Positions 1-64,000 of a DNA stretch of 64,000 nucleotides are shown one piece after another. Numbering within the stretch: the stretch's first letter is position 1; each line of letters begins with the position of its first letter. The stretch covers positions 1-64,000 of the forward strand of contig NZ_NQKI01000015.1 in assembly GCF_002269125.1 (NCBI RefSeq), written 5' to 3'. The stretch is from Pseudomonas lundensis (lineage in GTDB: Bacteria; Pseudomonadota; Gammaproteobacteria; Pseudomonadales; Pseudomonadaceae). The notes beneath the pieces are model-generated. The model had not been told where the DNA came from, made no database searches, and was given only the letters and a program-made list of their open reading frames with translations. Both the position numbers and the translations under genes were made by a program.

Positions 1-141
1 CCATCTTGGCCTCCTGGCTTTAATGGCGGTGTATTTTACAGAAAATCGTATTTCTTGGGTTTACGTACAGAGCCTAGGCTCTGTACGAAATCAGATGAAA
101 CTCATTTGAACCCATCCTGATTACCCGAAGGGTGAAGGTAG
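1..141. other. Left-edge non-coding segment
   Basis: No reading frame that looks coding was found here. The segment contains a perfect palindrome (64-87) and ends at an in-frame stop (139-141) just before the truncated sugar dehydrogenase frame. Its content does not resemble the missing N-terminus of that gene, so it is probably inserted or rearranged DNA. This is an inference. Confidence 0.5.
64..87. repeat. Perfect 24-bp palindrome
   Basis: The 12 bases CGTACAGAGCCT are followed directly by their exact reverse complement, with no loop. The centre is CTAG. Back-to-back copies of one terminal repeat around a short target are what two abutting insertion-sequence ends look like, but no transposase is present and no IS family could be assigned. 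Confidence 0.8.
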
Positions 142-1092
142 CCGTCCGGCCTATCCTTTGATGGCAATGCTGCGGGTTCATCTCATGCAGAACTGATACC
201 GGAGGTCTGGGCCAAGGGCCAAGGCGGGTTGTTGGACGTCGTGCTATCGCCCAACTTCCCTAGCGATCGATGGGTGTATTTGTCCTATGCCCAAAGTAGC
301 GAAGAAGAGGGCAAGGCCGGCACCGTCGTAGGGCGTGGGCGGCTGTCAGACGACCTCACCAAGCTGAGCAATTTTGAAGTCATGTTTACGCAGGCGCCCA
401 AGCTCTCTACCGGCAACCACTTCGGCTCACGCCTGGTGTTTGACCGTGACGGATATTTGTTTATTGCGCTGGGCGAAAACAATCAGCGTCCGACAGCCCA
501 AGACCTCGACAAGCTGCAAGGCAAAGTCGTGCGTATTTATCCGGACGGGCGTGTGCCGGATGACAATCCGTTTGTAGGCCAGGCCAATGTACGCCCGCAG
601 ATCTGGTCTTATGGGCATCGCAACCCACAGGGTGCTGCGTTAAACCCTTGGACCGGCACGTTGTGGACCCATGAGCATGGGCCAAAAGGCGGGGACGAAA
701 TCAACCTGATCGAACGCGGCAACAATTATGGCTGGCCTATGGCAACCCATGGGATTGACTACTCCTCCAAACCCATTCCGGAAGCGCAGGGCGCGGCGGT
801 CGAAGGCATGAAAGGGCCCAATCATGTCTGGGAGCAATCCCCGGGTATAAGCGGCATGACGTTTTATGACGCCACTCGGTTCACGCCCTGGCAACACAAT
901 GTGTTCATTGGGGCATTGGCTGACCAAAACCTGATCCGCCTGCAACTGGACGGGGACAAAGTCGTGCATGAAGAGCGCCTGCTGGGCGAATTGAAGTCGC
1001 GGATTCGCGACGTGCAGCAAGGTCCGGACGGTTATCTGTATGTGCTGACCGATGAAAAAGACGGTGTGCTTTATCGCGTGGGTCTGCAGTAG
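142..1092 (+). pseudogene. 5'-truncated PQQ-dependent aldose sugar dehydrogenase (YliI-like)
   Basis: The frame encodes the central and C-terminal part of a soluble PQQ-type aldose dehydrogenase, a periplasmic beta-propeller enzyme. Recognisable blocks are GQGGLLDV at the start, FGSRLVFDRDGYLFIALG, IWSYGHRNPQG and HEHGPKGGDEINL, which match the YliI family. The frame can be read upstream only to a stop at 139-141. The usual signal peptide and first propeller strands (roughly 60-80 residues) are missing, and only weak alternative starts (TTG at 229) exist. The family is normally about 370 residues; at most 316 codons remain. It is probably a broken gene next to a palindromic scar, although a sequencing or assembly edge cannot be excluded. 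Confidence 0.65.
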
Positions 1093-1145
1093 CGTGCAAG
1101 CATCCGTGGGCGCCACCCCGTATGGCCGTGGCGCCCCATAAAGAG

Positions 1146-1628
1146 TTATTCGGCAACGGCCTGCTTGATTTGCTTGGAGGCCGACCAGATGCGATAACGC
1201 ACTTCAATGTCCTTGGGCACGTACAGCACGATAGGCAGTTTGCTGTTGTAGCGCAGCATGAACCCTTCCCCCACGACCGGTACGAATTCAGCGTGCGTTT
1301 TGCCTTCAGGGCAGGCCATCAGCGTTGTCGCCGGGCCGCTGACCTTGTTAAGGCGATACATAGGGTAGCCCCAGCCTTTGAGCGTCTTCTCTTCCAGCTT
1401 GCCGCCCAGGCGTTGCTTGTTGCAGTCCACTTGCAGGGCCTTGCCGGCAATGATCTGGACTTTGTAATCGTCTTCATTTTTCTGCGTCGGCAAATGAATG
1501 ACTTGTCGGCTAAAGCCCTTATCGGCTTTAGGGTAGGGAGCCACGTCTTCCAGTTTGGCGGCGTTGGCAACGCCGCTCAGCGTACTCAACGAAAACAACA
1601 GTGCCGCGCTGATGACCAGTGGTTTCAT
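1146..1628 (-). CDS. eco: Ecotin, periplasmic serine protease inhibitor
   Basis: A 160-aa protein with a clear signal peptide (residues 1-23, ending ANA) and the full ecotin fold: [32 protein letters not shown] and [11 protein letters not shown]. Ecotin dimers block trypsin-, chymotrypsin- and elastase-type proteases in the periplasm. The reactive-site Met (P1) is Met104 in TTLMACPEG, as in the E. coli protein. Cys69 and Cys106 are the conserved disulfide pair. It stands alone, convergent with the sugar dehydrogenase remnant. Length and motifs match the family, so the call is firm. Confidence 0.95.
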
Positions 1629-1877
1629 GATGTGTCCTTAAATTCAGTGCAGAAAGAAAGCCTCCGGTTGGATCACGAAAACACCGGAAAGTGCCATAGT
1701 TTTGCCATGAGCTAGGTTTTGTTGCAAACCGGGTCATCGTCACGTGCCGTAATAGAGCCTGTGATCATCAAAAACGCAGGCAATTGCGCAGGCCTGGGAT
1801 AGATCGCTTCTCGCCAGTGTCGAAGTGCCAGTAAACTGCTTTTTTTCCTCCGAATCATTTATTTCCCGAGGTTTTGC

Positions 1878-3518
1878 ATGACACTCAGTCCTCTTGCGGG
1901 CAAACCGGCGCCGGCACAGTTGCTGGTCGATATTGCGCGACTGGTGACCGCTTATTACACCGGTCAGCCCGATGCCAGCATTGCGACCCAGCGCGTCGCG
2001 TTCGGAACCTCCGGTCATCGCGGCAGCTCGTTTGAGTTAAGCTTCAATGAGTGGCATGTATTGGCCATCAGCCAGGCCATTTGCCTGTACCGTCACGCCA
2101 AGGGCATCAATGGCCCACTGTTCGTCGGCATCGACACCCACGCGCTCTCCACCCCGGCCGGGGCGAGCGCTTTGGAAGTCTTCGCTGCCAATGGTGTCGA
2201 GACCATGATTGCCGCTGCAGACGAGTACACCCCGACGCCCGCAATTTCCCACGCCATCCTTTGCTATAACCGCGGCCGTACGTCTGGCCTGGCGGATGGT
2301 GTGGTGATTACGCCTTCGCATAACCCGCCTGAAAGTGGTGGCTTCAAATACAACCCTCCCAACGGCGGACCGGCAGACACTGACGTCACCAAGTGGATTG
2401 AGGCCAAGGCCAACGAATTACTGGCCGCCAGGCTGGCGGGTGTGAAGCGCATCAGTTATGAGCAAGCCCTCAAGGCCAGTACGACGCACCGTCACGACTA
2501 CCTGAACACTTATGTGGCTGACCTGAAGAACGTCATCGACATGGATACCTTGCGCGGTGCCAATCTGCGTCTGGGAGTCGATCCGCTTGGCGGCGCAGGC
2601 GTACGCTACTGGTCAGCAATCGGTGAGCATTACGGCTTGAATCTGGATGTAGTGAACACGTCCGTCGACCCGACGTTCCGCTTTATGTGCGTCGACTGGG
2701 ACGGGCGGATCCGCATGGACCCGTCCTCGAGCTATGCGATGCAAGGCCTGATCGGCCTGAAAGAGCGTTTTGATGTGGCCTTTGCCTGCGACCCGGATCA
2801 TGACCGTCATGGCATTGTGACCCCTTCGGGCGGCCTGTTAGCGCCGAACAATTACCTCGCCGTCTCCATCGACTACCTGTTCCGCAATCGTCCGCAATGG
2901 CGCGTCGATGCGGCCGTGGGCAAAACCGTGGTCAGCAGCGGGTTGATTGATCGGGTGGCCGCGCGTCTTGGCCGTCGTTTGTACGAAGTGCCAGTGGGCT
3001 TCAAGTGGTTTGCCGATGGCCTGTTTGACGGTTCGCTCGGCTTCGGTGGCGAAGAGAGCGCCGGGGCATCGTTCCTGCGGCGCGATGGCAGTGTGTGGTC
3101 GACAGACAAGGATGGTTTGATTCCGTCTTTATTGGCCGCAGAGATGACGGCCCGCACCGGTCGCGATCCGTCGCAGTTGTACCAGCAGATGACCGACGAC
3201 CTGGGACAGCCTTTCTCAACCCGTGTAGATGCCAAGGCGACGCCTGCGCAAAAGGCGCTGCTGGGCAAGCTGTCACCGGATCAGGTCAAGTCGACTACCT
3301 TGGCGGGTGAAGCCATCACGCAAATTCTGAGCCATGCCCCCGGCAATCATCAGGCGATTGGCGGCCTGAAGGTCATGACCGAAAACGGATGGTTCGCTGC
3401 GCGCCCATCGGGCACCGAAGACATCTACAAGATCTACGCCGAGAGCTTCATCGGCGACGAGCACCTCAACCGGTTGGTTGAAGAAGCTCAAGTGTTGGTC
3501 GACGCCGCAATCGCCTGA
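1878..3518 (+). CDS. pgm: Phosphoglucomutase (alpha-D-glucose phosphate-specific)
   Basis: This 546-aa cytoplasmic enzyme interconverts glucose-1-phosphate and glucose-6-phosphate, feeding UDP-glucose synthesis (GalU lies at 24.5 kb) and glycogen or trehalose metabolism. The active-site phosphoserine is Ser147 in TPSHNPP. The Mg loop is DPDHD (305-309), the sugar loop is GEESAGASF, and the C-terminal phosphate loop is [12 protein letters not shown]. The ATG at 1878 has GAGG seven bases upstream. It has the E. coli Pgm length and is distinct from AlgC-type phosphomannomutases. A bidirectional hairpin terminator follows. Confidence 0.97.
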
Positions 3519-3528
3519 CCCCAGCTGC

Positions 3529-3566
3529 AAAAACGCCTGATCCCTTTACAGGACCAGGCGTTTTAA
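3529..3566. terminator. Bidirectional terminator between pgm and the DUF3857 gene
   Basis: The stem AAAACGCCTG / CAGGCGTTTT has a loop of about 14-18 bases, with A and T runs on either side, so it can serve both convergent genes. Confidence 0.75.
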
Positions 3567-3577
3567 AAGGGCGGCTA

Positions 3578-5449
3578 TCAACCCTGGGTGTTGAGTTGCA
3601 CCCGTTGTTGCATTTGTTCGTTGCACGCTCGGGCTTGCTGCAGCATCGCTTCGAACGGGGCGCTCATGATCGCGTCATGGCTCAGCCAACTGTGTTTTTG
3701 CGTCACGGAGTACCGGTAACGGTATTCACCTTTATTGCGCTGGCTGCTCAGCTCCAGATCAAACCAGGGTGAATTGACCTTGCAGGTGTTGATGAGCTTG
3801 GCCACCTTGGCACCTGAAAGGGTGATGTCGTAGGTCATCGTTTCCGGATCCCCCATATACAAGTCTGCCAGTTGGCCTGTGCGTCGATAGTTCATCAGGC
3901 TGTCCCAGCGCTCGGTCATGAACGCGGGTTTATAGATCAACTGCCCGGCCATGTTCTCCAATGGGCGCAGGTTGGTCAGGCGGGCGTGAACCCTATAATG
4001 CTGCGGGACCACAAAACCGGTTTTTTCACGGGTGATGGTGCAATCACTGATCTCTTTGCCAAAGTTGTTACACAGGTTCAGGTCGGTGGCAGAGACCCCT
4101 GATTCCGTGTCGGCGTAGCTGAGCTGCATCAACATCATTTGCCCCATCTGCACCTGCGCCGTGGTGCGCGCCTGTCCTTCGTCATTGAAGTGTTCAAACT
4201 TTTTCACGTCCATGCTCACAGTAGCCGGGGCTTCGGGGATGTGTTCCTGACGCACCGTGCCTTGATCATCGATGACCAGCGCCCAGCGATCCTGAATGTC
4301 CGGCATGCTGCGCCCTGGCATGAACACCGGATTGGTCGGGTCCAGCCACCAGACGTGCCCATCGACTTCAGCACGCACGATGGCGTGGTTGGCGGAGCTG
4401 GTGCCGGGCAGCAGCAGGCTGAGCGGCGTTGTGCCCCGGCTGACCCAGGTGGTGTGCGCGTTGATGCCACTGGCTTTTAACATGGCCGTCAGCAACACCG
4501 ATAAATCCTTGCAGTCGCCGTAGCCACGCACTTCGATCTCGCTCAGGCTGAATGGCACATACCCTCGGTCGGTAGCGCGCCAGTCGCCCATGTAGCGGTA
4601 TTGATCGTGGATGTACTGCATCACACCGGCTACTTGCTGTGCAGGCGGCAAGCCCTTGAGCCCGGAGACGGTTTTTGCGGCACCGGCAGGCAGGCGCGCA
4701 GCGAGAATTTCGTTGTAGCGTTTGGCGAAAGGCCCGAAGTAATCCTGTAACTGGCTAGAGCTGCCGATTTCAACCCGTGGCACCTGGCGGATGTAGCCAT
4801 TGCCTGCTTCGTTGATGTAATTCACAAAGCGCGGTTTCTTTTGCTCGATCACCAGCGTTTTGTGATCGGCCGAGGGTGTGAAGATGAAATCCTCCATCTG
4901 TTCGCTGCGCCAGACAATCGGCTGCTCGGCGGTGAACGTGCCTTTGAACACATCCGTGCGAACCGGGCTGGGGCCGAATGTCATCTGGTAATGGAAGTGC
5001 TCCATCAGCGGTTTGGCCGTGGTGTGTTCACGCACGGTGTAGGTGAGCTGGGTGCCGACGCGCAGGTTTGGAAACGCAATGGACGTTTGTTTGGCCCGCA
5101 AAAAGCCCTGATCCGGGTTGGGTGCCATACGCGTGTCGATTTGCGATTCAGCCAATGGCTGCGGTGTGCCACCGGGCTGGGTGGAGTGGGCGTCGATGAT
5201 GTCCAGCCGGTCCGTTTCGGGGAAGCTGAAGTCAATGCGCGATAGCATCTCTCGCCCATTGTTGGTCAGGATGGTGTAACGGTAAGTGGTGGTGCAGTCG
5301 CTGCTGGTGTCTTTGTTGAAGTGGCAGGTGCGTTGTGTTTCGCCGGCCAGCGCCGCATCTGACGCTGGTTGCAATGCCGCGAAAGAGGGCAGGCTGACAA
5401 TCCCCAATGTTGCGCAAATCAACGATTTGCTGAAAGTAAAGCGGTGCAT
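3578..5449 (-). CDS. DUF3857 / transglutaminase-like exported protein
   Basis: A 623-aa protein with an N-terminal signal peptide (about 1-24, ending SFA), then a DUF3857 domain (about 50-220) and a transglutaminase-like core. The Cys-His-Asp triad is visible as Cys313 in GYGDCKDL, His355 in NHAIV and Asp370 in WWLDPTNP. The C-terminal 200 residues form a further beta-rich region. The family is widespread in Gram-negatives, but the substrate is unknown; periplasmic or surface protein processing is the usual guess. It is a single-gene unit with its own upstream gap of about 170 bp. Whether it is an active protease or a cross-linker cannot be read from the sequence. Confidence 0.85.
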   Translation of the reverse strand: MHRFTFSKSLICATLGIVSLPSFAALQPASDAALAGETQRTCHFNKDTSSDCTTTYRYTILTNNGREMLSRIDFSFPETDRLDIIDAHSTQPGGTPQPLAESQIDTRMAPNPDQGFLRAKQTSIAFPNLRVGTQLTYTVREHTTAKPLMEHFHYQMTFGPSPVRTDVFKGTFTAEQPIVWRSEQMEDFIFTPSADHKTLVIEQKKPRFVNYINEAGNGYIRQVPRVEIGSSSQLQDYFGPFAKRYNEILAARLPAGAAKTVSGLKGLPPAQQVAGVMQYIHDQYRYMGDWRATDRGYVPFSLSEIEVRGYGDCKDLSVLLTAMLKASGINAHTTWVSRGTTPLSLLLPGTSSANHAIVRAEVDGHVWWLDPTNPVFMPGRSMPDIQDRWALVIDDQGTVRQEHIPEAPATVSMDVKKFEHFNDEGQARTTAQVQMGQMMLMQLSYADTESGVSATDLNLCNNFGKEISDCTITREKTGFVVPQHYRVHARLTNLRPLENMAGQLIYKPAFMTERWDSLMNYRRTGQLADLYMGDPETMTYDITLSGAKVAKLINTCKVNSPWFDLELSSQRNKGEYRYRYSVTQKHSWLSHDAIMSAPFEAMLQQARACNEQMQQRVQLNTQG

Positions 5450-5620
5450 GAGCGCCTCAGGTCATTCCTTTAAAGCAGCACCTGCGACGTTTTAATGATT
5501 GTTGATTAGCGGTGTAGGGTTCTGCGCGAGTGGCGGATGATAATCGATCTCAACTGTAATTTCTACATTGTAGGACAATTAATGCAGCGGAGAGGCCCGA
5601 GCTAGAGCCTTCTCCAATTA

Positions 5621-6094
5621 TCAGGCGGCAGGAAGCGGCTGGCACACATCGACCCACTGCGCGTTGACCAGCGCTGCCAGGCGCGTGGGGCATAGCTTTA
5701 CCGCGGTGTGCGTGGCGCCCGCGGCAGGCATGACTTCGGTAAAGCTTTGCAGGGAAATGTCGCAGTAAACGGGCAGGTCAGTCGCCAGCCCGAAAGGGCA
5801 GACACCGCCGACTGGATGACTGGTGAGTGCCACCACGGTTTCGGCGTCCAGCATTTTGGCTTTGCTGCCCAAGGCGTCTTTGATCTTTTTGTTATCGATC
5901 CGCGCGTCACCTCGAGCTACCAGTAATACGTTGCGCTCGCCAACGCGAAAGGCCAGGGTTTTGGCGATTTGACCGGGTTCGACCCCATGGGCTTCGGCGG
6001 CCAGTGCAACCGTCGCCGTGCTGGTGGCCAATTCGATGATGTGCAGGTCGGGGGCGTTGGCGTTAAAGAACGCACGTACAGATTCAAGGCTCAT
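5621..6094 (-). CDS. YbaK/EbsC-family aminoacyl-tRNA deacylase
   Basis: The reading frame extends further upstream, but the coding protein begins at the ATG at 6094 (MSLESVRAFF), giving 157 aa, the usual size. The family hydrolyses mischarged aminoacyl-tRNAs in trans (Cys-tRNA-Pro or related). Lys45 in GQIAKTLAF is the conserved catalytic lysine; further marks are LLVARGDARID and HPVGGVCPFGL. It is downstream of and co-oriented with the quinone oxidoreductase gene, 82 bp away, so co-transcription is possible. The exact tRNA substrate of this subfamily is not evident. Confidence 0.88.
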   Translation of the reverse strand: MSLESVRAFFNANAPDLHIIELATSTATVALAAEAHGVEPGQIAKTLAFRVGERNVLLVARGDARIDNKKIKDALGSKAKMLDAETVVALTSHPVGGVCPFGLATDLPVYCDISLQSFTEVMPAAGATHTAVKLCPTRLAALVNAQWVDVCQPLPAA

Positions 6095-6176
6095 TAGGCT
6101 TCGCTCGTGGGGGCAAAAGCCTGAATCTAGTGAAGCCGCAAGCGCACTGTCAATGCGCCTTGCGGCGGTATCGCGT

Positions 6177-7187
6177 TTAGATGTCCAGGCAGATTTTGCC
6201 GAAATGCTGGTTGGTTTCCTGGTATTTGAAGGCTTCAACAATATCGGTCAGCGGGAAGTGACGATCGATGACCGGACGCATGCCGTTGGCATTGATGGCG
6301 CGGATCATGTCTTGTTGCTGACTGCGGCTGCCGACCAGCACGCCCTGCAGGCGAACTTGCTTGACCAGTGCAGGTACGAAGTCCATGGCGCCGCTGACGC
6401 CGCTCAAAATGCCAATGATCGAGATGTGCCCGGCGACGCGCACGGCAATCATCGATTGCTCAAGGGTCGCGGGGCCACCCACTTCGATGATGTGATCGAC
6501 GCCACGGCCCCCGGTCAGTGCGCGGGCGGTCTCGCCCCAACGGGTGTCTTTGCGGTAGTTGATGACGTGGTCGGCCCCCAGCGCTTTCAGACGCTCCAGC
6601 TTTTCATCGCTGGAGGAGGTGGCAATGACGGTTGCACCGGCCATTTTCGCGAATTGCAGAGCAAAAATTGAAACCCCTCCCGTGCCTTGTACCAGCACGG
6701 TGTCGCCGGGTTTGAGCGAGTCATCGGCCATCAGCGCACGCCAGGCTGTCAGGCCCGCGGTGGTCAGGGTCGAGGCTTCAGCGTGGCTGTAACCGGTCGG
6801 GGCCAGTGTGAAAGCGGTCGCTTTGGCCGTCACGTGCTCGCGGGCGTAGCCGTCAATGCCATCCCCCGGAACGGTGACAAACCCTTCCACCAACGGAGTG
6901 CCATCAATCCACTCGGGGAAGAAAGTGCTGACGACTGAATCCCCGACCTTGAATTCGGTTACGTCCGGGCCTACCGCGATCACTTCTCCCGCACCATCGG
7001 CCATCGGGATGCGCTTTTCAGACGGCCCCCACATGCCGCTAACCACAGCGAAATCGTGATAGTTCAGGGAGTTGGCATGCAGTCGCACGGTAATTTCGCC
7101 GCCCGCTGGCGCGCGCACTTCGCTGCTGCCGACAACCACGTTGTCATAGCCACCACCGGGTTGGACGAAAATGGTTTTAGTGCTCAT
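6177..7187 (-). CDS. NAD(P)-dependent alcohol dehydrogenase / quinone oxidoreductase-like (MDR superfamily)
   Basis: A 336-aa medium-chain reductase with an N-terminal GroES-like barrel and a Rossmann domain (GTGGVS at 168-173, followed by FAKMAGATVIATS). It has none of the cysteines that bind structural or catalytic zinc, so it belongs with the zinc-free quinone or enone reductases. The substrate cannot be predicted. The start ATG at 7187 has AGGAA seven bases upstream. It lies 54 bp downstream of an ArsR-type regulator on the same strand, and a 24-bp operator candidate sits in the gap (7207-7230), so repression by that regulator is likely. Confidence 0.88.
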   Translation of the reverse strand: MSTKTIFVQPGGGYDNVVVGSSEVRAPAGGEITVRLHANSLNYHDFAVVSGMWGPSEKRIPMADGAGEVIAVGPDVTEFKVGDSVVSTFFPEWIDGTPLVEGFVTVPGDGIDGYAREHVTAKATAFTLAPTGYSHAEASTLTTAGLTAWRALMADDSLKPGDTVLVQGTGGVSIFALQFAKMAGATVIATSSSDEKLERLKALGADHVINYRKDTRWGETARALTGGRGVDHIIEVGGPATLEQSMIAVRVAGHISIIGILSGVSGAMDFVPALVKQVRLQGVLVGSRSQQQDMIRAINANGMRPVIDRHFPLTDIVEAFKYQETNQHFGKICLDI

Positions 7188-7206
7188 GGAAGTTCCTCAT
7201 ATTTTT

Positions 7207-7230
7207 ACATTACGCAAAACGACGAAATGT
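7207..7230 (-). promoter_or_regulatory. Operator candidate in front of the MDR reductase gene (copy 1)
   Basis: The pattern is ACATTACGC-N6-ACGAAATGT, itself an imperfect inverted repeat (ACATTnCG / CGnAATGT). The same architecture with the same spacing recurs at 7547-7570 before the regulator gene. This copy lies about 20 bp from the reductase start codon. Confidence 0.55.
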
Positions 7231-7241
7231 ATAGGTAAAAA

Positions 7242-7538
7242 TTACAACTCGATTTTCAGCCTAGCCGCAAAGTCATCAATCGCCTGCTCGTTGCGCCGGT
7301 AATAGGTCCATTTGCCAATGCGCGTGGTCAAGACAAAGCCGGCACGCTGCAAAATGGCCAGATGCGCGGAAGCCGTGGAGGGTGAAAGCCCTGCCTTGTG
7401 CTGCAAGTGGGTCACGCAGACACCGATAGCAGGATCTCCGTGATCCTGTGGCGGGAAATGGGTAAGTGGGTCTTTGAGCCACTCCATCATTTGCATGCGA
7501 GTGTCATTGCCCAGCGCTTTGAGCTGTTCGAGAATCAT
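7242..7538 (-). CDS. ArsR-family winged-helix regulator
   Basis: The true protein is 98 aa, starting at the ATG at 7538 (MILEQLKALG); the longer open frame upstream is not coding. It has the ArsR/SmtB winged helix: LKALGNDTRMQMMEWL, a recognition helix near LSPSTASAHLAILQRAGFV, and a beta-wing ending KWTYYRR. The inter-helix insert holds a single Cys (Cys41 in GVCVTHL), so the classical metal-binding CxC motif is absent and a redox or organic-ligand signal is more likely than a metal. It is upstream of the quinone oxidoreductase on the same strand. Matching 24-bp boxes precede both genes, which suggests autoregulation plus control of the neighbour. Confidence 0.85.
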   Translation of the reverse strand: MILEQLKALGNDTRMQMMEWLKDPLTHFPPQDHGDPAIGVCVTHLQHKAGLSPSTASAHLAILQRAGFVLTTRIGKWTYYRRNEQAIDDFAARLKIEL

Positions 7539-7546
7539 GGGCGGCG

Positions 7547-7570
7547 ATATTACGCCTTTTAACGAAATGT
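7547..7570 (-). promoter_or_regulatory. Operator candidate in front of the ArsR-type gene (copy 2)
   Basis: ATATTACGC-N6-ACGAAATGT lies 9 bp from the regulator's start codon. The left arm differs from the 7207 copy by one base and the right arm is identical, with the same 6-bp spacer and the same orientation. Confidence 0.55.
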
Positions 7571-7716
7571 TCAACCCGCACGCCTGATATGCCGGGCGCG
7601 GCAATGGCGCGCAGGTGGGCCGGATGTTTTGCAATTCAGGGGTCAATCCTGTATTTGTTGCGCCATTGAGCCTTGGCCAAGGCTCACTTGTCTTATGAAC
7701 CTGCCCCTCAGGAACC

Positions 7717-8694
7717 ATGATGCCTAACCAGTTCCCCGCTGTTCGCCCGCGTCGTTTGCGTCGCTCCCAAACCCTTCGCGACCTGTTCCAGGAAACCGAA
7801 TTCAGCCTTAATGACCTGGTGTTGCCGATTTTTGTTGAGGAAGAAATCGACGACTTCGTGCCCATTACCAGCATGCCGGGTGTCATGCGCATCCCTGAGT
7901 CGAAACTGGCGGGCGAAATCGAGCGGTACGCGCGCGCCGGTATCAAGTCAGTGATGCTGTTTGGCGTGTCGCACCATCTGGACGCCACTGGCAGCGATGC
8001 CATGCGTGAAGACGGGCTGGTGTCGCGCATGGTGCGCATCAGCAAAGACGCGGCGCCGGACATGGTGGTCATGAGCGACACCTGCTTCTGCGAATACACC
8101 TCCCACGGCCACTGCGGCGTGATGCATGACCATGGCGTGGACAACGACGCGACGTTGATCAATCTCGGCAAGCAAGCCGTGGCAGCTGCGGCTGCGGGCG
8201 CTGACTTCATCTCGCCTTCGGCCGCGATGGATGGCCAGGTGCAAGCGATTCGCAGTGCGCTGGATGGCGCGGGGTTTCTGGACACGTCGATCATGGCGTA
8301 TTCCACCAAGTTCGCCTCGGCCCTGTACGGCCCGTTCCGTGAAGCAGGCGGCAGTGCATTGAAGGGCGACCGCAAGTCATACCAAATGAACCCGATGAAC
8401 CGCCGCGAAGCGATTCGCGAGTCCTTGCTGGACGAACAGGAGGGCGCGGACGTCTTGATGGTCAAGCCGGCCGGGGCTTATCTGGATATCATTCGCGACA
8501 TCCGTGAAGCCTCGCGTTTACCGCTGGCGGCATATCAGGTCAGCGGCGAATACGCGATGATCAAGTTTGGCGCACAGGCGGGGGCCATCGATGAGGCCCG
8601 TGTGGTGCGTGAAAGCCTGGGCTCGATCAAGCGCGCCGGTGCCGACATGATCCTCACCTACTTTGCGATGGACCTTGCCCTGCAAGGCATTTAA
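7717..8694 (+). CDS. hemB: Delta-aminolevulinic acid dehydratase (porphobilinogen synthase), zinc type
   Basis: A 325-aa enzyme that condenses two 5-aminolevulinates to porphobilinogen in haem synthesis. Catalytic lysines are Lys198 ([11 protein letters not shown]) and Lys250 (MVKPAGAY). The metal site has the three cysteines of the E. coli zinc enzyme (Cys123, Cys125, Cys133 in [14 protein letters not shown]). The main HemB described from P. aeruginosa has Asp residues there and uses Mg, so this is likely the second, zinc-using paralogue. Two ATGs occur in a row; the one at 7720 has the better ribosome-site spacing and gives 324 aa, the E. coli length. It is divergent from the ArsR-type gene. 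Confidence 0.95.
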
Positions 8695-8924
8695 GTCGCC
8701 AGCGGCAAACGGCGTACCCGCGCAGTTTGCCGCCATTCACATCTTTCTTGACGTCCGTCAATAACGCTGCGGCGCTTTTTGTCATATTCCTTAGGGTTGA
8801 TTTTTCCTCGCGTGCGAGCGGAAGTTGGCTATGGTCATTAGATAAAAAAGCCTGAGCGTATCCCGTCACCGTGAGGCGGGAACGACTCTGTGTCCGGCAT
8901 AGCGCACGGATCTTGAGGAGATTT

Positions 8925-11900
8925 ATGGACGTCGGCAGAAGACAGTTCGTCAAACTTTGTACGGCCGGTGTAGCCACGGCCACAGTTGCATCACTCGGGT
9001 TTGCCCCCGGTCTTGCTCAAGCAGATCCCTCCCGCCAATACAAACTGTTACGCGCCAAAGAAACCCGTAACAACTGCACCTATTGCTCGGTGGGTTGCGG
9101 GATCTTGATGTACAGCCTGGGTGACGGCGCGAAGAACGTCAAAGCCCGCATCTTCCATATCGAAGGCGACCCGGATCACCCGGTCAGCCGAGGCTCGCTG
9201 TGCCCCAAAGGCGCTGGCCTGATTGACTTCATCTACAGCGAACAGCGTCTTAAATACCCGGAATACCGCGCCCCCGGCTCCAACGAGTGGCAACGCATCA
9301 GTTGGGACGAAGCCATCACCCGTATCACCCGTTTGATGAAAGACGACCGGGACGCCAACTTTATCGAAAAGAACGCCGACGGCGTGACCGTTAACCGCTG
9401 GTTGACCACGGGCATGCTGTGCTCGTCGGCGGCCAGTAACGAAACCGGCTTCCTCGATCAACGTTTCACCCGTGCGCTGGGCATGCTCGGCATCGATTGC
9501 CAGGCGCGGCTGTGTCACGCACCTACTGTATCGGCCCTGGCGCCAACGTTGGGCCGCGGTGCGATGACCAACAACTGGGTTGATATCAAAAATGCCAACG
9601 TGGTGCTGATCATGGGCGGCAACCCCGCCGAAGCGCACCCGGTGGGTTTCAAATGGGTGGTCGAAGCCAAGATCCGTAATGGCGCCAAAGTCATCGTGGT
9701 CGATCCGCGCTTCAACCGCAGTGCTGCGGTGGCGGATCTCTACTCGCCGATCCGCGCTGGGTCTGACATTGCCTTCCTGATGGGCATGATCAACTACCTG
9801 ATCACCCATGACCGCATTCACCATGAGTATGTGCGGGCCTACACCAACGCGCCGCTGATCGTGCGTGACAGCTATACCTTCGAAGAAGGCCTGTTCAGCG
9901 GTTTTGATCCGGCCAAAAAGCAATACGATCGCAGCGAATGGATGTATGAAGTCGACGAAAACGGCTTCGCCCGACGCGACGAAACCTACAGCCATCCGCG
10001 CTGTGTGTGGAACCTGCTTAAAGCCCACGTCAGCCGTTACACGCCCGACGTCGTGACTGACATTTGCGGCACGCCTAAAGAAGACTTCCTGGAAATTTGC
10101 CGCATCATCGGTGAAACCAGTGTGCCGAATCGCACCACGACCTTCCTCTATGCGCTGGGTTGGACTCACCACTCCAGTGGCGTGCAGATGATTCGCGGTG
10201 CCGGAATGATTCAATTGCTGCTCGGCAACATCGGCATGGCTGGCGGCGGCGTTAACGCCTTGCGCGGCCACTCCAATATTCAGGGTTACACCGACATTGG
10301 GCTGCTGTCGTTGCGGTTGCCGGGCTACATGAATTTGCCCAGTGACCAGCAAACCGATTTGGCCACTTACCTCAAACAAACCACACCCAAGGCCTTGTTG
10401 CCCGAACAGGTCAACTACTACCAAAACACGCCAAAATTTTTCACCAGCATGATGAAAACCTTCTGGGGTGATAACGCTACCACAGCCAACGACTGGGGGT
10501 TTGACTGGTTGCCCAAGTGGGATAAAAGTTACGACGTGTTGCGCTATCTGGAGATGATGTACGACGGGCAGGTCAATGGGTACATTGCCCAAGGCTTCAA
10601 CCCGATTGCGGCCTTCCCGGACAAAAACAAGGCCAGCGCCGCGTTGTCCAAACTCAAGTACCTGGTGATCATTGACCCGCTGGTGACCGAGACCTCCAGC
10701 TTCTGGAAGAACTACGGCGACCAGAACGACGTCGATACCGCCAGCATCAAGACCGAAGTGTTCCGTTTGCCATCCTCCTGTTTTGCCGAAGAAAACGGCT
10801 CCATCGTCAACTCGGGCCGCTGGCTGCAATGGCATTGGGCAGGTGCAGCGCCGCCGAATGAAGCGTGGCATGACGGCAAAATTTTGGGCCATCTGTTCGT
10901 CAAACTTCGCCAGATGTATGAGCAAGAAGGTGGCGCTAACCCCGCGCCGCTGTTGAACATGGCGTGGAATTACCGTGACCCGCTGGACCCCACGCCCGAA
11001 GAAGTGGCGCAAGAGGCCAACGGCTTTGCACTGGAAGATCTCAAAGACGCACAGGGCAATGTCACGGTGCGTAAAGGGGAATTGCTCAGCGACTTCTCGC
11101 AATTGCGCGATGACGGCACCACCGCCAGTTTCAACTGGATATTTGCCGGCTCCTGGACCCCGCAAGGCAACCAGATGGCACGCCGCGACAACGCCGACCC
11201 ATCAGGCCTGGGCAGTACGCTGGGCTGGGCCTGGGCGTGGCCGCAAAACCGTCGCATCCTCTACAACCGTGCGTCAGCCGACCCTCAAGGCAAGCCTTGG
11301 GACCCGGCGCGCAAAATCATTGAGTGGAACGGCCAGCGCTGGACCGGCATCGATGTGCCGGACTTCCCGGCCACCCTGCCGCCCGGCAGTAAGGCCAGCC
11401 CATTCATCATGCTGCCTGAAGGGGTAGGGCGTTTATACGCCATTGATACGTTGGTGGACGGTCCGTTCCCGGAACATTACGAGCCGACGGAATCACCCAC
11501 AGGGCGCAACCCGCTGCACCCGAGTACGGTTTACAACCCTACGGTGCGTATTTTTCCTTACGACCAGGCGCGACTGGGGACAGCAGCAGAATTTCCGTAC
11601 GTCGCCACCACGTACTCGATCACGGAACTGTTCCGCCATTGGACCAAACACTCGCGTATCAACGCCGTGTTGCAGCCGGAACAGTTCATTGAGATTGGCG
11701 AAAACCTGGCGAATAAGAAAGGCATTGTCCAGGGTGACTGGGTCAAGGTCAGCACCAAGCGCGGCTACATCAAGGCCAAAGCGGTGGTGACCAAACGCAT
11801 CCGCACCCTGCAAGTGGGCGGGCAGGAGGTCGATACCATCGGCATTCCGTGCCATTGGGGATACGAAGGGGAAACCCGCAAGGGCTACCTGGCCAACACC

Positions 11901-11978
11901 CTGACCCCAGCCATCGGCGACGCGAATGCGCAGACGCCTGAGTACAAGGCTTTCCTTGTCAACGTGGAAAAGGCGTAA
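8925..11978 (+). CDS. fdnG: Formate dehydrogenase-N catalytic (alpha) subunit, cysteine form
   Basis: A 1017-aa periplasmic molybdopterin enzyme that oxidises formate to CO2. The start is the ATG at 8925, preceded by GAGGAG; the longer frame is not used. A Tat signal (GRRQFVKLC) leads into a [4Fe-4S] motif (CTYCSVGCG, then CPKGAG) and the bis-MGD domains. At residue 197 (codon 9513-9515, TGT) it has Cys in QARLCHAPT, exactly where E. coli FdnG and FdoG have selenocysteine, so no UGA recoding is needed. Otherwise it aligns along its whole length with FdnG/FdoG. It is first in a tight fdnGHI-fdhE operon. Confidence 0.96.
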   Translation: MDVGRRQFVKLCTAGVATATVASLGFAPGLAQADPSRQYKLLRAKETRNNCTYCSVGCGILMYSLGDGAKNVKARIFHIEGDPDHPVSRGSLCPKGAGLIDFIYSEQRLKYPEYRAPGSNEWQRISWDEAITRITRLMKDDRDANFIEKNADGVTVNRWLTTGMLCSSAASNETGFLDQRFTRALGMLGIDCQARLCHAPTVSALAPTLGRGAMTNNWVDIKNANVVLIMGGNPAEAHPVGFKWVVEAKIRNGAKVIVVDPRFNRSAAVADLYSPIRAGSDIAFLMGMINYLITHDRIHHEYVRAYTNAPLIVRDSYTFEEGLFSGFDPAKKQYDRSEWMYEVDENGFARRDETYSHPRCVWNLLKAHVSRYTPDVVTDICGTPKEDFLEICRIIGETSVPNRTTTFLYALGWTHHSSGVQMIRGAGMIQLLLGNIGMAGGGVNALRGHSNIQGYTDIGLLSLRLPGYMNLPSDQQTDLATYLKQTTPKALLPEQVNYYQNTPKFFTSMMKTFWGDNATTANDWGFDWLPKWDKSYDVLRYLEMMYDGQVNGYIAQGFNPIAAFPDKNKASAALSKLKYLVIIDPLVTETSSFWKNYGDQNDVDTASIKTEVFRLPSSCFAEENGSIVNSGRWLQWHWAGAAPPNEAWHDGKILGHLFVKLRQMYEQEGGANPAPLLNMAWNYRDPLDPTPEEVAQEANGFALEDLKDAQGNVTVRKGELLSDFSQLRDDGTTASFNWIFAGSWTPQGNQMARRDNADPSGLGSTLGWAWAWPQNRRILYNRASADPQGKPWDPARKIIEWNGQRWTGIDVPDFPATLPPGSKASPFIMLPEGVGRLYAIDTLVDGPFPEHYEPTESPTGRNPLHPSTVYNPTVRIFPYDQARLGTAAEFPYVATTYSITELFRHWTKHSRINAVLQPEQFIEIGENLANKKGIVQGDWVKVSTKRGYIKAKAVVTKRIRTLQVGGQEVDTIGIPCHWGYEGETRKGYLANTLTPAIGDANAQTPEYKAFLVNVEKA

Positions 11979-11990
11979 GGGAGAAAGCTC

Positions 11991-12917
11991 ATGTCCATGC
12001 AATCCCAAGACATTATCAAGCGCTCTGCGACCAATAGCCTGACGCCCGCCCCACAGGTGCGTGACAGTGAAGTGCACGTGGCCAAACTGATCGACGTCAC
12101 CATCTGCATCGGCTGCAAGGCCTGCCAGGTGGCGTGCGGTGAGTGGAACGACCTGCGAGATGAGGTTGGTCATAACGTGGGGGTTTATGACAACCCGGCG
12201 GACTTGTCGGCCGAAACCTGGACCCTGATGCGTTTCGACGAGGTGGAAGACGAAAACGGCAAGCTTGAATGGCTCATCCGCAAGGACGGCTGCATGCACT
12301 GCGCTGACCCAGGCTGCCTCAAAGCGTGTCCGGCGCCGGGGGCGATCGTGCAATATGCCAACGGCATTGTCGATTTTCGCTCGGACCACTGCATCGGGTG
12401 TGGCTATTGCATCGCAGGCTGTCCGTTCGATGTGCCGCGCATCAGCAAGAAGGACAACAAAGCCTATAAGTGCACGTTGTGCATTGACCGCGTGAGCGTG
12501 GGTCAGGAGCCGGCCTGTGTTAAGACGTGCCCGACCGGGGCCATCAACTTCGGCAGCAAAGCCGACATGAAACACTTGGCCAATGAGCGGGTGGCCGAAC
12601 TCAACACCCGCGGTTTCGCACATGCCGGGGTGTATGACCCACAAGGCGTGGGCGGCACCCACGTGATGTACGTGTTGCAACATGCCGACAAACCGCAGCT
12701 TTACCACAATCTGCCAGCCGACCCTCGGATCAGCAATGTGGTGGAAGGCTGGAAAGGCTGGCTCAAGCCCGTCGCCGCAGTGGCGTTTTTTGCCACCTTG
12801 GCAGGCACGCTGTTCCACTACGTTGGCGTAGGACCGTTGACCACCGATGAGTCGGACGACGACATCGACGCTGATAAAAAAGCCCCCACGCCCACGGAAC
12901 AGGAGAAGCACTCATGA
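11991..12917 (+). CDS. fdnH: Formate dehydrogenase-N iron-sulfur (beta) subunit
   Basis: A 308-aa electron-transfer subunit (also named fdxH) carrying four [4Fe-4S] clusters: [40 protein letters not shown] and CTLCIDR...CVKTCP. A C-terminal membrane helix (about 257-277) anchors it on the periplasmic side, followed by an acidic cytoplasmic tail. It passes electrons from FdnG to the haem b of FdnI. It starts 12 bp after fdnG and overlaps fdnI by four bases (ATGA), which indicates translational coupling. Confidence 0.96.
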
Positions 12918-13549
12918 ACCCTAAAGACATGATTCTGCGTACCCCGTTTGCCGAGCGCATGTGCCACTGGCTGATGGTCATTTGTTTCATGTTGGTGGCG
13001 CTGTCGGGGTTGTCGTGGTTTTTCCCGTCGATGAGCTGGCTTAGCCATGTATTGGGCACTCCGCAGCTGGCGCGGATCCTGCACCCGTTCCTGGGTGTGG
13101 TGGTGTTTTTGGCCCTCATGTTCCTGTTCGTGCGATTGGTGAAGTACAACATGCCAGAACCCCAAGACCGCCTGTGGTTCGCCAACGTCAAGGATGTCCT
13201 GATGGGCCGTCACACCACGTCGTTGCAGGTGGGTAAATACAATGCAGGGCAAAAGCTGTTGTTCTGGGGAATCATGGGCCTGATCACGCTGTTGTTGATC
13301 AGTGGCATTTTGATCTGGCGTCCTTACTTTGCGCCGTTTTTCCCGATTCCAGTGATACGCGTCGGGGCGCTGATGCATTCATTGACCGGTATTTGCCTGA
13401 TCCTGCTGGTTATTGGCCACGCCTATATGGGGTTTTGGGTCAAAGGCTCGATCGGCGGCATGGTCACCGGTTACGTCTCGCGCAAGTGGGCTAAAACCCA
13501 CCACGATCGCTGGTTTAAACAGATTGATTCGAAGAAGGACCATCCATGA
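12914..13549 (+). CDS. fdnI: Formate dehydrogenase-N cytochrome b556 (gamma) subunit
   Basis: A 211-aa inner-membrane protein with four hydrophobic helices and conserved histidines near the ends (RMCHWLMV and [17 protein letters not shown]) that hold two b haems. It delivers electrons from the beta subunit to quinone. The C-terminal stretch [23 protein letters not shown] is typical of the FDH gamma family. It overlaps both neighbours by four bases. Confidence 0.95.
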
Positions 13550-14454
13550 GCAGCATCAAGCTGACGCCGATTGAAACACCTACCGGTGGAATCGGCCGGA
13601 TTACGCCCTTGTTGTTGCCCTCGCTCAAACAACGTTATCAGCGGCGCGCCGAACGTTTGCAGGCGCTGGCCATCGACCATCCAATGGCGGACTACCTGAA
13701 CTTTGTGGCGCGCCTGGTTCAGGCGCAGCAACACGTCCTGGTACAGCATCCATTGCCTGCACAGTGGGTTGATGCGGCCACTGCGCGCATGGGGCAAGGA
13801 GGTGCACCGCTGGATTACGTCACACTGCCACGCGACGGCTATTGGCAAGAGGTGTTGTTGGCCATGCTCGATCAACTGCCTCAAGCCACTGATGCAGTTG
13901 AGGAGGTGATTGCCGGGTTACGTGATACCCAAGCCGATCAACTGGACCGTCAGGCCAGCGCACTGCTCAGTGGCCATCACAGCGAAGTCGGCAGTGGCAG
14001 AGCGCTGTTTATCTGGGCGGCGCTCTCGTTGTATTGGACGCAGCTGGCCGCGCAATTACCGGCAAGCGGGCACGCTGACTATGGTGAGCATCGCCAGTTT
14101 TGCCCGGTGTGTAATAGCGAACCATCGACCAGCGTGGTGTTGGGTGGTGCTCAAAATGGGCTTAGGTATTTGCATTGCCGCTTGTGTGAAAGCCGTTGGC
14201 ACATGGTCAGAGCCAAATGCAGCAATTGCGAGCAGACTGGCAACCTCGACTATTGGTCGCTGGACAGTAAAGAAGCCAGCATCAAGGCTGAAAGCTGTCT
14301 GGATTGTCACAGTTACCTGAAGGTCTTGTACCTGGACCGGGATTCAACGCTGGAAACCTTCGCAGATGACCTGGCCTCACTGATGCTCGATGCCAAAATT
14401 GAAGAGCAAGGGTTTGCCCGCAGCGGGCTGAACCCATTTTTGTTCCCAGGCTAG
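13546..14454 (+). CDS. fdhE: Formate dehydrogenase accessory protein FdhE
   Basis: A 302-aa cytoplasmic maturation factor needed for active Tat-exported formate dehydrogenases. Its C-terminal rubredoxin-like half has four CxxC pairs: CPVC, CRLC, CSNC and CLDC. It overlaps fdnI (ATGA) and closes the operon. In several pseudomonads selA and selB follow fdhE; here a divergent LysR gene follows instead, which fits the Cys form of FdnG. Confidence 0.95.
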   Translation: MSSIKLTPIETPTGGIGRITPLLLPSLKQRYQRRAERLQALAIDHPMADYLNFVARLVQAQQHVLVQHPLPAQWVDAATARMGQGGAPLDYVTLPRDGYWQEVLLAMLDQLPQATDAVEEVIAGLRDTQADQLDRQASALLSGHHSEVGSGRALFIWAALSLYWTQLAAQLPASGHADYGEHRQFCPVCNSEPSTSVVLGGAQNGLRYLHCRLCESRWHMVRAKCSNCEQTGNLDYWSLDSKEASIKAESCLDCHSYLKVLYLDRDSTLETFADDLASLMLDAKIEEQGFARSGLNPFLFPG

Positions 14455-14475
14455 GCGATGCCACTGAAGAAAACG

Positions 14476-14506
14476 GTGCCGGGTCGTGTGCCGGGTCGTG
14501 TGCCGG
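14476..14506. repeat. Short 12-bp tandem repeat after fdhE
   Basis: GTGCCGGGTCGT occurs twice in tandem, with a third partial copy (GTGCCGG). It is in the short gap between fdhE and the LysR gene and has no recognised function. Confidence 0.6.
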
Positions 14507-14573
14507 CCAGGCAGCCTGCTCAGCCACGCTGACGGCATATCGGTTGAAACCGCTGGCGGTGTCAATGCGTAAA

Positions 14574-15533
14574 TCAGTGGTTGCGTGCAGTCAACGCCTG
14601 AGCCCAATGCGCCGGGTCATTCACCGTGGCCTGGTGCGCTTCAAGCATGCCGGGTATTTCCTGTTTGAGAAATTCGACCCAGGTTTTGACTTTAGCATCC
14701 AGAAATCGGCGTGAAGGGTAGAGCGCGTAAATGCTTTTTTCGTGCAGCCGGTAGTGCGGCAACAAGCGCACCAAGCCTTTGCGTTTGTATGAGTCCACGG
14801 CAACGTAATCGGGCAGCAAGCACACGCCGAGTCCTGCTTCAGCGGCCTGGGCCATGGCTTCTGCGACATTGACCTGAAACACCTCGCCGGGGCGTACGGA
14901 TTGCTCACCCTGCTCATCACGGAATACCCAGCTATCCGTAAACATCGGATCGACCAGATGCAGGCAGCGGTGGTTGGCAAGGTCGTCAGGCGTTTGCGGA
15001 ATACCATAGCGCTCGAGGTAGGAGGGCGCGGCACTGATCACGCTGGAGATAGTGCCCAGCGCTTGGCCTACCAGCTCGGAGTCGGGCAAGTGAGAAGACA
15101 GCGTGATGACCACATCATGGCCTTCTTCGAGTAAATCGGGCTGACGCTGTGAAAGGGTCAAATCCACATTGACCTCTGGATACAGTTGCGCATAACGCGC
15201 CACCAACGGCGCAAGCAGTTGGATGCCTATGCCGGTGGTTGATTGCACCCGCAAATGACCACGCGGTGTTAAGTGCGCGCCACCGGCTTCAGCATTGGCG
15301 TCTTCAACTTCGGCCAATATCAGGCGGCAACGTTCCAGGTAGCGGGTTCCGACTTCGGTCAGCGCCAGACGCCGTGTGCTGCGTTGCAGCAAGCGTGCCT
15401 GCAGCGAGGCTTCCAGTTCACTCAACAGACGCGAAGTTTGCGCCGTGGAGTAGCCTAATACCTGAGCAGCGGCCGTGAAGCTGCCGGTTTCGACCACTCG
15501 CACGAAAACCCGCATCGCCTGAAAAATATCCAT
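14574..15533 (-). CDS. LysR-family transcriptional regulator
   Basis: A 319-aa LTTR with the N-terminal winged helix (FVRVVETGSFTAAAQVLGYSTAQTSRLLSELE) and a periplasmic-binding-like effector domain (about 90-300). The pattern resembles the CrgA/AaeR-type subgroup common in Pseudomonas, but no target gene is obvious: fdhE is convergent on one side and a wzz-like gene lies 447 bp away on the other. No effector is predicted. Confidence 0.88.
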   Translation of the reverse strand: MDIFQAMRVFVRVVETGSFTAAAQVLGYSTAQTSRLLSELEASLQARLLQRSTRRLALTEVGTRYLERCRLILAEVEDANAEAGGAHLTPRGHLRVQSTTGIGIQLLAPLVARYAQLYPEVNVDLTLSQRQPDLLEEGHDVVITLSSHLPDSELVGQALGTISSVISAAPSYLERYGIPQTPDDLANHRCLHLVDPMFTDSWVFRDEQGEQSVRPGEVFQVNVAEAMAQAAEAGLGVCLLPDYVAVDSYKRKGLVRLLPHYRLHEKSIYALYPSRRFLDAKVKTWVEFLKQEIPGMLEAHQATVNDPAHWAQALTARNH

Positions 15534-15979
15534 CCTGATTGTTGCTCCACACGTCAGCGTGTTTTTTTGTGGCGCAGATGATTACACAGGCAGGGAAAAT
15601 ATGCCGCTTTGACATCACGGGGCGTTTTATCCGCGTTCCGAACCTGAGGAACGCAGGCAGGCCTCATGGATGTTTACGGCACTAAACGATTGTCCCCAAT
15701 AGAAAGCGTTTGGATCCATTATTTATATAGGCTGGAAGGGCTGTATTTAGGCGCTGACTCAGAGATCGTCGTAGGAAGTTTCTTAACTTTTTGAAGTAAA
15801 TTGTCTTTCGGAATGAGAACGGATCTTTGTTTATAAGAAAATTACGAGATATCACTTTGGCATCACTTGATTTTGGCGCGGTATGTGCTTGATTCTAAAT
15901 GCAGGGATCTTTTTCTAGAATGGTCTGTCTGACGTAGCTTGAGAAAGGCCTAGCCGATAGGTGTTTAAACAGTCAAGCG
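15534..15979. other. 446-bp intergenic region between LysR gene and wzz
   Basis: This region carries no convincing gene. It contains a hairpin (GCGTTCC, 8-base loop, GGAACGC at 15633-15654) about 100 bp from the LysR start and a relatively AT-rich stretch at 15700-15900 that probably holds the wzz promoter. No RNA family was recognised. Confidence 0.5.
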
Positions 15980-17293
15980 GTGAACTTGCCAAGAAGTTCT
16001 ACTCACAAGGTGCATTTTTTGAAAACTATTCAGCATCCGCTAGCAGAAACTTCGACTGACGAAATTGATCTGTTTGCTCTGATTCAATCACTCTGGCAAC
16101 AAAAGAAACTGATCCTGGGCACCACCTGTGTGGTAGGCGCCCTGGCCTTGGGCTACGCCATGCTTGCTCCGCGTGAGTACCAGGCCAGCACCGTGCTCAG
16201 GCCGGCGGCGATCAATGAGTTGGATGCCCTCAACCGTTCGGAGGTCTACAAGCTGCCACCGACCGAAGCCCTGCTCAAAGTTGGTGCAGCGCTGGATTCC
16301 TACGAAACGCGCTTCAATTTTTTTGAATCGCATCTGGAACTGTTTGAGCCGTTGCAAAAAAAAGGAGTAACGCTCGAGCAAAGTTTCGAAATTTTTAACC
16401 GCGATGCCATCAACCTCATACAACCGGATCCAAAAAAGCAGGATTCGCTCAGCCCTTTCCTCAAATTGGAAATGACGTATCCCGAGAGTGTTGACGGGGT
16501 AAAAATTCTTAACGGTTTTGTTGAATACGCGATCAATAATCAGCGTGCCCAAATTGGTGCAGACCTCAAAGTCATCATTAATAACCGACTTAGAGAGCTG
16601 GAAGAAAAAATTGATGCTGCTCGCTCCGGTTACAAGTCAGATAAAGAAGGCAAGATTGCGACACTGATTGAAACCGATACGCTTGAGCGCGCAAAACTGA
16701 AAGATGAGTTGCAGGCATTGCGCCTGCAGTTAAAAACCGAACGCGAGTCGCGTATTGCACAGCTCTCGGAAGCCATTTCGATTGCACGTTCATTGGGTAT
16801 TACCCGTCCCACAACACCCTCTGCCATGTCGGACGCCGGTAAAGGCTCAACCCAAGTGATGCGCACGGAAATCACCTCTCAAAGCATTCCGTTGTATTTC
16901 ATGGGCACTCAAGCCCTTGAAGCCGAGCGCGCCGCGTTGCTTAAACGGACATCGGACGATTTCACCGACAAACGCATCTCAACCATCGGCAAAAAATTGC
17001 AGATGCTGGAGGTCAATCGACAGGTTGAACAGCTCGCAAAACGCTCGAATGAAGATTTGTTCCTGAAAAACATCGAGCCGCTGCGAGCTGAAGTTGTACG
17101 TCTTGGCAATTTGAATACCGACATGAGCAAGCTGGGAATTGTCAGCATCGATCGTAAGGCACAGACACCGGCCAGTCCGAGCAAGCCCAAAAAGGCGCTG
17201 ATTGTCGGGCTAGGTCTGATACTGGGTTGTTTGCTGGGGCTGGGCATCGCCACGGTGCGTTTTTTGGTTGTCAGCCGCCGTGTGGCGTCGTAA
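15980..17293 (+). CDS. Wzz/FepE-family polysaccharide chain-length determinant
   Basis: An up to 437-aa inner-membrane protein of the polysaccharide co-polymerase family, which sets O-antigen chain length. It has the family layout: an N-terminal membrane helix (about 47-68, after DEIDLFALIQSLWQQKK), a long periplasmic coiled-coil domain, and a C-terminal helix (about 408-430) preceded by a Pro-rich PASPSKPKK. The start is uncertain. The GTG at 15980 has no good ribosome site, whereas a TTG at 16019 has AAGG eight bases upstream and would give about 424 aa. It stands alone, away from any O-antigen cluster in this window. Confidence 0.85.
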   Translation: MNLPRSSTHKVHFLKTIQHPLAETSTDEIDLFALIQSLWQQKKLILGTTCVVGALALGYAMLAPREYQASTVLRPAAINELDALNRSEVYKLPPTEALLKVGAALDSYETRFNFFESHLELFEPLQKKGVTLEQSFEIFNRDAINLIQPDPKKQDSLSPFLKLEMTYPESVDGVKILNGFVEYAINNQRAQIGADLKVIINNRLRELEEKIDAARSGYKSDKEGKIATLIETDTLERAKLKDELQALRLQLKTERESRIAQLSEAISIARSLGITRPTTPSAMSDAGKGSTQVMRTEITSQSIPLYFMGTQALEAERAALLKRTSDDFTDKRISTIGKKLQMLEVNRQVEQLAKRSNEDLFLKNIEPLRAEVVRLGNLNTDMSKLGIVSIDRKAQTPASPSKPKKALIVGLGLILGCLLGLGIATVRFLVVSRRVAS

Positions 17294-17297
17294 TCGG

Positions 17298-18386
17298 TTA
17301 AAAAAGTACAGCGACAGATTTGATTTGCGCCCAAATCACTTGCCCTGGCACGAGTTTTAACTGATCCCGCGAGTACCGCGTGATGCGTGCCAGCAAGGCG
17401 GTACCGCCTGCATCCAGGCGTACCAGCCTGTGAGCCGGGTTGTCAGCAGGCGCCTCGCTGATGACCGTGGCCTGCAAGCAGTTAAGAATACTGCTGTGTT
17501 CGCCCGGCTTCAGGTTCAGGCTGATATCCCGGGCCTGAACCTTGATACGCAATGTCTGGCCTACCGCCAGAGGCCCATGAGCAACCCTCAGGCACTGTTC
17601 AGTGCCCGGCAGTTGCAGAGTTAGTAATTGGTAGTCAGCATCGTAGTGCGTGACCTGGCCTTCAATCACCACGCCTGCATCATCCCCTTGCGCCAACGGC
17701 AGATCGAGTCTGGAGAGTGTTTGAGCCAGCGGCCCGCAGGCCAGTGCTTTGCCTTCGCGGAGCAATACAATGTGGTCAGCCAGTCGTGCGACTTCCTCTT
17801 GTGAGTGACTGACATACAGCACCGGGATCTCCAGCTCTGCATGCAAACGCTCCAGATAGGGCAGTATTTCGCGCTTGCGTTGGCTGTCCAGCGCAGCGAG
17901 CGGTTCATCCATCAACAACAATTTTGGGCTGGTGAGCAAGGCGCGCGCAATCCCCACCCGCTGGCGCTCGCCCCCTGATAAATGCGCGGGGGCACGTTCA
18001 AGCAGGTGGCTGATGCCTAGTAATTGCGCGGCCTGAACCAACTCCACACGGCGCTCGTGGCGCGCAATGCGGCGCAACCCAAACTCAAGGTTGGCGCGTA
18101 CCGAAAGGTGGGGGAACAGGCTGGCCTCCTGGAAGATATAGCCCAATGAACGCTTATGAACAGGCATGAAGACATTGCGCGCGCTGTCTTGCCACACCTC
18201 CCCATTGATTTCGATATACGCCTCGCGAGCACGTTCAAGGCCCGCAATACAACGCAAACAGGTGGTTTTACCTGAGCCCGAATGGCCAAAAAGGGCTGTC
18301 ACGCCTTTGCCCGGCAGCTGGAGATCTACGTCCAGGGAAAAGCCGCTGTAACTCAGTGTGAGCCGCACATTAAGCTGCGAATGCAT
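17298..18386 (-). CDS. modC: Molybdate ABC transporter ATP-binding protein
   Basis: A 362-aa ATPase energising molybdate import. Walker A is GHSGSGKTT (34-42), the signature is LSGGERQRV, Walker B is LLLMDEP, and the H-loop is [10 protein letters not shown]-terminal molybdate-binding-protein (Mop/TOBE) domain covers about the last 70 residues. The start chosen is the ATG at 18386 with GGAG just upstream, four bases beyond the modB stop; longer frames run through modB and are not used. It is last in modABC. Confidence 0.95.
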
Positions 18387-18388
18387 GT

Positions 18389-19069
18389 TCAGCTCCATTG
18401 GTTCGGGGGGCTGCGTTTGGAGTACAACGCCAGCAGAACGATAAAGGAAAACACCAGCATGGCCCCGGATAGCCAATGTGCCTGGGCATATTCCAGGGCT
18501 TCGACGTGATCGTAGATCTGCACAGAGACCACACGTGTTTTCTCAGGAATGTTGCCACCAATCATCAGCACTACACCGAATTCGCCCACTGTATGGGCAA
18601 ACCCGAGAATCGCAGCGGTAATAAAACCTGGACGTGCCAGCGGCAGCGTGACGTAGAAAAAGGTGTCCCAGGGATTGGCGCGCAGGGTCGCAGCCACCTC
18701 AAGCGGTCGTCGGCCGATTGCCATGAAGGCATTCTGCAAAGGCTGTACAACAAAAGGCAGGGAGTAAATCACGGAGCCGATTACCAGCCCGGCAAAGCTG
18801 AAGGTCAAGGTGCCGAGCCCCAGGAACTGGGTGAGCTGCCCCACAACGCCATTGGGGCCCATCGCCAATAGCAGGTAAAAACCGATCACTGTCGGTGGCA
18901 ACACCAGTGGTAAAGCCACCACTGCGCCCACAGGGCCGCGCCACCTCGACGTGGTGTGGGCCAGCCATAAAGCGAGTGGCGTCCCTATCACCAACAAAAT
19001 GGCGGTGGTCAGTGACGCCAGTTTCAGGGTCAGCCAAATGGCGGCGAAATCGGCACTGGACAGCGGCAT
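18389..19069 (-). CDS. modB: Molybdate ABC transporter permease
   Basis: A 226-aa membrane protein with five or six helices and the binding-protein-dependent permease loop ([25 protein letters not shown]), which docks ModC. The ATG at 19069 follows the modA stop directly (TAAATG arrangement), so the genes are translationally coupled. Confidence 0.95.
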
Positions 19070-19929
<860 letters not shown>

Positions 19930-19973
19930 CTTTGTTCTCAAATGGCCATCATGGTCGCCTGCGTAGGGGCACT

Positions 19974-20630
19974 TCAGCCTGCCTTGCGCAGGGTGATATT
20001 GACGCGCTGGTCGCCCAGCAATGAATGGGTGCCGGGCTTGATGGGCAAGATCGCATGGTAGCGCAAGCGATCGACGCCCCCCCAGACCACGACATCACCA
20101 TGAAACAGCGAGATGCGCTGCACAGGATCGCTGCGTTCAAAGCCGCCAAACTGGAAAACTGCCGGCAACCCGAGGGAGATCGAAACAATCGGCGCTGTGA
20201 ACGCACGTTCGTTCTTGTCTTGATGCAATGACATTTTGGCGCCGGGCGCATAAGCGTTGATCAGGCAGGCATCGGGCACAAACTCCTCAAAGCCTGCGGT
20301 AGCCGCAGCGGTTTCAGCGAGGTTCAGCAACACAGGGGGGATCGCAGGCCAAGGTTTGCCGCTCAAGGGGTCAACCGGGCTGTAACGGTAGCCTAGAGCG
20401 CTGGTCGTCCACCCCAGCGCGCCACAACTGCTCAGGCGCGCTGACATGGTAAAACCGCCGGGTGTTTGCATAGAGCGAAACGGCGATTCATTCAGTACGC
20501 GCTCAAGTGCCGTCAACAATGCCTCGACCCAGGGCAGGGCAAATCCACGCAAGACAAACGCTTGCGTACTGAATTGTTCAATCCGGGCGGGTTGTTGCAG
20601 GTCGCTTTCGTCAAACAGGTCGAAAGACAT
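19974..20630 (-). CDS. alkB: AlkB-type 2-oxoglutarate/Fe(II)-dependent dioxygenase
   Basis: A 218-aa enzyme that removes alkyl lesions from DNA or RNA bases by oxidative demethylation. The HxD iron ligands are in LHQDKNE, the second His is in RYHAILPI, and the 2-oxoglutarate-binding arginines are in QRVNITLR. It starts 6 bp after a 54-aa gene, so the two are probably co-transcribed with the DUF1883 gene upstream. The length equals the E. coli AlkB family. Confidence 0.94.
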   Translation of the reverse strand: MSFDLFDESDLQQPARIEQFSTQAFVLRGFALPWVEALLTALERVLNESPFRSMQTPGGFTMSARLSSCGALGWTTSALGYRYSPVDPLSGKPWPAIPPVLLNLAETAAATAGFEEFVPDACLINAYAPGAKMSLHQDKNERAFTAPIVSISLGLPAVFQFGGFERSDPVQRISLFHGDVVVWGGVDRLRYHAILPIKPGTHSLLGDQRVNITLRKAG

Positions 20631-20636
20631 GACGGA

Positions 20637-20801
20637 TTAGAGCGCCTTGCTCACTTTAATGTCGGCGATGATTTCTTCTTTGCCGTGAATCTTCTCAAGC
20701 GCTGCGCGGGCTTCTTCCACGGTTGCGGACTCGAGCTGCGCGAATTCAAAACGGCGCTCGCCGTTGAGCGTGTACTTGATGACGTATTTAGTGGTTGTCA
20801 C
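20637..20801 (-). CDS. Small conserved-looking protein of 54 aa upstream of alkB
   Basis: The GTG at 20801 is preceded by AGGAACTCCC, and the frame runs 54 codons to a TAA six bases before alkB. The product begins MTTTKYVIKYTLNGERRF and ends IIADIKVSKAL. It looks like a compact beta-alpha-beta fold with a charged helix (SATVEEARAALEKIHG). No family or function was recognised. Its position between the DUF1883 gene and alkB, the good ribosome site and codon-like composition support it as a real gene. Confidence 0.72.
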   Translation of the reverse strand: MTTTKYVIKYTLNGERRFEFAQLESATVEEARAALEKIHGKEEIIADIKVSKAL

Positions 20802-20834
20802 GGGAGTTCCTGTCGCTAAGAGACGGTGTCAGGT

Positions 20835-21137
20835 TTAACGGAGCTTGGAGCTGGACCGGCGAACGATTTTGATCGAGTGCTTCAAGGTCGGCTTGCGGGT
20901 CACGCTGATGGCGCGGCTGCTGACTGTGTCGATGGTGATATTCCAGAAGCCGGTGCTCGGCGCGGTGATCCTGGCCGGAAACTTGTCAAATGCCCCACCA
21001 TGGTAGGAGTGGCGGCCGCCATTTTTGAAGCTGCGAAAGTGCGCATCGCTCATCAGGCGAATGTTGCAGGGATGGGAGCACTCGATGACGACAATGTCAT
21101 CTTCGTTGAGGTGCTCACGCTGGTGAATGAATTTCAT
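20835..21137 (-). CDS. DUF1883 domain protein
   Basis: A 100-aa protein matching the DUF1883 family (MKFIHQREHLNEDDIVVIECSHPCNIRLM, FKNGGRHSYHGG, APSTGFWNITID). The function is unknown; the domain looks like a small beta-sandwich. The ATG has GGAG with good spacing. It is the first gene of a probable operon with the 54-aa protein (33 bp on) and alkB. Confidence 0.85.
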   Translation of the reverse strand: MKFIHQREHLNEDDIVVIECSHPCNIRLMSDAHFRSFKNGGRHSYHGGAFDKFPARITAPSTGFWNITIDTVSSRAISVTRKPTLKHSIKIVRRSSSKLR

Positions 21138-21346
21138 GGGGGCTCCGATGGGCGCTTTTGCTAAAAAAACAGGACGATAGCATGTGCTTTAGTCCAAGTT
21201 GGAGGCTAAACCAGCTTATTATGCTGCCGTGCAGATGAATCTGACGTTTGGCAAATTAAAATTGCTACTTTTTGAGTATTAATTCCCTGCTGGCAGGGAG
21301 AAATTTTAAAGATCCATGGTCGTAGGATCTTTATCGGAGGATTTGT

Positions 21347-21700
21347 ATGAAGTGGGGCGTATTGGTGGCAGTGTTGGCTTTGGGCGGCTGTGCATCCGTA
21401 ACGGACATTGAGCAGACATTGCCGACGATGAGTGTGATTTCGGGCAAGAAGCCCAATGCCTACGCTCAGTGCCTGGTGCAACAATTGTCACGCACGCGCA
21501 AAGCCCCGCAAATTGAGCCGCACAAGGATGGTTTGCGGGTGATTGTTCCGCAAAAGCTTACCTCGGGGCCCACAGCGGTGATTGATATCGAAGAGCGTTC
21601 GGCGGGAAGCAGCATCAAGGTTTACGAAAGCATGTCTAACGTGCCGATTCGGCCAGGGGATATTCGCGCGGCAGCCACGCACTGCATCTCAGGCGAATAA
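21347..21700 (+). CDS. Putative lipoprotein
   Basis: A 117-aa protein with a lipoprotein signal peptide and lipobox (LALGGC, Cys15). The remainder (PNAYAQCLVQQL, IVPQKLTSGPTAVIDIEE) has no recognised domain, though two further cysteines (48 and 114) could pair. A strong ribosome site (GGAGG) precedes the ATG, and a terminator follows at 21733. It is likely an outer-membrane-anchored envelope protein of unknown role. Confidence 0.78.
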   Translation: MKWGVLVAVLALGGCASVTDIEQTLPTMSVISGKKPNAYAQCLVQQLSRTRKAPQIEPHKDGLRVIVPQKLTSGPTAVIDIEERSAGSSIKVYESMSNVPIRPGDIRAAATHCISGE

Positions 21701-21732
21701 CGCTTCCGTTCATTCTTCCTGCGGCAAACACA

Positions 21733-21771
21733 AAACCTGACACTTGCTTCTTGCAACTGTCAGGTTTTTTT
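21733..21771 (+). terminator. Rho-independent terminator after the lipoprotein gene
   Basis: The stem AAACCTGACA / TGTCAGGTTT has a 15-base loop, followed by a run of T residues. Confidence 0.85.
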
Positions 21772-21883
21772 CTTACGCCTGCCGGATAGTGAGGACTACG
21801 CATTGCAGGCAAATGGCCATTAGCTTACTATTTGTGTGCTTATAAGGGTTAAGCCTAAGCATATAACAATAATGGAGCGGGCC

Positions 21884-22534
21884 ATGGTGCCACTTAAGCG
21901 AACACTGGCCGGTGGTTTAGTGCTGCTTGCTATCAGCAGCGTTCAGGCCGCGGAGCCTCGCAACATCTTCCTGCAAGGTGGCAGTCAGCCTGGGGCCACA
22001 GCCTGTATGGCGTGTCATGGCATGGATGGCATGGGCGTCGCCCCGGCAGGATTTCCGCGATTGGCAGGTCTTTCTGCCGATTACCTCAGCAAACAGCTGC
22101 GTGACTTTAGAGAGGGCTCGCGGGTAAGTCCCGTGATGCAGCCGTTGGCCAGTGCATTGACGTCGGATGAGATCCGTTCAGTGACCACAGCCTTAGCCGC
22201 CATGCCTGCGCCAACAGCGCCTGCTGTAAGTCGCAGCCAGGTGGTCAAAAGTGTGGGGCAGTCACTGGCCCTTCGCGGCGCCTGGGAGCGCAACATTCCT
22301 GAATGCGTGAGCTGCCATGGGCCTGGCGGTGCAGGGGTTGGCAGCGCCTTTCCGCCACTGGCCAATCAACCCGCCCTTTACCTTGCCGGACAGCTTAATG
22401 CCTGGCGTGAAGGCTTGCGCCGCAACGACCCGAGCGACCTGATGGGGCATATTGCCAAAGCCATGACAGCAGAAGAAGTGAAGGCGGTCGCTGAGTATTT
22501 CGCCACCCTGGCACCTCAGGAGGCTGCGCAATGA
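21884..22534 (+). CDS. tsdB: Dihaem cytochrome c4-like electron acceptor (TsdB type)
   Basis: A 216-aa exported cytochrome with a signal peptide (1-22) and two haem c sites, CMACH (41-45) and CVSCH (141-145), in a duplicated cytochrome-c4 fold. The ATG at 21884 is preceded by GGAG six bases before; the frame is open further upstream without a better site. It overlaps the next gene by four bases. Cytochrome c4 partners of this type are known as TsdB, the electron acceptor of thiosulfate dehydrogenase; that assignment rests on the neighbour. Confidence 0.82.
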   Translation: MVPLKRTLAGGLVLLAISSVQAAEPRNIFLQGGSQPGATACMACHGMDGMGVAPAGFPRLAGLSADYLSKQLRDFREGSRVSPVMQPLASALTSDEIRSVTTALAAMPAPTAPAVSRSQVVKSVGQSLALRGAWERNIPECVSCHGPGGAGVGSAFPPLANQPALYLAGQLNAWREGLRRNDPSDLMGHIAKAMTAEEVKAVAEYFATLAPQEAAQ

Positions 22535-23457
22535 AACGTCTGTTGCCTGTGTATGCGTTTTGTGTGCTGGTTGCACCGATGGCGGGTGCAGCCACCATTG
22601 CCATGGAAGATCAGTCGCAGCTTAAAATCCCGCCTGCGGCAAAGCACCCGAATTCCTATTTTCGTCCGCCGCAGCAAAGCGAACTTCCCGACAATGCCTA
22701 TGGAAAGATGGTCATGGACGGGTACGCACTGTTTGTGGACACCAAACGTCAGGCGCCCCAATTCGTCGGCAATGGCCTCAATTGCACCAATTGCCATCTG
22801 GATCAGGGAAAACTGGCGAACTCCGCGCCGCTGTGGGGGGCTTACCCGATGTACCCTGCGTATCGCAAGAAAAATGACAAGGTCAATACGTTTGCCGAAC
22901 GCCTGCAGGGCTGTTTTCAGTTCAGTATGAATGGCGGCACGCCACCGGCCGCAGACAGTCGTGAAATCACAGCCTTATCGGTGTATGCCTATTGGTTGTC
23001 GACAAAAGCGCCCGTTGGGGTCGAGCTGCCCGGGCGCGGCTATCCGCAGGTGCCTGAACCCGCTGGCGGCTTCGACTTGGTGCGTGGCGCAGCTGTTTAT
23101 CAGGCGCACTGTGCGCTCTGTCATGGCAATGAGGGGCAAGGCCAGAAGGTTGGAACCGATTACGTGATGCCACCTTTGTGGGGTAAAGACTCCTACAACT
23201 GGGGGGCGGGCATGCATCGCATCAATACGGCGGCGTCGTTCATCAAGCACAATATGCCCTTGGGTAAACCCGGCAGTTTGAGCGACGAGCAAGCCTGGGA
23301 TGTGGCGGCGTATGTCAATACGCACGAGCGACCACAAGACCCGCGTTTGGTGGAGGGGTCGATTGAAAAAACACGCGTGAAGTTTCACGCCAATGACGGG
23401 GTCAATGCGTATGGGCAAACCGTTAATGGCGTTTTGATCGGGCAAGGTATCCCGTAA
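22531..23457 (+). CDS. tsdA: Thiosulfate dehydrogenase (tetrathionate-forming), dihaem TsdA type
   Basis: A 308-aa periplasmic dihaem cytochrome with a signal peptide (1-20) and haem sites CTNCH (85-89) and CALCH (194-198). Between them is Cys128 in ERLQGCFQFSMNG, the position of the unusual Cys haem ligand of TsdA, where two thiosulfates are joined to tetrathionate. The block PLWGAYPMYPAYR also fits. It is coupled to tsdB by an ATGA overlap. The alternative is a generic dihaem c-type cytochrome; the Cys ligand and the partner favour TsdA. Biochemical direction (thiosulfate oxidation or tetrathionate reduction) cannot be told. Confidence 0.8.
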   Translation: MKRLLPVYAFCVLVAPMAGAATIAMEDQSQLKIPPAAKHPNSYFRPPQQSELPDNAYGKMVMDGYALFVDTKRQAPQFVGNGLNCTNCHLDQGKLANSAPLWGAYPMYPAYRKKNDKVNTFAERLQGCFQFSMNGGTPPAADSREITALSVYAYWLSTKAPVGVELPGRGYPQVPEPAGGFDLVRGAAVYQAHCALCHGNEGQGQKVGTDYVMPPLWGKDSYNWGAGMHRINTAASFIKHNMPLGKPGSLSDEQAWDVAAYVNTHERPQDPRLVEGSIEKTRVKFHANDGVNAYGQTVNGVLIGQGIP

Positions 23458-23525
23458 ACTGTGCCCCTTGAACCTCACTGCCGTTAAAAACGTGTAGAGC
23501 CACGGCAGTTTTTCAGGAGAACGCG

Positions 23526-23756
23526 ATGAAACGAGCGCTTGTCCGGCAGCGTCATGCCGAAGGCAGCATTACAGCTACCCATGCCATTCCCAACCCGGCC
23601 GCGACCGATGAGTGGATTGTTTTTTTCAAGAAGAGTGCAGGGCGCAGTTTCTTTTTGGTGGATGACAACGACGAAGTTGAATCTTTCGAAGGCCTGGATA
23701 CGTTAGTGGAAACGCTGCGTTCACTGGGTATCAAGTTCGTCGAAGTGCACCTCTGA
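23526..23756 (+). CDS. Conserved hypothetical protein, 76 aa
   Basis: A 76-aa basic-to-acidic protein (MKRALVRQRHAEGS...VDDNDEVESFEGLDTLVETLRSLGIKFVEVHL) with a strong AGGAGAACGCG ribosome site. It has no signal peptide or known domain; the pattern suggests a compact alpha/beta cytoplasmic protein. It follows tsdA by 68 bp and could be read through from it. It is convergent with the lipoprotein gene. Confidence 0.7.
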   Translation: MKRALVRQRHAEGSITATHAIPNPAATDEWIVFFKKSAGRSFFLVDDNDEVESFEGLDTLVETLRSLGIKFVEVHL

Positions 23757-23764
23757 GGCTGGAG

Positions 23765-24043
23765 CTATTTGCACATCACGATAATCGTACGGCTGGTGAA
23801 ATTTCCGACATCAACACCCATGGTCTTTTCGCTTTCCTTGACGGCCGAAGAGCCATCTGTGCCAACAATCGTGTACCCCGTGCCAGCACATGAAGCGTCC
23901 GCCTTTTCATAGCACTTGCCCCATGACATGGCCTCACCGGAGCAGTCGATGCTCAGTCCCTGCTGGCCGTCAGGCAAGTAGGTGTTGGATGCTGTTGCGC
24001 AGCCTCCGAGGGTCAACAGTACGCCTATCAGAATCTTTTTCAT
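23765..24043 (-). CDS. Putative lipoprotein, 92 aa
   Basis: A 92-aa protein with a lipobox (LTLGGC, Cys15) and four more cysteines (DCSGEAMSWGKCYEKADASCAGTGY, and near the C-terminus), enough for two disulfides. The motif SWGKCYEKA followed by CAGTGYTIV resembles small envelope lipoproteins of proteobacteria. The function is unknown. It is downstream of a 62-aa gene on the same strand, 25 bp apart. Confidence 0.75.
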   Translation of the reverse strand: MKKILIGVLLTLGGCATASNTYLPDGQQGLSIDCSGEAMSWGKCYEKADASCAGTGYTIVGTDGSSAVKESEKTMGVDVGNFTSRTIIVMCK

Positions 24044-24068
24044 TGAGTGCCAGTTTTCGCAAAGAAGG

Positions 24069-24257
24069 TCAGGAGGATTTATTACGCTTGCGCACCGGTG
24101 AAGGGGGGAGGTCCTGAAGCACAGCGGCCACTTCGATGGCGGCCGCCTCTGTCACAAAAGCGCCTGCAACCTGCTCTTCGGTGTTGCCTAGGATCCACCA
24201 CTCACCTGGCTGGATTTCTTTAATCAGATACCCGTTAACTTTTTTTACATCCGACAT
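24069..24257 (-). CDS. Small hypothetical protein, 62 aa
   Basis: The ATG at 24257 (MSDVKKVNGYLIKEI) has GAGG upstream and is preferred over the longer frame. The 62-aa product has a central EWWILGNTEEQVAGAFVTEAAAIEVAAVL segment and a basic C-terminus (SPVRKRNKSS). No family was recognised. It is probably co-transcribed with the lipoprotein downstream. Confidence 0.65.
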   Translation of the reverse strand: MSDVKKVNGYLIKEIQPGEWWILGNTEEQVAGAFVTEAAAIEVAAVLQDLPPSPVRKRNKSS

Positions 24258-24535
24258 GGCAATTAGATCCTCTGCTTGGAAAAGCACGTATGGTACCGCC
24301 AAACCGGGGCTTGCGCTGTCAAGGATGTTTAAGTGCCACTAGTCTCAAGCAGACCCTGGCGTTATTTCAGAGGTTCCGTAAATGACGCTGGCACATGAAA
24401 AAAAAGTTAAAAAGGAACTAAGTGGCACATATTTTCTCTATGTTGGTATCAGGATGCTATCGGGGGCATTGTAAGGTTGCTGCCGCCTGATTAGACTGCG
24501 CCAAATCCGTACGCACAGCCCTTTTAAGGACTCAT

Positions 24536-25375
24536 ATGATCAAGAAATGCTTGTTCCCAGCAGCCGGCTACGGCACTCGCTTTTTGCCAGCGACCAAAGC
24601 CATGCCTAAAGAAATGCTGCCGGTGGTGAACAAGCCACTGATCCAGTACGGTGTTGAAGAGGCACTCGATGCAGGCCTGAACGAAATCTCTATCGTGACC
24701 GGCCGTGGTAAGCGCGCACTTGAAGACCACTTCGACATCAGTTACGAGCTGGAAAACCAGATCAAGGGCACTGATAAAGAGAAATACCTGGTAGGTATCC
24801 GTCGCCTGCTGAGCGAATGCTCGTTCTCTTACACCCGTCAGACCGAAATGAAAGGCCTGGGTCACGCTATTCTGACTGGCCGTCCACTGATCGGCGACGA
24901 GCCTTTTGCTGTCGTGCTGGCGGATGACCTCTGCGTCAACCTTGAAGGCGATGGCGTTTTGACCCAAATGGTCAAACTGTACAACCAGTACCGCTGCACC
25001 ATCATCGCCATTCAGGAAGTTGATCCGCAGGAAACCAACAAGTACGGCGTAATCGCCGGTGACCTGATTGGTGATGACCTGTACCGCGTGCGCAACATGG
25101 TTGAGAAGCCAGCGCCTGAAGACGCGCCTTCCAACCTGGCGATCATCGGTCGTTACATCCTGACCCCTGACATCTTTGATCTGATCAAGCAAACCGAACC
25201 GGGTAAAGGTGGCGAAATCCAGATTACCGACGCGCTGATGAAGCAGGCGCAAAACGGCTGCGTGATCGCGTACAAGTTTAAGGGCAAGCGTTTCGACTGC
25301 GGTGGTGCTGAAGGCTACATCGAAGCTACCAACTTCTGCTTCGAGAACTTCTACAAAACCGGCAAAGCTTACTAA
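24536..25375 (+). CDS. galU: UTP-glucose-1-phosphate uridylyltransferase
   Basis: A 279-aa enzyme making UDP-glucose from UTP and glucose-1-phosphate, used for LPS core, exopolysaccharide and trehalose. The nucleotidyltransferase signature is AAGYGTRFLPATKAMPKEML; other blocks are VLADDLCVN, MVEKPAPEDAPSNLAI and FDCGGAEGYIEA. The ribosome site AGGA precedes the ATG. It works downstream of Pgm (1.9 kb). A terminator follows. Confidence 0.97.
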   Translation: MIKKCLFPAAGYGTRFLPATKAMPKEMLPVVNKPLIQYGVEEALDAGLNEISIVTGRGKRALEDHFDISYELENQIKGTDKEKYLVGIRRLLSECSFSYTRQTEMKGLGHAILTGRPLIGDEPFAVVLADDLCVNLEGDGVLTQMVKLYNQYRCTIIAIQEVDPQETNKYGVIAGDLIGDDLYRVRNMVEKPAPEDAPSNLAIIGRYILTPDIFDLIKQTEPGKGGEIQITDALMKQAQNGCVIAYKFKGKRFDCGGAEGYIEATNFCFENFYKTGKAY

Positions 25376-25404
25376 GTAACACGAGCTTGCTGACTGCTTC
25401 AAGG

Positions 25405-25428
25405 GAAAGCCACCTACGGGTGGCTTTC
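25405..25428 (+). terminator. Terminator after galU
   Basis: The stem GAAAGCCACC / GGTGGCTTTC has a 4-base loop and is followed by TCGTTTT. Confidence 0.85.
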
Positions 25429-25509
25429 TCGTTTTCCGATTTCAGTCACCCTCGGCGCTGGTCAATCGTGCCGTAGGGATTATGCTGATGGACTGCTCAG
25501 GAGATAGTG

Positions 25510-26868
25510 ATGTCCTACGAATTTGATTTGTTTGTGATTGGAGCCGGGTCCGGCGGTGTACGGGCTGCCCGTTTTTCAGCAGGCTTTGGTGCAAAAGTGG
25601 CCGTGGCTGAAAGCCGCTACTTGGGCGGAACGTGCGTCAATGTGGGGTGCGTACCCAAAAAGCTGTTGGTCTACGGCGCCCACTTTGCTGAAGAGTTCGA
25701 GCAAGCGTCAGGCTTTGGCTGGACGCTGGGCACGTCCAGCTTCGATTGGTCAACGCTGATTGCCAACAAGGACCGTGAGATTAATCGTCTCAACGGTATC
25801 TACCGCAACTTGCTGGTAAACAGTGGTGTCACGCTGCTTGAAGGGCACGCCAGATTGACCGGGCCAAACGAGGTGGAGGTCAATGGTCAACGCCATACTG
25901 CAAAACATATCCTCATCGCCACAGGTGGCTGGCCACAGATTCCGGACATTCCGGGTCGTGAGCATGCCATCAGCTCCAATGAAGCGTTCTTCCTGAAGGA
26001 GCTTCCAAAGCGTGTACTGGTCGTGGGCGGAGGCTACATTGCCGTCGAGTTTGCCGGGATTTTCCAGGGCTTGGGCGCCGAGACCTCGCTGCTGTATCGC
26101 GGTGAGATGTTCCTGCGGGGGTTTGATGGCTCTGTACGCAAGCATTTGCATGAAGAGCTGCTTAAGCGTGGCATGGACGTACAGTTCAACGCCGATATTG
26201 CGCGAATTGACAAGCAGCCAGATGGCAGTCTGAGCGCCACGCTCAAGGACGGGCGTGTGCTTGAAGCCGATTGCGTGTTCTATGCGACGGGGCGCCGGCC
26301 GATGCTCGACAACCTTGGCCTTGAAGCGACGGGCGTCACGCTGGACAAGCGCGGTTTTGTTCAAGTCAACGACCTGTACCAAACCAACGAACCTTCGATC
26401 CTGGCCATCGGCGACGTCATCGGCCGCGTGCAGCTGACACCAGTAGCGCTCGCAGAAGGCATGGCAGTGGCGCGTCGTCTGTTCAAGCCCGAGCAATACC
26501 GGCCAGTGGATTACAACATGATTCCAACAGCCGTCTTCAGCCTGCCCAATATCGGGACGGTGGGCTTGAGCGAGGAACAGGCCCTCGAAGAAGGTCGCAC
26601 GGTGCAGGTCTTCGAAAGCAGTTTCCGGCCGATGAAGCTGACGTTGACTGAATGCCAGGAACGCACGTTCATGAAGCTGGTGGTTGATGCTGAAACGGAC
26701 AAAGTACTGGGCTGTCACATGGTCGGTCCTGAAGCTGGAGAAATTGTGCAAGGTTTGGCGATTGCCATGAAGGCCGGGGCGACCAAGCAACACTTTGACG
26801 AAACCATTGGTGTGCACCCCACTGCCGCAGAAGAATTCGTCACCATGCGCACGCCCGTTAAGCGCTGA
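25510..26868 (+). CDS. gor: Glutathione-disulfide reductase
   Basis: A 452-aa FAD enzyme that reduces oxidised glutathione with NADPH. It has the FAD-binding [11 protein letters not shown], the redox pair Cys42/Cys47 in [13 protein letters not shown], the NAD(P)-binding [13 protein letters not shown] and the C-terminal [11 protein letters not shown] with the catalytic His. The reading frame opens with GTG-ATG; the ATG at 25510 behind AGGAG is used here. It lies next to galU but with a terminator between them, so it is an independent unit. Confidence 0.96.
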
Positions 26869-26886
26869 CTGATTGTGGGTGCGGAG

Positions 26887-26920
26887 ACTGCCGCAGGCGA
26901 CGCCATACGCCTGCGGCAGT
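26887..26920 (+). terminator. Hairpin after gor
   Basis: A 13-bp perfect stem (ACTGCCGCAGGCG and its complement) with an 8-base loop lies 19 bp after the gor stop. It has no T run, so termination strength is uncertain. Confidence 0.5.
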
Positions 26921-27027
26921 CGCTCTGCATCCATCACGCTGTATGCGCTGTATATATCAACCACCCGCATGCGCGTGCGTTCATCAATCATCCCGTCTGG
27001 AAATGTTGATTTATCAATCACAGACGG

Positions 27028-29067
27028 ATGAAGGCCATGAAACCGATACCGACTCGAGTACGGCGGCAATTTGATGAGCGTGCAGATGCTGTACTGCCAG
27101 GTTTAAGCCCTGATTTTCTGAGTGCCGATGATGCCGCGCGTTATGTCCATGCATTAATCGATCACACGCACGCTAAAGAGTGTGGAGGGCTAATCCTCAA
27201 AGCAGAGGATGGCAAGTATGTGGCGACCTTGCCGTTCTTTACGGAGACCGACGAATACAACCCTTATCGCTTGCTTCCTGTCGATGAGACCGGAAAGCTA
27301 AGTCATCCCCCCGGCTTTATCTGCTATGCCCTTTATCATTCGCATACCAATGACTATGAGCCCAGCCCCGCGAAGAATGACCTGCGTGAAATAGCGGCCC
27401 TTTATACGCGAGACAGTTTTTTTACGCCCAACGATGTGTTTCGCAATACGGATATAGCCACATTCATCAGCGTGCATTATTTGTCAGGCTTGAATGGCTC
27501 GTTAATTAAATATCAGTCCAAAGGGGCTGAGCAGGATGAGGCGCTTGAAGATGTAATGGTCGAGGCCATGTTTAAGGCAACGCTGTTTGAGGTTCTCACC
27601 GAGCAGATCCGGGGCGCCGCTACGCTAGGAAAGTTGTCGGTCATACAGTCCAGTGAGGTGTGGCGCGGAAAGGTCGGCAGGGTTGGCGCGGACTTTGAGG
27701 TGTATACGCCTTCGAGTTATCTGGATCTTGCTCCCAGAATCGTTGAGCATCCGGCATTCGGAGCGGTCAACCCAACCCTCGAAGAGGCCATTAAGGATGC
27801 AAAGTCACGCAGTCACCAATCAAGTGAGCGTCACTATGGGGTAGTTTTGCAACATTTAACGCGGCAAGAATTTATTGCTTCCGAGCCCGTTTTGGGTGAG
27901 GTGGACTTTTCGCTTAGCAGAGTGTTTGGAGCGGGTGCTGAGGGGGGCGTCCAGTTGCCTGACGGCTATGAGGTTCATGGCTTCTACTGCGCCAGTTCTC
28001 TTTATCACTCGCCCAAGCGCTTGCCGCCACGTGATCGCGGGTTGTTTAAACACTTTATTGACCCTGAGTTTTTATTGGCAGGTATCAAGGCGGCATGTTC
28101 GCGCACTGAACGGCCGGTCCCTCTTTATATCAACGCCCGTGAGGGGGCGGTATTAAGGGTTATGCCGGATAACAACAGTGTTAGGCGCCTGTCCGAGTTG
28201 ATTGATGAGTCAGGTGCGGCGTCACCCCGGTATACACGTAATAACGTGTTGGCGGGGACGGTAGCGATGCGCGACTACATTTGCACGGTTGCTGCCACTG
28301 TTCAGCTAAGTGTTATTGATGCCACTGATATGTGGGGCGCAGTTGGACGAGTAGACGCACACTGGCAGCCCTACAAGCACGTCACCGAGCGCCACTGGAG
28401 TCCTGCTTTCAGGGATGCTGACGCTGTTGCCCTGCATGTGCACCAGCACATTAAGCGAGAGAGTGATCGCGTGTTTGGCGGGCTCATCTGTCAGCGCGCA
28501 GATGGTTTATTTACGGCCACCGAGCCTGTCGCGTCGTACAGCGAAACATTCGATCCCATGAGTGTTTATCCTGCTGAATCGCCTGCGCTAATGCCTGAAG
28601 GCTACCGGGTGGTTGCGGTTTACCACAGTCACCGGGTGCAGCCTTTACAGTTATGGCGCTCGGCTGAAGAAGAGCAGTTGTATCGCAACATGCTTGAACC
28701 TCATGAGCTGCGGGCTGCCATTGATGAGCGTCAGTGGGCGCAATACCGATACTTTTTTGGGCACGATGGTGCGCTCATCAAGTACACGCCGAGCGGTTCC
28801 GAGCGTGAAGGTCGGCTGATGGAGAGAATTACGCCCAGGGCGGATCAGCTTGAATGTGTTCGAAAAAATGCACTTCAGATGAAGTTGCGCGCCAATGCGC
28901 TAAAGCCCAGTGAATACATCAGCCTGGTTGCACGATCGGGTTCATTGCAGGTGCTGGTTGGCAGCCCTGCGTGGGGGGAGGTGGGGACGGTGACGTCTAC
29001 CTGGAAGGTCACCGTACCTCGAGCTGATCCGGCTGCGGAAAAGAAGCCGGCCAGTCCGGGTCTTTAA
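27028..29067 (+). CDS. Protein with three DUF4329-like repeats
   Basis: A 679-aa soluble protein without signal or membrane segments. It is built of three repeats of about 200 residues starting near 32, 251 and 463. Each has an (A/E)GG(L/V)I strand, a (A/I)(T/S)EP or LPF strand, a YHSH-type motif (YHSHT at 103-107, YHSHR at 532-536; degenerate YCASS at 320-324), an LIKYxxxG strand and a closing SVIxSxxxW/MWGxVGRV segment. The pattern fits DUF4329, which I recall as related to JAB-type metallopeptidase folds; that relation is from memory. The second repeat lost its HxH. Codon choice looks more AT-rich than in the neighbours. It is probably a single-gene unit with no identified partner; function unknown. 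Confidence 0.75.
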   Translation: MKAMKPIPTRVRRQFDERADAVLPGLSPDFLSADDAARYVHALIDHTHAKECGGLILKAEDGKYVATLPFFTETDEYNPYRLLPVDETGKLSHPPGFICYALYHSHTNDYEPSPAKNDLREIAALYTRDSFFTPNDVFRNTDIATFISVHYLSGLNGSLIKYQSKGAEQDEALEDVMVEAMFKATLFEVLTEQIRGAATLGKLSVIQSSEVWRGKVGRVGADFEVYTPSSYLDLAPRIVEHPAFGAVNPTLEEAIKDAKSRSHQSSERHYGVVLQHLTRQEFIASEPVLGEVDFSLSRVFGAGAEGGVQLPDGYEVHGFYCASSLYHSPKRLPPRDRGLFKHFIDPEFLLAGIKAACSRTERPVPLYINAREGAVLRVMPDNNSVRRLSELIDESGAASPRYTRNNVLAGTVAMRDYICTVAATVQLSVIDATDMWGAVGRVDAHWQPYKHVTERHWSPAFRDADAVALHVHQHIKRESDRVFGGLICQRADGLFTATEPVASYSETFDPMSVYPAESPALMPEGYRVVAVYHSHRVQPLQLWRSAEEEQLYRNMLEPHELRAAIDERQWAQYRYFFGHDGALIKYTPSGSEREGRLMERITPRADQLECVRKNALQMKLRANALKPSEYISLVARSGSLQVLVGSPAWGEVGTVTSTWKVTVPRADPAAEKKPASPGL

Positions 29068-29141
29068 ATCGCCTGGGTCAGGCGCTCAGCCTTCGGCAAA
29101 CAGGACTGAGCGTCTGGCAGCAGGCTACTGCTTCTACTGCG

Positions 29142-30152
29142 TCATTCGCCGGGCGGCGTGACGGGTAAAGGCGCTTCGTGTTCTCTCAGTGCCTTAAAGG
29201 TTTCAAGTGCTGCCTCAGCCTTCATCGCGCGCATGGTGAGGCCTGTGACAGCCTGTTGAGCTTCGGTCTGTACATGCTTAAGCGTTTCGCCCTCATGGAT
29301 TGCCACCCGCAACCGTTCTTGGAGCAAGGTGCGCTCCCCCTCCAACTGGCTCACCTGATTGCTCAAGTGTTGGTTGTGTTGCGCCAGCTTTTTCTGCTGC
29401 TCATTGACCTGATGGATTTCCTTGGCCAGCGCACGGTTTTCACTGAGCACCCGTTCGTTATCGCGGTGCAGTTGTGTGATTTCATCCTGCCGCACAAGGG
29501 CGCTTTGCTGCGCCTGTCGCAGCTCCATCTGCACCTGTTGCAACTGACCCTCATGGCGCCGCTGATCTTGCTCGCGCTGCTCTTTGGCAGCGCTGCGGTA
29601 ATGCTCCAGCGCATCGCGCGCATGGAGGTGTTTTTCTTCCAGCGAACGTATTTGCTCGTCACGGTCTTTGAGGCGCAGTTCAAAATCGCTGCACGCCTGA
29701 TTTAGAGCCGCATTACGCGTCTGCTCGGTCTGCAGCATGGAGCGCGTGGACTCGAGGTGAGCGGTTTCCTGGTTCAAAGCTGTCGCCTGAATATCCAGCT
29801 CCTGTTTCAGCGCAGACAGCGTCAGTTGAGCTTCAGACAATTGGGTCTGCAGCTGCGTTTTCAGCTGTTCGTAATGTGCCTGGGCGCGATCAATCGGTTC
29901 TTGTGCTTGCTCTTGCAGCCGATGGGCGAGGCGGGAGACCAAGTCTGCCAGCTCATCGCCAAGCGCTTCATGGGAAACACCTCGACGGCTGTCACTGTCG
30001 TCCAGCTCCTTCAAATATCGGTGAATAGTGGTTTTTGAGCCGGTATTCCCCATCTCGATCCGCACCGCATCAATGCTTGGGTGTTCACCACGGGCCAGGA
30101 TTGCCGCGCGTGCAATTTGCACCACTGCTTTGTTTACGCCGCCGCGAGCCAT
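29142..30152 (-). CDS. KfrA-like DNA-binding coiled-coil protein
   Basis: A 336-aa protein with an N-terminal DNA-binding domain (about 1-60: NKAVVQIARAAILARGEHPSIDAVRIEMG, TTIHRYLKEL) as in the KfrA N-terminal family. It is followed by an extended heptad-rich coiled coil (about 85-310) dominated by Q, E, L and R. KfrA proteins are alpha-helical transcriptional autorepressors on IncP plasmids, where they also help partition or DNA organisation. Here the gene is chromosomal and divergent from a tyrosine recombinase, with palindromes in the shared 179-bp gap that are good operator candidates. A dedicated segregation role is inference. Confidence 0.82.
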   Translation of the reverse strand: MARGGVNKAVVQIARAAILARGEHPSIDAVRIEMGNTGSKTTIHRYLKELDDSDSRRGVSHEALGDELADLVSRLAHRLQEQAQEPIDRAQAHYEQLKTQLQTQLSEAQLTLSALKQELDIQATALNQETAHLESTRSMLQTEQTRNAALNQACSDFELRLKDRDEQIRSLEEKHLHARDALEHYRSAAKEQREQDQRRHEGQLQQVQMELRQAQQSALVRQDEITQLHRDNERVLSENRALAKEIHQVNEQQKKLAQHNQHLSNQVSQLEGERTLLQERLRVAIHEGETLKHVQTEAQQAVTGLTMRAMKAEAALETFKALREHEAPLPVTPPGE

Positions 30153-30179
30153 GGGTATCTCCTACGATTATGTACTGTG

Positions 30180-30202
30180 GTATGTATCATGTAATTACAT
30201 AC
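30180..30202. promoter_or_regulatory. Palindromic operator or recombination-site candidate between kfrA-like gene and recombinase gene
   Basis: GTATGTA, nine bases, TACATAC. It overlaps the perfect 12-bp palindrome ATGTAATTACAT (30189-30200), and another TATGTA lies at 30169-30174. It is 28 bp upstream of the kfrA-like start. It could be a KfrA-type autoregulatory site or the core of a recombinase site. Confidence 0.5.
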
Positions 30203-30331
30203 TATATTGAATTGAATCTTCTGTCATATTTTATGAATTATCAGGCGGGATATACTGGTATTATCCCGCGTCAACGGCTGTTTTGTGATTTTCAGGCCTG
30301 TTTCCAGTACGCAAATGTGAGAGATGCCCCA

Positions 30332-31270
30332 ATGAGCGATCTTGATCGCTATCTGAACGCGGCTACCCGCGATAACACCCGACGCAGTTACCGCGCCGCC
30401 ATTGAGCACTTTGAAGTGACATGGGGCGGTTTTTTGCCTGCCACCAGTGACAGCGTGATCCGTTACTTGGTGGCGCACGCAGGCCAGCTCTCGATCAACA
30501 CCTTGAAATTGCGTCTGTCGGCCATAGCTCAATGGCACAACAGCCAAGGCTTTGCCGACCCCACAAAGGCGCCGGTGGTGCGCAAAGTGTTCAAAGGCAT
30601 CCGTGCGTTACACCCGGCGCAAGAAAAGCAGGCAGAACCGTTGCAATTGCAGCATCTGGAGAAAGTGATTGATTGGCTCGAAAGTGAGGCCCAAGCGGCT
30701 CAAGCCAATGCCGATAAGCCAGGATGGCTGCGTGCGCGTCGCGACACGGCGCTGATTCTGCTGGGGTTTTGGCGGGGCTTTCGCAGTGACGAGCTTTGCC
30801 GTTTGCAGATTGAGCACGTGCAAGCACTCGCAGGTTCGGGCATCACCCTGTATCTGCCGCGCAGTAAAGGTGACCGAGACAACCTCGGTAAAACCTTCCA
30901 GACCCCGGCATTGCTTCGCCTGTGCCCGGTGCGCGCTTACATCGAGTGGCTCAATGCTTCAGCGCTGGTCCGCGGCCCGGTATTCAGAGGGATCGATCGC
31001 TGGGGCAATCTGGGTGAGGAGGGCTTGCACGCCAACAGTGTTATTCCCTTGTTGCGTCAAGCGCTGGAGCGAGCTGGCATTCCCGCCGAACAGTACACAA
31101 GCCATTCGTTGCGACGTGGTTTTGCAACATGGGCGCATCAAAGTGGCTGGGACCTTAAGTCCCTGATGAATTACGTCGGCTGGAAGGACGTTAAGTCAGC
31201 GATGCGCTATGTTGAAGCGTCCCCGTTTACCGGGATGAGCATTGCGGCAGAAAAACGTATCGGGCCTTGA
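30332..31270 (+). CDS. Tyrosine-family site-specific recombinase
   Basis: A 312-aa integrase starting at the ATG at 30332 (MSDLDRYLNAATRDNTRRSY) behind GAGAG; the longer frame covers the promoter region and is rejected. The N-terminal SAM-like core-binding domain (1-90) precedes the catalytic domain with Arg151 (FRSDEL), Lys179 (SKGD), His258-x-x-Arg261 (HSLRRGF), Trp284 and nucleophile Tyr293 (MRYVE). All catalytic positions are present, so it should be active. Its substrate is unknown. No att repeats or cargo boundaries were found, so it may be a resolvase-like partner of the KfrA-type protein or a relic of an integrated element. Confidence 0.88.
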   Translation: MSDLDRYLNAATRDNTRRSYRAAIEHFEVTWGGFLPATSDSVIRYLVAHAGQLSINTLKLRLSAIAQWHNSQGFADPTKAPVVRKVFKGIRALHPAQEKQAEPLQLQHLEKVIDWLESEAQAAQANADKPGWLRARRDTALILLGFWRGFRSDELCRLQIEHVQALAGSGITLYLPRSKGDRDNLGKTFQTPALLRLCPVRAYIEWLNASALVRGPVFRGIDRWGNLGEEGLHANSVIPLLRQALERAGIPAEQYTSHSLRRGFATWAHQSGWDLKSLMNYVGWKDVKSAMRYVEASPFTGMSIAAEKRIGP

Positions 31271-31341
31271 TCGGGATCAAGATGCGGGTTGGCGGGCTGG
31301 CAGAAAGTGATATTCGGGTTTCTTCTATTAATAGGGCAACC

Positions 31342-31360
31342 TGATAGCCAAAACCAATCA
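31342..31360 (+). promoter_or_regulatory. Dyad upstream of ahpC, OxyR-like
   Basis: TGATAG, seven bases, CAATCA, about 90 bp before ahpC. The ATAG-N7 spacing resembles an OxyR half site, but only part of the four-block consensus is present, so this is tentative. Confidence 0.3.
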
Positions 31361-31448
31361 CCAGCATCAGCTTTCCCAATGAGCCAGATACAACATGTGT
31401 TGTTAGGATTCACCCCATCAACTTTTCAACCCTGACGGAGAGTCAACG

Positions 31449-32012
31449 ATGCCTATCATCAATAGCCAAGTAAAACCGTTCAAAGCCACCGCTTACAAAA
31501 ACGGCAGCTTCGTAGAAGTGTCGGACGCCGACCTGAAAGGCAAATGGTCCGTTGTGTTCTTCTACCCGGCTGACTTCACATTCGTATGCCCAACCGAGCT
31601 GGAAGACCTGGCTGACAACTACGAAGAGTTCAAAAAACTCGGCGTGGAAATCTACAGCGTGTCCACTGACACTCACTTCGCTCACGCTGCATGGCACAAC
31701 ACTTCGCCAGCCATTGGCAAAATCCAGTACACCATGATCGGCGACCCGACGCTGACTATCTCTCGCAACTTCGACGTTCTGATCGAAGAAGCGGGCCTGG
31801 CGGATCGCGGCACGTTCGTGATCAACCCTGAAGGTCAGATCAAAATCGTTGAGCTGAACGATGGCGGCGTTGGCCGTGATGCTTCCGAACTGCTGCGCAA
31901 AATCAAGGCTGCCCAGTACGTCGCTGCCCACCCGGGTGAAGTGTGCCCGGCCAAGTGGAAAGAAGGTGAGTCCACCCTCGCGCCATCGCTCGACCTGGTC
32001 GGCAAGATCTAA
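31449..32012 (+). CDS. ahpC: Alkyl hydroperoxide reductase peroxiredoxin subunit
   Basis: A 187-aa typical 2-Cys peroxiredoxin that reduces H2O2, organic peroxides and peroxynitrite. The peroxidatic Cys47 is in FTFVCPTE and the resolving Cys166 is in [10 protein letters not shown]. The ribosome site GGAG precedes the ATG. It is re-reduced by AhpF, encoded 129 bp downstream after a terminator-like hairpin that probably limits ahpF expression. It closely matches the E. coli AhpC length and motifs. Confidence 0.97.
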
Positions 32013-32070
32013 GCCTGTGAGCCAGCCAAGGGCGGTGATCCGCACCTGAGTTGTTAGCAGCATCGCCCTC

Positions 32071-32107
32071 AAAACGCCCGGGCGAGATTCGCTCGGGCGT
32101 TTTTTTT
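32071..32107 (+). terminator. Terminator/attenuator between ahpC and ahpF
   Basis: A GC-rich stem (AAAACGCCCG...CGGGCGTTTT) is followed by eight T. It would make ahpC transcripts far more abundant than ahpCF. Confidence 0.88.
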
Positions 32108-32140
32108 ACACAGTCTTAAACCGTTAAGGAGATCGCCCGT

Positions 32141-33703
32141 ATGTTGGACGCCAATTTAAAAGCTCAGTTGAAGTCATACCTGGAGCGGGTCACCCAGCCG
32201 ATCGAGATAGTTGCATCCCTCGACGACGGTGCGAAATCCCGTGAAATGCATGACTTGTTGAAAGAAATCGCCAGCCTTTCCAGCCAGATCACCTTGCTGG
32301 ACAACGGTACCGATGCGCGCAAACCATCGTTCTCGTTGAATCGCCCGGGCGGTGATATCAGTCTGCGTTTTGCAGGCATCCCCATGGGCCACGAATTTAC
32401 ATCGCTGGTACTGGCCTTGCTGCAAGTAGGCGGCCACCCATCGAAAGCCAGTCCCGAAGTGATTGAACAAATTCGCTCGCTCACAGGCGAGTTCAACTTC
32501 GAGACGTACTTCTCCCTGTCCTGCCAAAACTGCCCGGACGTGGTTCAGGCGCTGAACCTGATGGCCGTGCTCAACCCCAATATTCGCCACGTGGCGATTG
32601 ACGGCGCTCTGTTTCAGGACGAGGTCAATGATCGCCAGGTGATGGCGGTTCCCAGCGTTTACCTGAACGGCGTCAACTTTGGTCAGGGCCGCATGGGTCT
32701 TGAAGAGATTCTCGGCAAGCTGGACATCGGCGCCATTGAGCGTCAGGCCGAGAAAATCAGCGCTAAAGATGCATTTGATGTGCTGGTGATTGGCGGCGGC
32801 CCGGCCGGCGCAGCAGCGGCTATTTATGCTGCCCGTAAAGGCATTCGCACCGGCGTGGCAGCAGAGCGTTTCGGCGGTCAGGTGCTGGACACCATGGCCA
32901 TCGAAAACTTCATCTCGGTTCAAGAAACCGAAGGGCCGAAGCTGGCCACGGCACTTGAAGAACACGTCAAGCAATACGACGTGGACATCATGAACCTGCA
33001 ACGCGCAGACCAATTGATTCCGGGTAAGGGCGGCGAGCTGCACGAAGTCAAATTTGCCAGTGGGGCGTCATTGAAAGCCAAAACGCTGATTCTGGCGACC
33101 GGTGCGCGCTGGCGTGAAATGAACGTGCCCGGCGAGCAGGAATACCGCAGCCGTGGCGTTGCATACTGCCCGCACTGCGACGGGCCGCTGTTCAAGGGCA
33201 AGCGCGTGGCCGTCATTGGTGGCGGTAACTCAGGGGTTGAGGCAGCCATTGACTTGGCCGGCATCGTTGCTCACGTCACCTTGCTTGAGTTCGACACCAA
33301 GCTGCGGGCCGATGCCGTCTTGCAGCGCAAACTCAACAGTTTGCCAAATGTCACTGTCATCACCCAGGCACAAACCACGGAAGTGACTGGCGACGGTCAG
33401 AAAGTGAATGGCTTGCGTTACAAAGATCGTCAATCCGGTGACGTGCACACTGTCGAGCTGGAAGGGATTTTTGTCCAGATCGGTTTGTTGCCTAACACTG
33501 ATTGGCTCAAAGGGACTGTCGAGTTGACACCACGTGGCGAAATTGTGGTGGATGCGCGGGGTGAAACGTCGATCCCCGGTATTTTTGCAGCCGGTGACGT
33601 TACTACAGTGCCGTACAAACAAATCGTGATTGCGGTAGGCGAGGGCGCCAAGGCGTCGCTGAGTGCCTTCGATCATTTGATCCGCACGTCTGCTCCTGAT
33701 TAA
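32141..33703 (+). CDS. ahpF: Alkyl hydroperoxide reductase subunit F
   Basis: A 520-aa flavoprotein disulfide reductase that transfers electrons from NADH to AhpC. The N-terminal double-thioredoxin fold carries Cys128/Cys131 (CQNC). The FAD domain starts at [10 protein letters not shown], and the thioredoxin-reductase-like redox pair is CPHC (near 344-347). The strong ribosome site AAGGAG precedes the ATG. It pairs with ahpC upstream and is followed by a bidirectional terminator. Confidence 0.97.
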
Positions 33704-33715
33704 TGGTCCGGACAG

Positions 33716-33748
33716 AAAAAAACCCATGAGCAATCATGGGTTTTTTTT
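33716..33748. terminator. Bidirectional terminator between ahpF and gloA
   Basis: The stem AAACCCATGA / TCATGGGTTT has a 4-base loop, with an A run before it and a T run after it, and serves both convergent genes. Confidence 0.9.
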
Positions 33749-33758
33749 GCGCTGCTTA

Positions 33759-34280
33759 TTACAGCGGGGTGGGCTGAATGATCTCGACCCAGTAGCCGTC
33801 GGGGTCTTTGATGAAGGCCAGGGACTTCATGCGGCCATCGCTCAGACGCTTCTGAAAGTCGACATTCAGTGCCTCAAAACGCTCGCAGGCCGCGACAATA
33901 TCAGGCACGGAAATGCAGATATGGCCAAAGCCGCGCGGATCGGTATTGCCATTGTGGTAAACAACGCTGTCGTCGGTTTCCGAGCCGTGGTTGTGGGTCA
34001 GTTCCAGAATGCCCGGGATAGACTTCATCCATTCGGTGCGTGCGGCGTCATCCGCCGGGATCTGCGCTTTGTCGACCAGCGCCAGGAAGTACAGGCTGAA
34101 CGCGGCTTCAGGGAAGTCGCGCTTTTCCACCAATGAGAAACCCAGGATGCGGGTGTAAAAATCCAGGGATTTCTCGATGTTCTTGACGCGCAGCATCGTG
34201 TGGTTGAACACGAAATTTTGGGTAGCGCTATCCGGTGTGGCAGTAACGCCGGGAATGCTGTTCAGTGTTTGCAGGCTCAT
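33759..34280 (-). CDS. gloA: Lactoylglutathione lyase (glyoxalase I)
   Basis: A 173-aa metalloenzyme converting the methylglyoxal-glutathione adduct to S-lactoylglutathione. The start is the ATG at 34280 with GGAGGG upstream (the longer frame is not used). Metal and substrate positions are recognisable in FNHTMLRVKNIEKSLDFY, ILELTHNHG, GFGHICISV and DPDGYWVEII. The length matches the longer, eukaryote-like bacterial GloA class rather than the short E. coli form. Confidence 0.95.
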   Translation of the reverse strand: MSLQTLNSIPGVTATPDSATQNFVFNHTMLRVKNIEKSLDFYTRILGFSLVEKRDFPEAAFSLYFLALVDKAQIPADDAARTEWMKSIPGILELTHNHGSETDDSVVYHNGNTDPRGFGHICISVPDIVAACERFEALNVDFQKRLSDGRMKSLAFIKDPDGYWVEIIQPTPL

Positions 34281-34431
34281 GAACCCTCCGAAGATGATGC
34301 TTGGATGATTGGTCGCTACGGTAAGCGTGATGAAGGGAATGATACGGAATGTGACGCCATGCGCCAAACCCGATTCGGCTCATGGGACGGATGGCGATGT
34401 TGATGTAGAGCGGGCGCTCGATAAATCCGAG

Positions 34432-34500
34432 GCAAAAAGAAGCCCGCCGAAGCGGGCATGGGGCGCTAGTCCTTTAGCAGCCTTCATCCTGAAACTATGG
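34432..34500 (-). ncRNA. Possible small RNA ending in a rho-independent terminator
   Basis: On the minus strand the sequence gives TTTCAGGATGAAGG, then a small hairpin with loop AAGGAC (stem GCTA/TAGC, 34465-34478), then GCCCGC-TTCG-GCGGGC followed by TTCTTTTT. A GGA in a hairpin loop is the kind of site bound by RsmA/CsrA. No known RNA family was recognised, and the 5' end is a guess. Confidence 0.35.
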
Positions 34501-34642
34501 GTGTGAAAAATTTGTGAATATCGATGCGCTTGCGACTATCGGACCCGTAACCCGGCTGAATGGTCCTCGCACTATCGGCGCCGGTGGACATGGGTGAGCC
34601 TTCAATGTGCTGTAAAGAGGGCGCTATAAATTACTTGCCCAA

Positions 34643-34671
34643 AAAAGCCCTGATAAACAGGGCTTTTACAG
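34643..34671 (-). terminator. Terminator of the MvaT-family gene
   Basis: AAAAGCCCTG-TTTAT-CAGGGCTTTTTT read on the minus strand, 7 bp after the stop codon of the gene. Confidence 0.88.
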
Positions 34672-34677
34672 GAAGGG

Positions 34678-35043
34678 TCAGCTGCGAACCCAACGCTCGA
34701 CGGTTGATGCGCCGTACTTTTCCTTCCACGCTTTAAGCCCGCGATGGTTACCGCCTTTGGTTTCAATAAGTTCACCGGTATGTGGGTTGTGATAAACCTT
34801 CACAACACGGGCTTTGCGCTGTTTAGGGGCTGCTGAAGGCTTGGATGTCACGGGGTGAGGATCAAGAATCGCGATGATGTCACGCAGATTCTTATTGTAA
34901 GATTTCATCAACCCTTGAAGTTTTTGTTCGAATTCAATCTCCTTTTTTAATCCGGCATCATTTTTCAAGGCTTCCAACTGCGCCATTTGTTCTTGTAGCG
35001 CCTTTTCAGCGGCGCGAAACTCGGCAAGTCTGCTCAAAGTCAT
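34678..35043 (-). CDS. MvaT/MvaU-family H-NS-like nucleoid protein
   Basis: A 121-aa xenogeneic silencer of the Pseudomonas MvaT/MvaU family. An N-terminal coiled coil (about 1-60, LAEFRAAEKALQEQMAQLEALKND) makes oligomers, a flexible basic linker follows, and the C-terminal DNA-binding part contains YHNPHTGELIETKGGNHRGLKAW with the AT-hook-like loop. The N-terminal wording is closer to what I remember of MvaU than MvaT, so the paralogue is left open. It is a single gene with its own terminator. Confidence 0.92.
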   Translation of the reverse strand: MTLSRLAEFRAAEKALQEQMAQLEALKNDAGLKKEIEFEQKLQGLMKSYNKNLRDIIAILDPHPVTSKPSAAPKQRKARVVKVYHNPHTGELIETKGGNHRGLKAWKEKYGASTVERWVRS

Positions 35044-35276
35044 TACTCCGATCGTGGGTTCGGTCTGTACCTGACCGATGTGATGAAAGATGGACGGGCA
35101 ACATAAGGTAGACAGAACAGTACTTCAGCGGTTCATTGCAAATGACTGCTCAGTAACATAAGGAATTGGGCGACCTGAATCCGGTCAAAAAAATTGTAGT
35201 AGTTAATTTACAAACTGCCACACAACAGATGATCGGCTCTATAACACCTGATTAAAGCGTTTGGCTTCGTTTACAT

Positions 35277-36821
35277 CTATGCGGTCGGGCGCTCGTGCAA
35301 AGACACGATAAACTGCTCTGCAGGTAAAGGGCGTGCGAACAAGTACCCCTGCAAAAACGCCACGCCACGGGCTGCCAGATAGTCGCTTTGTTCCTCGGTC
35401 TCAATCCCTTCCGCGACAACCCCCAGCCCCAGTTTTGCGCTGAGCTCAATAATGGCATCAAGAATATGAATGGACAGGGCATCCGCGCCGATCATGGCGA
35501 CGAAACTTTGATCAATTTTTAAATAATCCACATTGAATTCATGCAGGTAGCCCAGGCTTGAGTGCCCTGTGCCGAAGTCATCAATGGCTATCATCACCCC
35601 CAGCTCATGCAATTGGGCAAATAAGCGGTGGGTCACCTCACTCGGGACAATCAATTCACGCTCTGTTAACTCCAATACGAGTTTTATATGCCCGGGTGCA
35701 AAAGCCTTAAGAAAAGACCGGCAGTCTTCAACCAGTTCAAGGTCTTGACAGTGCCGGGCCGTGATATTGAACCCAATATGAAAACCGGTCTCCAGACGAT
35801 TGGCCTGTGGCGCCAACAACTTTGCGGTTTGCTGCATTAACGACCGCGTCATGGGCACAATAAGCCCGGAGTGCTCTGCAAAAGGAATGAACAAATCAGG
35901 CCCGACCAGACCTTCGCGTGGATGTTGCCAGCGCATCAATACTTCAGCGCCCGCCCACTGCCGGTCAGCGGCGCGCACAATAGGCTGGAAAAAGGGAATG
36001 AATTCTCCTGCCTCCAACCCCCGCTGGAGTTCATGGCTGGGAGATGACGCGCGCTTTTGTAACCAGCGAACAGTGGCCGCCGACACCACGCCCAAAAAGA
36101 TCAGTAATGCGAGTAAACCGGGGTATTCCACCACAGCAAAACGCCACACTTCACCGTCGCTGAAACCCACCACGACACGGTAGGGGTATTCAGACGATGG
36201 CAAGCTAACTTGCGCCACAGGGTATTGCGGTACAGGCGTAGTGCGAACGACGCCATAACGGTCAATCCAGGCATCGCCCACTTGTATCAATAAAAGGGTT
36301 TTATGATTGATAAGGCCCAATACATTGACCAAGTGAAAACCATACAGGCTGACCAGAACGCCTTGAGCGTTTTTTTGTTTGCGCAGGATCAGCAGGGGTT
36401 CGTTCGGGGTGACCGGATTGCCTGCCATTAACCACAACCGCCCGGCGGCATAATTTTCCGGGTTGACGGTTTCCTTGAAGTTGCCGAACAGCGAGGAGCA
36501 GTACAGTTGGTTATCCCATACCAGGTTGACCGAGCGAACAAAGGGGCGGCGAGTAACTTGATCGCGTAGCGCAAGTTCGACCTGGGGGCAGGCCTGACCG
36601 GATAAAGGCAGCACCACCTCCGAGGCCAGCGCTGCATTGTCGAGCATTTGATCGAATTGCCTGACCGCCTCGGTCGAGGTCTGTTGAGCGACCAGTTTCA
36701 AAGAACGATCAGCCTGCCAGACAATGATGCACAACCCCAGCACCACAGGCAGTAATCCACTGAGCACAACCAACGCGTAACGCTCTGTCCATTTGCGGGT
36801 CATTTTCAGCGTTAAAGGCAT
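35277..36821 (-). CDS. CSS-motif EAL-domain c-di-GMP phosphodiesterase
   Basis: A 514-aa membrane enzyme. A signal-anchor helix (about 16-38), a periplasmic CSS domain with YCSSLFG (the redox-sensing Cys-Ser-Ser motif), a second helix (about 230-250) and a cytoplasmic EAL domain (about 265-510) are visible. Catalytic elements are present: GAEVLMRW (EVL in place of EAL, Glu kept), LTEREL, IDDFGTG, KIDQSF, EGIE and QGYLFARP. It should therefore hydrolyse c-di-GMP. The ATG is preceded by AGGAA. It is a single gene. Known CSS-EAL enzymes respond to periplasmic disulfide status. Confidence 0.9.
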   Translation of the reverse strand: MPLTLKMTRKWTERYALVVLSGLLPVVLGLCIIVWQADRSLKLVAQQTSTEAVRQFDQMLDNAALASEVVLPLSGQACPQVELALRDQVTRRPFVRSVNLVWDNQLYCSSLFGNFKETVNPENYAAGRLWLMAGNPVTPNEPLLILRKQKNAQGVLVSLYGFHLVNVLGLINHKTLLLIQVGDAWIDRYGVVRTTPVPQYPVAQVSLPSSEYPYRVVVGFSDGEVWRFAVVEYPGLLALLIFLGVVSAATVRWLQKRASSPSHELQRGLEAGEFIPFFQPIVRAADRQWAGAEVLMRWQHPREGLVGPDLFIPFAEHSGLIVPMTRSLMQQTAKLLAPQANRLETGFHIGFNITARHCQDLELVEDCRSFLKAFAPGHIKLVLELTERELIVPSEVTHRLFAQLHELGVMIAIDDFGTGHSSLGYLHEFNVDYLKIDQSFVAMIGADALSIHILDAIIELSAKLGLGVVAEGIETEEQSDYLAARGVAFLQGYLFARPLPAEQFIVSLHERPTA

Positions 36822-37157
36822 TCAGGTTCCTGCGCACACAAGGGCTATCGATAGAAAGAGGGTAGGCGGTAATAGGAAAAGGTTAGCATTGGTACGCCAC
36901 AAATTCACGGGTGGCCGGGACAAACCTGATTACGCCATGTAGAATCCGCTTACGCATACAAGAATAATGACTTCTGCAAGCAGAAGCCCCGCCCGCAAGA
37001 GATGGGTCGACATGAAGATATTCGGGTTCCAACTGATTCACGGAGATTTCCTTGCGCGCAGTGTACGTGGCATTTCCTGCGCGCCGCCTCAACGCTTCGG
37101 CATTCTTAGCAAATAACCTTACGTTAATTCTAAAAATGACAAAGATGAGGCGCCAAA
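36822..37157. other. 336-bp intergenic region upstream of hppD
   Basis: This is the divergent promoter region for the EAL gene and hppD. It has a tight inverted repeat, CTTCTGC-AA-GCAGAAG (36971-36986), and an AT-rich stretch just before hppD. No gene or known RNA was recognised. Confidence 0.5.
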
Positions 37158-38234
37158 ATGGCTGATCTATACGAAAACCCAATGGGTCTGATGGGCTTTG
37201 AATTCATCGAGTTCGCATCCCCAACACCGAATACCCTTGAACCCATTTTCGAAATCATGGGTTTTACCAAAGTCGCCACCCACCGCTCCAAGGCTGTGCA
37301 CCTGTACCGCCAGGGCGACATTAACCTGATCCTCAACAATGAGCCTCACAGCGTAGCCTCCTACTTTGCTGCCGAGCACGGCCCGTCCGTTTGCGGCATG
37401 GCATTTCGCGTGCGCAATGCGCAGCAGGCTTATGCCCGGGCACTTGAACTGGGCGCGCAACCGATTGAAATCCCGACCGGTCCAATGGAACTGAACCTCC
37501 CTGCGATCAAAGGCATCGGTGGTGCACCGCTGTACCTGATTGACCGTTATGGCGAAGGCAGTTCGATCTATGACATCGACTTTGTTTTCATTGAAGGCGT
37601 GGACCGTCATCCCGTGGGGGCAGGCCTGAAAATCATCGACCACCTGACCCACAACGTGTACCGCGGGCGTATGGCTTACTGGGCCAATTTCTACGAAAAG
37701 CTCTTTAACTTCCGTGAAATTCGTTACTTCGACATTAAGGGTGAGTACACCGGCCTGACGTCCAAGGCCATGACAGCCCCGGATGGCATGATCCGCATCC
37801 CGCTCAATGAAGAGTCGTCCAAGGGTGCCGGGCAGATCGAAGAGTTCCTGATGCAGTTCAACGGCGAAGGCATTCAGCACGTGGCTTTCCTCAGTGACGA
37901 CCTGGTCAAGACTTGGGACGCGCTGAAGAAAATCGGCATGCGCTTCATGACAGCTCCACCGGACACCTATTACGAAATGCTTGAAGGCCGCTTGCCAAAT
38001 CATGGCGAGTCGGTAGAGGCCCTGCAATCACGCGGGATCTTGCTCGATGGTTCGTCCGATAAGGGCGACAAGCGCTTGCTGCTGCAGATCTTCTCCGAAA
38101 CCCTGATGGGCCCGGTGTTCTTCGAGTTTATTCAGCGCAAGGGGGACGACGGTTTTGGGGAAGGTAACTTCAAGGCCCTGTTTGAATCCATCGAGCGTGA
38201 TCAGGTGCGTCGCGGTGTATTGACCGCAGACTGA
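37158..38234 (+). CDS. hppD: 4-hydroxyphenylpyruvate dioxygenase
   Basis: A 358-aa Fe(II) dioxygenase that makes homogentisate in tyrosine catabolism and pyomelanin formation. Two glyoxalase-like halves are present. The iron ligands lie in [23 protein letters not shown] and [12 protein letters not shown]. The length equals the well-known P. fluorescens enzyme. GAGG stands upstream of the ATG. No other tyrosine-pathway gene is adjacent. A strong terminator follows. Confidence 0.97.
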
Positions 38235-38245
38235 TTCTGGCGCAC

Positions 38246-38285
38246 AAAAAAACGCCCGCCCTGTCATAGGGGCGGGCGTTTTTTT
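38246..38285. terminator. Bidirectional terminator after hppD
   Basis: ACGCCCGCC / GGGCGGGCGT stem with an A run before it and a T run after it. It serves hppD and the convergent DUF1345 gene. Confidence 0.92.
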
Positions 38286-38291
38286 ATGGGC

Positions 38292-38930
38292 TTAAAACAA
38301 GCCTGCGGCAATGTTGATGGAGAAACCCAATACAGCCGTGTTGAACAAGAAACCCAACAAGGAGTGGCCCAATACAGCTTTACGCATCTCGCGGGTGGCA
38401 ATTGAAACGTCAGCGGTTTGTACCGCTACGCTCAACGTGAAAGAGAAGTACAGGAAGTCCCAGTAGTCCGGGTCCAGCTCACCTTCAGGAAAACGCAGCG
38501 CAGGTTCAAGGCCATCATTGTTGTAAAAGAGTCGGGCGTAGTGAAGGCTGAAGATAACCCCGATCATCAACCACGAACCGACGATGGTCATACCCGTGAA
38601 GGCGTAGTGCATCATCTGGTCGGTGTTGCTCAGTTTGCTATTACCGGAGAGCTCAAGGGTGATCGCTGCCAGGCTGGCGATTGCAGCCACGCAGACAGTG
38701 AACAACACCATGCTGGCATTTTCGTCTTCAACTTCCGCCGTGCGTTTGACGTCGCAGGCTTTGGAGCGAACCACCAGCCAGAACGTCAACGCCAGGTACA
38801 GCCAGACACCGGCATTCCAGCCCAGCAGAAACTGGGTGGTCAGGGTCGCGGCGGGTGCGAAAATCCCGACCGCAACCCCCAGAACAGTGGCAGCGGTCAG
38901 GCGAGGGTGAGTGCGTGCAAGGTGCGGCAT
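38292..38930 (-). CDS. DUF1345 membrane protein
   Basis: A 212-aa inner-membrane protein with about five helices. The start is the ATG at 38930 behind AGGGA; the longer frame is not used. DUF1345 marks include [25 protein letters not shown] and [20 protein letters not shown]. The function is unknown in the family. It is downstream of nothing obvious on its strand, because the RND permease ends 52 bp upstream of its start with the same orientation, so readthrough is possible. Confidence 0.88.
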
Positions 38931-38982
38931 AAACAGTCCCTGTAACGTGGTAGTGCTGAACCTTAGCACGCGCCGACGATGC

Positions 38983-41900
38983 TTAATGCGCTCGCGGTTT
39001 TCTGCTCACTCGTTTCATCACCACAACAAAAAAGACCGGCACGAAAACCACGGCCAGCGTGGCCACGATCATGCCGCCGATAACGCCCGTACCAATTGCT
39101 TGCTGACTCGCGGAGCTCGCGCCGGTGGCAATGGCCAACGGCACGACGCCGAGAATGAAAGCCAGTGAAGTCATTACGATCGGACGCAGACGCAAGCGCG
39201 CCGCCTGCACAGTGGCATCCACCAGATCATGACCCTCGTCATATAAGGTCTTGGCGAACTCGATGATCAGGATCGCGTTCTTGGCCGACAGGCCAATGAT
39301 CGTGATCAAGCCCACCTTAAAGAACACGTCATTGGGCATTCCTCGCAACGTCACTGCCAGCACTGCGCCCAATACGCCCAAAGGCACCACCAACAACACA
39401 GCAGTGGGGATCGACCAACTCTCGTACAAGGCTGCCAGGCACAAGAACACCACCAGCAACGACAGGCCCAGCAGAATCGGCGCCTGTGCTCCGGAGATTT
39501 TTTCTTCCAGCGACAGGCCGGTCCATTCCATGCCCATGCCAGCGGGCAGCTGTGCAACCAGACGCTGGATCTCGATCATCGCTTCGCCAGTGCTGTGGCC
39601 GACGGCCGCTTCGCCGGAAATGCTGATGGCCGGGTAACCGTTGTAACGCGTCAACTGCGATGCCCCCTGAATCCAGCGCGCTTCGACAAAGGCCGACAAC
39701 GGCACCATCTTGTCGAGGTTGTTGCGCACATTGATCTTGAGCAGGTCTTCAACCTGACTGCGCTGATCGCCCTCGGCCTGTACCACCACGCGCTGCATGC
39801 GGCCCTGATTCGGGAAGTCATTGACGTAAGCCGATCCCACGGCCGTAGAGAGCACGTTTCCGATGTCGGCAAAGGAAATGCCCAATGCATTCGCGCGCTT
39901 ACGGTCAACCTCCAGTTGCACCTGCGGGCTCTCAGCCAGTGCGCTTTCACGCACATTGGTCAGCACCGGGCTTTTCTCGGCTAACGCCAGCAACTCGCTG
40001 CGTGCTTGCATCAGCACGTCATACCCGACGCCACCACGGTCTTGCAGACGGAACTCAAAACCGCTCGAGGTCCCCAGCCCGCTCACGGGTGGCGGCAGAA
40101 TGGCAAATGCCACGGCATCCTTGAGGTCGCTGAACGCCGCATTGGCGCGGTCGGCGATGGCCGAAGCTGAGTCTTTTACGCCGCGCTCGGACCAATCCTT
40201 CATGGTCGTGAACGCCAGCGCGGCATTCTGGCCGTTACCGGAGAAGCTGAAGCCCAGAATCATCGTGGTGTTACCCACCCCCGGCTCAGTGGCGTTGTGC
40301 GCTTCGATCTGTTCAGCCACCTTGATCGTGCGCACCTGGCTGGCCCCCGGCGGCAACTGGATGTCGGTAATGGTGTAGCCCTGATCCTCAACCGGCAAAA
40401 ACGAGGAGGGCAGACGGGCAAAACACAGCACCAACATCACCAGCAGTGCGCCGTAGACCAGCAAATAGCGCCCGCTGCGCTTGATCACATGCACCACCCA
40501 GTGCTCGTAGCCTTGGGACAGCCGCTCAAACCGCGCGTTGAACCAGCCAAAGAAACCGCCCTTGGCATGATGCTCGCCTTTGGCAATGGGCTTGAGCAGG
40601 GTGGCGCACAACGCCGGGGTCAGCGACAGGGCCAAAAAAGCCGAGAACAGGATTGAGGTGGCCATCGACAGCGAGAATTGCTGGTAAATCACCCCCACCG
40701 AGCCCGGCATGAACGCCATCGGGATAAACACGGCCACCAATACCAGGGTGATACCGATGATAGCGCCGCTGATCTGGGTCATGGCCTTGCGTGTGGCTTC
40801 GCGTGGGGACAGCCCCTCGGTCACCATAATCCGCTCGACGTTTTCCACCACCACAATGGCGTCATCCACCAGAATCCCGATCGCCAGCACCATACCGAAC
40901 ATCGTCAGTACGTTGATCGAGAAGCCAAGCACCAGCATCATGGCAAACGTGCCCATCAGCGCGACCGGTACCACCAGTGTCGGGATCAGGGTGTAACGGA
41001 TGTTCTGTAAAAACAGGAACATCACGGCAAACACCAGCACCATCGCCTCGACCAGGGTGTACATCACTTTGGTAATCGAGACTTTGACGAACGGCGATGT
41101 GTCGTACGGGATGGTGTACTCAACACCCGCAGGGAAGTACCGGCTCAACTCGTCCATCTTGGCGCGAATCAGGGTCGCAGTGCTCAAGGCGTTGGCTTCG
41201 GGCGCCAACTGCACGCTGAAGGCTGTGGCAGTCTTGCCATTGAGGCGTGTGCCGTACTGGTATTCCTGACTACCAATTTCGACCCGCGCCACGTCGCGCA
41301 CGCGCACCGTGGAGCCGTCCGGATTGGCGCGCAGCACAATGTCGCCAAACTCTTCAGGGGTCGAGAGCTGGCCTTTAACCAGCACCGTAGCCGTGATTTC
41401 CTGCGTCGGGCGTCCCGGCAAATCACCGATGCTGCCCGCCGAAACCTGAGCGTTCTGATTGGCAATTGCCTGATTGACGTCAGCAGGGGTCAAGTGAAAG
41501 CCGATCAGCTTTTGCGGATCGATCCAGATGCGCATGGCCCGTTCGGCGCCATAGAGTTGGGCCTTGCCCACGCCTTCTATACGCTTGATTTCGTTCATGA
41601 CGTTGCGGGCGAGGTAGTCACTGAGCGCGACCTCGTCCAGCGGGCTGTTATTAGCCGTGAGCGTTACCAGCATTAAAAAGCCGGACGAGACTTTCTCGAC
41701 TTGTAACCCCTGTTGCATGACCGCCTGTGGCAAACGTGACTCGACGGCCTTGAGGCGGTTTTGCACATCGACCTGCGCCATTTCCGGATCGATGCCCGGC
41801 TTGAACGTGGCGGTAATGGTGGCGCTGCCCAGGCTGCTCTGAGACTCAAAATACATCAGGCCATCCGTGCCGTTGAGCTCTTGCTCAATCAGGCTGACCA

Positions 41901-42087
41901 CACTTTCGTCCAGCGTCTGGGCCGAAGCGCCGGGGTAGACCGCATAGACCTCAACCTTGGGCGGTGCGACGTTTGGGTATTTGGCGACCGGCAATTGCGG
42001 AATGGCCAAAGCCCCCGCCAGCACAATGAACAACGCGACGACCCACGCAAAGATGGGCCGATCGATAAAGAACTGCGGCATGCTCAC
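38983..42087 (-). CDS. RND efflux permease (HAE1 family, MexD/MexQ-like)
   Basis: A 1034-aa proton-driven inner-membrane exporter. It starts [20 protein letters not shown] and contains [12 protein letters not shown], the helix-4 motif [16 protein letters not shown] with the proton-relay aspartates, and the duplicated 12-helix layout. Its wording is closer to MexD than to MexB or MexF. It overlaps the adaptor gene upstream by four bases. No outer-membrane channel gene follows, so it must borrow one (OprM-type) from elsewhere. Substrates are unknown; drugs or solvents are likely from the family. Confidence 0.93.
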
Positions 42088-43238
42088 CGATCCGTGGAGT
42101 GTACGAGGGGAAGAGCGGGGTCATCGATCTGCACCTGTTCGCCCGGGCGGGCATGTTGCAGGCCTTCGATGACAATGCGGTCGCCAGCTTTCAGGCCGGC
42201 ATTGACGATCCAGCGATCCTGTTGGGCATTGCCCAGCTGCACCGGCTGCTGCTTGATGCGATTGTCCGCTTCAACCAACAACACCTGAGCCACCCCGGCG
42301 CTGTCACGCAAAATAGCGCGCTGCGGCACGCTGATGCCTTGCTTGTTAAAAGCCTGTTCCAGACGCACGCGCACAAAACTGCCGGGTAGCAGGTCGTTAT
42401 CCGGGTTGGGAAACTCGCTGCGCAGAATCACCTGGCCCGTACTCGGGTCTACGTTAACGTCGGTGAACAGCAGTTTGCCGGGCAACGGATACAGGCTGCC
42501 GTTATCACGGACAAGGGTGACGCGGGCCTGCTCGTTGCCGACCTTTTGCAATTCGCCAGCGCGGAAGGATTCGCGCAGGTTGTCCAGATCGCGGGTGGAC
42601 TGGGTCAGGTCTACGTGCACAGGATTGAGTTGTTGAATCCGTGCCAACGGCGTGACTTCGCCCTGACCGACCAACGCGCCTTCAGTGACCAGTGCGCGGC
42701 CGATGCGTCCGGAAATCGGCGCGGTGACCGTGGCATAACCCAGGTTCAAGCGGGCACGCTGCACCGCGGCCTTATTGCCTGCGACATCGGCGTGTGCCTG
42801 CTGCGCTTGGGCGCGGGCGTTGTCGTATTCCTGACCGCTGATGGCGTTGCTTTCGATCAGCGCAGCGTAACGCTCACTCTGCAACCTGGCTTGCAAAGCC
42901 TGCGCTTCGGATTTGCGCAGGGCGGCCAGCGCACTGTCCAGATCGGCCTTGAAAGGCGCAGGATCAATCAGGAACAACACGTCCCCCTGTTTGACCTCGC
43001 TGCCTTCTTCGTACACCCGCTTGAGCACCACGCCAGCCACGCGGGCGCGCACTTCGGCCACGCGCGGGGCAACGATGCGTCCGCTCAATTCGTTATTGAT
43101 CGACAGCGGCGCGGTGGCGATGACTTCGGTTCGCACCTTGACCAGGGGCGTTTTTTCTTCAGCGTCGGGGTTCTTGCCACACCCCGCGAGGGCCAGTGCC
43201 AGCGCTGAAAGGCAGAGCGGGGCAAAGAGCTTTTTCAA
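42084..43238 (-). CDS. RND efflux periplasmic adaptor subunit
   Basis: A 384-aa membrane-fusion protein with a lipoprotein signal (LALAGCGKNP). The barrel-sandwich hybrid and alpha-hairpin (GDVLFLIDPAPFKADLDSALAALRKSEAQALQ) and beta-barrel are in the usual order. It bridges the RND permease with an outer-membrane channel. It is first gene of the pump operon and divergent from a response regulator; the 177-bp gap contains GTGTGAA repeats. Confidence 0.93.
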   Translation of the reverse strand: MKKLFAPLCLSALALALAGCGKNPDAEEKTPLVKVRTEVIATAPLSINNELSGRIVAPRVAEVRARVAGVVLKRVYEEGSEVKQGDVLFLIDPAPFKADLDSALAALRKSEAQALQARLQSERYAALIESNAISGQEYDNARAQAQQAHADVAGNKAAVQRARLNLGYATVTAPISGRIGRALVTEGALVGQGEVTPLARIQQLNPVHVDLTQSTRDLDNLRESFRAGELQKVGNEQARVTLVRDNGSLYPLPGKLLFTDVNVDPSTGQVILRSEFPNPDNDLLPGSFVRVRLEQAFNKQGISVPQRAILRDSAGVAQVLLVEADNRIKQQPVQLGNAQQDRWIVNAGLKAGDRIVIEGLQHARPGEQVQIDDPALPLVHSTDR

Positions 43239-43312
43239 TGAGCGAGCCTTCTTATAAATGCAGGATAGTTCTGTAAGTGCTTGCGCATGCTAAGGGCAGC
43301 ACGCAAGAGGCG

Positions 43313-43373
43313 TTGTGAAGCTGTGTAGGCGGTGTGTGAAAAAGTGTGAAGGTAATGCTCCTATCCGTGTGAG
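43313..43373. promoter_or_regulatory. Phased GTGTGAA-type repeats between pump operon and response regulator
   Basis: TTGTGAA (43313), GTGTAGG (43323), GTGTGAA (43334), GTGTGAA (43344) and GTGTGAG (43367). The first four are spaced about 10-11 bp apart, as expected for binding of an OmpR-type regulator on one DNA face. Binding by the adjacent regulator is inferred. Confidence 0.5.
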
Positions 43374-43415
43374 GTTGTATATCCTTTGGCTTTCCCCGAG
43401 TTGTAAGCATTTATT

Positions 43416-44117
43416 ATGCCCACTATTTTGCTGGTCGAAGATGACGCCGCGCTCTCGGAGCTGATTGCCAGTTACCTGGAGCGCAATGGCTACGAGGTCA
43501 GCGTGATTGCCCGTGGCGACCTGGTGCGTGACCGGGCTAAAAGCAACCCGCCGGACTTGGTGATTCTTGACCTGATGTTGCCGGGCCTTGATGGCCTGCA
43601 AGTGTGCCGCTTGTTGCGTGCTGACTCGGCCAGCCTGCCGATCCTGATGTTGACGGCCCGCGACGATAGTCATGATCAGGTGCTGGGGCTAGAGATGGGC
43701 GCCGACGATTATGTGACAAAACCTTGCGAGCCGCGGGTATTACTGGCGCGCGTGAGGACGTTACTGCGCCGCAGCAGCCTGATCGAGCCGCAGGTGGCCA
43801 ATGACCGGATCGTGATCGGCAACTTGTGCATTGACCTGTCAGAACGCAACGTCACGTGGCGCGGGCAAGACATTGAGCTGTCCAGCGGTGAATACAACCT
43901 GTTGGTGGTCCTGGCCCGGCATGCCGGTGAAGTGCTCAGCCGCGATCAAATCCTCCAGCGTTTACGTGGCATTGAATTCAACGGCACAGACCGCTCGGTG
44001 GACGTGGCCATTTCCAAGTTGCGGCGCAAATTCGATGACTGCGCGGGGGAAGCGCGCAAGATCAAAACCGTGTGGGGCAAAGGCTACCTCTTCAGCCGTT
44101 CCGAGTGGGAATGCTGA
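43416..44117 (+). CDS. OmpR-family response regulator (RstA-like)
   Basis: A 233-aa two-component regulator. The receiver domain has its phospho-acceptor Asp52 in LVILDLMLPG, with DD at 9-10 and Lys in YVTKPCEP. The C-terminal winged helix has RGQDIELSSGEYNLLVVLARHAGEVLSRDQI and RSVDVAISKLRRKF. It is followed 4 bp on by its sensor kinase and lies divergent from an RND pump, so it probably controls that pump. Confidence 0.94.
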   Translation: MPTILLVEDDAALSELIASYLERNGYEVSVIARGDLVRDRAKSNPPDLVILDLMLPGLDGLQVCRLLRADSASLPILMLTARDDSHDQVLGLEMGADDYVTKPCEPRVLLARVRTLLRRSSLIEPQVANDRIVIGNLCIDLSERNVTWRGQDIELSSGEYNLLVVLARHAGEVLSRDQILQRLRGIEFNGTDRSVDVAISKLRRKFDDCAGEARKIKTVWGKGYLFSRSEWEC

Positions 44118-44121
44118 AACC

Positions 44122-45417
44122 ATGTTCAAGGTCCTGCTAAGGCTATATCTGGTGACCATGGTCACATTCGGGGCAGCCATCTACCTGGTACCCGAGTTGA
44201 TCGTTACGGTCTTTCATGATCGGTTCATGAATTACAACATCGACATGTCCCGCGGCATGCAAACCCTGCTGGTCAAACAATTTCATCAATTACCCGCCGA
44301 ACAATGGCCCGCGCTGGCCCGGGAGCTGGACAGCCAGTTCTCGCCGTTGCGGGTCAATCTGCTGTCAGTCAATGACCCGAAATTCGATGCCGATGAACAG
44401 CGCCAGTTACAGCAAGGGCAGGGCGTGTTGCGCATTGGCGAATGGGGCTGGCGCACGCTGGTGGTGTCACCGCTGGACAAGCAACAGGCTATTGAATTGG
44501 TGATGCCCCCCGATCCCTTCGACATGAACGTCCTGTACTGGAGCATTAACGTACTGATCGGCGCGGCATTGCTCGGGTGTTTATTGCTGTGGCTGCGTCC
44601 TCACTGGCGCGACCTGGAGCGTCTCAAGCGCACAGCGGCGTTGATTGGTCAGGGGCAATTGAGCGAGCGCACGCAGATCTCGCCACGGTCGAACGTTCAC
44701 GGGCTGGCCAGTGCGTTTGACACCATGGCCCAAGACATCGAAAGCCTGCTCAACCAGCAACGCGACCTGCTCAATGCGGTCTCCCACGAACTGCGCACAC
44801 CCCTGACGCGGCTGGATTTCGGTTTGGCGCTGGTGTTATGCGACGACTTGCCGCCAGCCAGCCGCGAGCGGTTGCAGGTGTTGGTCGGGCATATCCGCGA
44901 ACTGGATGAATTGGTGCTGGAGTTGCTGTCTTTTAGCCGCTTGCAAAACCCGGCGCTGGTGCCGGAGCGCGTGGAGGTGTCACTGGATGAATTTGTCGAC
45001 AGTATTCTGGGCAGTTTCGACGAAGAGCTGGAAACCCCCGACATCGTGCTGGACGTGCTGCTGCACGGCTCGCAGGAGCGCTTTGCGCTGGACCCGAGAC
45101 TCACCGCGCGCGCGTTACAAAACTTGCTGCGTAACGCCATGCGCTACTGCGATCGGCGCATTCAGGTGGGGGTGAATGTCACTGCACACGGCTGTGAATT
45201 GTGGGTCGACGATGACGGCATCGGCATCCCGGAAGCGGACCGCGAACGCGTGTTTGAACCTTTCTATCGCCTGGACCGCAGCCGCGACCGCGCCACCGGG
45301 GGCTTTGGTCTGGGCTTGGCGATCAGCCGGCGCGCCCTCGAAGCCCAAGGTGGAACGCTCAATATTGAGCCTTCCCCCCTGGGCGGAGCGCGTTTCCGGT
45401 TGTGGCTACCGGTTTAG
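44122..45417 (+). CDS. Sensor histidine kinase (RstB-like)
   Basis: A 431-aa membrane kinase starting at the ATG at 44122, four bases after the regulator stop; a longer overlapping frame is not used. It has a first helix (about 8-30), a periplasmic sensor region of about 105 residues, a second helix (about 137-157), HAMP, the H-box with His222 (NAVSHELRTPLTR) and an ATPase domain (NLLRNAMRY, DDDGIGIP, GGFGLGLAIS). The signal is unknown. Its stop overlaps that of the convergent RarD-like gene. Confidence 0.94.
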   Translation: MFKVLLRLYLVTMVTFGAAIYLVPELIVTVFHDRFMNYNIDMSRGMQTLLVKQFHQLPAEQWPALARELDSQFSPLRVNLLSVNDPKFDADEQRQLQQGQGVLRIGEWGWRTLVVSPLDKQQAIELVMPPDPFDMNVLYWSINVLIGAALLGCLLLWLRPHWRDLERLKRTAALIGQGQLSERTQISPRSNVHGLASAFDTMAQDIESLLNQQRDLLNAVSHELRTPLTRLDFGLALVLCDDLPPASRERLQVLVGHIRELDELVLELLSFSRLQNPALVPERVEVSLDEFVDSILGSFDEELETPDIVLDVLLHGSQERFALDPRLTARALQNLLRNAMRYCDRRIQVGVNVTAHGCELWVDDDGIGIPEADRERVFEPFYRLDRSRDRATGGFGLGLAISRRALEAQGGTLNIEPSPLGGARFRLWLPV

Positions 45418-46298
45418 CTCAGATAGCGGCGTTGCCGGCTCACATGTTTGAGACCTTCGAGTACCAGCACACCCACCGCCAGCCAGATCGGGCCATAGGT
45501 CAGCCATTGACCTTCCTCCAGGCTGTCGCCCAATAGCAGGGCGACGGCCACCAACAACACAGGCTCGACATAGCTGAGCAATCCGAACAGGCTGAACGGC
45601 AGCAAGCGGCTTGCCAAGATGTAAGCGAAACCTGCAGCGGCACTGATGATGCCCATCATCGGCACCAGTACGTAGAGCGTTGAGCGTTGCGCCTGAAGGT
45701 CGACATGCTCGCCTGCCAACACAAACCACAGCGCCACGGGCACCATCAGCAGCATGTCCAGCCATAAGCCGCCGAGGTTATCGATACCGATTTTTTTGCG
45801 CAGTACAAAGTACATCGGGTAACCCAAGGCGACCACCAACGTGGTCCAGGAGAAACCACCCGTGCGGTACAGTTCATTGGCCACACCCAGCACAGCGAGC
45901 GCCGTCGCGATCTTTTGCAGATGCGACAGGTGCTCACCATAGACGATGCGCCCCGTGAGAATCATCGTCAGTGGCAGCAGGAAGTAACCCAATGAAACAT
46001 CGAGCCCATGACCGTTCAAAGGCCCCCACATAAACATCCACAGTTGTACCGCCACCAGAAAACTGGTCAACATGACGCAGGGGATCAATGCAGGCCGGGC
46101 GCGCAAGCGCTGAAAGATGAGCGCAACCCACTTCCATTCGCCGTAAAGGCAGAGAAAGAGTGTCATGAAGGGCAGCGATATTAGGATTCGCCAACCGAAA
46201 ATTTCTTGACCGTCCAGCGGTCGCAGAAGGGATGTGAAGTAGTACAGGACGCCAAATAAACAGGAAGCCAGAATCGATAAAACAATACCTTTGGACAC
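45414..46298 (-). CDS. RarD-like EamA/DMT-family transporter (copy 1)
   Basis: A 294-aa ten-helix permease of the drug/metabolite superfamily, with two EamA halves. It resembles RarD (the chloramphenicol-sensitivity protein family): GYFLLPLTMILTGRIVYGEHLSHLQKIAT is the typical central block. It uses a GTG start behind GAGG, like its neighbour. It is a tandem paralogue of the gene at 46574-47458, most of the sequence aligning without gaps. The substrate is unknown. Confidence 0.88.
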   Translation of the reverse strand: MSKGIVLSILASCLFGVLYYFTSLLRPLDGQEIFGWRILISLPFMTLFLCLYGEWKWVALIFQRLRARPALIPCVMLTSFLVAVQLWMFMWGPLNGHGLDVSLGYFLLPLTMILTGRIVYGEHLSHLQKIATALAVLGVANELYRTGGFSWTTLVVALGYPMYFVLRKKIGIDNLGGLWLDMLLMVPVALWFVLAGEHVDLQAQRSTLYVLVPMMGIISAAAGFAYILASRLLPFSLFGLLSYVEPVLLVAVALLLGDSLEEGQWLTYGPIWLAVGVLVLEGLKHVSRQRRYLS

Positions 46299-46343
46299 AA
46301 CAACCTCAATGGATCTACAGCGTTACTCGTATGAGTGGGCACA

Positions 46344-46355
46344 TAGCTTGAGGCT
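46344..46355 (-). promoter_or_regulatory. Shared upstream box of RarD-like copy 1
   Basis: TAGCTTGAGGCT, identical to the box at 47501-47512 and at nearly the same distance from the start codon (46 against 43 bp). GGCAAAT follows in both. Confidence 0.45.
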
Positions 46356-46538
46356 GTGGAACACCATTGGCAAATATGTTTTAAACCAATCAGTTGGCTT
46401 AAAAAGCTAGTCCGGAAGGTGATACGTGAAACGAGCAAGCAAATACTGGGCCAAAACCGTTTAAAACGTTCGTTCGCACGCGCTGAAAAAAAATGATAAA
46501 CGGTAGTCCTTGCAGCGGCTTCATCTACCTCGAGGGTG

Positions 46539-46566
46539 GCAATGGGCTGTGAAACCAGCCCATTGC
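46539..46566 (-). terminator. Hairpin after RarD-like copy 2
   Basis: GCAATGGGCTG / CAGCCCATTGC with a 6-base loop, 7 bp beyond the stop codon. No T run is present. Confidence 0.6.
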
Positions 46567-46573
46567 ATTGCCT

Positions 46574-47458
46574 TTACACGGATTTTTGCTGACGCAACAA
46601 ATGCTTGAACCCTTCAAACATCAACACCAGCACCGCCAGCCAGATCGGTAAATAGGTCAGCCATTGCCCGGCGCTAATACTTTCACCCAGCAACAACGCC
46701 ACGCACACCAGCAGCACCGGCTCAACGTAACTGAGCAGACCGAACAGGCTGAAGGCAAGCATGCGGCTGGCCATGATGTAACTGATCAAGGCCAGAGCGC
46801 TGATGAGGCCCAGTACCGGGATCAGCGTGTACAGTGCCGCACGTTGGCTGGCCACATCGAAGCCGTGTTCGCCTGTTTGCACAAACAAGAACGCCGCGGG
46901 CATGAGCAGCAGCATGTCGATCCACAGGCCGCCCAGATTGTCGGTCCCGACCCGTTTGCGCAGCACAAAATACAGCGGGTAACCGATGGCCACTACGAGG
47001 GTGGTCCAGGAAAAACCGCCGACCCGGTACACCTCGTTGGCGACCCCGAGTATCGCCAGCGCGGCAGCAATTTTTTGCAGATGGGAAAGGTGTTCGCCAT
47101 ACACCACGCGGCCCGTGAGAATCATGGTCAGGGGCAACAAAAAGTACCCCAGTGACACGTCCAGGCTGTGGCCGTTGAGGGGCGCCCACAGAAACAGCCA
47201 CAGTTGCAGGCCCACCAGCGCACTGGAGGCAAACAGGGCAATCCACAGCCGGGGGGTTTGCTGCAGGCGGGAGAAGATCGTCGGCACCAGCCGCCAATCC
47301 CCCGAAAAACACATGAACAGGGTCATGCAGGGCAAGGTGAGGAGCATCCGCCAGCCGAAAATTTCGGCGCCACTCAAAGGGTAGAGCAGGGATGTGTAGT
47401 AATACATGACACCGAACAGGCTCGATGCCAGAACCGATAAAACAATACCTTTAGACAC
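46574..47458 (-). CDS. RarD-like EamA/DMT-family transporter (copy 2)
   Basis: A 294-aa permease closely similar to copy 1, with the same length and the same blocks (SLGYFLLPLTMILTGRVVYGEHLSHLQKIAA, FSWTTLVVA, SLFGLLSYVEPVLL). The GTG at 47458 behind GAGGC is used; the frame is open 24 codons further but without support. The gap to copy 1 has a hairpin, so each copy is its own unit. This looks like a tandem duplication followed by divergence. Confidence 0.88.
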   Translation of the reverse strand: MSKGIVLSVLASSLFGVMYYYTSLLYPLSGAEIFGWRMLLTLPCMTLFMCFSGDWRLVPTIFSRLQQTPRLWIALFASSALVGLQLWLFLWAPLNGHSLDVSLGYFLLPLTMILTGRVVYGEHLSHLQKIAAALAILGVANEVYRVGGFSWTTLVVAIGYPLYFVLRKRVGTDNLGGLWIDMLLLMPAAFLFVQTGEHGFDVASQRAALYTLIPVLGLISALALISYIMASRMLAFSLFGLLSYVEPVLLVCVALLLGESISAGQWLTYLPIWLAVLVLMFEGFKHLLRQQKSV

Positions 47459-47500
47459 AACAGCCTCGTTGAAACGCGCATTTTGATTATTAGAGACGCG

Positions 47501-47512
47501 TAGCTTGAGGCT
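47501..47512 (-). promoter_or_regulatory. Shared upstream box of RarD-like copy 2
   Basis: TAGCTTGAGGCT, the partner of the box at 46344-46355. It may be a retained promoter or regulator site after duplication. Confidence 0.45.
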
Positions 47513-47597
47513 CCAAAGGCTGTAGGGCAAATCTTGCTGAGCCGATTGCCTGCGCAGAGGCCCGCAAAACGCCCCCTGCGCAGCAAAACCGATGGCG

Positions 47598-48911
47598 TCA
47601 GGCGTGACGCATGCCGCGGGTCATGCGCAAGGCCAGCACACTGCCGCCCACAATCACCGCCGCCAACAGGTACAGCGCAGCATCGGTCGAGCCGGTGGCG
47701 TCTTTGACAAAACCCACCAGATACGGGCTCAGGAACCCCGCCATTTGACCCATGGAGTTGATCAAGGCCAGGCCGCCAGCGGCCGCGCCTGCACTGAGCA
47801 TGGCAGTGGGCACCGGCCAAAACATGGGCAAGCCGGTCAGGGCGCCCATGGTCGCGATTGTCAGCCCCAAGATGGCGATGGCCGGTTGCGTGGCGAAGTT
47901 GACAGCAATCACCAAGCCCAGCGCCCCCATCAACATTGGCACGACCAAATGCCAGCGACGCTCTTTGCGCACGTCAGCCGAGCGCCCCACCAGCAACATG
48001 AACACAGCAGCCAGCAAGTAAGGAATCGCACTCAACCAGCCAATCACCAGCGTGTCGCTGAACCCCAGGTTTTTGATGATCGACGGCAGCCAAAAGTTGA
48101 TCGCATACACGCCACTCTGGATGCAGAAATAGATCAGGCCAAACGCCCAGATGGCCGGGTTTTTAAACACGGCAAGCAGCGAATCAGAAGTGGTGGCGGG
48201 TTTGTTGACGGTGTCCAGGCGGTGGTCAGCGTCGAGCACGGCGCGCTCGTGAGCCGTTAGCCACTTGGCATTGGCAAAACTGTCGCTGAGCAGGAAGATC
48301 GCCAGCGCACCCAACACAACGGTGGGAATACCTTGCAGCAGGAACATCCACTGCCATCCGGCAAGTCCGCCCTGGCCTGCGGCGAAATGGCTAAGAATCC
48401 AGCCCGAGAAGGGACCGCCGATCAAGCCGGAGACCGGGATTGCAGACATGAACAGCGCCATGATGCGGCCACGACGGAACGTGGGGAACCATTGTGAGAG
48501 GTAGAGCACAACGCCTGGGAAGAAACCCGCTTCGGCGGCGCCGGTGAACAGGCGCAGGGTATAGAACTGGGTCGGGGTGGTGACGAACATCAGGCAGGTG
48601 GACAGCACGCCCCAGGTGATCATCATCACGGCGATCCAGCGCCGAGGCCCGAATCGGGTCAATGCCAGGTTGCTGGGAACCCCGCACAAGACGTAGCCAA
48701 TGAAGAAAATCCCGGCACCCAAGCCGTAGACCGTTTCGCTGAATTTCAGCGCATCAAGCATCTGTAATTTGGCAAAGCCAACGTTTACCCGGTCGAGGTA
48801 ATTGAACAGGTAGCAGATAAAAATGAAGGGGATCAAACGCAGGGTGATGCGCTTGTAGATGGCGTTTTTATCGTCATCGCCGGTCAGCGAAGCGGGGGCG
48901 CTCTGTGACAT
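47598..48911 (-). CDS. MFS transporter, anion:cation symporter (ACS) family
   Basis: A 437-aa twelve-helix carrier of the ACS/phthalate-permease type: NYLDRVNVGFA in helix 1, GFFPGVVLYLSQWFP in helix 4, central loop with ERAVLDADHRLD. ACS carriers import organic acids such as glucarate, galactarate, tartrate or phthalate. It is divergent from a CdaR-type diacid regulator, which points to a sugar-diacid or glycerate substrate. GAGAG stands before the ATG. Confidence 0.9.
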   Translation of the reverse strand: MSQSAPASLTGDDDKNAIYKRITLRLIPFIFICYLFNYLDRVNVGFAKLQMLDALKFSETVYGLGAGIFFIGYVLCGVPSNLALTRFGPRRWIAVMMITWGVLSTCLMFVTTPTQFYTLRLFTGAAEAGFFPGVVLYLSQWFPTFRRGRIMALFMSAIPVSGLIGGPFSGWILSHFAAGQGGLAGWQWMFLLQGIPTVVLGALAIFLLSDSFANAKWLTAHERAVLDADHRLDTVNKPATTSDSLLAVFKNPAIWAFGLIYFCIQSGVYAINFWLPSIIKNLGFSDTLVIGWLSAIPYLLAAVFMLLVGRSADVRKERRWHLVVPMLMGALGLVIAVNFATQPAIAILGLTIATMGALTGLPMFWPVPTAMLSAGAAAGGLALINSMGQMAGFLSPYLVGFVKDATGSTDAALYLLAAVIVGGSVLALRMTRGMRHA

Positions 48912-49069
48912 CTCATGTCTCTCTTTATTATGTTTTTTCGCGATCCGAGGTTAACGTTGGTCGCTGCGTGAGTCTCGGTCACCCAAACGTTGCTGTCTTT
49001 GTGCTGCTGCACAGTGTTTTTCTGCTGAGGCTGTGCGCACGAACAAATGTTTCCAAGGATTGTTACCCT

Positions 49070-50194
49070 ATGTTCGAACTCGATCATGATTTGGCGCAGG
49101 ACATCGTGGATCGCGCGATGGCCATCTTGCCGTACAACGTTAATGTGATGGACAGCCAGGGGTTGATCCTCGGCAGCGGCGAGCCCGAGCGTATCAATAC
49201 CCGCCATGAAGGCGCGCAATTGGTGCTGGCCAACGGACGGGTAGTGGAAATCGATGCGCAAACCGCCAAATGCCTGAAAGGCGTGCAGCCGGGAATCAAT
49301 TTGCCATTGCTGCTCGATCAGCGCCTGATCGGCGTGCTGGGGCTGACCGGTGAACCTGAATTGCTGCGCACCTACGCCGAACTGGTGCGCATGACGGCCG
49401 AAATGCTGGTGGGCCAACGCCATCAACAGGCCGAACAGCAATGGCGTCGTCAACGTTGCGACGACCTGGTGGCCATATTGTTGAGTGAAAGCGGCGACTC
49501 ACCGCGCCTGATCGACGAAGCCCAACAACTGGGGCTCAAGCCGCAGCTATCGCGCATTCCTTATTTGTTTGAACTGGGCAAGGGCCAGAGTGCCGAGGCC
49601 CTGAGCGTGTGGCTGCAATCACGCTACCCGGACAGTTGGTGCGTGTGCCCGGCCGATGCCTCGCTGCTGTGGTGCCGCCCGTCAACCACCACACTGGACG
49701 ACACGCGGCTACTGGAACGGCTCGACGGCCACGGCTGGAACGTGTTGCGCATCGCCGCAGGCGGGCAGGCGGATGCACTCAAAGGACTGCGCCGTTGTTA
49801 TCGACGCGTGGGGGATTTGCTGGCCTATGGCCGTGATGTGTTGCCGGACACGCGTTTACTGAGTCTTGACCGCTACCGCTTGCCGGTGATGCTGTGGCGG
49901 CATCGCAATGACGATGCGCTGGAAGAACTGCTCAATCCACTGCACAAAGTGGTCGCCAAGGACAGCAATGGCCAACTGATCGCAACCTTGCGCAGTTGGT
50001 GCGAGCATGACGGCCAAAGTCAGGCGTGCGCCGATGCGCTGGGCATCCATCGCAATAGCCTGCGGTACCGGATGGAACGGATTGCCGAGCTGAGCGGGGT
50101 TGACCCCCTGAGCCTGAACGGGATGCTGGCGTTATACCTTGGGGTCCAACTGCTGCCCCACACGCCCCTTGTACAGGCACGGCCAACCGCCTGA
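49070..50194 (+). CDS. CdaR-type sugar diacid regulator
   Basis: A 374-aa activator. Its N-terminal sugar-diacid recognition domain (about 1-135, LAQDIVDRAMAILPYNVNVMDSQGLILGSGEPERI) is followed by a middle domain and a C-terminal PucR-type helix-turn-helix (ACADALGIHRNSLRYRMERIAELSG). The start is the ATG at 49070 behind AAGGA; the longer frame covers the promoter region. It probably activates the divergent ACS carrier. AACGTTG occurs twice in the gap (48953, 48986). Confidence 0.9.
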   Translation: MFELDHDLAQDIVDRAMAILPYNVNVMDSQGLILGSGEPERINTRHEGAQLVLANGRVVEIDAQTAKCLKGVQPGINLPLLLDQRLIGVLGLTGEPELLRTYAELVRMTAEMLVGQRHQQAEQQWRRQRCDDLVAILLSESGDSPRLIDEAQQLGLKPQLSRIPYLFELGKGQSAEALSVWLQSRYPDSWCVCPADASLLWCRPSTTTLDDTRLLERLDGHGWNVLRIAAGGQADALKGLRRCYRRVGDLLAYGRDVLPDTRLLSLDRYRLPVMLWRHRNDDALEELLNPLHKVVAKDSNGQLIATLRSWCEHDGQSQACADALGIHRNSLRYRMERIAELSGVDPLSLNGMLALYLGVQLLPHTPLVQARPTA

Positions 50195-50205
50195 ACTGCA
50201 GGCCA

Positions 50206-50240
50206 AAAAAAGCCCCGCGACCGAATGAACGCGGGGCTAA
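50206..50240 (-). terminator. Terminator of mexEF-oprN
   Basis: AGCCCCGCG / CGCGGGGCT with a 10-base loop, followed on the minus strand by a run of T. Confidence 0.9.
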
Positions 50241-50286
50241 ACGGTTGGATGCGACCAACCAAAGGAGCCGTTAAATCAGGTACACA

Positions 50287-51696
50287 TCAGTGCGCGCTGG
50301 CCACCGTTTCAACGTGCCAGCCGCCGCCCAGCGCTTTGTAGATCGCCACCACGCCGCGATACAACTCAACCTCGGCCTGTGCCTGACTGTCTTCTGCTGC
50401 GAGCCGTTCACGCTGGGCATCGAGTAACACCAGGAAGTCCACCGTGCCTTCGCGATAGCGAATCGCCGCCAGATCGGCTGCGGTGCGGCTCGACTCACTC
50501 TGACGTATCAGCGACACCAGGCGTTGCTGACGTTTGCCGTAATCACTGAACGCGTTTTGCGACTCTTCAAGCGCCAACAACACCTGTTGTTCGTAACGGG
50601 CCAGTGCGCCATCGGCTTCGGCATCCGCGCCACGTAAACGTGCTCGCACACTGCCCAAATCAAAGGCAGGCCAAGTAATGCTCGGGCCCAGAGCCCAGGC
50701 ATTGGCGGCTGCTGAGCCGATCTGCGAGCCTCGCCCAGCGGTAAACCCAAGGAACCCGCTGAGGCTGACCCGCGGGAACAGATCTGCCTTGGCCACGCCG
50801 ATCCGTGCGGTTGCGGCCGCCAGTTTGCGTTCCGCACTGAGGATGTCCGGGCGTCGCTGTAGCAGGTCGCCGGGGTTGCCAATGTTCAGGGCCTTGGCAA
50901 TCGCGGGCAGTTTGGCCGGGCTCAAATCGACGCTCAGTTGCTCCGGACGCTCGCCCAACAAGGTGGCAATCCGATTGCGTTCACGTACCTGCTGCGCCTG
51001 CAACTGCGGCACACTGGCTTCAACGGCCGCCAGACGTGCGTCAGCGCGCATGACGTCCAGCTCATCACCGACACCCGCATCACGCAGACTTTCAGTGATG
51101 GCTTTGGATTCCTGCTGGTTTTTCAGGTTGGCCAGCGCAATGTGCTCACGCAGTTGCGCGCCGCGCAGTTCGCCGTAGGCGTCCACCAATTCCGCAATCA
51201 GGGTCACTTGCAACTGATACAAATCCGCTGCGGCGGCCTGTTCGTCCGCATCGCTGGCTTCCAGTTGACGCTGGATACGGCCAAACAGGTCGAGTTCCCA
51301 CGCCATGTCCAGCCCAAGATCGTACCGCTCACTGTTGACGCGCTTTTCGGTCTGCCCCGGAATCTGCCCTTTGCCCAGCTCGCTGCTGGCGCGGCTGGTG
51401 ATAGTTGGCATGGCGTCGTTGCTGACGTCATCGCGGATCGCCCGGGCAGCCCGCAGCCGGGCAAACGCCACGCGCAGCTCACGGTTGCCTGCCAGCGACC
51501 GCGTCACCAACCGGTTGAGGGTCGGGTCGTCGAACTGTTGCCACCAGATTGCTTCGAAATGGGCACGGTCAAAACCTTTGAGGTTATCGGCGCTGATCTG
51601 AGCCGGCTCGGTCTTCGGCGTTTGATAGTCCGGGCCGACGGCGCACGCGCTCAACGCGAGTACCAACAGACTCGGCAAGAATACGTTCACGTTCAT
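50287..51696 (-). CDS. oprN: Multidrug efflux outer membrane channel OprN
   Basis: A 469-aa outer-membrane factor with a lipoprotein signal (LALSACAVGPDY) and two OEP repeats (for example NRELRVAFARLRAARAIRDD and RRPDILSAERKLAAATARIGVAKADLFP). It trimerises into the TolC-like exit duct of MexEF. It overlaps mexF by four bases and ends the operon at a strong terminator. Confidence 0.93.
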   Translation of the reverse strand: MNVNVFLPSLLVLALSACAVGPDYQTPKTEPAQISADNLKGFDRAHFEAIWWQQFDDPTLNRLVTRSLAGNRELRVAFARLRAARAIRDDVSNDAMPTITSRASSELGKGQIPGQTEKRVNSERYDLGLDMAWELDLFGRIQRQLEASDADEQAAAADLYQLQVTLIAELVDAYGELRGAQLREHIALANLKNQQESKAITESLRDAGVGDELDVMRADARLAAVEASVPQLQAQQVRERNRIATLLGERPEQLSVDLSPAKLPAIAKALNIGNPGDLLQRRPDILSAERKLAAATARIGVAKADLFPRVSLSGFLGFTAGRGSQIGSAAANAWALGPSITWPAFDLGSVRARLRGADAEADGALARYEQQVLLALEESQNAFSDYGKRQQRLVSLIRQSESSRTAADLAAIRYREGTVDFLVLLDAQRERLAAEDSQAQAEVELYRGVVAIYKALGGGWHVETVASAH

Positions 51697-54600
51697 GGTT
51701 GCGACTCCAACGTCATGTGCCTGGCGGCTTTGCGCGCTTGACTGCGCTCCACGTAGCGACGGATCAGGACGTAGAACACCGGGGTCAGCAGCAAACCAAA
51801 GAAGGTCACGCCCAGCATCCCGGAAAACACCGCGACGCCCATGGCATGGCGCATTTCCGCCCCTGCGCCGCTCGACAGCACCAAAGGCACCACGCCCATG
51901 ATGAACGCGAACGAGGTCATCAGAATCGGCCGCAAACGCAGACGGCAGGCTTCCAGCACCGCAGCCAGCGGGTCGAGGCCTTCTTCCTGTTTATCCTTGG
52001 CAAACTCGACAATCAGAATCGCGTTCTTGCACGCCAGTCCCACCAATACGATCAAGCCGATCTGGGTGAAAATGTTGTTGTCACCCCCCGACAGAATCAC
52101 CCCGGTAATCGCGGACAGCAGGGTCATCGGCACGATCAGGATCACCGCCAGCGGCAGGCTCCAGCTCTCGTATTGCGCGGCCAGCACCAGAAACGCCAGC
52201 AGCACGCAGAGCGGGAACACAAACAGTGCGGTATTGCCTGACAGAATTTGCTGATATGTCAGTTCGGTCCACTCATAGGTCATGCCATTGGGCAATTCTT
52301 CTTTGAGCAGTTTTTCAATCGCAGCCTCGGCTTGACCCGAGCTGTAGCCCGGCGCTGCTGCGCCGTTGATCTCGGCCGTGACAAAGCCGTTGTAGTGCAT
52401 GACCCGGTCGGGGCCGGCGGTGTCGCTGACCTTGATAAAGGTCGCCAGCGGGATCATTTCGCCCTTGTTATTGCGCACTTTCAGTTGGCCGATCTGCTCA
52501 GGTTCCAGGCGGAACTGCTGTTCAGCCTGCACGTTGACCTGATAGGTACGGCCGAAGCGGTTGAAATCGTTGGCATACAGCGAACCCAGATAGACCTGCA
52601 GCGTGTCAAAAATGTCACTGATGGCCACACCGTGCGTCTTGGCTTTTTCGCGGTCGATCGCAGCATCCACTTGCGGCACGTTGACTTGATAACTGGTGAA
52701 CAACCCCGCCAGCTCCGGCACGTTGTGGCTCTTGGTAATGATGTTCTGCACTTCTTTGTACAGTTCGTCGTAACCCAGGTTGCCGCGGTCTTCGACTTGC
52801 AGGCGGAAACCGCCAATGGTGCCCAGCCCTTGTACTGGCGGCGGCGGGAAGATCGCGATGTAGGCATCCTGAATGTCTGCAAATTGCGCATTCAAGGCTG
52901 CGGCAATAGCTGCTGCCGACTGGCTCGGGTCCTTACGCTCGTCAAAAGGTTTGAGCGGGGTGAACACGATGCCGCTGTTGGGGCTGTTGGTGAACCCGTT
53001 GATCGACAGGCCCGGGAATGCCACTGAGTTCGCCACGCCCGGTTGCTTGAGAGCAATTTCGGACATGCGTTTGATCACCGCTTCGGTACGATCCAGGCTC
53101 GCGGCATCCGGCAGTTGCGCGAAAGCCACCAGGTACTGTTTATCTTGCGGGGGGACGAAACCGGTGGGTGTATGCGCAAAACCAACCCAGGTCAGCACCA
53201 TCAAACCTGCATACAGCAACATCGCGATACCGCTGCCACGGATGATCCGGCGGACCGCCCCCACATAGCCATTACTGGCTTTGACGAAGAAACGGTTGAA
53301 CGGGCCAAACAGCCAGCCCCCGAACAGGCGATCCAGCAAGCGGGTAAAACGGTCTTTGGGCGCGTGATGGCCTTTGAGCAACACGGCGGCCAGCGCCGGA
53401 GACAGTGTCAGCGAGTTGAACGCCGAGATCACCGTGGAAATGGCAATGGTCAAGGCGAATTGCTTATAGAACTGTCCGGTCAGGCCGGAGATGAACGCAG
53501 CCGGTACAAACACGGCGCACAGCACCAGCGCCGTGGCAATGATCGGCCCGGTCACTTCGCGCATGGCGCGCTTGGTAGCATCGACCGGATTAAGCCCCAG
53601 CTCGATGTTTCGCTCGACGTTTTCCACCACCACGATGGCATCATCGACCACAATCCCGATGGCCAACACCAGCCCGAACAGCGACAAGGCGTTAAGTGAG
53701 AACCCGAACATGTGCATCACGGCAAATGTACCGATCAACGACACAGGCACGGCCACCAGCGGGATGATAGAGGCTCGCCACGTTTGCAGGAACAGGATAA
53801 CCACCAGCACCACAAGGATCAGGGCTTCGAACAAGGTGTGAACCACCGCCTCGATAGAACCGCGAACGAAAATGGTCGGGTCGTAGACGATGTCGAAGTC
53901 CATGCCTTCAGGGAAACTCTGCTTGAGCTCGGCCATCTTCGCCCGCACGTCGTTCGAGATATCAATGGCATTGGAGCCCGGCCGCTGGAAGATCGGCAGC
54001 GCCACCGCGGGCTGGTTGTTGAGCAGCGAACGCAACGCATATTGACTGGAGCCCAGCTCAACCCGCGCAATGTCTTTCAGGCGTGTGATCTGGCCATCAT
54101 CGCCGGCGCGAATGATGATGTTCTGGAACTCTTCTTCAGTCACCAAGCGTCCCTGAGTGTTGACTGAAAGCTGGAAACTGGTGGCATTCGGGGCAGGGGG
54201 CGCGCCAAGCGCACCGGCTGCGACCTGACGGTTCTGCTCGCGAATGGCATTCACCACATCGGTTGCAGTCAGGTTGCGTGACGCGGTTTTGTTCGGGTCC
54301 AGCCACACGCGCAACGAGTAGTCGCCCATGCCGAACATTTGTACATCGCCAATGCCGTTCAGGCGCGCCAGCTCATCCTTGATGTTAAGGATGGCGTAGT
54401 TGGACAGGTACAGCATGTCGTAGCGCTGATCCGGCGAGGTCAAGTGCACCACCATCGTCAGGTCGGGCGATGCTTTGTCGACCGTAATACCGATGCGGGT
54501 TACTTCTTCGGGCAATTTGGGCTGGGTGCGGGTCACGCGGTTTTGCACCTGCACCTGTGCGTTGTCCAGGTCAGTGCCCAGGGCGAAAGTGATCGTCAGT

Positions 54601-54872
54601 GTGATCTTGCCGTCGGCCGTGGACTGTGAAGACATGTACAACATGTTTTCAACGCCCGTGATGGCTTGTTCCAGCGGCGCGGCCACGGTTTCACCGATCA
54701 CTTTGGGGTTGGCACCGGGAAAGTTGGCGCGCACCACGACGGTGGGTGGCACCACTTCCGGGTATTCACTGATCGGTAACTGGAACAGCGAAATGCCGCC
54801 CGCAATCAGGATTAGCAGGGAAAGCACAGCGGCGAAAATCGGCCGCTGAATGAAAAATTGAGAAAAATTCAT
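51693..54872 (-). CDS. mexF: Multidrug efflux RND permease MexF
   Basis: A 1059-aa inner-membrane proton antiporter. From MNFSQFFIQRPIFAAVLSLL through LPISEYPEVVPPTVVVRANFPGANPKVIGETV to the helix-4 motif [17 protein letters not shown] it follows P. aeruginosa MexF closely. MexF exports fluoroquinolones, chloramphenicol, trimethoprim and some quorum-sensing precursors. It is second gene of mexEF-oprN, 15 bp after mexE. Confidence 0.96.
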   Translation of the reverse strand: MNFSQFFIQRPIFAAVLSLLILIAGGISLFQLPISEYPEVVPPTVVVRANFPGANPKVIGETVAAPLEQAITGVENMLYMSSQSTADGKITLTITFALGTDLDNAQVQVQNRVTRTQPKLPEEVTRIGITVDKASPDLTMVVHLTSPDQRYDMLYLSNYAILNIKDELARLNGIGDVQMFGMGDYSLRVWLDPNKTASRNLTATDVVNAIREQNRQVAAGALGAPPAPNATSFQLSVNTQGRLVTEEEFQNIIIRAGDDGQITRLKDIARVELGSSQYALRSLLNNQPAVALPIFQRPGSNAIDISNDVRAKMAELKQSFPEGMDFDIVYDPTIFVRGSIEAVVHTLFEALILVVLVVILFLQTWRASIIPLVAVPVSLIGTFAVMHMFGFSLNALSLFGLVLAIGIVVDDAIVVVENVERNIELGLNPVDATKRAMREVTGPIIATALVLCAVFVPAAFISGLTGQFYKQFALTIAISTVISAFNSLTLSPALAAVLLKGHHAPKDRFTRLLDRLFGGWLFGPFNRFFVKASNGYVGAVRRIIRGSGIAMLLYAGLMVLTWVGFAHTPTGFVPPQDKQYLVAFAQLPDAASLDRTEAVIKRMSEIALKQPGVANSVAFPGLSINGFTNSPNSGIVFTPLKPFDERKDPSQSAAAIAAALNAQFADIQDAYIAIFPPPPVQGLGTIGGFRLQVEDRGNLGYDELYKEVQNIITKSHNVPELAGLFTSYQVNVPQVDAAIDREKAKTHGVAISDIFDTLQVYLGSLYANDFNRFGRTYQVNVQAEQQFRLEPEQIGQLKVRNNKGEMIPLATFIKVSDTAGPDRVMHYNGFVTAEINGAAAPGYSSGQAEAAIEKLLKEELPNGMTYEWTELTYQQILSGNTALFVFPLCVLLAFLVLAAQYESWSLPLAVILIVPMTLLSAITGVILSGGDNNIFTQIGLIVLVGLACKNAILIVEFAKDKQEEGLDPLAAVLEACRLRLRPILMTSFAFIMGVVPLVLSSGAGAEMRHAMGVAVFSGMLGVTFFGLLLTPVFYVLIRRYVERSQARKAARHMTLESQP

Positions 54873-54887
54873 CGGAGTTATCGTCCC

Positions 54888-56132
54888 TTAACCACGAGGA
54901 GTCGCGACGCCAGCCAGCTTCGGCGCGCTGTTGGCGGGCTTGACCTGTGGCAGGTTGCTGGCTTCCAGGGCTTGTCGTTGGAGCGCCAGTGCAGCGAGGG
55001 TTTGTTCGGTCGCCATCGGGATCACTTCAGGGGTGACCGGCGAGCCAGGACGCACCCGCTGCAAGCCTTTGACGATGATGGTGTCGTCCTTGTGCAAACC
55101 ATTACGCACAATGCGCAACCCTTCGATCTTCGGCCCCAGCTCAACGGCGCGGTAGATCGACTTGTTGTCGCCATCGAGGACCAGCACGAACTTTTTGCCC
55201 AGGTCGGTGCCGACGGCTTCGTCGTTGATCAGCACAGCCGAATACGTCCCGCTGCCTACCAGTTTGAGGCGTGCATACAGGCCCGGGGTGAAGCTGCCGT
55301 CGGCGTTATCGAACACCGCGCGGCCACGGATGGTGCCGGTTTTGGGGTTGACCTGGTTATCGACGAAGTTCATTTGCCCCAGGTGCGGGTTGCCGTCTTC
55401 ATTGGACAGGCCCAGGTACACCGGTGTGGTCTGGCCACGTTGGCCTTCACGGGCCAGTTGGGTGTACTTGAGAAACACACGTTCATCGGCATCAAAGTAG
55501 GCATACACCTTGTCGGTTGAAACCACGCTGGTCAGCGGTGTGACATCCGCCGTCACGATGTTGCCCGCTGTAATTTCCGCGCGGCTCACACGCCCGCTTA
55601 TCGGGGAGGTGACGCGGGTAAAACTCAGGTTCAGCTTGGCCAGATCCAGCTCGGCCTGAACGGCCGCGACGGCGGCGCGGGCTTGCTGCGAAGCGGTGCT
55701 GCGCGAGTCGGCCAGCTCGGCCGAAATGGCATTGCTCTGGCGCAGGCGCTCGCCGCGCTGGGCTTCGTTTTCGCTGCGGGTGGCATTGGCGCGGGCTTGT
55801 TGGACCTGTGCCTCAAGGCGGCGTACTTGCGCCTGAAACGGGCGCGGGTCGATCTGGAACAACAGGTCGCCTTTCTTCACCAACGCACCTTCGGTGAAAG
55901 CGACCTGATCAATCTGCCCGGACACGCGAGGGCGAATTTCCACCGTTTCCGGCGCTTCCAGCCGACCGGTGAACTCGTCCCATTCATTCACAGGCTGCTC
56001 AAGCACTTTGGCCACACTGACTTTTGCAGCAGGCGCCGGAGCAGTCGCTTGTGGAGTTTTGCCGCATGCACTCATCACCACGATGGCCAAAGCGGCCAGT
56101 GGGAAGCGCAAATGTTTAAGTGACTGTTCCAT
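54888..56132 (-). CDS. mexE: Multidrug efflux periplasmic adaptor MexE
   Basis: A 414-aa membrane-fusion lipoprotein (lipobox VMSAC) with the MexE wording VNEWDEFTGRLEAPETVEIRPRVSG, LLFQIDPRPFQAQVRRLEAQ and TDKVYAYFDADERVFL. It joins MexF to OprN. No mexT-like LysR activator is adjacent. The 356 bp upstream have no recognised regulator box, so control must come from elsewhere. Confidence 0.95.
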   Translation of the reverse strand: MEQSLKHLRFPLAALAIVVMSACGKTPQATAPAPAAKVSVAKVLEQPVNEWDEFTGRLEAPETVEIRPRVSGQIDQVAFTEGALVKKGDLLFQIDPRPFQAQVRRLEAQVQQARANATRSENEAQRGERLRQSNAISAELADSRSTASQQARAAVAAVQAELDLAKLNLSFTRVTSPISGRVSRAEITAGNIVTADVTPLTSVVSTDKVYAYFDADERVFLKYTQLAREGQRGQTTPVYLGLSNEDGNPHLGQMNFVDNQVNPKTGTIRGRAVFDNADGSFTPGLYARLKLVGSGTYSAVLINDEAVGTDLGKKFVLVLDGDNKSIYRAVELGPKIEGLRIVRNGLHKDDTIIVKGLQRVRPGSPVTPEVIPMATEQTLAALALQRQALEASNLPQVKPANSAPKLAGVATPRG

Positions 56133-56437
56133 GAGGGGGAGTCCGCCAATCTGTTGAGATGGGGCGGATAATGCTGGCGCGGGTGCTGGCGCACGAATCG
56201 AACCCAGCGAAGGTCATTATCATCCGGAATGATATAAACCCGAGCCAAGCCCTCTAGCCTGTGCTTTTCGTTAGGGGACTATCAATCACAAAGACTTGCG
56301 GGTCGGATGGCGCCCGATAATCAGGTGCGCACAAGGCCAGACCGTGTTCCAGATGAAGCGGACTAATGGGTTTGTAGGTGTTCGGCAGGATGGCGGTAGA
56401 ACCGGAATTGCGCAGCGGCTTGATTTTTTTGCGGAAC
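56133..56437. other. Non-coding region between mexE and tRNA-Leu
   Basis: It holds the mexE promoter side. The minus-strand frame at 56254-56439 is open for 61 codons and reads fairly protein-like (ISPLHLEHGLALCAPDYRAP), but it has no ribosome site and begins inside the tRNA terminator region. It may be a gene remnant. No nod-box-like MexT site was found. Confidence 0.4.
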
Positions 56438-56480
56438 AAAAAAACAAAGGGCCTGCATGAAGAATCTCATGCAAGCCCTT
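56438..56480 (-). terminator. Terminator of tRNA-Leu
   Basis: A 14-bp stem with one mismatch, AAGGGCTTGCATGA / TCATGCAGGCCCTT, followed on the minus strand by TGTTTTTTT, beginning 9 bp after the tRNA 3' end. Confidence 0.9.
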
Positions 56481-56488
56481 GATATGTT

Positions 56489-56575
56489 TGGTGCCCGAAG
56501 CCGGAATCGAACCGGCACGTCCTTTCGAACGGGGGATTTTAAGTCCCATGCGTCTACCAATTTCGCCATTCGGGC
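56489..56575 (-). tRNA. tRNA-Leu (anticodon UAA)
   Basis: An 87-base class II tRNA with encoded CCA. The acceptor arm pairs GCCCGAA with TTCGGGC, the T-loop is GGTTCGATTCC, and the anticodon arm is GGGACTTAAAATCCC, giving anticodon TAA (reads UUA). A long variable arm is present, as expected for leucine. A promoter-like pair (TTGCGT and TATATT) lies about 70-90 bp upstream on the minus strand. Confidence 0.97.
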
Positions 56576-56865
56576 GGTAGCGCTATGTAGCGATCAAACC
56601 GGCTGGTTTTACTGAATCTCAGCCCCCCAGCCTGTGTGACAGGTGGACGAATATATAGAGGCTTATGCGATGACGCAAGTTTGAGAGGGCACATTTTTTA
56701 TCGAGGGGCTTAATAAAACCCTCGAAAAATCAGAAGCCTATGGCCTCGGGGAGTTTACTCGAAGGGGGTTATCCAAATCGTTGGAAGAAAGTATCAGGCT
56801 TATATGTAAGTTTTTTGGGAGGGCTAGGCTAGGGTGTGTGTAGGTCCGAGACAGAAGTGGGTGAA

Positions 56866-57912
56866 ATGAATTCAAGTGTCCTCTACGCGCTCATTGCGGC
56901 AGCCCTGTTCGGCGCCAGTACGCCGCTGGCCAAGCTGCTGGGGGCCGACGTGTCGCCCGTGCTGCTGGCAGGGTTGCTGTATTTGGGGAGCGGGGCGGGC
57001 CTGTTGTTGGTGCGCTGCATGCGGGATCGCGGGTGGAAGCGTTCCGGTCTGAGCGCAGGTGAATGGCCATGGTTGGCGGGTGCAATTGCCTTTGGGGGCG
57101 TATTGGGCCCTGTGGCGCTCATGTTCGGGTTGACGCTGACCTCCGGAGCCACGGCCTCGCTCATGCTGAACCTGGAGCCCGTACTGACCGCGCTGCTGGC
57201 GTGGGTGGTGTTTAAGGAAAACGCTGATCGCCGGATTGTTGCGGGAATGCTGGCCATCATCGCGGGGGGTGTGGTGCTGTCCTTGCCGTCAGGGCAGGGT
57301 GCAAACGACACGGGTTCGTGGCTGGGGCCGCTTGCAGTGGCGTTTGCCTGTTTGTGCTGGGCCGTGGACAACAACCTTACGCGTAAAGTGTCGGCGTCTG
57401 ATGCGCTCTACATTGCCGGGGCAAAGGGGTTGTGTGCCGGGTTGGTGAACTGCGCAATTGCTACATCGCTGGGTGCCCAATGGCCCTCGGCGCAGGTGCT
57501 GTCTCCGACGTTATTGATTGGTTTTTTGGGTTATGGCGTGAGTCTGGTGCTGTTCGTACTGGCCTTGCGCGGTCTGGGGGCGGCGCGAACGGGGGCGTAT
57601 TTTTCCACGGCACCTTTTTTGGGGGCTGTGATTTCAATCGTGATACTGGGCGAATCGGTCTCGTGGCTGTTTTGGGTCGCGGCGGCCTTCATGGGGCTGG
57701 GTGTGTGGTTGCACTTGACTGAGGTGCATGCACATGAGCACCAGCATGCGCGCCTGGAGCATACCCATCGACATCACCATGATGAGCACCATCAACACAC
57801 TCACGAAGCAGATGACCCGGCTCAGGAACCCCATACCCATGCACATGTCCATGTGCCTGTACGCCACTTTCATCCTCACTTCCCGGATATTCATCACAGG
57901 CACCGGCACTGA
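56866..57912 (+). CDS. EamA/DMT-family transporter with histidine-rich C-terminus
   Basis: A 348-aa permease starting at the ATG at 56866 (MNSSVLYALIAAALFGASTP). Ten helices in two EamA halves occupy residues 1-285. The last 63 residues (57721-57909) form a cytoplasmic or periplasmic tail with 24 histidines in patterns such as EHTHRHHHDEHHQH and HTHAHVHVP. His-rich tails usually bind Ni, Zn, Co or Cu, so a metal-linked role is plausible but unproven. It is followed 40 bp on by a DedA gene and may form an operon with it. Confidence 0.87.
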   Translation: MNSSVLYALIAAALFGASTPLAKLLGADVSPVLLAGLLYLGSGAGLLLVRCMRDRGWKRSGLSAGEWPWLAGAIAFGGVLGPVALMFGLTLTSGATASLMLNLEPVLTALLAWVVFKENADRRIVAGMLAIIAGGVVLSLPSGQGANDTGSWLGPLAVAFACLCWAVDNNLTRKVSASDALYIAGAKGLCAGLVNCAIATSLGAQWPSAQVLSPTLLIGFLGYGVSLVLFVLALRGLGAARTGAYFSTAPFLGAVISIVILGESVSWLFWVAAAFMGLGVWLHLTEVHAHEHQHARLEHTHRHHHDEHHQHTHEADDPAQEPHTHAHVHVPVRHFHPHFPDIHHRHRH

Positions 57913-57952
57913 CCCTGAAGTCCCCGGCCTATAACGGAGCACACGAGCGCGC

Positions 57953-58528
57953 ATGTTTGAACACGTCGATGTCAACTACCTACTGGCCACCTACGGTTAC
58001 TGGGCCATCTTTATCGGCTGCCTGCTGGAAGGCGAAACCATCCTGATTCTGGGCGGCATGGCGGCTCACCAGCATGTCCTCAAACTGCTTCCGGTCATCG
58101 GCTATGCCAGTCTGGCGGGCATGCTGGGTGATCAGTTGTTGTTCTGGGCGGGACGCTATTTTGGTGAGCGCCTGTTACCGCGCTTGCATAAACAACAGGC
58201 CGCTATCGACAAGGTCACGGCGTTGATCAATCGCCACCCGACCGTGTCGATTTTTGCAGTGCGCTTTCTTTACGGCATGCGCCTGGTGGGGCCGATGGTG
58301 ATTGGCGCGAGTAAGGTGTCCCCCGTCAAGTTTGCGTGCATCAACCTGTTAGGCGCCGTGGTGTGGGCCACGCTGTTTGCCAGTGCCGGGTATTGGTCGG
58401 GAGAGTTCCTGCAGCATCTGTTAGGGGATTTAAAACCTTATCGCTTGCCGATTGCCCTGGGGGTGGTCGTCCTGGTGCTGGTCGTGGGACTGATCCGCCA
58501 TTTCAGCTCAACGCGCAAAACCATTTAG
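57953..58528 (+). CDS. DedA-family membrane protein
   Basis: A 191-aa SNARE-associated/DedA protein with the sequence EGETILILGGMAAHQ, GDQLLFWAGRYFG and FLYGMRLVGPMVIGAS. DedA proteins act as lipid (undecaprenyl phosphate or phospholipid) flippases and affect envelope stress. The conserved Arg in RFLYGMR and the Gly-rich re-entrant loops are present. It is probably co-transcribed with the EamA gene. Confidence 0.92.
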   Translation: MFEHVDVNYLLATYGYWAIFIGCLLEGETILILGGMAAHQHVLKLLPVIGYASLAGMLGDQLLFWAGRYFGERLLPRLHKQQAAIDKVTALINRHPTVSIFAVRFLYGMRLVGPMVIGASKVSPVKFACINLLGAVVWATLFASAGYWSGEFLQHLLGDLKPYRLPIALGVVVLVLVVGLIRHFSSTRKTI

Positions 58529-58725
58529 CCAGGCTGGGTGCGCAGCCTGTAGCGCCCATGAAGGGTGTGTGGTTGCAAAAATCACGCTTGAAAGGCAAAG
58601 TCCGGCAACCCGGTTGCGTGATGAACCGCTTGGCCTAGACTCTTGTTTAGCGGCTCTGAGCCGAGGTTTTCATGCCGTGTTCACGACCTTTGCGCGCCGG
58701 TCCGATGACAAGAAAGGAGGTCCGC

Positions 58726-59271
58726 ATGTTGATACGCTCAATGATCCTCGCCAGTGTGCTGGTCACGGGAATGGCGCACGCCGTTGAAGTCCCCAACCCC
58801 CTCGAACAGGACCGCGCAAAGGCAAGACCACTGGTGATTGTGGCGCGCACAGAGGCTGACCCCACCTTATCGACTCTGAAAAAATCCCTCGAAGACCCGG
58901 CTCAAAAAAAGGCTTTCGATGAGCGCAACCTGGTGCTGTACACCATTGTTGGCATCACCGGTAAGCGTGACGGCAAAGACCTTGAGCCGCAGTCAACCAT
59001 GTCGCTGATCCGGGGACTCAAGCCGGGCATGATCATTGATAAGGCCAAAGTGTTTCTGATCGGTAAGGACGGCGAGGTCAAGTTCAAGTCTGAAGGTGAC
59101 GCGGACCTCGAAACGCTGTTTAAAACCGTCGATGCCTTGCCGCCTGCCGAAAAAACGTTGCAAGCCCAAACGGGGCCTGAAACGTCGGTCACACCTGGCA
59201 CCCAAGGCAAGCCTGACAAGTCCGGCAAGCACGTTAAACCCGCTAAACCTGCCAAACCGCTGGAAGACTGA
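58726..59271 (+). CDS. DUF4174 exported protein
   Basis: A 181-aa protein starting at the ATG at 58726 behind AAGGAGG. It has a signal peptide (about 1-19, MAHA), then a DUF4174 domain: ARPLVIVARTEADPTL, ERNLVLYTIVGI, KVFLIGKDGEVKFKSEG (thioredoxin-like strand order, no active Cys). The C-terminus is a Lys/Pro-rich tail (KPDKSGKHVKPAKPAKP). Periplasmic; function unknown. Confidence 0.82.
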   Translation: MLIRSMILASVLVTGMAHAVEVPNPLEQDRAKARPLVIVARTEADPTLSTLKKSLEDPAQKKAFDERNLVLYTIVGITGKRDGKDLEPQSTMSLIRGLKPGMIIDKAKVFLIGKDGEVKFKSEGDADLETLFKTVDALPPAEKTLQAQTGPETSVTPGTQGKPDKSGKHVKPAKPAKPLED

Positions 59272-59288
59272 AGTCACGGCCAAAAAAA

Positions 59289-59310
59289 GGCCCGCTGGGG
59301 GAAGCGGGCC
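59289..59310. terminator. Terminator hairpin after DUF4174 gene
   Basis: GGCCCGC / GCGGGCC with an 8-base loop. A run of seven A precedes it, so the better T tract is on the minus strand. Confidence 0.65.
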
Positions 59311-59499
59311 AAGAGGGATTCACTAAAGGAGTGAGTTCAATCTAGACCCCGGAATGTGAATACCATGTGAAATGCATGTATTCAAAACAGTAAAGACCCG
59401 CAAAGTGTTCGGTAAAAATACAGCTCAGCTGTAGCGCAAGGCGCAGCAGGCGATCCGCTAGGGTGTCATTCATCTCTCCCTTGCCAGCCGGACGTCTTC

Positions 59500-60108
59500 A
59501 TGCCGCTTTCCCTCGAGTTGATCTCTGCTTTCACGTTGTTTGCTTTTGTTTCGTCCATCACGCCTGGCCCCAATAACACCATGCTGTTGGCCTCCGGGGC
59601 CAACTTCGGCTTTCGTCGCACCCTTCCTCATGCGCTGGGTATCAGCTTCGGTTTCATGTTTTTAGTCGTGGCAGTGGGGCTTGGGTTGGGAGGCGTCTTT
59701 AAGGCTGTGCCCATGGCTTACACCGTATTGCGTTACCTCGGCGCGGCCTACTTGCTGTATCTGGCCTGGAAAGTCGCGACTTCCGGGCCGATATCCGGCA
59801 CACACACCGCGCACGGCAAACCACTGGGGTTTTGGGGCGCAGCCGCTTTTCAGTGGGTCAATCCAAAAGCGTGGGTCATGGCGGTGGGCGCGATCACTAC
59901 GTACACCCCCTCGCAGGGCTACATCACCAACGTCTTTGTGATTGCACTGGTGTTTGCCATCATCAATTTACCCAGCGTCTGCGTGTGGGCCGGCTTTGGT
60001 AGCGCATTACGTTCGGTACTGAGCCAACCCAGATGGCTCATGGTGTTTAACCTCAGCATGGCGCTGTTGCTGGTGCTGTCGTTGTATCCGATTGTGTTTG
60101 ATCACTGA
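59500..60108 (+). CDS. LysE-family amino acid exporter
   Basis: A 202-aa RhtB/LysE-type permease with the N-terminal signature FVSSITPGPNNTMLLASGANFGFRRTLPH and the central FQWVNPKAWVMAVGAI. Five to six helices. These proteins expel amino acids or derivatives; the substrate is unassigned. It overlaps the convergent punR gene by seven bases. Confidence 0.9.
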   Translation: MPLSLELISAFTLFAFVSSITPGPNNTMLLASGANFGFRRTLPHALGISFGFMFLVVAVGLGLGGVFKAVPMAYTVLRYLGAAYLLYLAWKVATSGPISGTHTAHGKPLGFWGAAAFQWVNPKAWVMAVGAITTYTPSQGYITNVFVIALVFAIINLPSVCVWAGFGSALRSVLSQPRWLMVFNLSMALLLVLSLYPIVFDH

Positions 60109-61025
60109 TCCTGTTCTTCAGCGTCGTTGAGCCATTCCTGACTCAGCGTGTCGGTATCCCCCAGGTAGTCCAGTAGCCAGCTCATGGCGGGCGAGTGATT
60201 GTTCTGGACCCAGGCAATACAGGACGGGCTGGCAGGGAAGGGCCGTTGCAAGTGCAAGGCCACCAGCCGCCCTTGCTCAATGAGCGGGCGAGCGAGATGG
60301 GCAGGCACCATGCCGACACACAGGCCCTCACTCAAGCAGGCCAAGGCCGATGGCCAGTCCGGGACCATCATCCGCCGCTGGTTGTCGAGCGTCCAGGTGT
60401 CACGTTTGGGCAAGCTGCGCGATGTGTCGTCCATGCACAAGGATGGATAGGGCCGTAGCTGCTCGTCACTCAACAACCCTTCGAACGCCGTCAGCGGGTG
60501 ATCCGGGCTTGCCACGCAGATCCAGTGCAACAGCCCCATGTCGCGGAAGGCAAAGCTACCCGCGACCGGTATGGCGCGGGTAGCGCCAATCACCAGGTCG
60601 GTTCGACCGTCCACCAATGCATCCCACACACCGTTGTACACCTCGTAGTGGACGATTAATTCCACATCGGGGAAGTGGCGGTAAAAGTCGAGAACCATCT
60701 GTTGGCAGCGCGGCTGTTTGGTGATGGAGTCCACAGCGACGCGTAACTGACCGCTCCAGCCATTGGCCACCTGCTGGCACAAGCGCCGGGTGCCCAGCAT
60801 TTTTTTCATCACATCGCGGGCTTCCTTCACGAACAGCTGCCCGGCGGCGGTCAGTTCTACATCGCGATGGCGACGCACAAACAATGGCACCGCCAGCCAC
60901 ACTTCCAATTGGCGCACGGTATAGCTCACGGCAGAGGGCACGCGATGCAGTTCCTGAGCTGCGCCGCTGAAGCTGCCATGTCGGGCCACGGCATCGATGA
61001 CATCCAGAGAGTATTCAGACCACAC
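60102..61025 (-). CDS. punR: LysR-family regulator PunR (purine nucleoside uptake)
   Basis: A 307-aa LTTR highly similar to E. coli PunR (YdhB): MWSEYSLDVIDAVARHGSFSGAAQELHRVPSAVSYTVRQLE at the N-terminus and FYRHFPDVELIVHYEVYNGVWDAL in the effector domain. In E. coli it activates punC in response to purine nucleosides. Here it is divergent from a PunC homologue, with two small dyads in the gap, so the pair is conserved. Confidence 0.92.
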   Translation of the reverse strand: MWSEYSLDVIDAVARHGSFSGAAQELHRVPSAVSYTVRQLEVWLAVPLFVRRHRDVELTAAGQLFVKEARDVMKKMLGTRRLCQQVANGWSGQLRVAVDSITKQPRCQQMVLDFYRHFPDVELIVHYEVYNGVWDALVDGRTDLVIGATRAIPVAGSFAFRDMGLLHWICVASPDHPLTAFEGLLSDEQLRPYPSLCMDDTSRSLPKRDTWTLDNQRRMMVPDWPSALACLSEGLCVGMVPAHLARPLIEQGRLVALHLQRPFPASPSCIAWVQNNHSPAMSWLLDYLGDTDTLSQEWLNDAEEQDQ

Positions 61026-61035
61026 AGCGCTGCCT

Positions 61036-61048
61036 TCAAATTAATTGA
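61036..61048. promoter_or_regulatory. Dyad in punR-punC gap (with a second at 61111-61121)
   Basis: TCAAATTAATTGA is a near-perfect palindrome 11 bp from punR, and AACAA-A-TTGTT is a second at 61111-61121 nearer punC. LysR sites are often such AT-rich dyads. Binding is inferred. Confidence 0.35.
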
Positions 61049-61143
61049 TGCTAAATAGAAAATATTATCGCTTCACAAGCAGATCCTCAGCCGGATAATG
61101 CGCGCCAGTCAACAAATTGTTTGATGGGAAGTATTAGGTGCAC

Positions 61144-62328
61144 ATGAAAAACTCGTTGGGATTCACGCTTTATCTGGCCGGGCTCAGCATGCTGGGTTAT
61201 CTGGCCATGGACATGTACCTGCCGGCATTCGGCACATTGCGCGCTGAACTGCAATTGTCCGCAGGCGCTGTCGGCGCCAGTTTAAGTATTTTTCTCGCCG
61301 GCTTTGCCGTGGGCCAATTGTTGTGGGGGCCTTTGTCGGACCGGCTGGGACGAAAACCCGTGTTACTGGCCGGGCTGACGATGTTTGCCCTGGGCTGTCT
61401 GGGCATGCTTTGGGTCAACGATGCTGTGTGGCTGCTAAGCCTGCGCTTTATTCAGGCCATCGGCATCTGCGCCGCGGCGGTTACCTGGCAAGCACTGGTG
61501 ATCGACCGCTACCCGGCCGACAAAGCCAACCGCGTATTCGCAGGCATCATGCCGTTGATGGGCCTGTCTCCGGCGCTGGCGCCCTTATTGGGCGCGCTGG
61601 TACTTAATCACTTGGGCTGGCAGGCGATCTTCACTGTTCTGTTTGGCATCGCCGTGATGCTGTTGCTGCCCACGTTATTGCTCAAAGAGAAAGTGCGCCC
61701 GCGCCTTGAGCAACACAACATCGTGCGCGTGAGTTACTGGCAACTGCTCAGCTCATCAACGTTTAGCGGCAACGTGATGATATTTGCAGCCTGTTCCGCG
61801 AGTTTCTTTGCCTGGCTGACGGCATCGCCTTTCATTTTGGGCGACATGGGCTACAGCCCGAATGACATTGGCCTGAGTTACGCCTTCCCGACGCTGGCCT
61901 TTTTGATCGGCGGCTACAGTTGCCGCAGCGCGTTGCAACACATCAAAGGCCGCACTTTGCTGCCATGGCTGCTGTTGGCTTACTGCGCAAGCATGGTGGG
62001 GCTGTACGTGGTGGCGACACAGACTCAACCCACATTGGCCACATTGCTGATCCCGTTTTGCCTGATGGCACTGGTGAACGGCGCGAGTTACCCGATTGTG
62101 GTGGCCAATGCACTGCTTCCATTTTCGGAAAACTCCGGCAAGGCCGCAGCGCTACAAAACACCCTGCAGTTGGGGTTGTGTTTTCTCGGTAGCCTGGTGG
62201 TATCGGCGTACATCAGTCACCCGCTGGACATTACGGTGGAGGTGATGCTGGCTTCGGCGCCCGTGGCGGTGCTCGGTTACCTGATCCAACGCCGCAGGGC
62301 CACTGCCGAACGTCTTGCAACGCGCTGA
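61144..62328 (+). CDS. punC: Purine nucleoside MFS transporter PunC (Bcr/CflA family)
   Basis: A 394-aa twelve-helix importer/exporter close to E. coli PunC (YdhC): [30 protein letters not shown] and [21 protein letters not shown]. The frame opens with GTG at 61138; the ATG at 61144 with TTAGG at suitable distance is preferred. The divergent PunR gene supports the name over a general Bcr/CflA drug exporter. Confidence 0.9.
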
Positions 62329-62385
62329 ACTTTGTCGCGAACGGGGGCATCCAAACCTCATCGAGTTGCACTGTGAGCGTGTTGG

Positions 62386-62922
62386 ATGACCCAGATCATT
62401 ACCCCTGAAACCCCTGAACAGGTGCATTCCGAACATGATGCGAAAATGTTCGGATCACCCAAGGACCGGCTGGATTTTTACCGGCGTGAAATACAGTACG
62501 AAACCAGCATCCTGTCCCATCGAACGGACGCCTATCTGGCCGCCCAGTCATTTCTGGTGATTGCATTTGCATCGTGCATGGCCAACCTGAACCCGGAGTG
62601 GGGCAAGTTTTTCACCCTGACCGTGCCGCCGCTACTGGCTGTGCTGGGGCTGATGATTTCATTGAATGCCTGGCCGGGCATTCGCGCAGCGTACGACATC
62701 ATTGACCATTGGCATTTCAAACAAAGTGAGCTGCTGAGCAGTGAACCGCAAATGGGGATGGCGTACGACGAGTCGCCGCTGTTCTGCGAAATGGAATCCA
62801 CCCACAAGGGGTACAAGAAATCATTGATGTTTTCAGTGCGTTCCCCGTGGCTGTTTGCCATCTTCTGGATGGTGCTAGGGGCCTTCTCGCTGTATATCCA
62901 GATTGATAACCCTTTGACCTGA
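62386..62922 (+). CDS. Small membrane protein of unknown function
   Basis: A 178-aa protein. A charged N-terminal region (RLDFYRREIQYETSILSHRTDAYL) leads into two adjacent helices (about 51-65 and 75-95), a soluble stretch with EMESTHKGYKKS, and a third helix (about 155-172). The order recalls two-helix SLATT-type or related membrane sensors, but no motif is decisive. It follows punC by 57 bp and could be co-transcribed. Confidence 0.7.
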   Translation: MTQIITPETPEQVHSEHDAKMFGSPKDRLDFYRREIQYETSILSHRTDAYLAAQSFLVIAFASCMANLNPEWGKFFTLTVPPLLAVLGLMISLNAWPGIRAAYDIIDHWHFKQSELLSSEPQMGMAYDESPLFCEMESTHKGYKKSLMFSVRSPWLFAIFWMVLGAFSLYIQIDNPLT

Positions 62923-62985
62923 TACACCGCGCGCGCAGAAGAGGCCGTAGTTCCGGGTGGGCATACGGCCTGTGAGTAACCCTGT

Positions 62986-63681
62986 TCAGGCCACATCGAC
63001 CAGCACAATCTCACTGTCTTCGAGTGCCGTTACCCGCAGCACGCGCTCATCGACGATCGCAACACCATCCCGTGCGCTGGCCTGCAACCCGTTGACCTCA
63101 ATCAGGCCGGTGGCAGGAACCAGATAAGCGCGTCGCCCCTGATCGAGCTGATACTCCGCGGTTTCACCTGCTTTCAGGTTGGCCGCCACCAATCGGGCGT
63201 CGGCGCGAATGCGCAAACTTTCCTGATCCCCGTCCTTACCGCTGGCCAATGTCACAAAGCCTTCACGCTGGCCTTTAGGGAACGGCTTGGCACCCCATGA
63301 AGGCGGGTCCCCGGCCTGATTCGGCATAATCCAGATCTGGAAAATCTTTGTTGCTGTCGACTCCAGGTTGTATTCGCTGTGGGCTATACCGGTGCCGGCG
63401 CTCATGACCTGTACATCGCCCGCTTCAGTACGGCCTTTATTACCCAGGTTGTCTTCGTGGCTGATGGCCCCTTCACGCACATACGTGATGATCTCCATGT
63501 CGCGATGGGGGTGCTTCGGGAAACCGGTACCGGGCGCAATGATGTCGTCATTCCATACCCGTAGATTGCCCCATCCCATACGCTGCGGGTCGTAGTACTC
63601 GGCGAACGAAAAGTGGTGGTGCGCATCCAACCAGCCGTGGTGAGCGCCGCCCAAAGTGTTGAAGGGTCTGAGTTCAAGCAT
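62986..63681 (-). CDS. Pirin-family protein
   Basis: A 231-aa double-cupin protein starting at the ATG at 63681 behind AGGAGAGG (the longer frame is not used). The iron-binding cupin has GTGFPKHPHRDMEIITYV and GTGIAHSEYN. Pirins act as metal-dependent quercetinases or as regulators of pyruvate and redox metabolism; which applies here is unclear. It is divergent from a partial frame at the right edge. Confidence 0.93.
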   Translation of the reverse strand: MLELRPFNTLGGAHHGWLDAHHHFSFAEYYDPQRMGWGNLRVWNDDIIAPGTGFPKHPHRDMEIITYVREGAISHEDNLGNKGRTEAGDVQVMSAGTGIAHSEYNLESTATKIFQIWIMPNQAGDPPSWGAKPFPKGQREGFVTLASGKDGDQESLRIRADARLVAANLKAGETAEYQLDQGRRAYLVPATGLIEVNGLQASARDGVAIVDERVLRVTALEDSEIVLVDVA

Positions 63682-63838
63682 GATGCCTCTCCTGTTCTGG
63701 TCAGTCGGGGGGGAATGAACGGTGTCCCGAATGAGAATGGAGAAAGTGTGCGCCTCTGAATCATCGATAAAAAGTTTAAAAAATACGTAAAACCAATCAA
63801 TTAAATCGATACTTATCGACGCGCAATCTTCAACCTTG

Positions 63839-64000
63839 ATGGTCGAAACGGCTGCTAAACAGCTGATGCTCAAGCAATTACTAGAACTCCCGGCGCAATG
63901 GAGCGACCATAGCCCATCCGCCCGGACAGCCTCACACCCTGGAGTCAGCGTGCCGCAACACACATCAGATTTGCCCGAACCCCTTTCCCCGGTCACTCAA
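63839..64000 (+). CDS. Possible 5' part of a gene cut by the window edge
   Basis: From the ATG at 63839 the frame stays open for 54 codons to the end (MVETAAKQLMLKQLLELPAQW...). A divergent position to pirin makes a gene likely here, but no ribosome site or family is visible in so short a piece, so it is listed with low confidence. Confidence 0.3.
   Translation, partial: MVETAAKQLMLKQLLELPAQWSDHSPSARTASHPGVSVPQHTSDLPEPLSPVTQ

What the first reader, a model, noticed from the sequence alone, without database searches (positions are those of the whole stretch)
27028..29067. One protein made of three DUF4329-like modules, with the middle one degenerate
Seen: three repeats of about 200 residues share GG-L-I, YHSH, LIKYxxxG and a closing WGxVGRV strand. 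The HxH motif is intact in repeats 1 and 3 (103-107, 532-536) and replaced by YCASS in repeat 2. Inference: a scaffold or metallopeptidase-like protein with two active and one structural module; standalone rather than attached to a toxin.
Basis: partly seen in the sequence, partly recalled or inferred. Interest (0 to 1): 0.6.

Follow-up and report, generated by a model that had tools for sequence, protein, structure and literature searches.

The report
Three-module JAMM-fold protein of Pseudomonas
The gene encodes a protein built from three copies of what looks like one metalloenzyme fold, of which only the first keeps a complete active-site set; it is a short member of a Pseudomonas family of long chains of such copies.

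Summary
ORF 27028-29067(+) encodes 679 aa in three homologous modules. Pfam DUF4329 (Tox-JAB-2, JAMM superfamily) hits modules 1 and 3. AlphaFold2 (pLDDT 89, pTM 0.89) gives all three one fold, each aligning with JAMM/MPN chains. HxH is in modules 1 and 3; YCASS lies at that place in module 2.

"Two active modules" is not supported: module 1 has E51, H104, H106, T133, D136; module 3 keeps HxH but has V for the Glu and Glu for Ser and Asp.

It is a short member of a widespread family (114 of 398 sampled genomes of its genus): uninterrupted chains of 2-12 modules, most fetched ones beside urea-transporter genes. In 61 contiguous arrays the full motif is in module 1 in 39, module 2 in 0, module 3 in 5 of 53; 22 arrays have none. 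Module positions without the motif are under purifying selection too. T6SS does not track the family.

Best reading: a cytoplasmic, single-headed JAMM-fold metallohydrolase with pseudo-enzyme modules as scaffold; metal, catalysis and substrate are inference. The gor-kfrA copy is a narrow-clade insertion, a remnant in P. lundensis. New variant of a known kind.

The parts
27028..29067 (+). whole gene, 679 aa, three tandem DUF4329/JAMM-fold modules (A-B-A)
27073..27729 (+). module 1 (residues 16-234), A-type, full JAMM-like residue set
27178..27180 (+). E51, expected JAMM catalytic Glu of module 1
27337..27345 (+). H104-S-H106, expected metal ligands of module 1
27424..27435 (+). T133-P-N-D136, the S/T-x-x-D of module 1, at the start of the next helix
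27730..28398 (+). module 2 (residues 235-457), B-type, no HxH; same predicted fold (MPN-like)
27985..27999 (+). YCASS (320-324) at the HxH columns of module 2
28378..29058 (+). module 3 (residues 451-677), A-type with HxH but incomplete set
28471..28473 (+). V482 at the catalytic Glu column of module 3
28624..28632 (+). H533-S-H535 of module 3
28696..28707 (+). E557-P-H-E560 where S-x-x-D is expected in module 3

Best explanation
It is a cytoplasmic, single-headed JAMM-fold metallohydrolase. Module 1 holds the only complete site (Glu, His-x-His, Ser/Thr-x-x-Asp) and would bind one zinc-like metal and hydrolyse its substrate (a peptide or isopeptide bond, or nucleic acid, as proposed for Tox-JAB-2). 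Modules 2 and 3 are the same fold without a full site and act as scaffold or substrate-binding parts packed against module 1, much as MPN- partners do beside MPN+ enzymes. Shown: the modules, the shared predicted fold, the residue sets, the family pattern, and constraint on the same module positions in related arrays. Inferred: metal, catalysis, substrate, cytoplasmic place (no signal peptide seen by eye), packing role.
For: Full motif at module 1 and not at 2 or 3. Family pattern in 61 contiguous arrays: full E+HxH+D at position 1 in 39 of 61, position 2 in 0 of 61, position 3 in 5 of 53, position 4 in 3 of 51, position 5 in 0 of 51, position 6 in 2 of 40, positions 7-12 in 0 of 73. Fold: full model pLDDT 89.0, pTM 0.89; M1 alone pLDDT 90.4. 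M1 alone aligns with PfJAMM1 5ld9_B (Z 7.5, rmsd 3.3, 112 residues), and the 50 rows shown are JAMM/MPN/RadC entries by title or recall, save 2kks, whose title names no family; lower rows were not shown. In the full model M2 aligns with EMC and Rpn chains (8eoi_H Z 8.1), M3 with Sst2/AMSH (7lm3_A Z 8.5). Constraint in 15 pairs of related arrays: median dN/dS by position 0.15-0.22, and 0.36 at position 9, which has one pair; position 2, where none of 61 arrays has HxH, has 0.20. Window against the P. lundensis remnant: dN/dS 0.14/0.87 and 0.18/1.18 on two pieces. High pTM for a three-domain chain suggests rigid packing (inference).
Against: 22 of 61 arrays have no module with the full set, including all seven arrays at the cco locus. 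Among the seven five-module relatives nearest the window protein, four keep the full set in module 1 and three do not (L060, L062, L063), so a working site is not always kept even close by. Z 7-8.5 is in the range the tool calls common for models without clear matches, and no PDB Foldseek hit passes 1e-3. Between HxH and S/TxxD there are 26 residues in M1, against 12 in the two single-domain DUF4329 proteins compared and 7 in classical JAMM (recalled). Several array pairs share a member and many dS values are near or above 1, so dN/dS is rough. No metal, substrate or partner was shown. The copy at this locus is a remnant in P. lundensis, so it is dispensable there.
Confidence: 0.45

Rival explanations
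1. Two active modules (1 and 3) and one structural module.
For: HxH is present in both M1 and M3; DUF4329 scores above cut-off in both.
Against: M3 has V482 for Glu and E557/E560 for Ser/Asp. The third modules of L032, L058 and L061, which also keep HxH, read DRIFGG or DKVYGG and EPHE at the same places, so this looks inherited, not a slip.
Confidence: 0.12
2. A wholly non-catalytic scaffold: all modules are pseudo-enzymes and the residual motif of module 1 is structural.
For: 22 of 61 arrays lack any full module, and three of the seven nearest five-module relatives lack it in module 1; other positions are nearly as constrained as module 1 (medians 0.17-0.22 against 0.15).
Against: The full set is kept at position 1 in 39 of 61 arrays, and module 1 has the lowest median dN/dS.
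Confidence: 0.25
3. A secreted or injected toxin/effector: DUF4329 is Tox-JAB-2, a C-terminal toxin domain of RHS/PAAR proteins.
For: Tox-JAB-2 assignment and toxin contexts (passages of PMC3482391 and PMC10469887); three of the seven cco-locus arrays were scanned and carry Ig-like Big_2 domains.
Against: No RHS, PAAR or other delivery domain here. No room for a usual immunity gene: gaps of 159 nt to gor and 74 nt to the convergent kfrA. The window genome (draft, 111 contigs) has no T6SS VipA match and no T3SS secretin over cut-off, only three sub-threshold secretin matches; that search had no positive control over cut-off. T6SS does not track the family: VipA in 37 of 40 array-bearing and 36 of 40 array-free genomes. 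41 of 58 fetched loci share one chromosomal address.
Confidence: 0.13
4. A truncated duplicate on its way out: the urt-locus paralogue (five modules) is the working gene and the window copy is a relic.
For: The window modules fall with modules 1, 2 and 3 of five-module relatives and the last two have no counterpart; the P. lundensis copy is reduced to pieces of residues 18-46, 520-613 and 613-677.
Against: The window ORF is intact, and dN/dS against the remnant is about 0.15-0.16, so constraint acted for most of the divergence.
Confidence: 0.1

Closest known systems
DUF4329 / Tox-JAB-2 (PF14220)
   Same: Pfam hit above cut-off; E, H[ST]H, S/T, D set in module 1
   Different: three (elsewhere up to 12) modules in tandem, most without the set; no RHS/PAAR; longer insert between HxH and S/TxxD
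JAMM/MPN metalloproteases and MPN- partners (PfJAMM1, Sst2/AMSH, Rpn11-Rpn8, EMC8/9; subunit names of complex chains recalled)
   Same: predicted fold; mix of modules with and without catalytic residues
   Different: no meaningful sequence match to solved structures; modules covalently joined in one chain; ubiquitin-like partners were not searched for, and none of the eight window genes scanned is one
Prok-JAB (PF14464)
   Same: weak hit, 20.9 bits on the whole protein
   Different: below its cut-off of 25 bits

Membership tests
DUF4329 / Tox-JAB-2 domain family | Pfam PF14220 score over the gathering cut-off | tested here: met
   whole protein 58.6 bits, M1 33.3, M3 30.5, cut-off 28.6; M2 alone no hit
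DUF4329 / Tox-JAB-2 domain family | E, H[ST]H, S, D set (table passage of PMC3482391) | tested here: met
   met in module 1 with T for S; not met in modules 2 and 3
JAMM/MPN superfamily | JAMM/MPN fold | tested here: inconclusive
   all three modules align with JAMM/MPN chains, Z 7.3-8.5, but no PDB Foldseek hit under 1e-3
JAMM metalloprotease (active) | metal-site geometry and metal-dependent hydrolysis | not testable with these tools
   no coordinates returned; needs a structure or an assay
Polymorphic toxin / RHS-PAAR effector | RHS, PAAR or other delivery domain on the same protein | tested here: not met
   Pfam finds only DUF4329 and sub-threshold Prok-JAB
Polymorphic toxin / RHS-PAAR effector | adjacent immunity gene | tested here: not met
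   neighbours are gor (159 nt upstream) and a convergent KfrA_N gene (74 nt downstream)
Known anti-phage defence proteins | PADLOC model match | tested here: not met
   0 families at E up to 1 for the window protein and two relatives

The most novel reading that the evidence does not exclude
A genus-restricted class of giant single-headed metalloenzymes: an N-terminal JAMM-like catalytic module followed by a chain of pseudo-JAMM modules in two largely alternating types plus a special end module, grown and shrunk by whole modules at one chromosomal address. It would be a covalent bacterial counterpart of the MPN+/MPN- pairing known from eukaryotic complexes.
Probability: 0.33. Interest if true: 0.65.

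Novelty: new variant of a known kind. Interest (0 to 1): 0.5.

Why it matters
DUF4329 is annotated as a domain of unknown function or as a toxin tip. Here it is the repeating unit of long proteins found in 114 of 398 sampled genomes of one genus, often with one catalytic-looking head and constrained pseudo-enzyme modules. That asks a testable question: why keep up to eleven dead copies of an enzyme fold behind one live one?

Tried and rejected
Module 2's YHSP (326-329) as a half-kept HxH: rejected, because it lies in an insert (YHDP, YHAP, YRDP, YRNP in the nearest relatives) while YCASS lies at the HxH columns. A serine or aspartate soon after HxH as the S/TxxD of module 1: rejected in favour of T133/D136, which aligns with the FFSxxD of the relatives. 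Defence: PADLOC 0 families for 3 proteins. Phage or plasmid origin: no tblastn match in phages or plasmids; PHROGs none for the window protein and the two-module relative, two weak ones for the paralogue. T6SS link: none. Sequence search of solved structures: two ribosomal L19 rows at E 1.3 for the protein, none for the A2 profile. Promoter/terminator scan: one site each, not above shuffles, neither in the upstream gap. Viral structure library: four hits under 1e-3, to proteins without a JAB name; JAB-named ones follow at weaker E-values; not used. Paper searches for such arrays. DUF4329 is in 5 held papers; I read passages of three and saw the other two as listings only; no passage seen describes arrays.

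Rows dropped before counts: 15 of 76 hit ORFs left out of the 61 arrays (fragments, gapped or with short modules); L031 and L064 are the same P. lundensis place seen twice and both are among the 15. A1 holds 62 of 63 listed module-1-to-3 stretches, 18 of 19 printed (of 38) module-3-to-5 stretches and the window protein. A2 holds 64 of 74 listed A-type modules plus two of the window; the ten left out were HxH-less first modules or a fragment, so '64 of 66 match DUF4329' is biased upward. A3 holds 23 of 51 second modules plus the window's; 1 of 24 matches DUF4329. The 58 fetched loci were picked from the better matches, not at random. The T6SS test used 40 of 114 array-bearing genomes and 40 without a match.

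Full report
Observation. The ORF 27028-29067(+) is intact and encodes 679 aa. It consists of three homologous modules (HMM envelopes 16-234, 235-457, 451-677). Pairwise: M1/M3 61 of 199 identical, 7e-16; M2/M3 53 of 194, 1.8e-6; M1/M2 39 of 184, not found directly by blastp. Pfam gives DUF4329 58.6 bits for the whole protein, M1 and M3 above cut-off on their own, M2 nothing, and Prok-JAB below its cut-off. NCBIfam gives nothing.

What the domain is. A 2012 survey of polymorphic toxins (PMC3482391, passages read) says in its table that Tox-JAB-2 is DUF4329 and in its text that the two partly overlap; it gives the set E, H[ST]H, S, D and suggests nuclease rather than peptidase action. Other papers (PMC10469887, PMC7216683, passages) meet the domain at the tip of Rhs proteins and class it as an RNase; PMC9635880 names it once in a list of T6SS effector nuclease domains (one passage).

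Structure. AlphaFold2 on 81 aligned rows gave pLDDT 89.0 and pTM 0.89, with the same order of main elements in the three modules. In the second-look alignment M1 matches PfJAMM1 (5ld9_B Z 7.3), M2 EMC and Rpn chains (8eoi_H Z 8.1), M3 Sst2/AMSH (7lm3_A Z 8.5). M1 alone (66 rows, pLDDT 90.4) again lists JAMM/MPN/RadC entries, best Z 7.5; 2kks has a title without a family, and only 50 entries are shown. Which chain of a complex is which subunit is recalled. Foldseek against PDB gives nothing under 1e-3, and Z 7-8 is common by the tool's own note, so the fold claim rests on the agreement of list, Pfam and motif.

Active site. Aligning HxH-bearing modules of arrays with two single-domain DUF4329 proteins puts the S/TxxD motif at FFSxxD, at the start of the helix after an inserted helix. 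In the window M1 has E51, H104, H106, T133, D136; M3 has V482, H533, H535, E557, E560; M2 has R, C, S, D, F in those columns. So one module of three is complete.

The family. With the whole protein 18 of 95 genomes match, the window's own included, all in one genus; with module 3, 114 of 398 genomes of the genus, own included. An HMM over 58 fetched neighbourhoods, the named P. lundensis locus L031 and the window protein finds 439 module hits in 76 ORFs. 61 contiguous arrays hold 390 modules: 7 modules in 21 arrays, 5 in 11, 9 in 9, 2 in 8, 6 in 5, 3, 10 and 12 in 2 each, 11 in 1. The window protein is one of two with three modules; the other is a piece of a split gene (L037). A tree of the 390 modules groups odd, even and last positions far better than shuffled labels (37 changes against a mean of 162; the last-module type needs 3; FastTree, with many long branches), so the alternation is strong but not strict. 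The full set sits at position 1 in 39 of 61 arrays and is rare or absent later; 22 arrays have none, 31 one, 6 two, 2 three. The 22 include all seven cco-locus arrays, and of the seven nearest five-module relatives four keep the set in module 1 and three do not.

Constraint. In 15 pairs of arrays, some sharing a member, median dN/dS by module position is 0.15 for module 1 and 0.17-0.22 for the others; position 9 has one pair at 0.36. Position 2, without HxH in any of 61 arrays, has 0.20. The HxH-less modules are therefore kept, not decaying; dS is often near or above 1, so the values are rough.

Distribution and place. In the family sample 5 of 198 genomes match, own included, all in the window's genus. 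In the class sample the A-type profile gives 5 of 369, of which four are weak short hits outside the genus, and the B-type profile only the window's genome. PF14220 itself rings in 4 of 200 genomes of the phylum; the other three have hits in separate open frames of 180-223 aa. Of 58 fetched loci, 41 lie beside urea-transporter or urease genes, 40 of these also with an iron-uptake or PepSY-type gene (28 if the PepSY gene is not counted); 7 lie at ccoN, 6 at a tail-specific protease/EAL pair, 3 elsewhere, and 1 is the P. lundensis gor remnant.

The window copy. gor and kfrA lie side by side, without room for a gene, in 14 of 29 other fetched kfrA loci (L099-L112); the other 15 show no gor in the fetched flank. 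In the window 2.3 kb with this gene lie between them, and in P. lundensis DSM 6252 the same place holds only pieces (residues 18-46, 520-613, 613-677). The copy is thus best read as a narrow-clade insertion. Its GC is 0.539 against 0.567 for the window, within the range of its neighbours (galU 0.533). dN/dS against the remnant is 0.14/0.87 and 0.18/1.18.

Not a delivered toxin here, on present evidence. No RHS/PAAR domain, no room for an immunity gene, no signal peptide seen by eye in the window protein or the array starts, no VipA in the genome, no T3SS secretin over cut-off though three sub-threshold secretins (no positive control over cut-off), no association of T6SS with arrays (37 of 40 against 36 of 40).

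Verdict. The better description is a single complete JAMM-like site followed by two pseudo-enzyme modules, a short form of a genus-wide family of module chains. Catalysis, metal and substrate remain inference.

Noticed in passing
L032:8041-11547 (own genome, contig C24) and 40 further loci: Module arrays keep one address beside urea-transporter genes across the genus while module number varies (5 to 12 in contiguous ones); some genomes carry two or three arrays side by side (L042, L080, L088, L091, L093, L096).
   Followed up: partly
L033, L034, L035, L067, L068, L074, L097: At the ccoN locus arrays have 6-7 modules, none complete, and a further roughly 890-1320 aa; Big_2 Ig-like domains were found in all three of the seven that were scanned. 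Upstream genes of L034 have no Pfam hit at 1e-4.
   Followed up: partly
L031:2781-3357: P. lundensis DSM 6252 holds a remnant of the window gene between gor and kfrA; the held genome G423, whose contig C31 shows the same remnant, has an uninterrupted five-module array at the urt locus (L061).
   Followed up: yes
L037, L041, L094: Arrays that fall into two or three ORFs at the urt locus, apparently broken genes.
   Followed up: no
window 29142-31270: A KfrA_N gene and a divergent phage-integrase-family gene; both lie next to gor in the 14 loci L099-L112.
   Followed up: partly
window 21836-23457: Two adjacent c-type cytochrome genes, the second with a SoxA/TsdA domain.
   Followed up: no
window 34678-35043 (-): MvaT-type xenogeneic silencer gene.
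   Followed up: no
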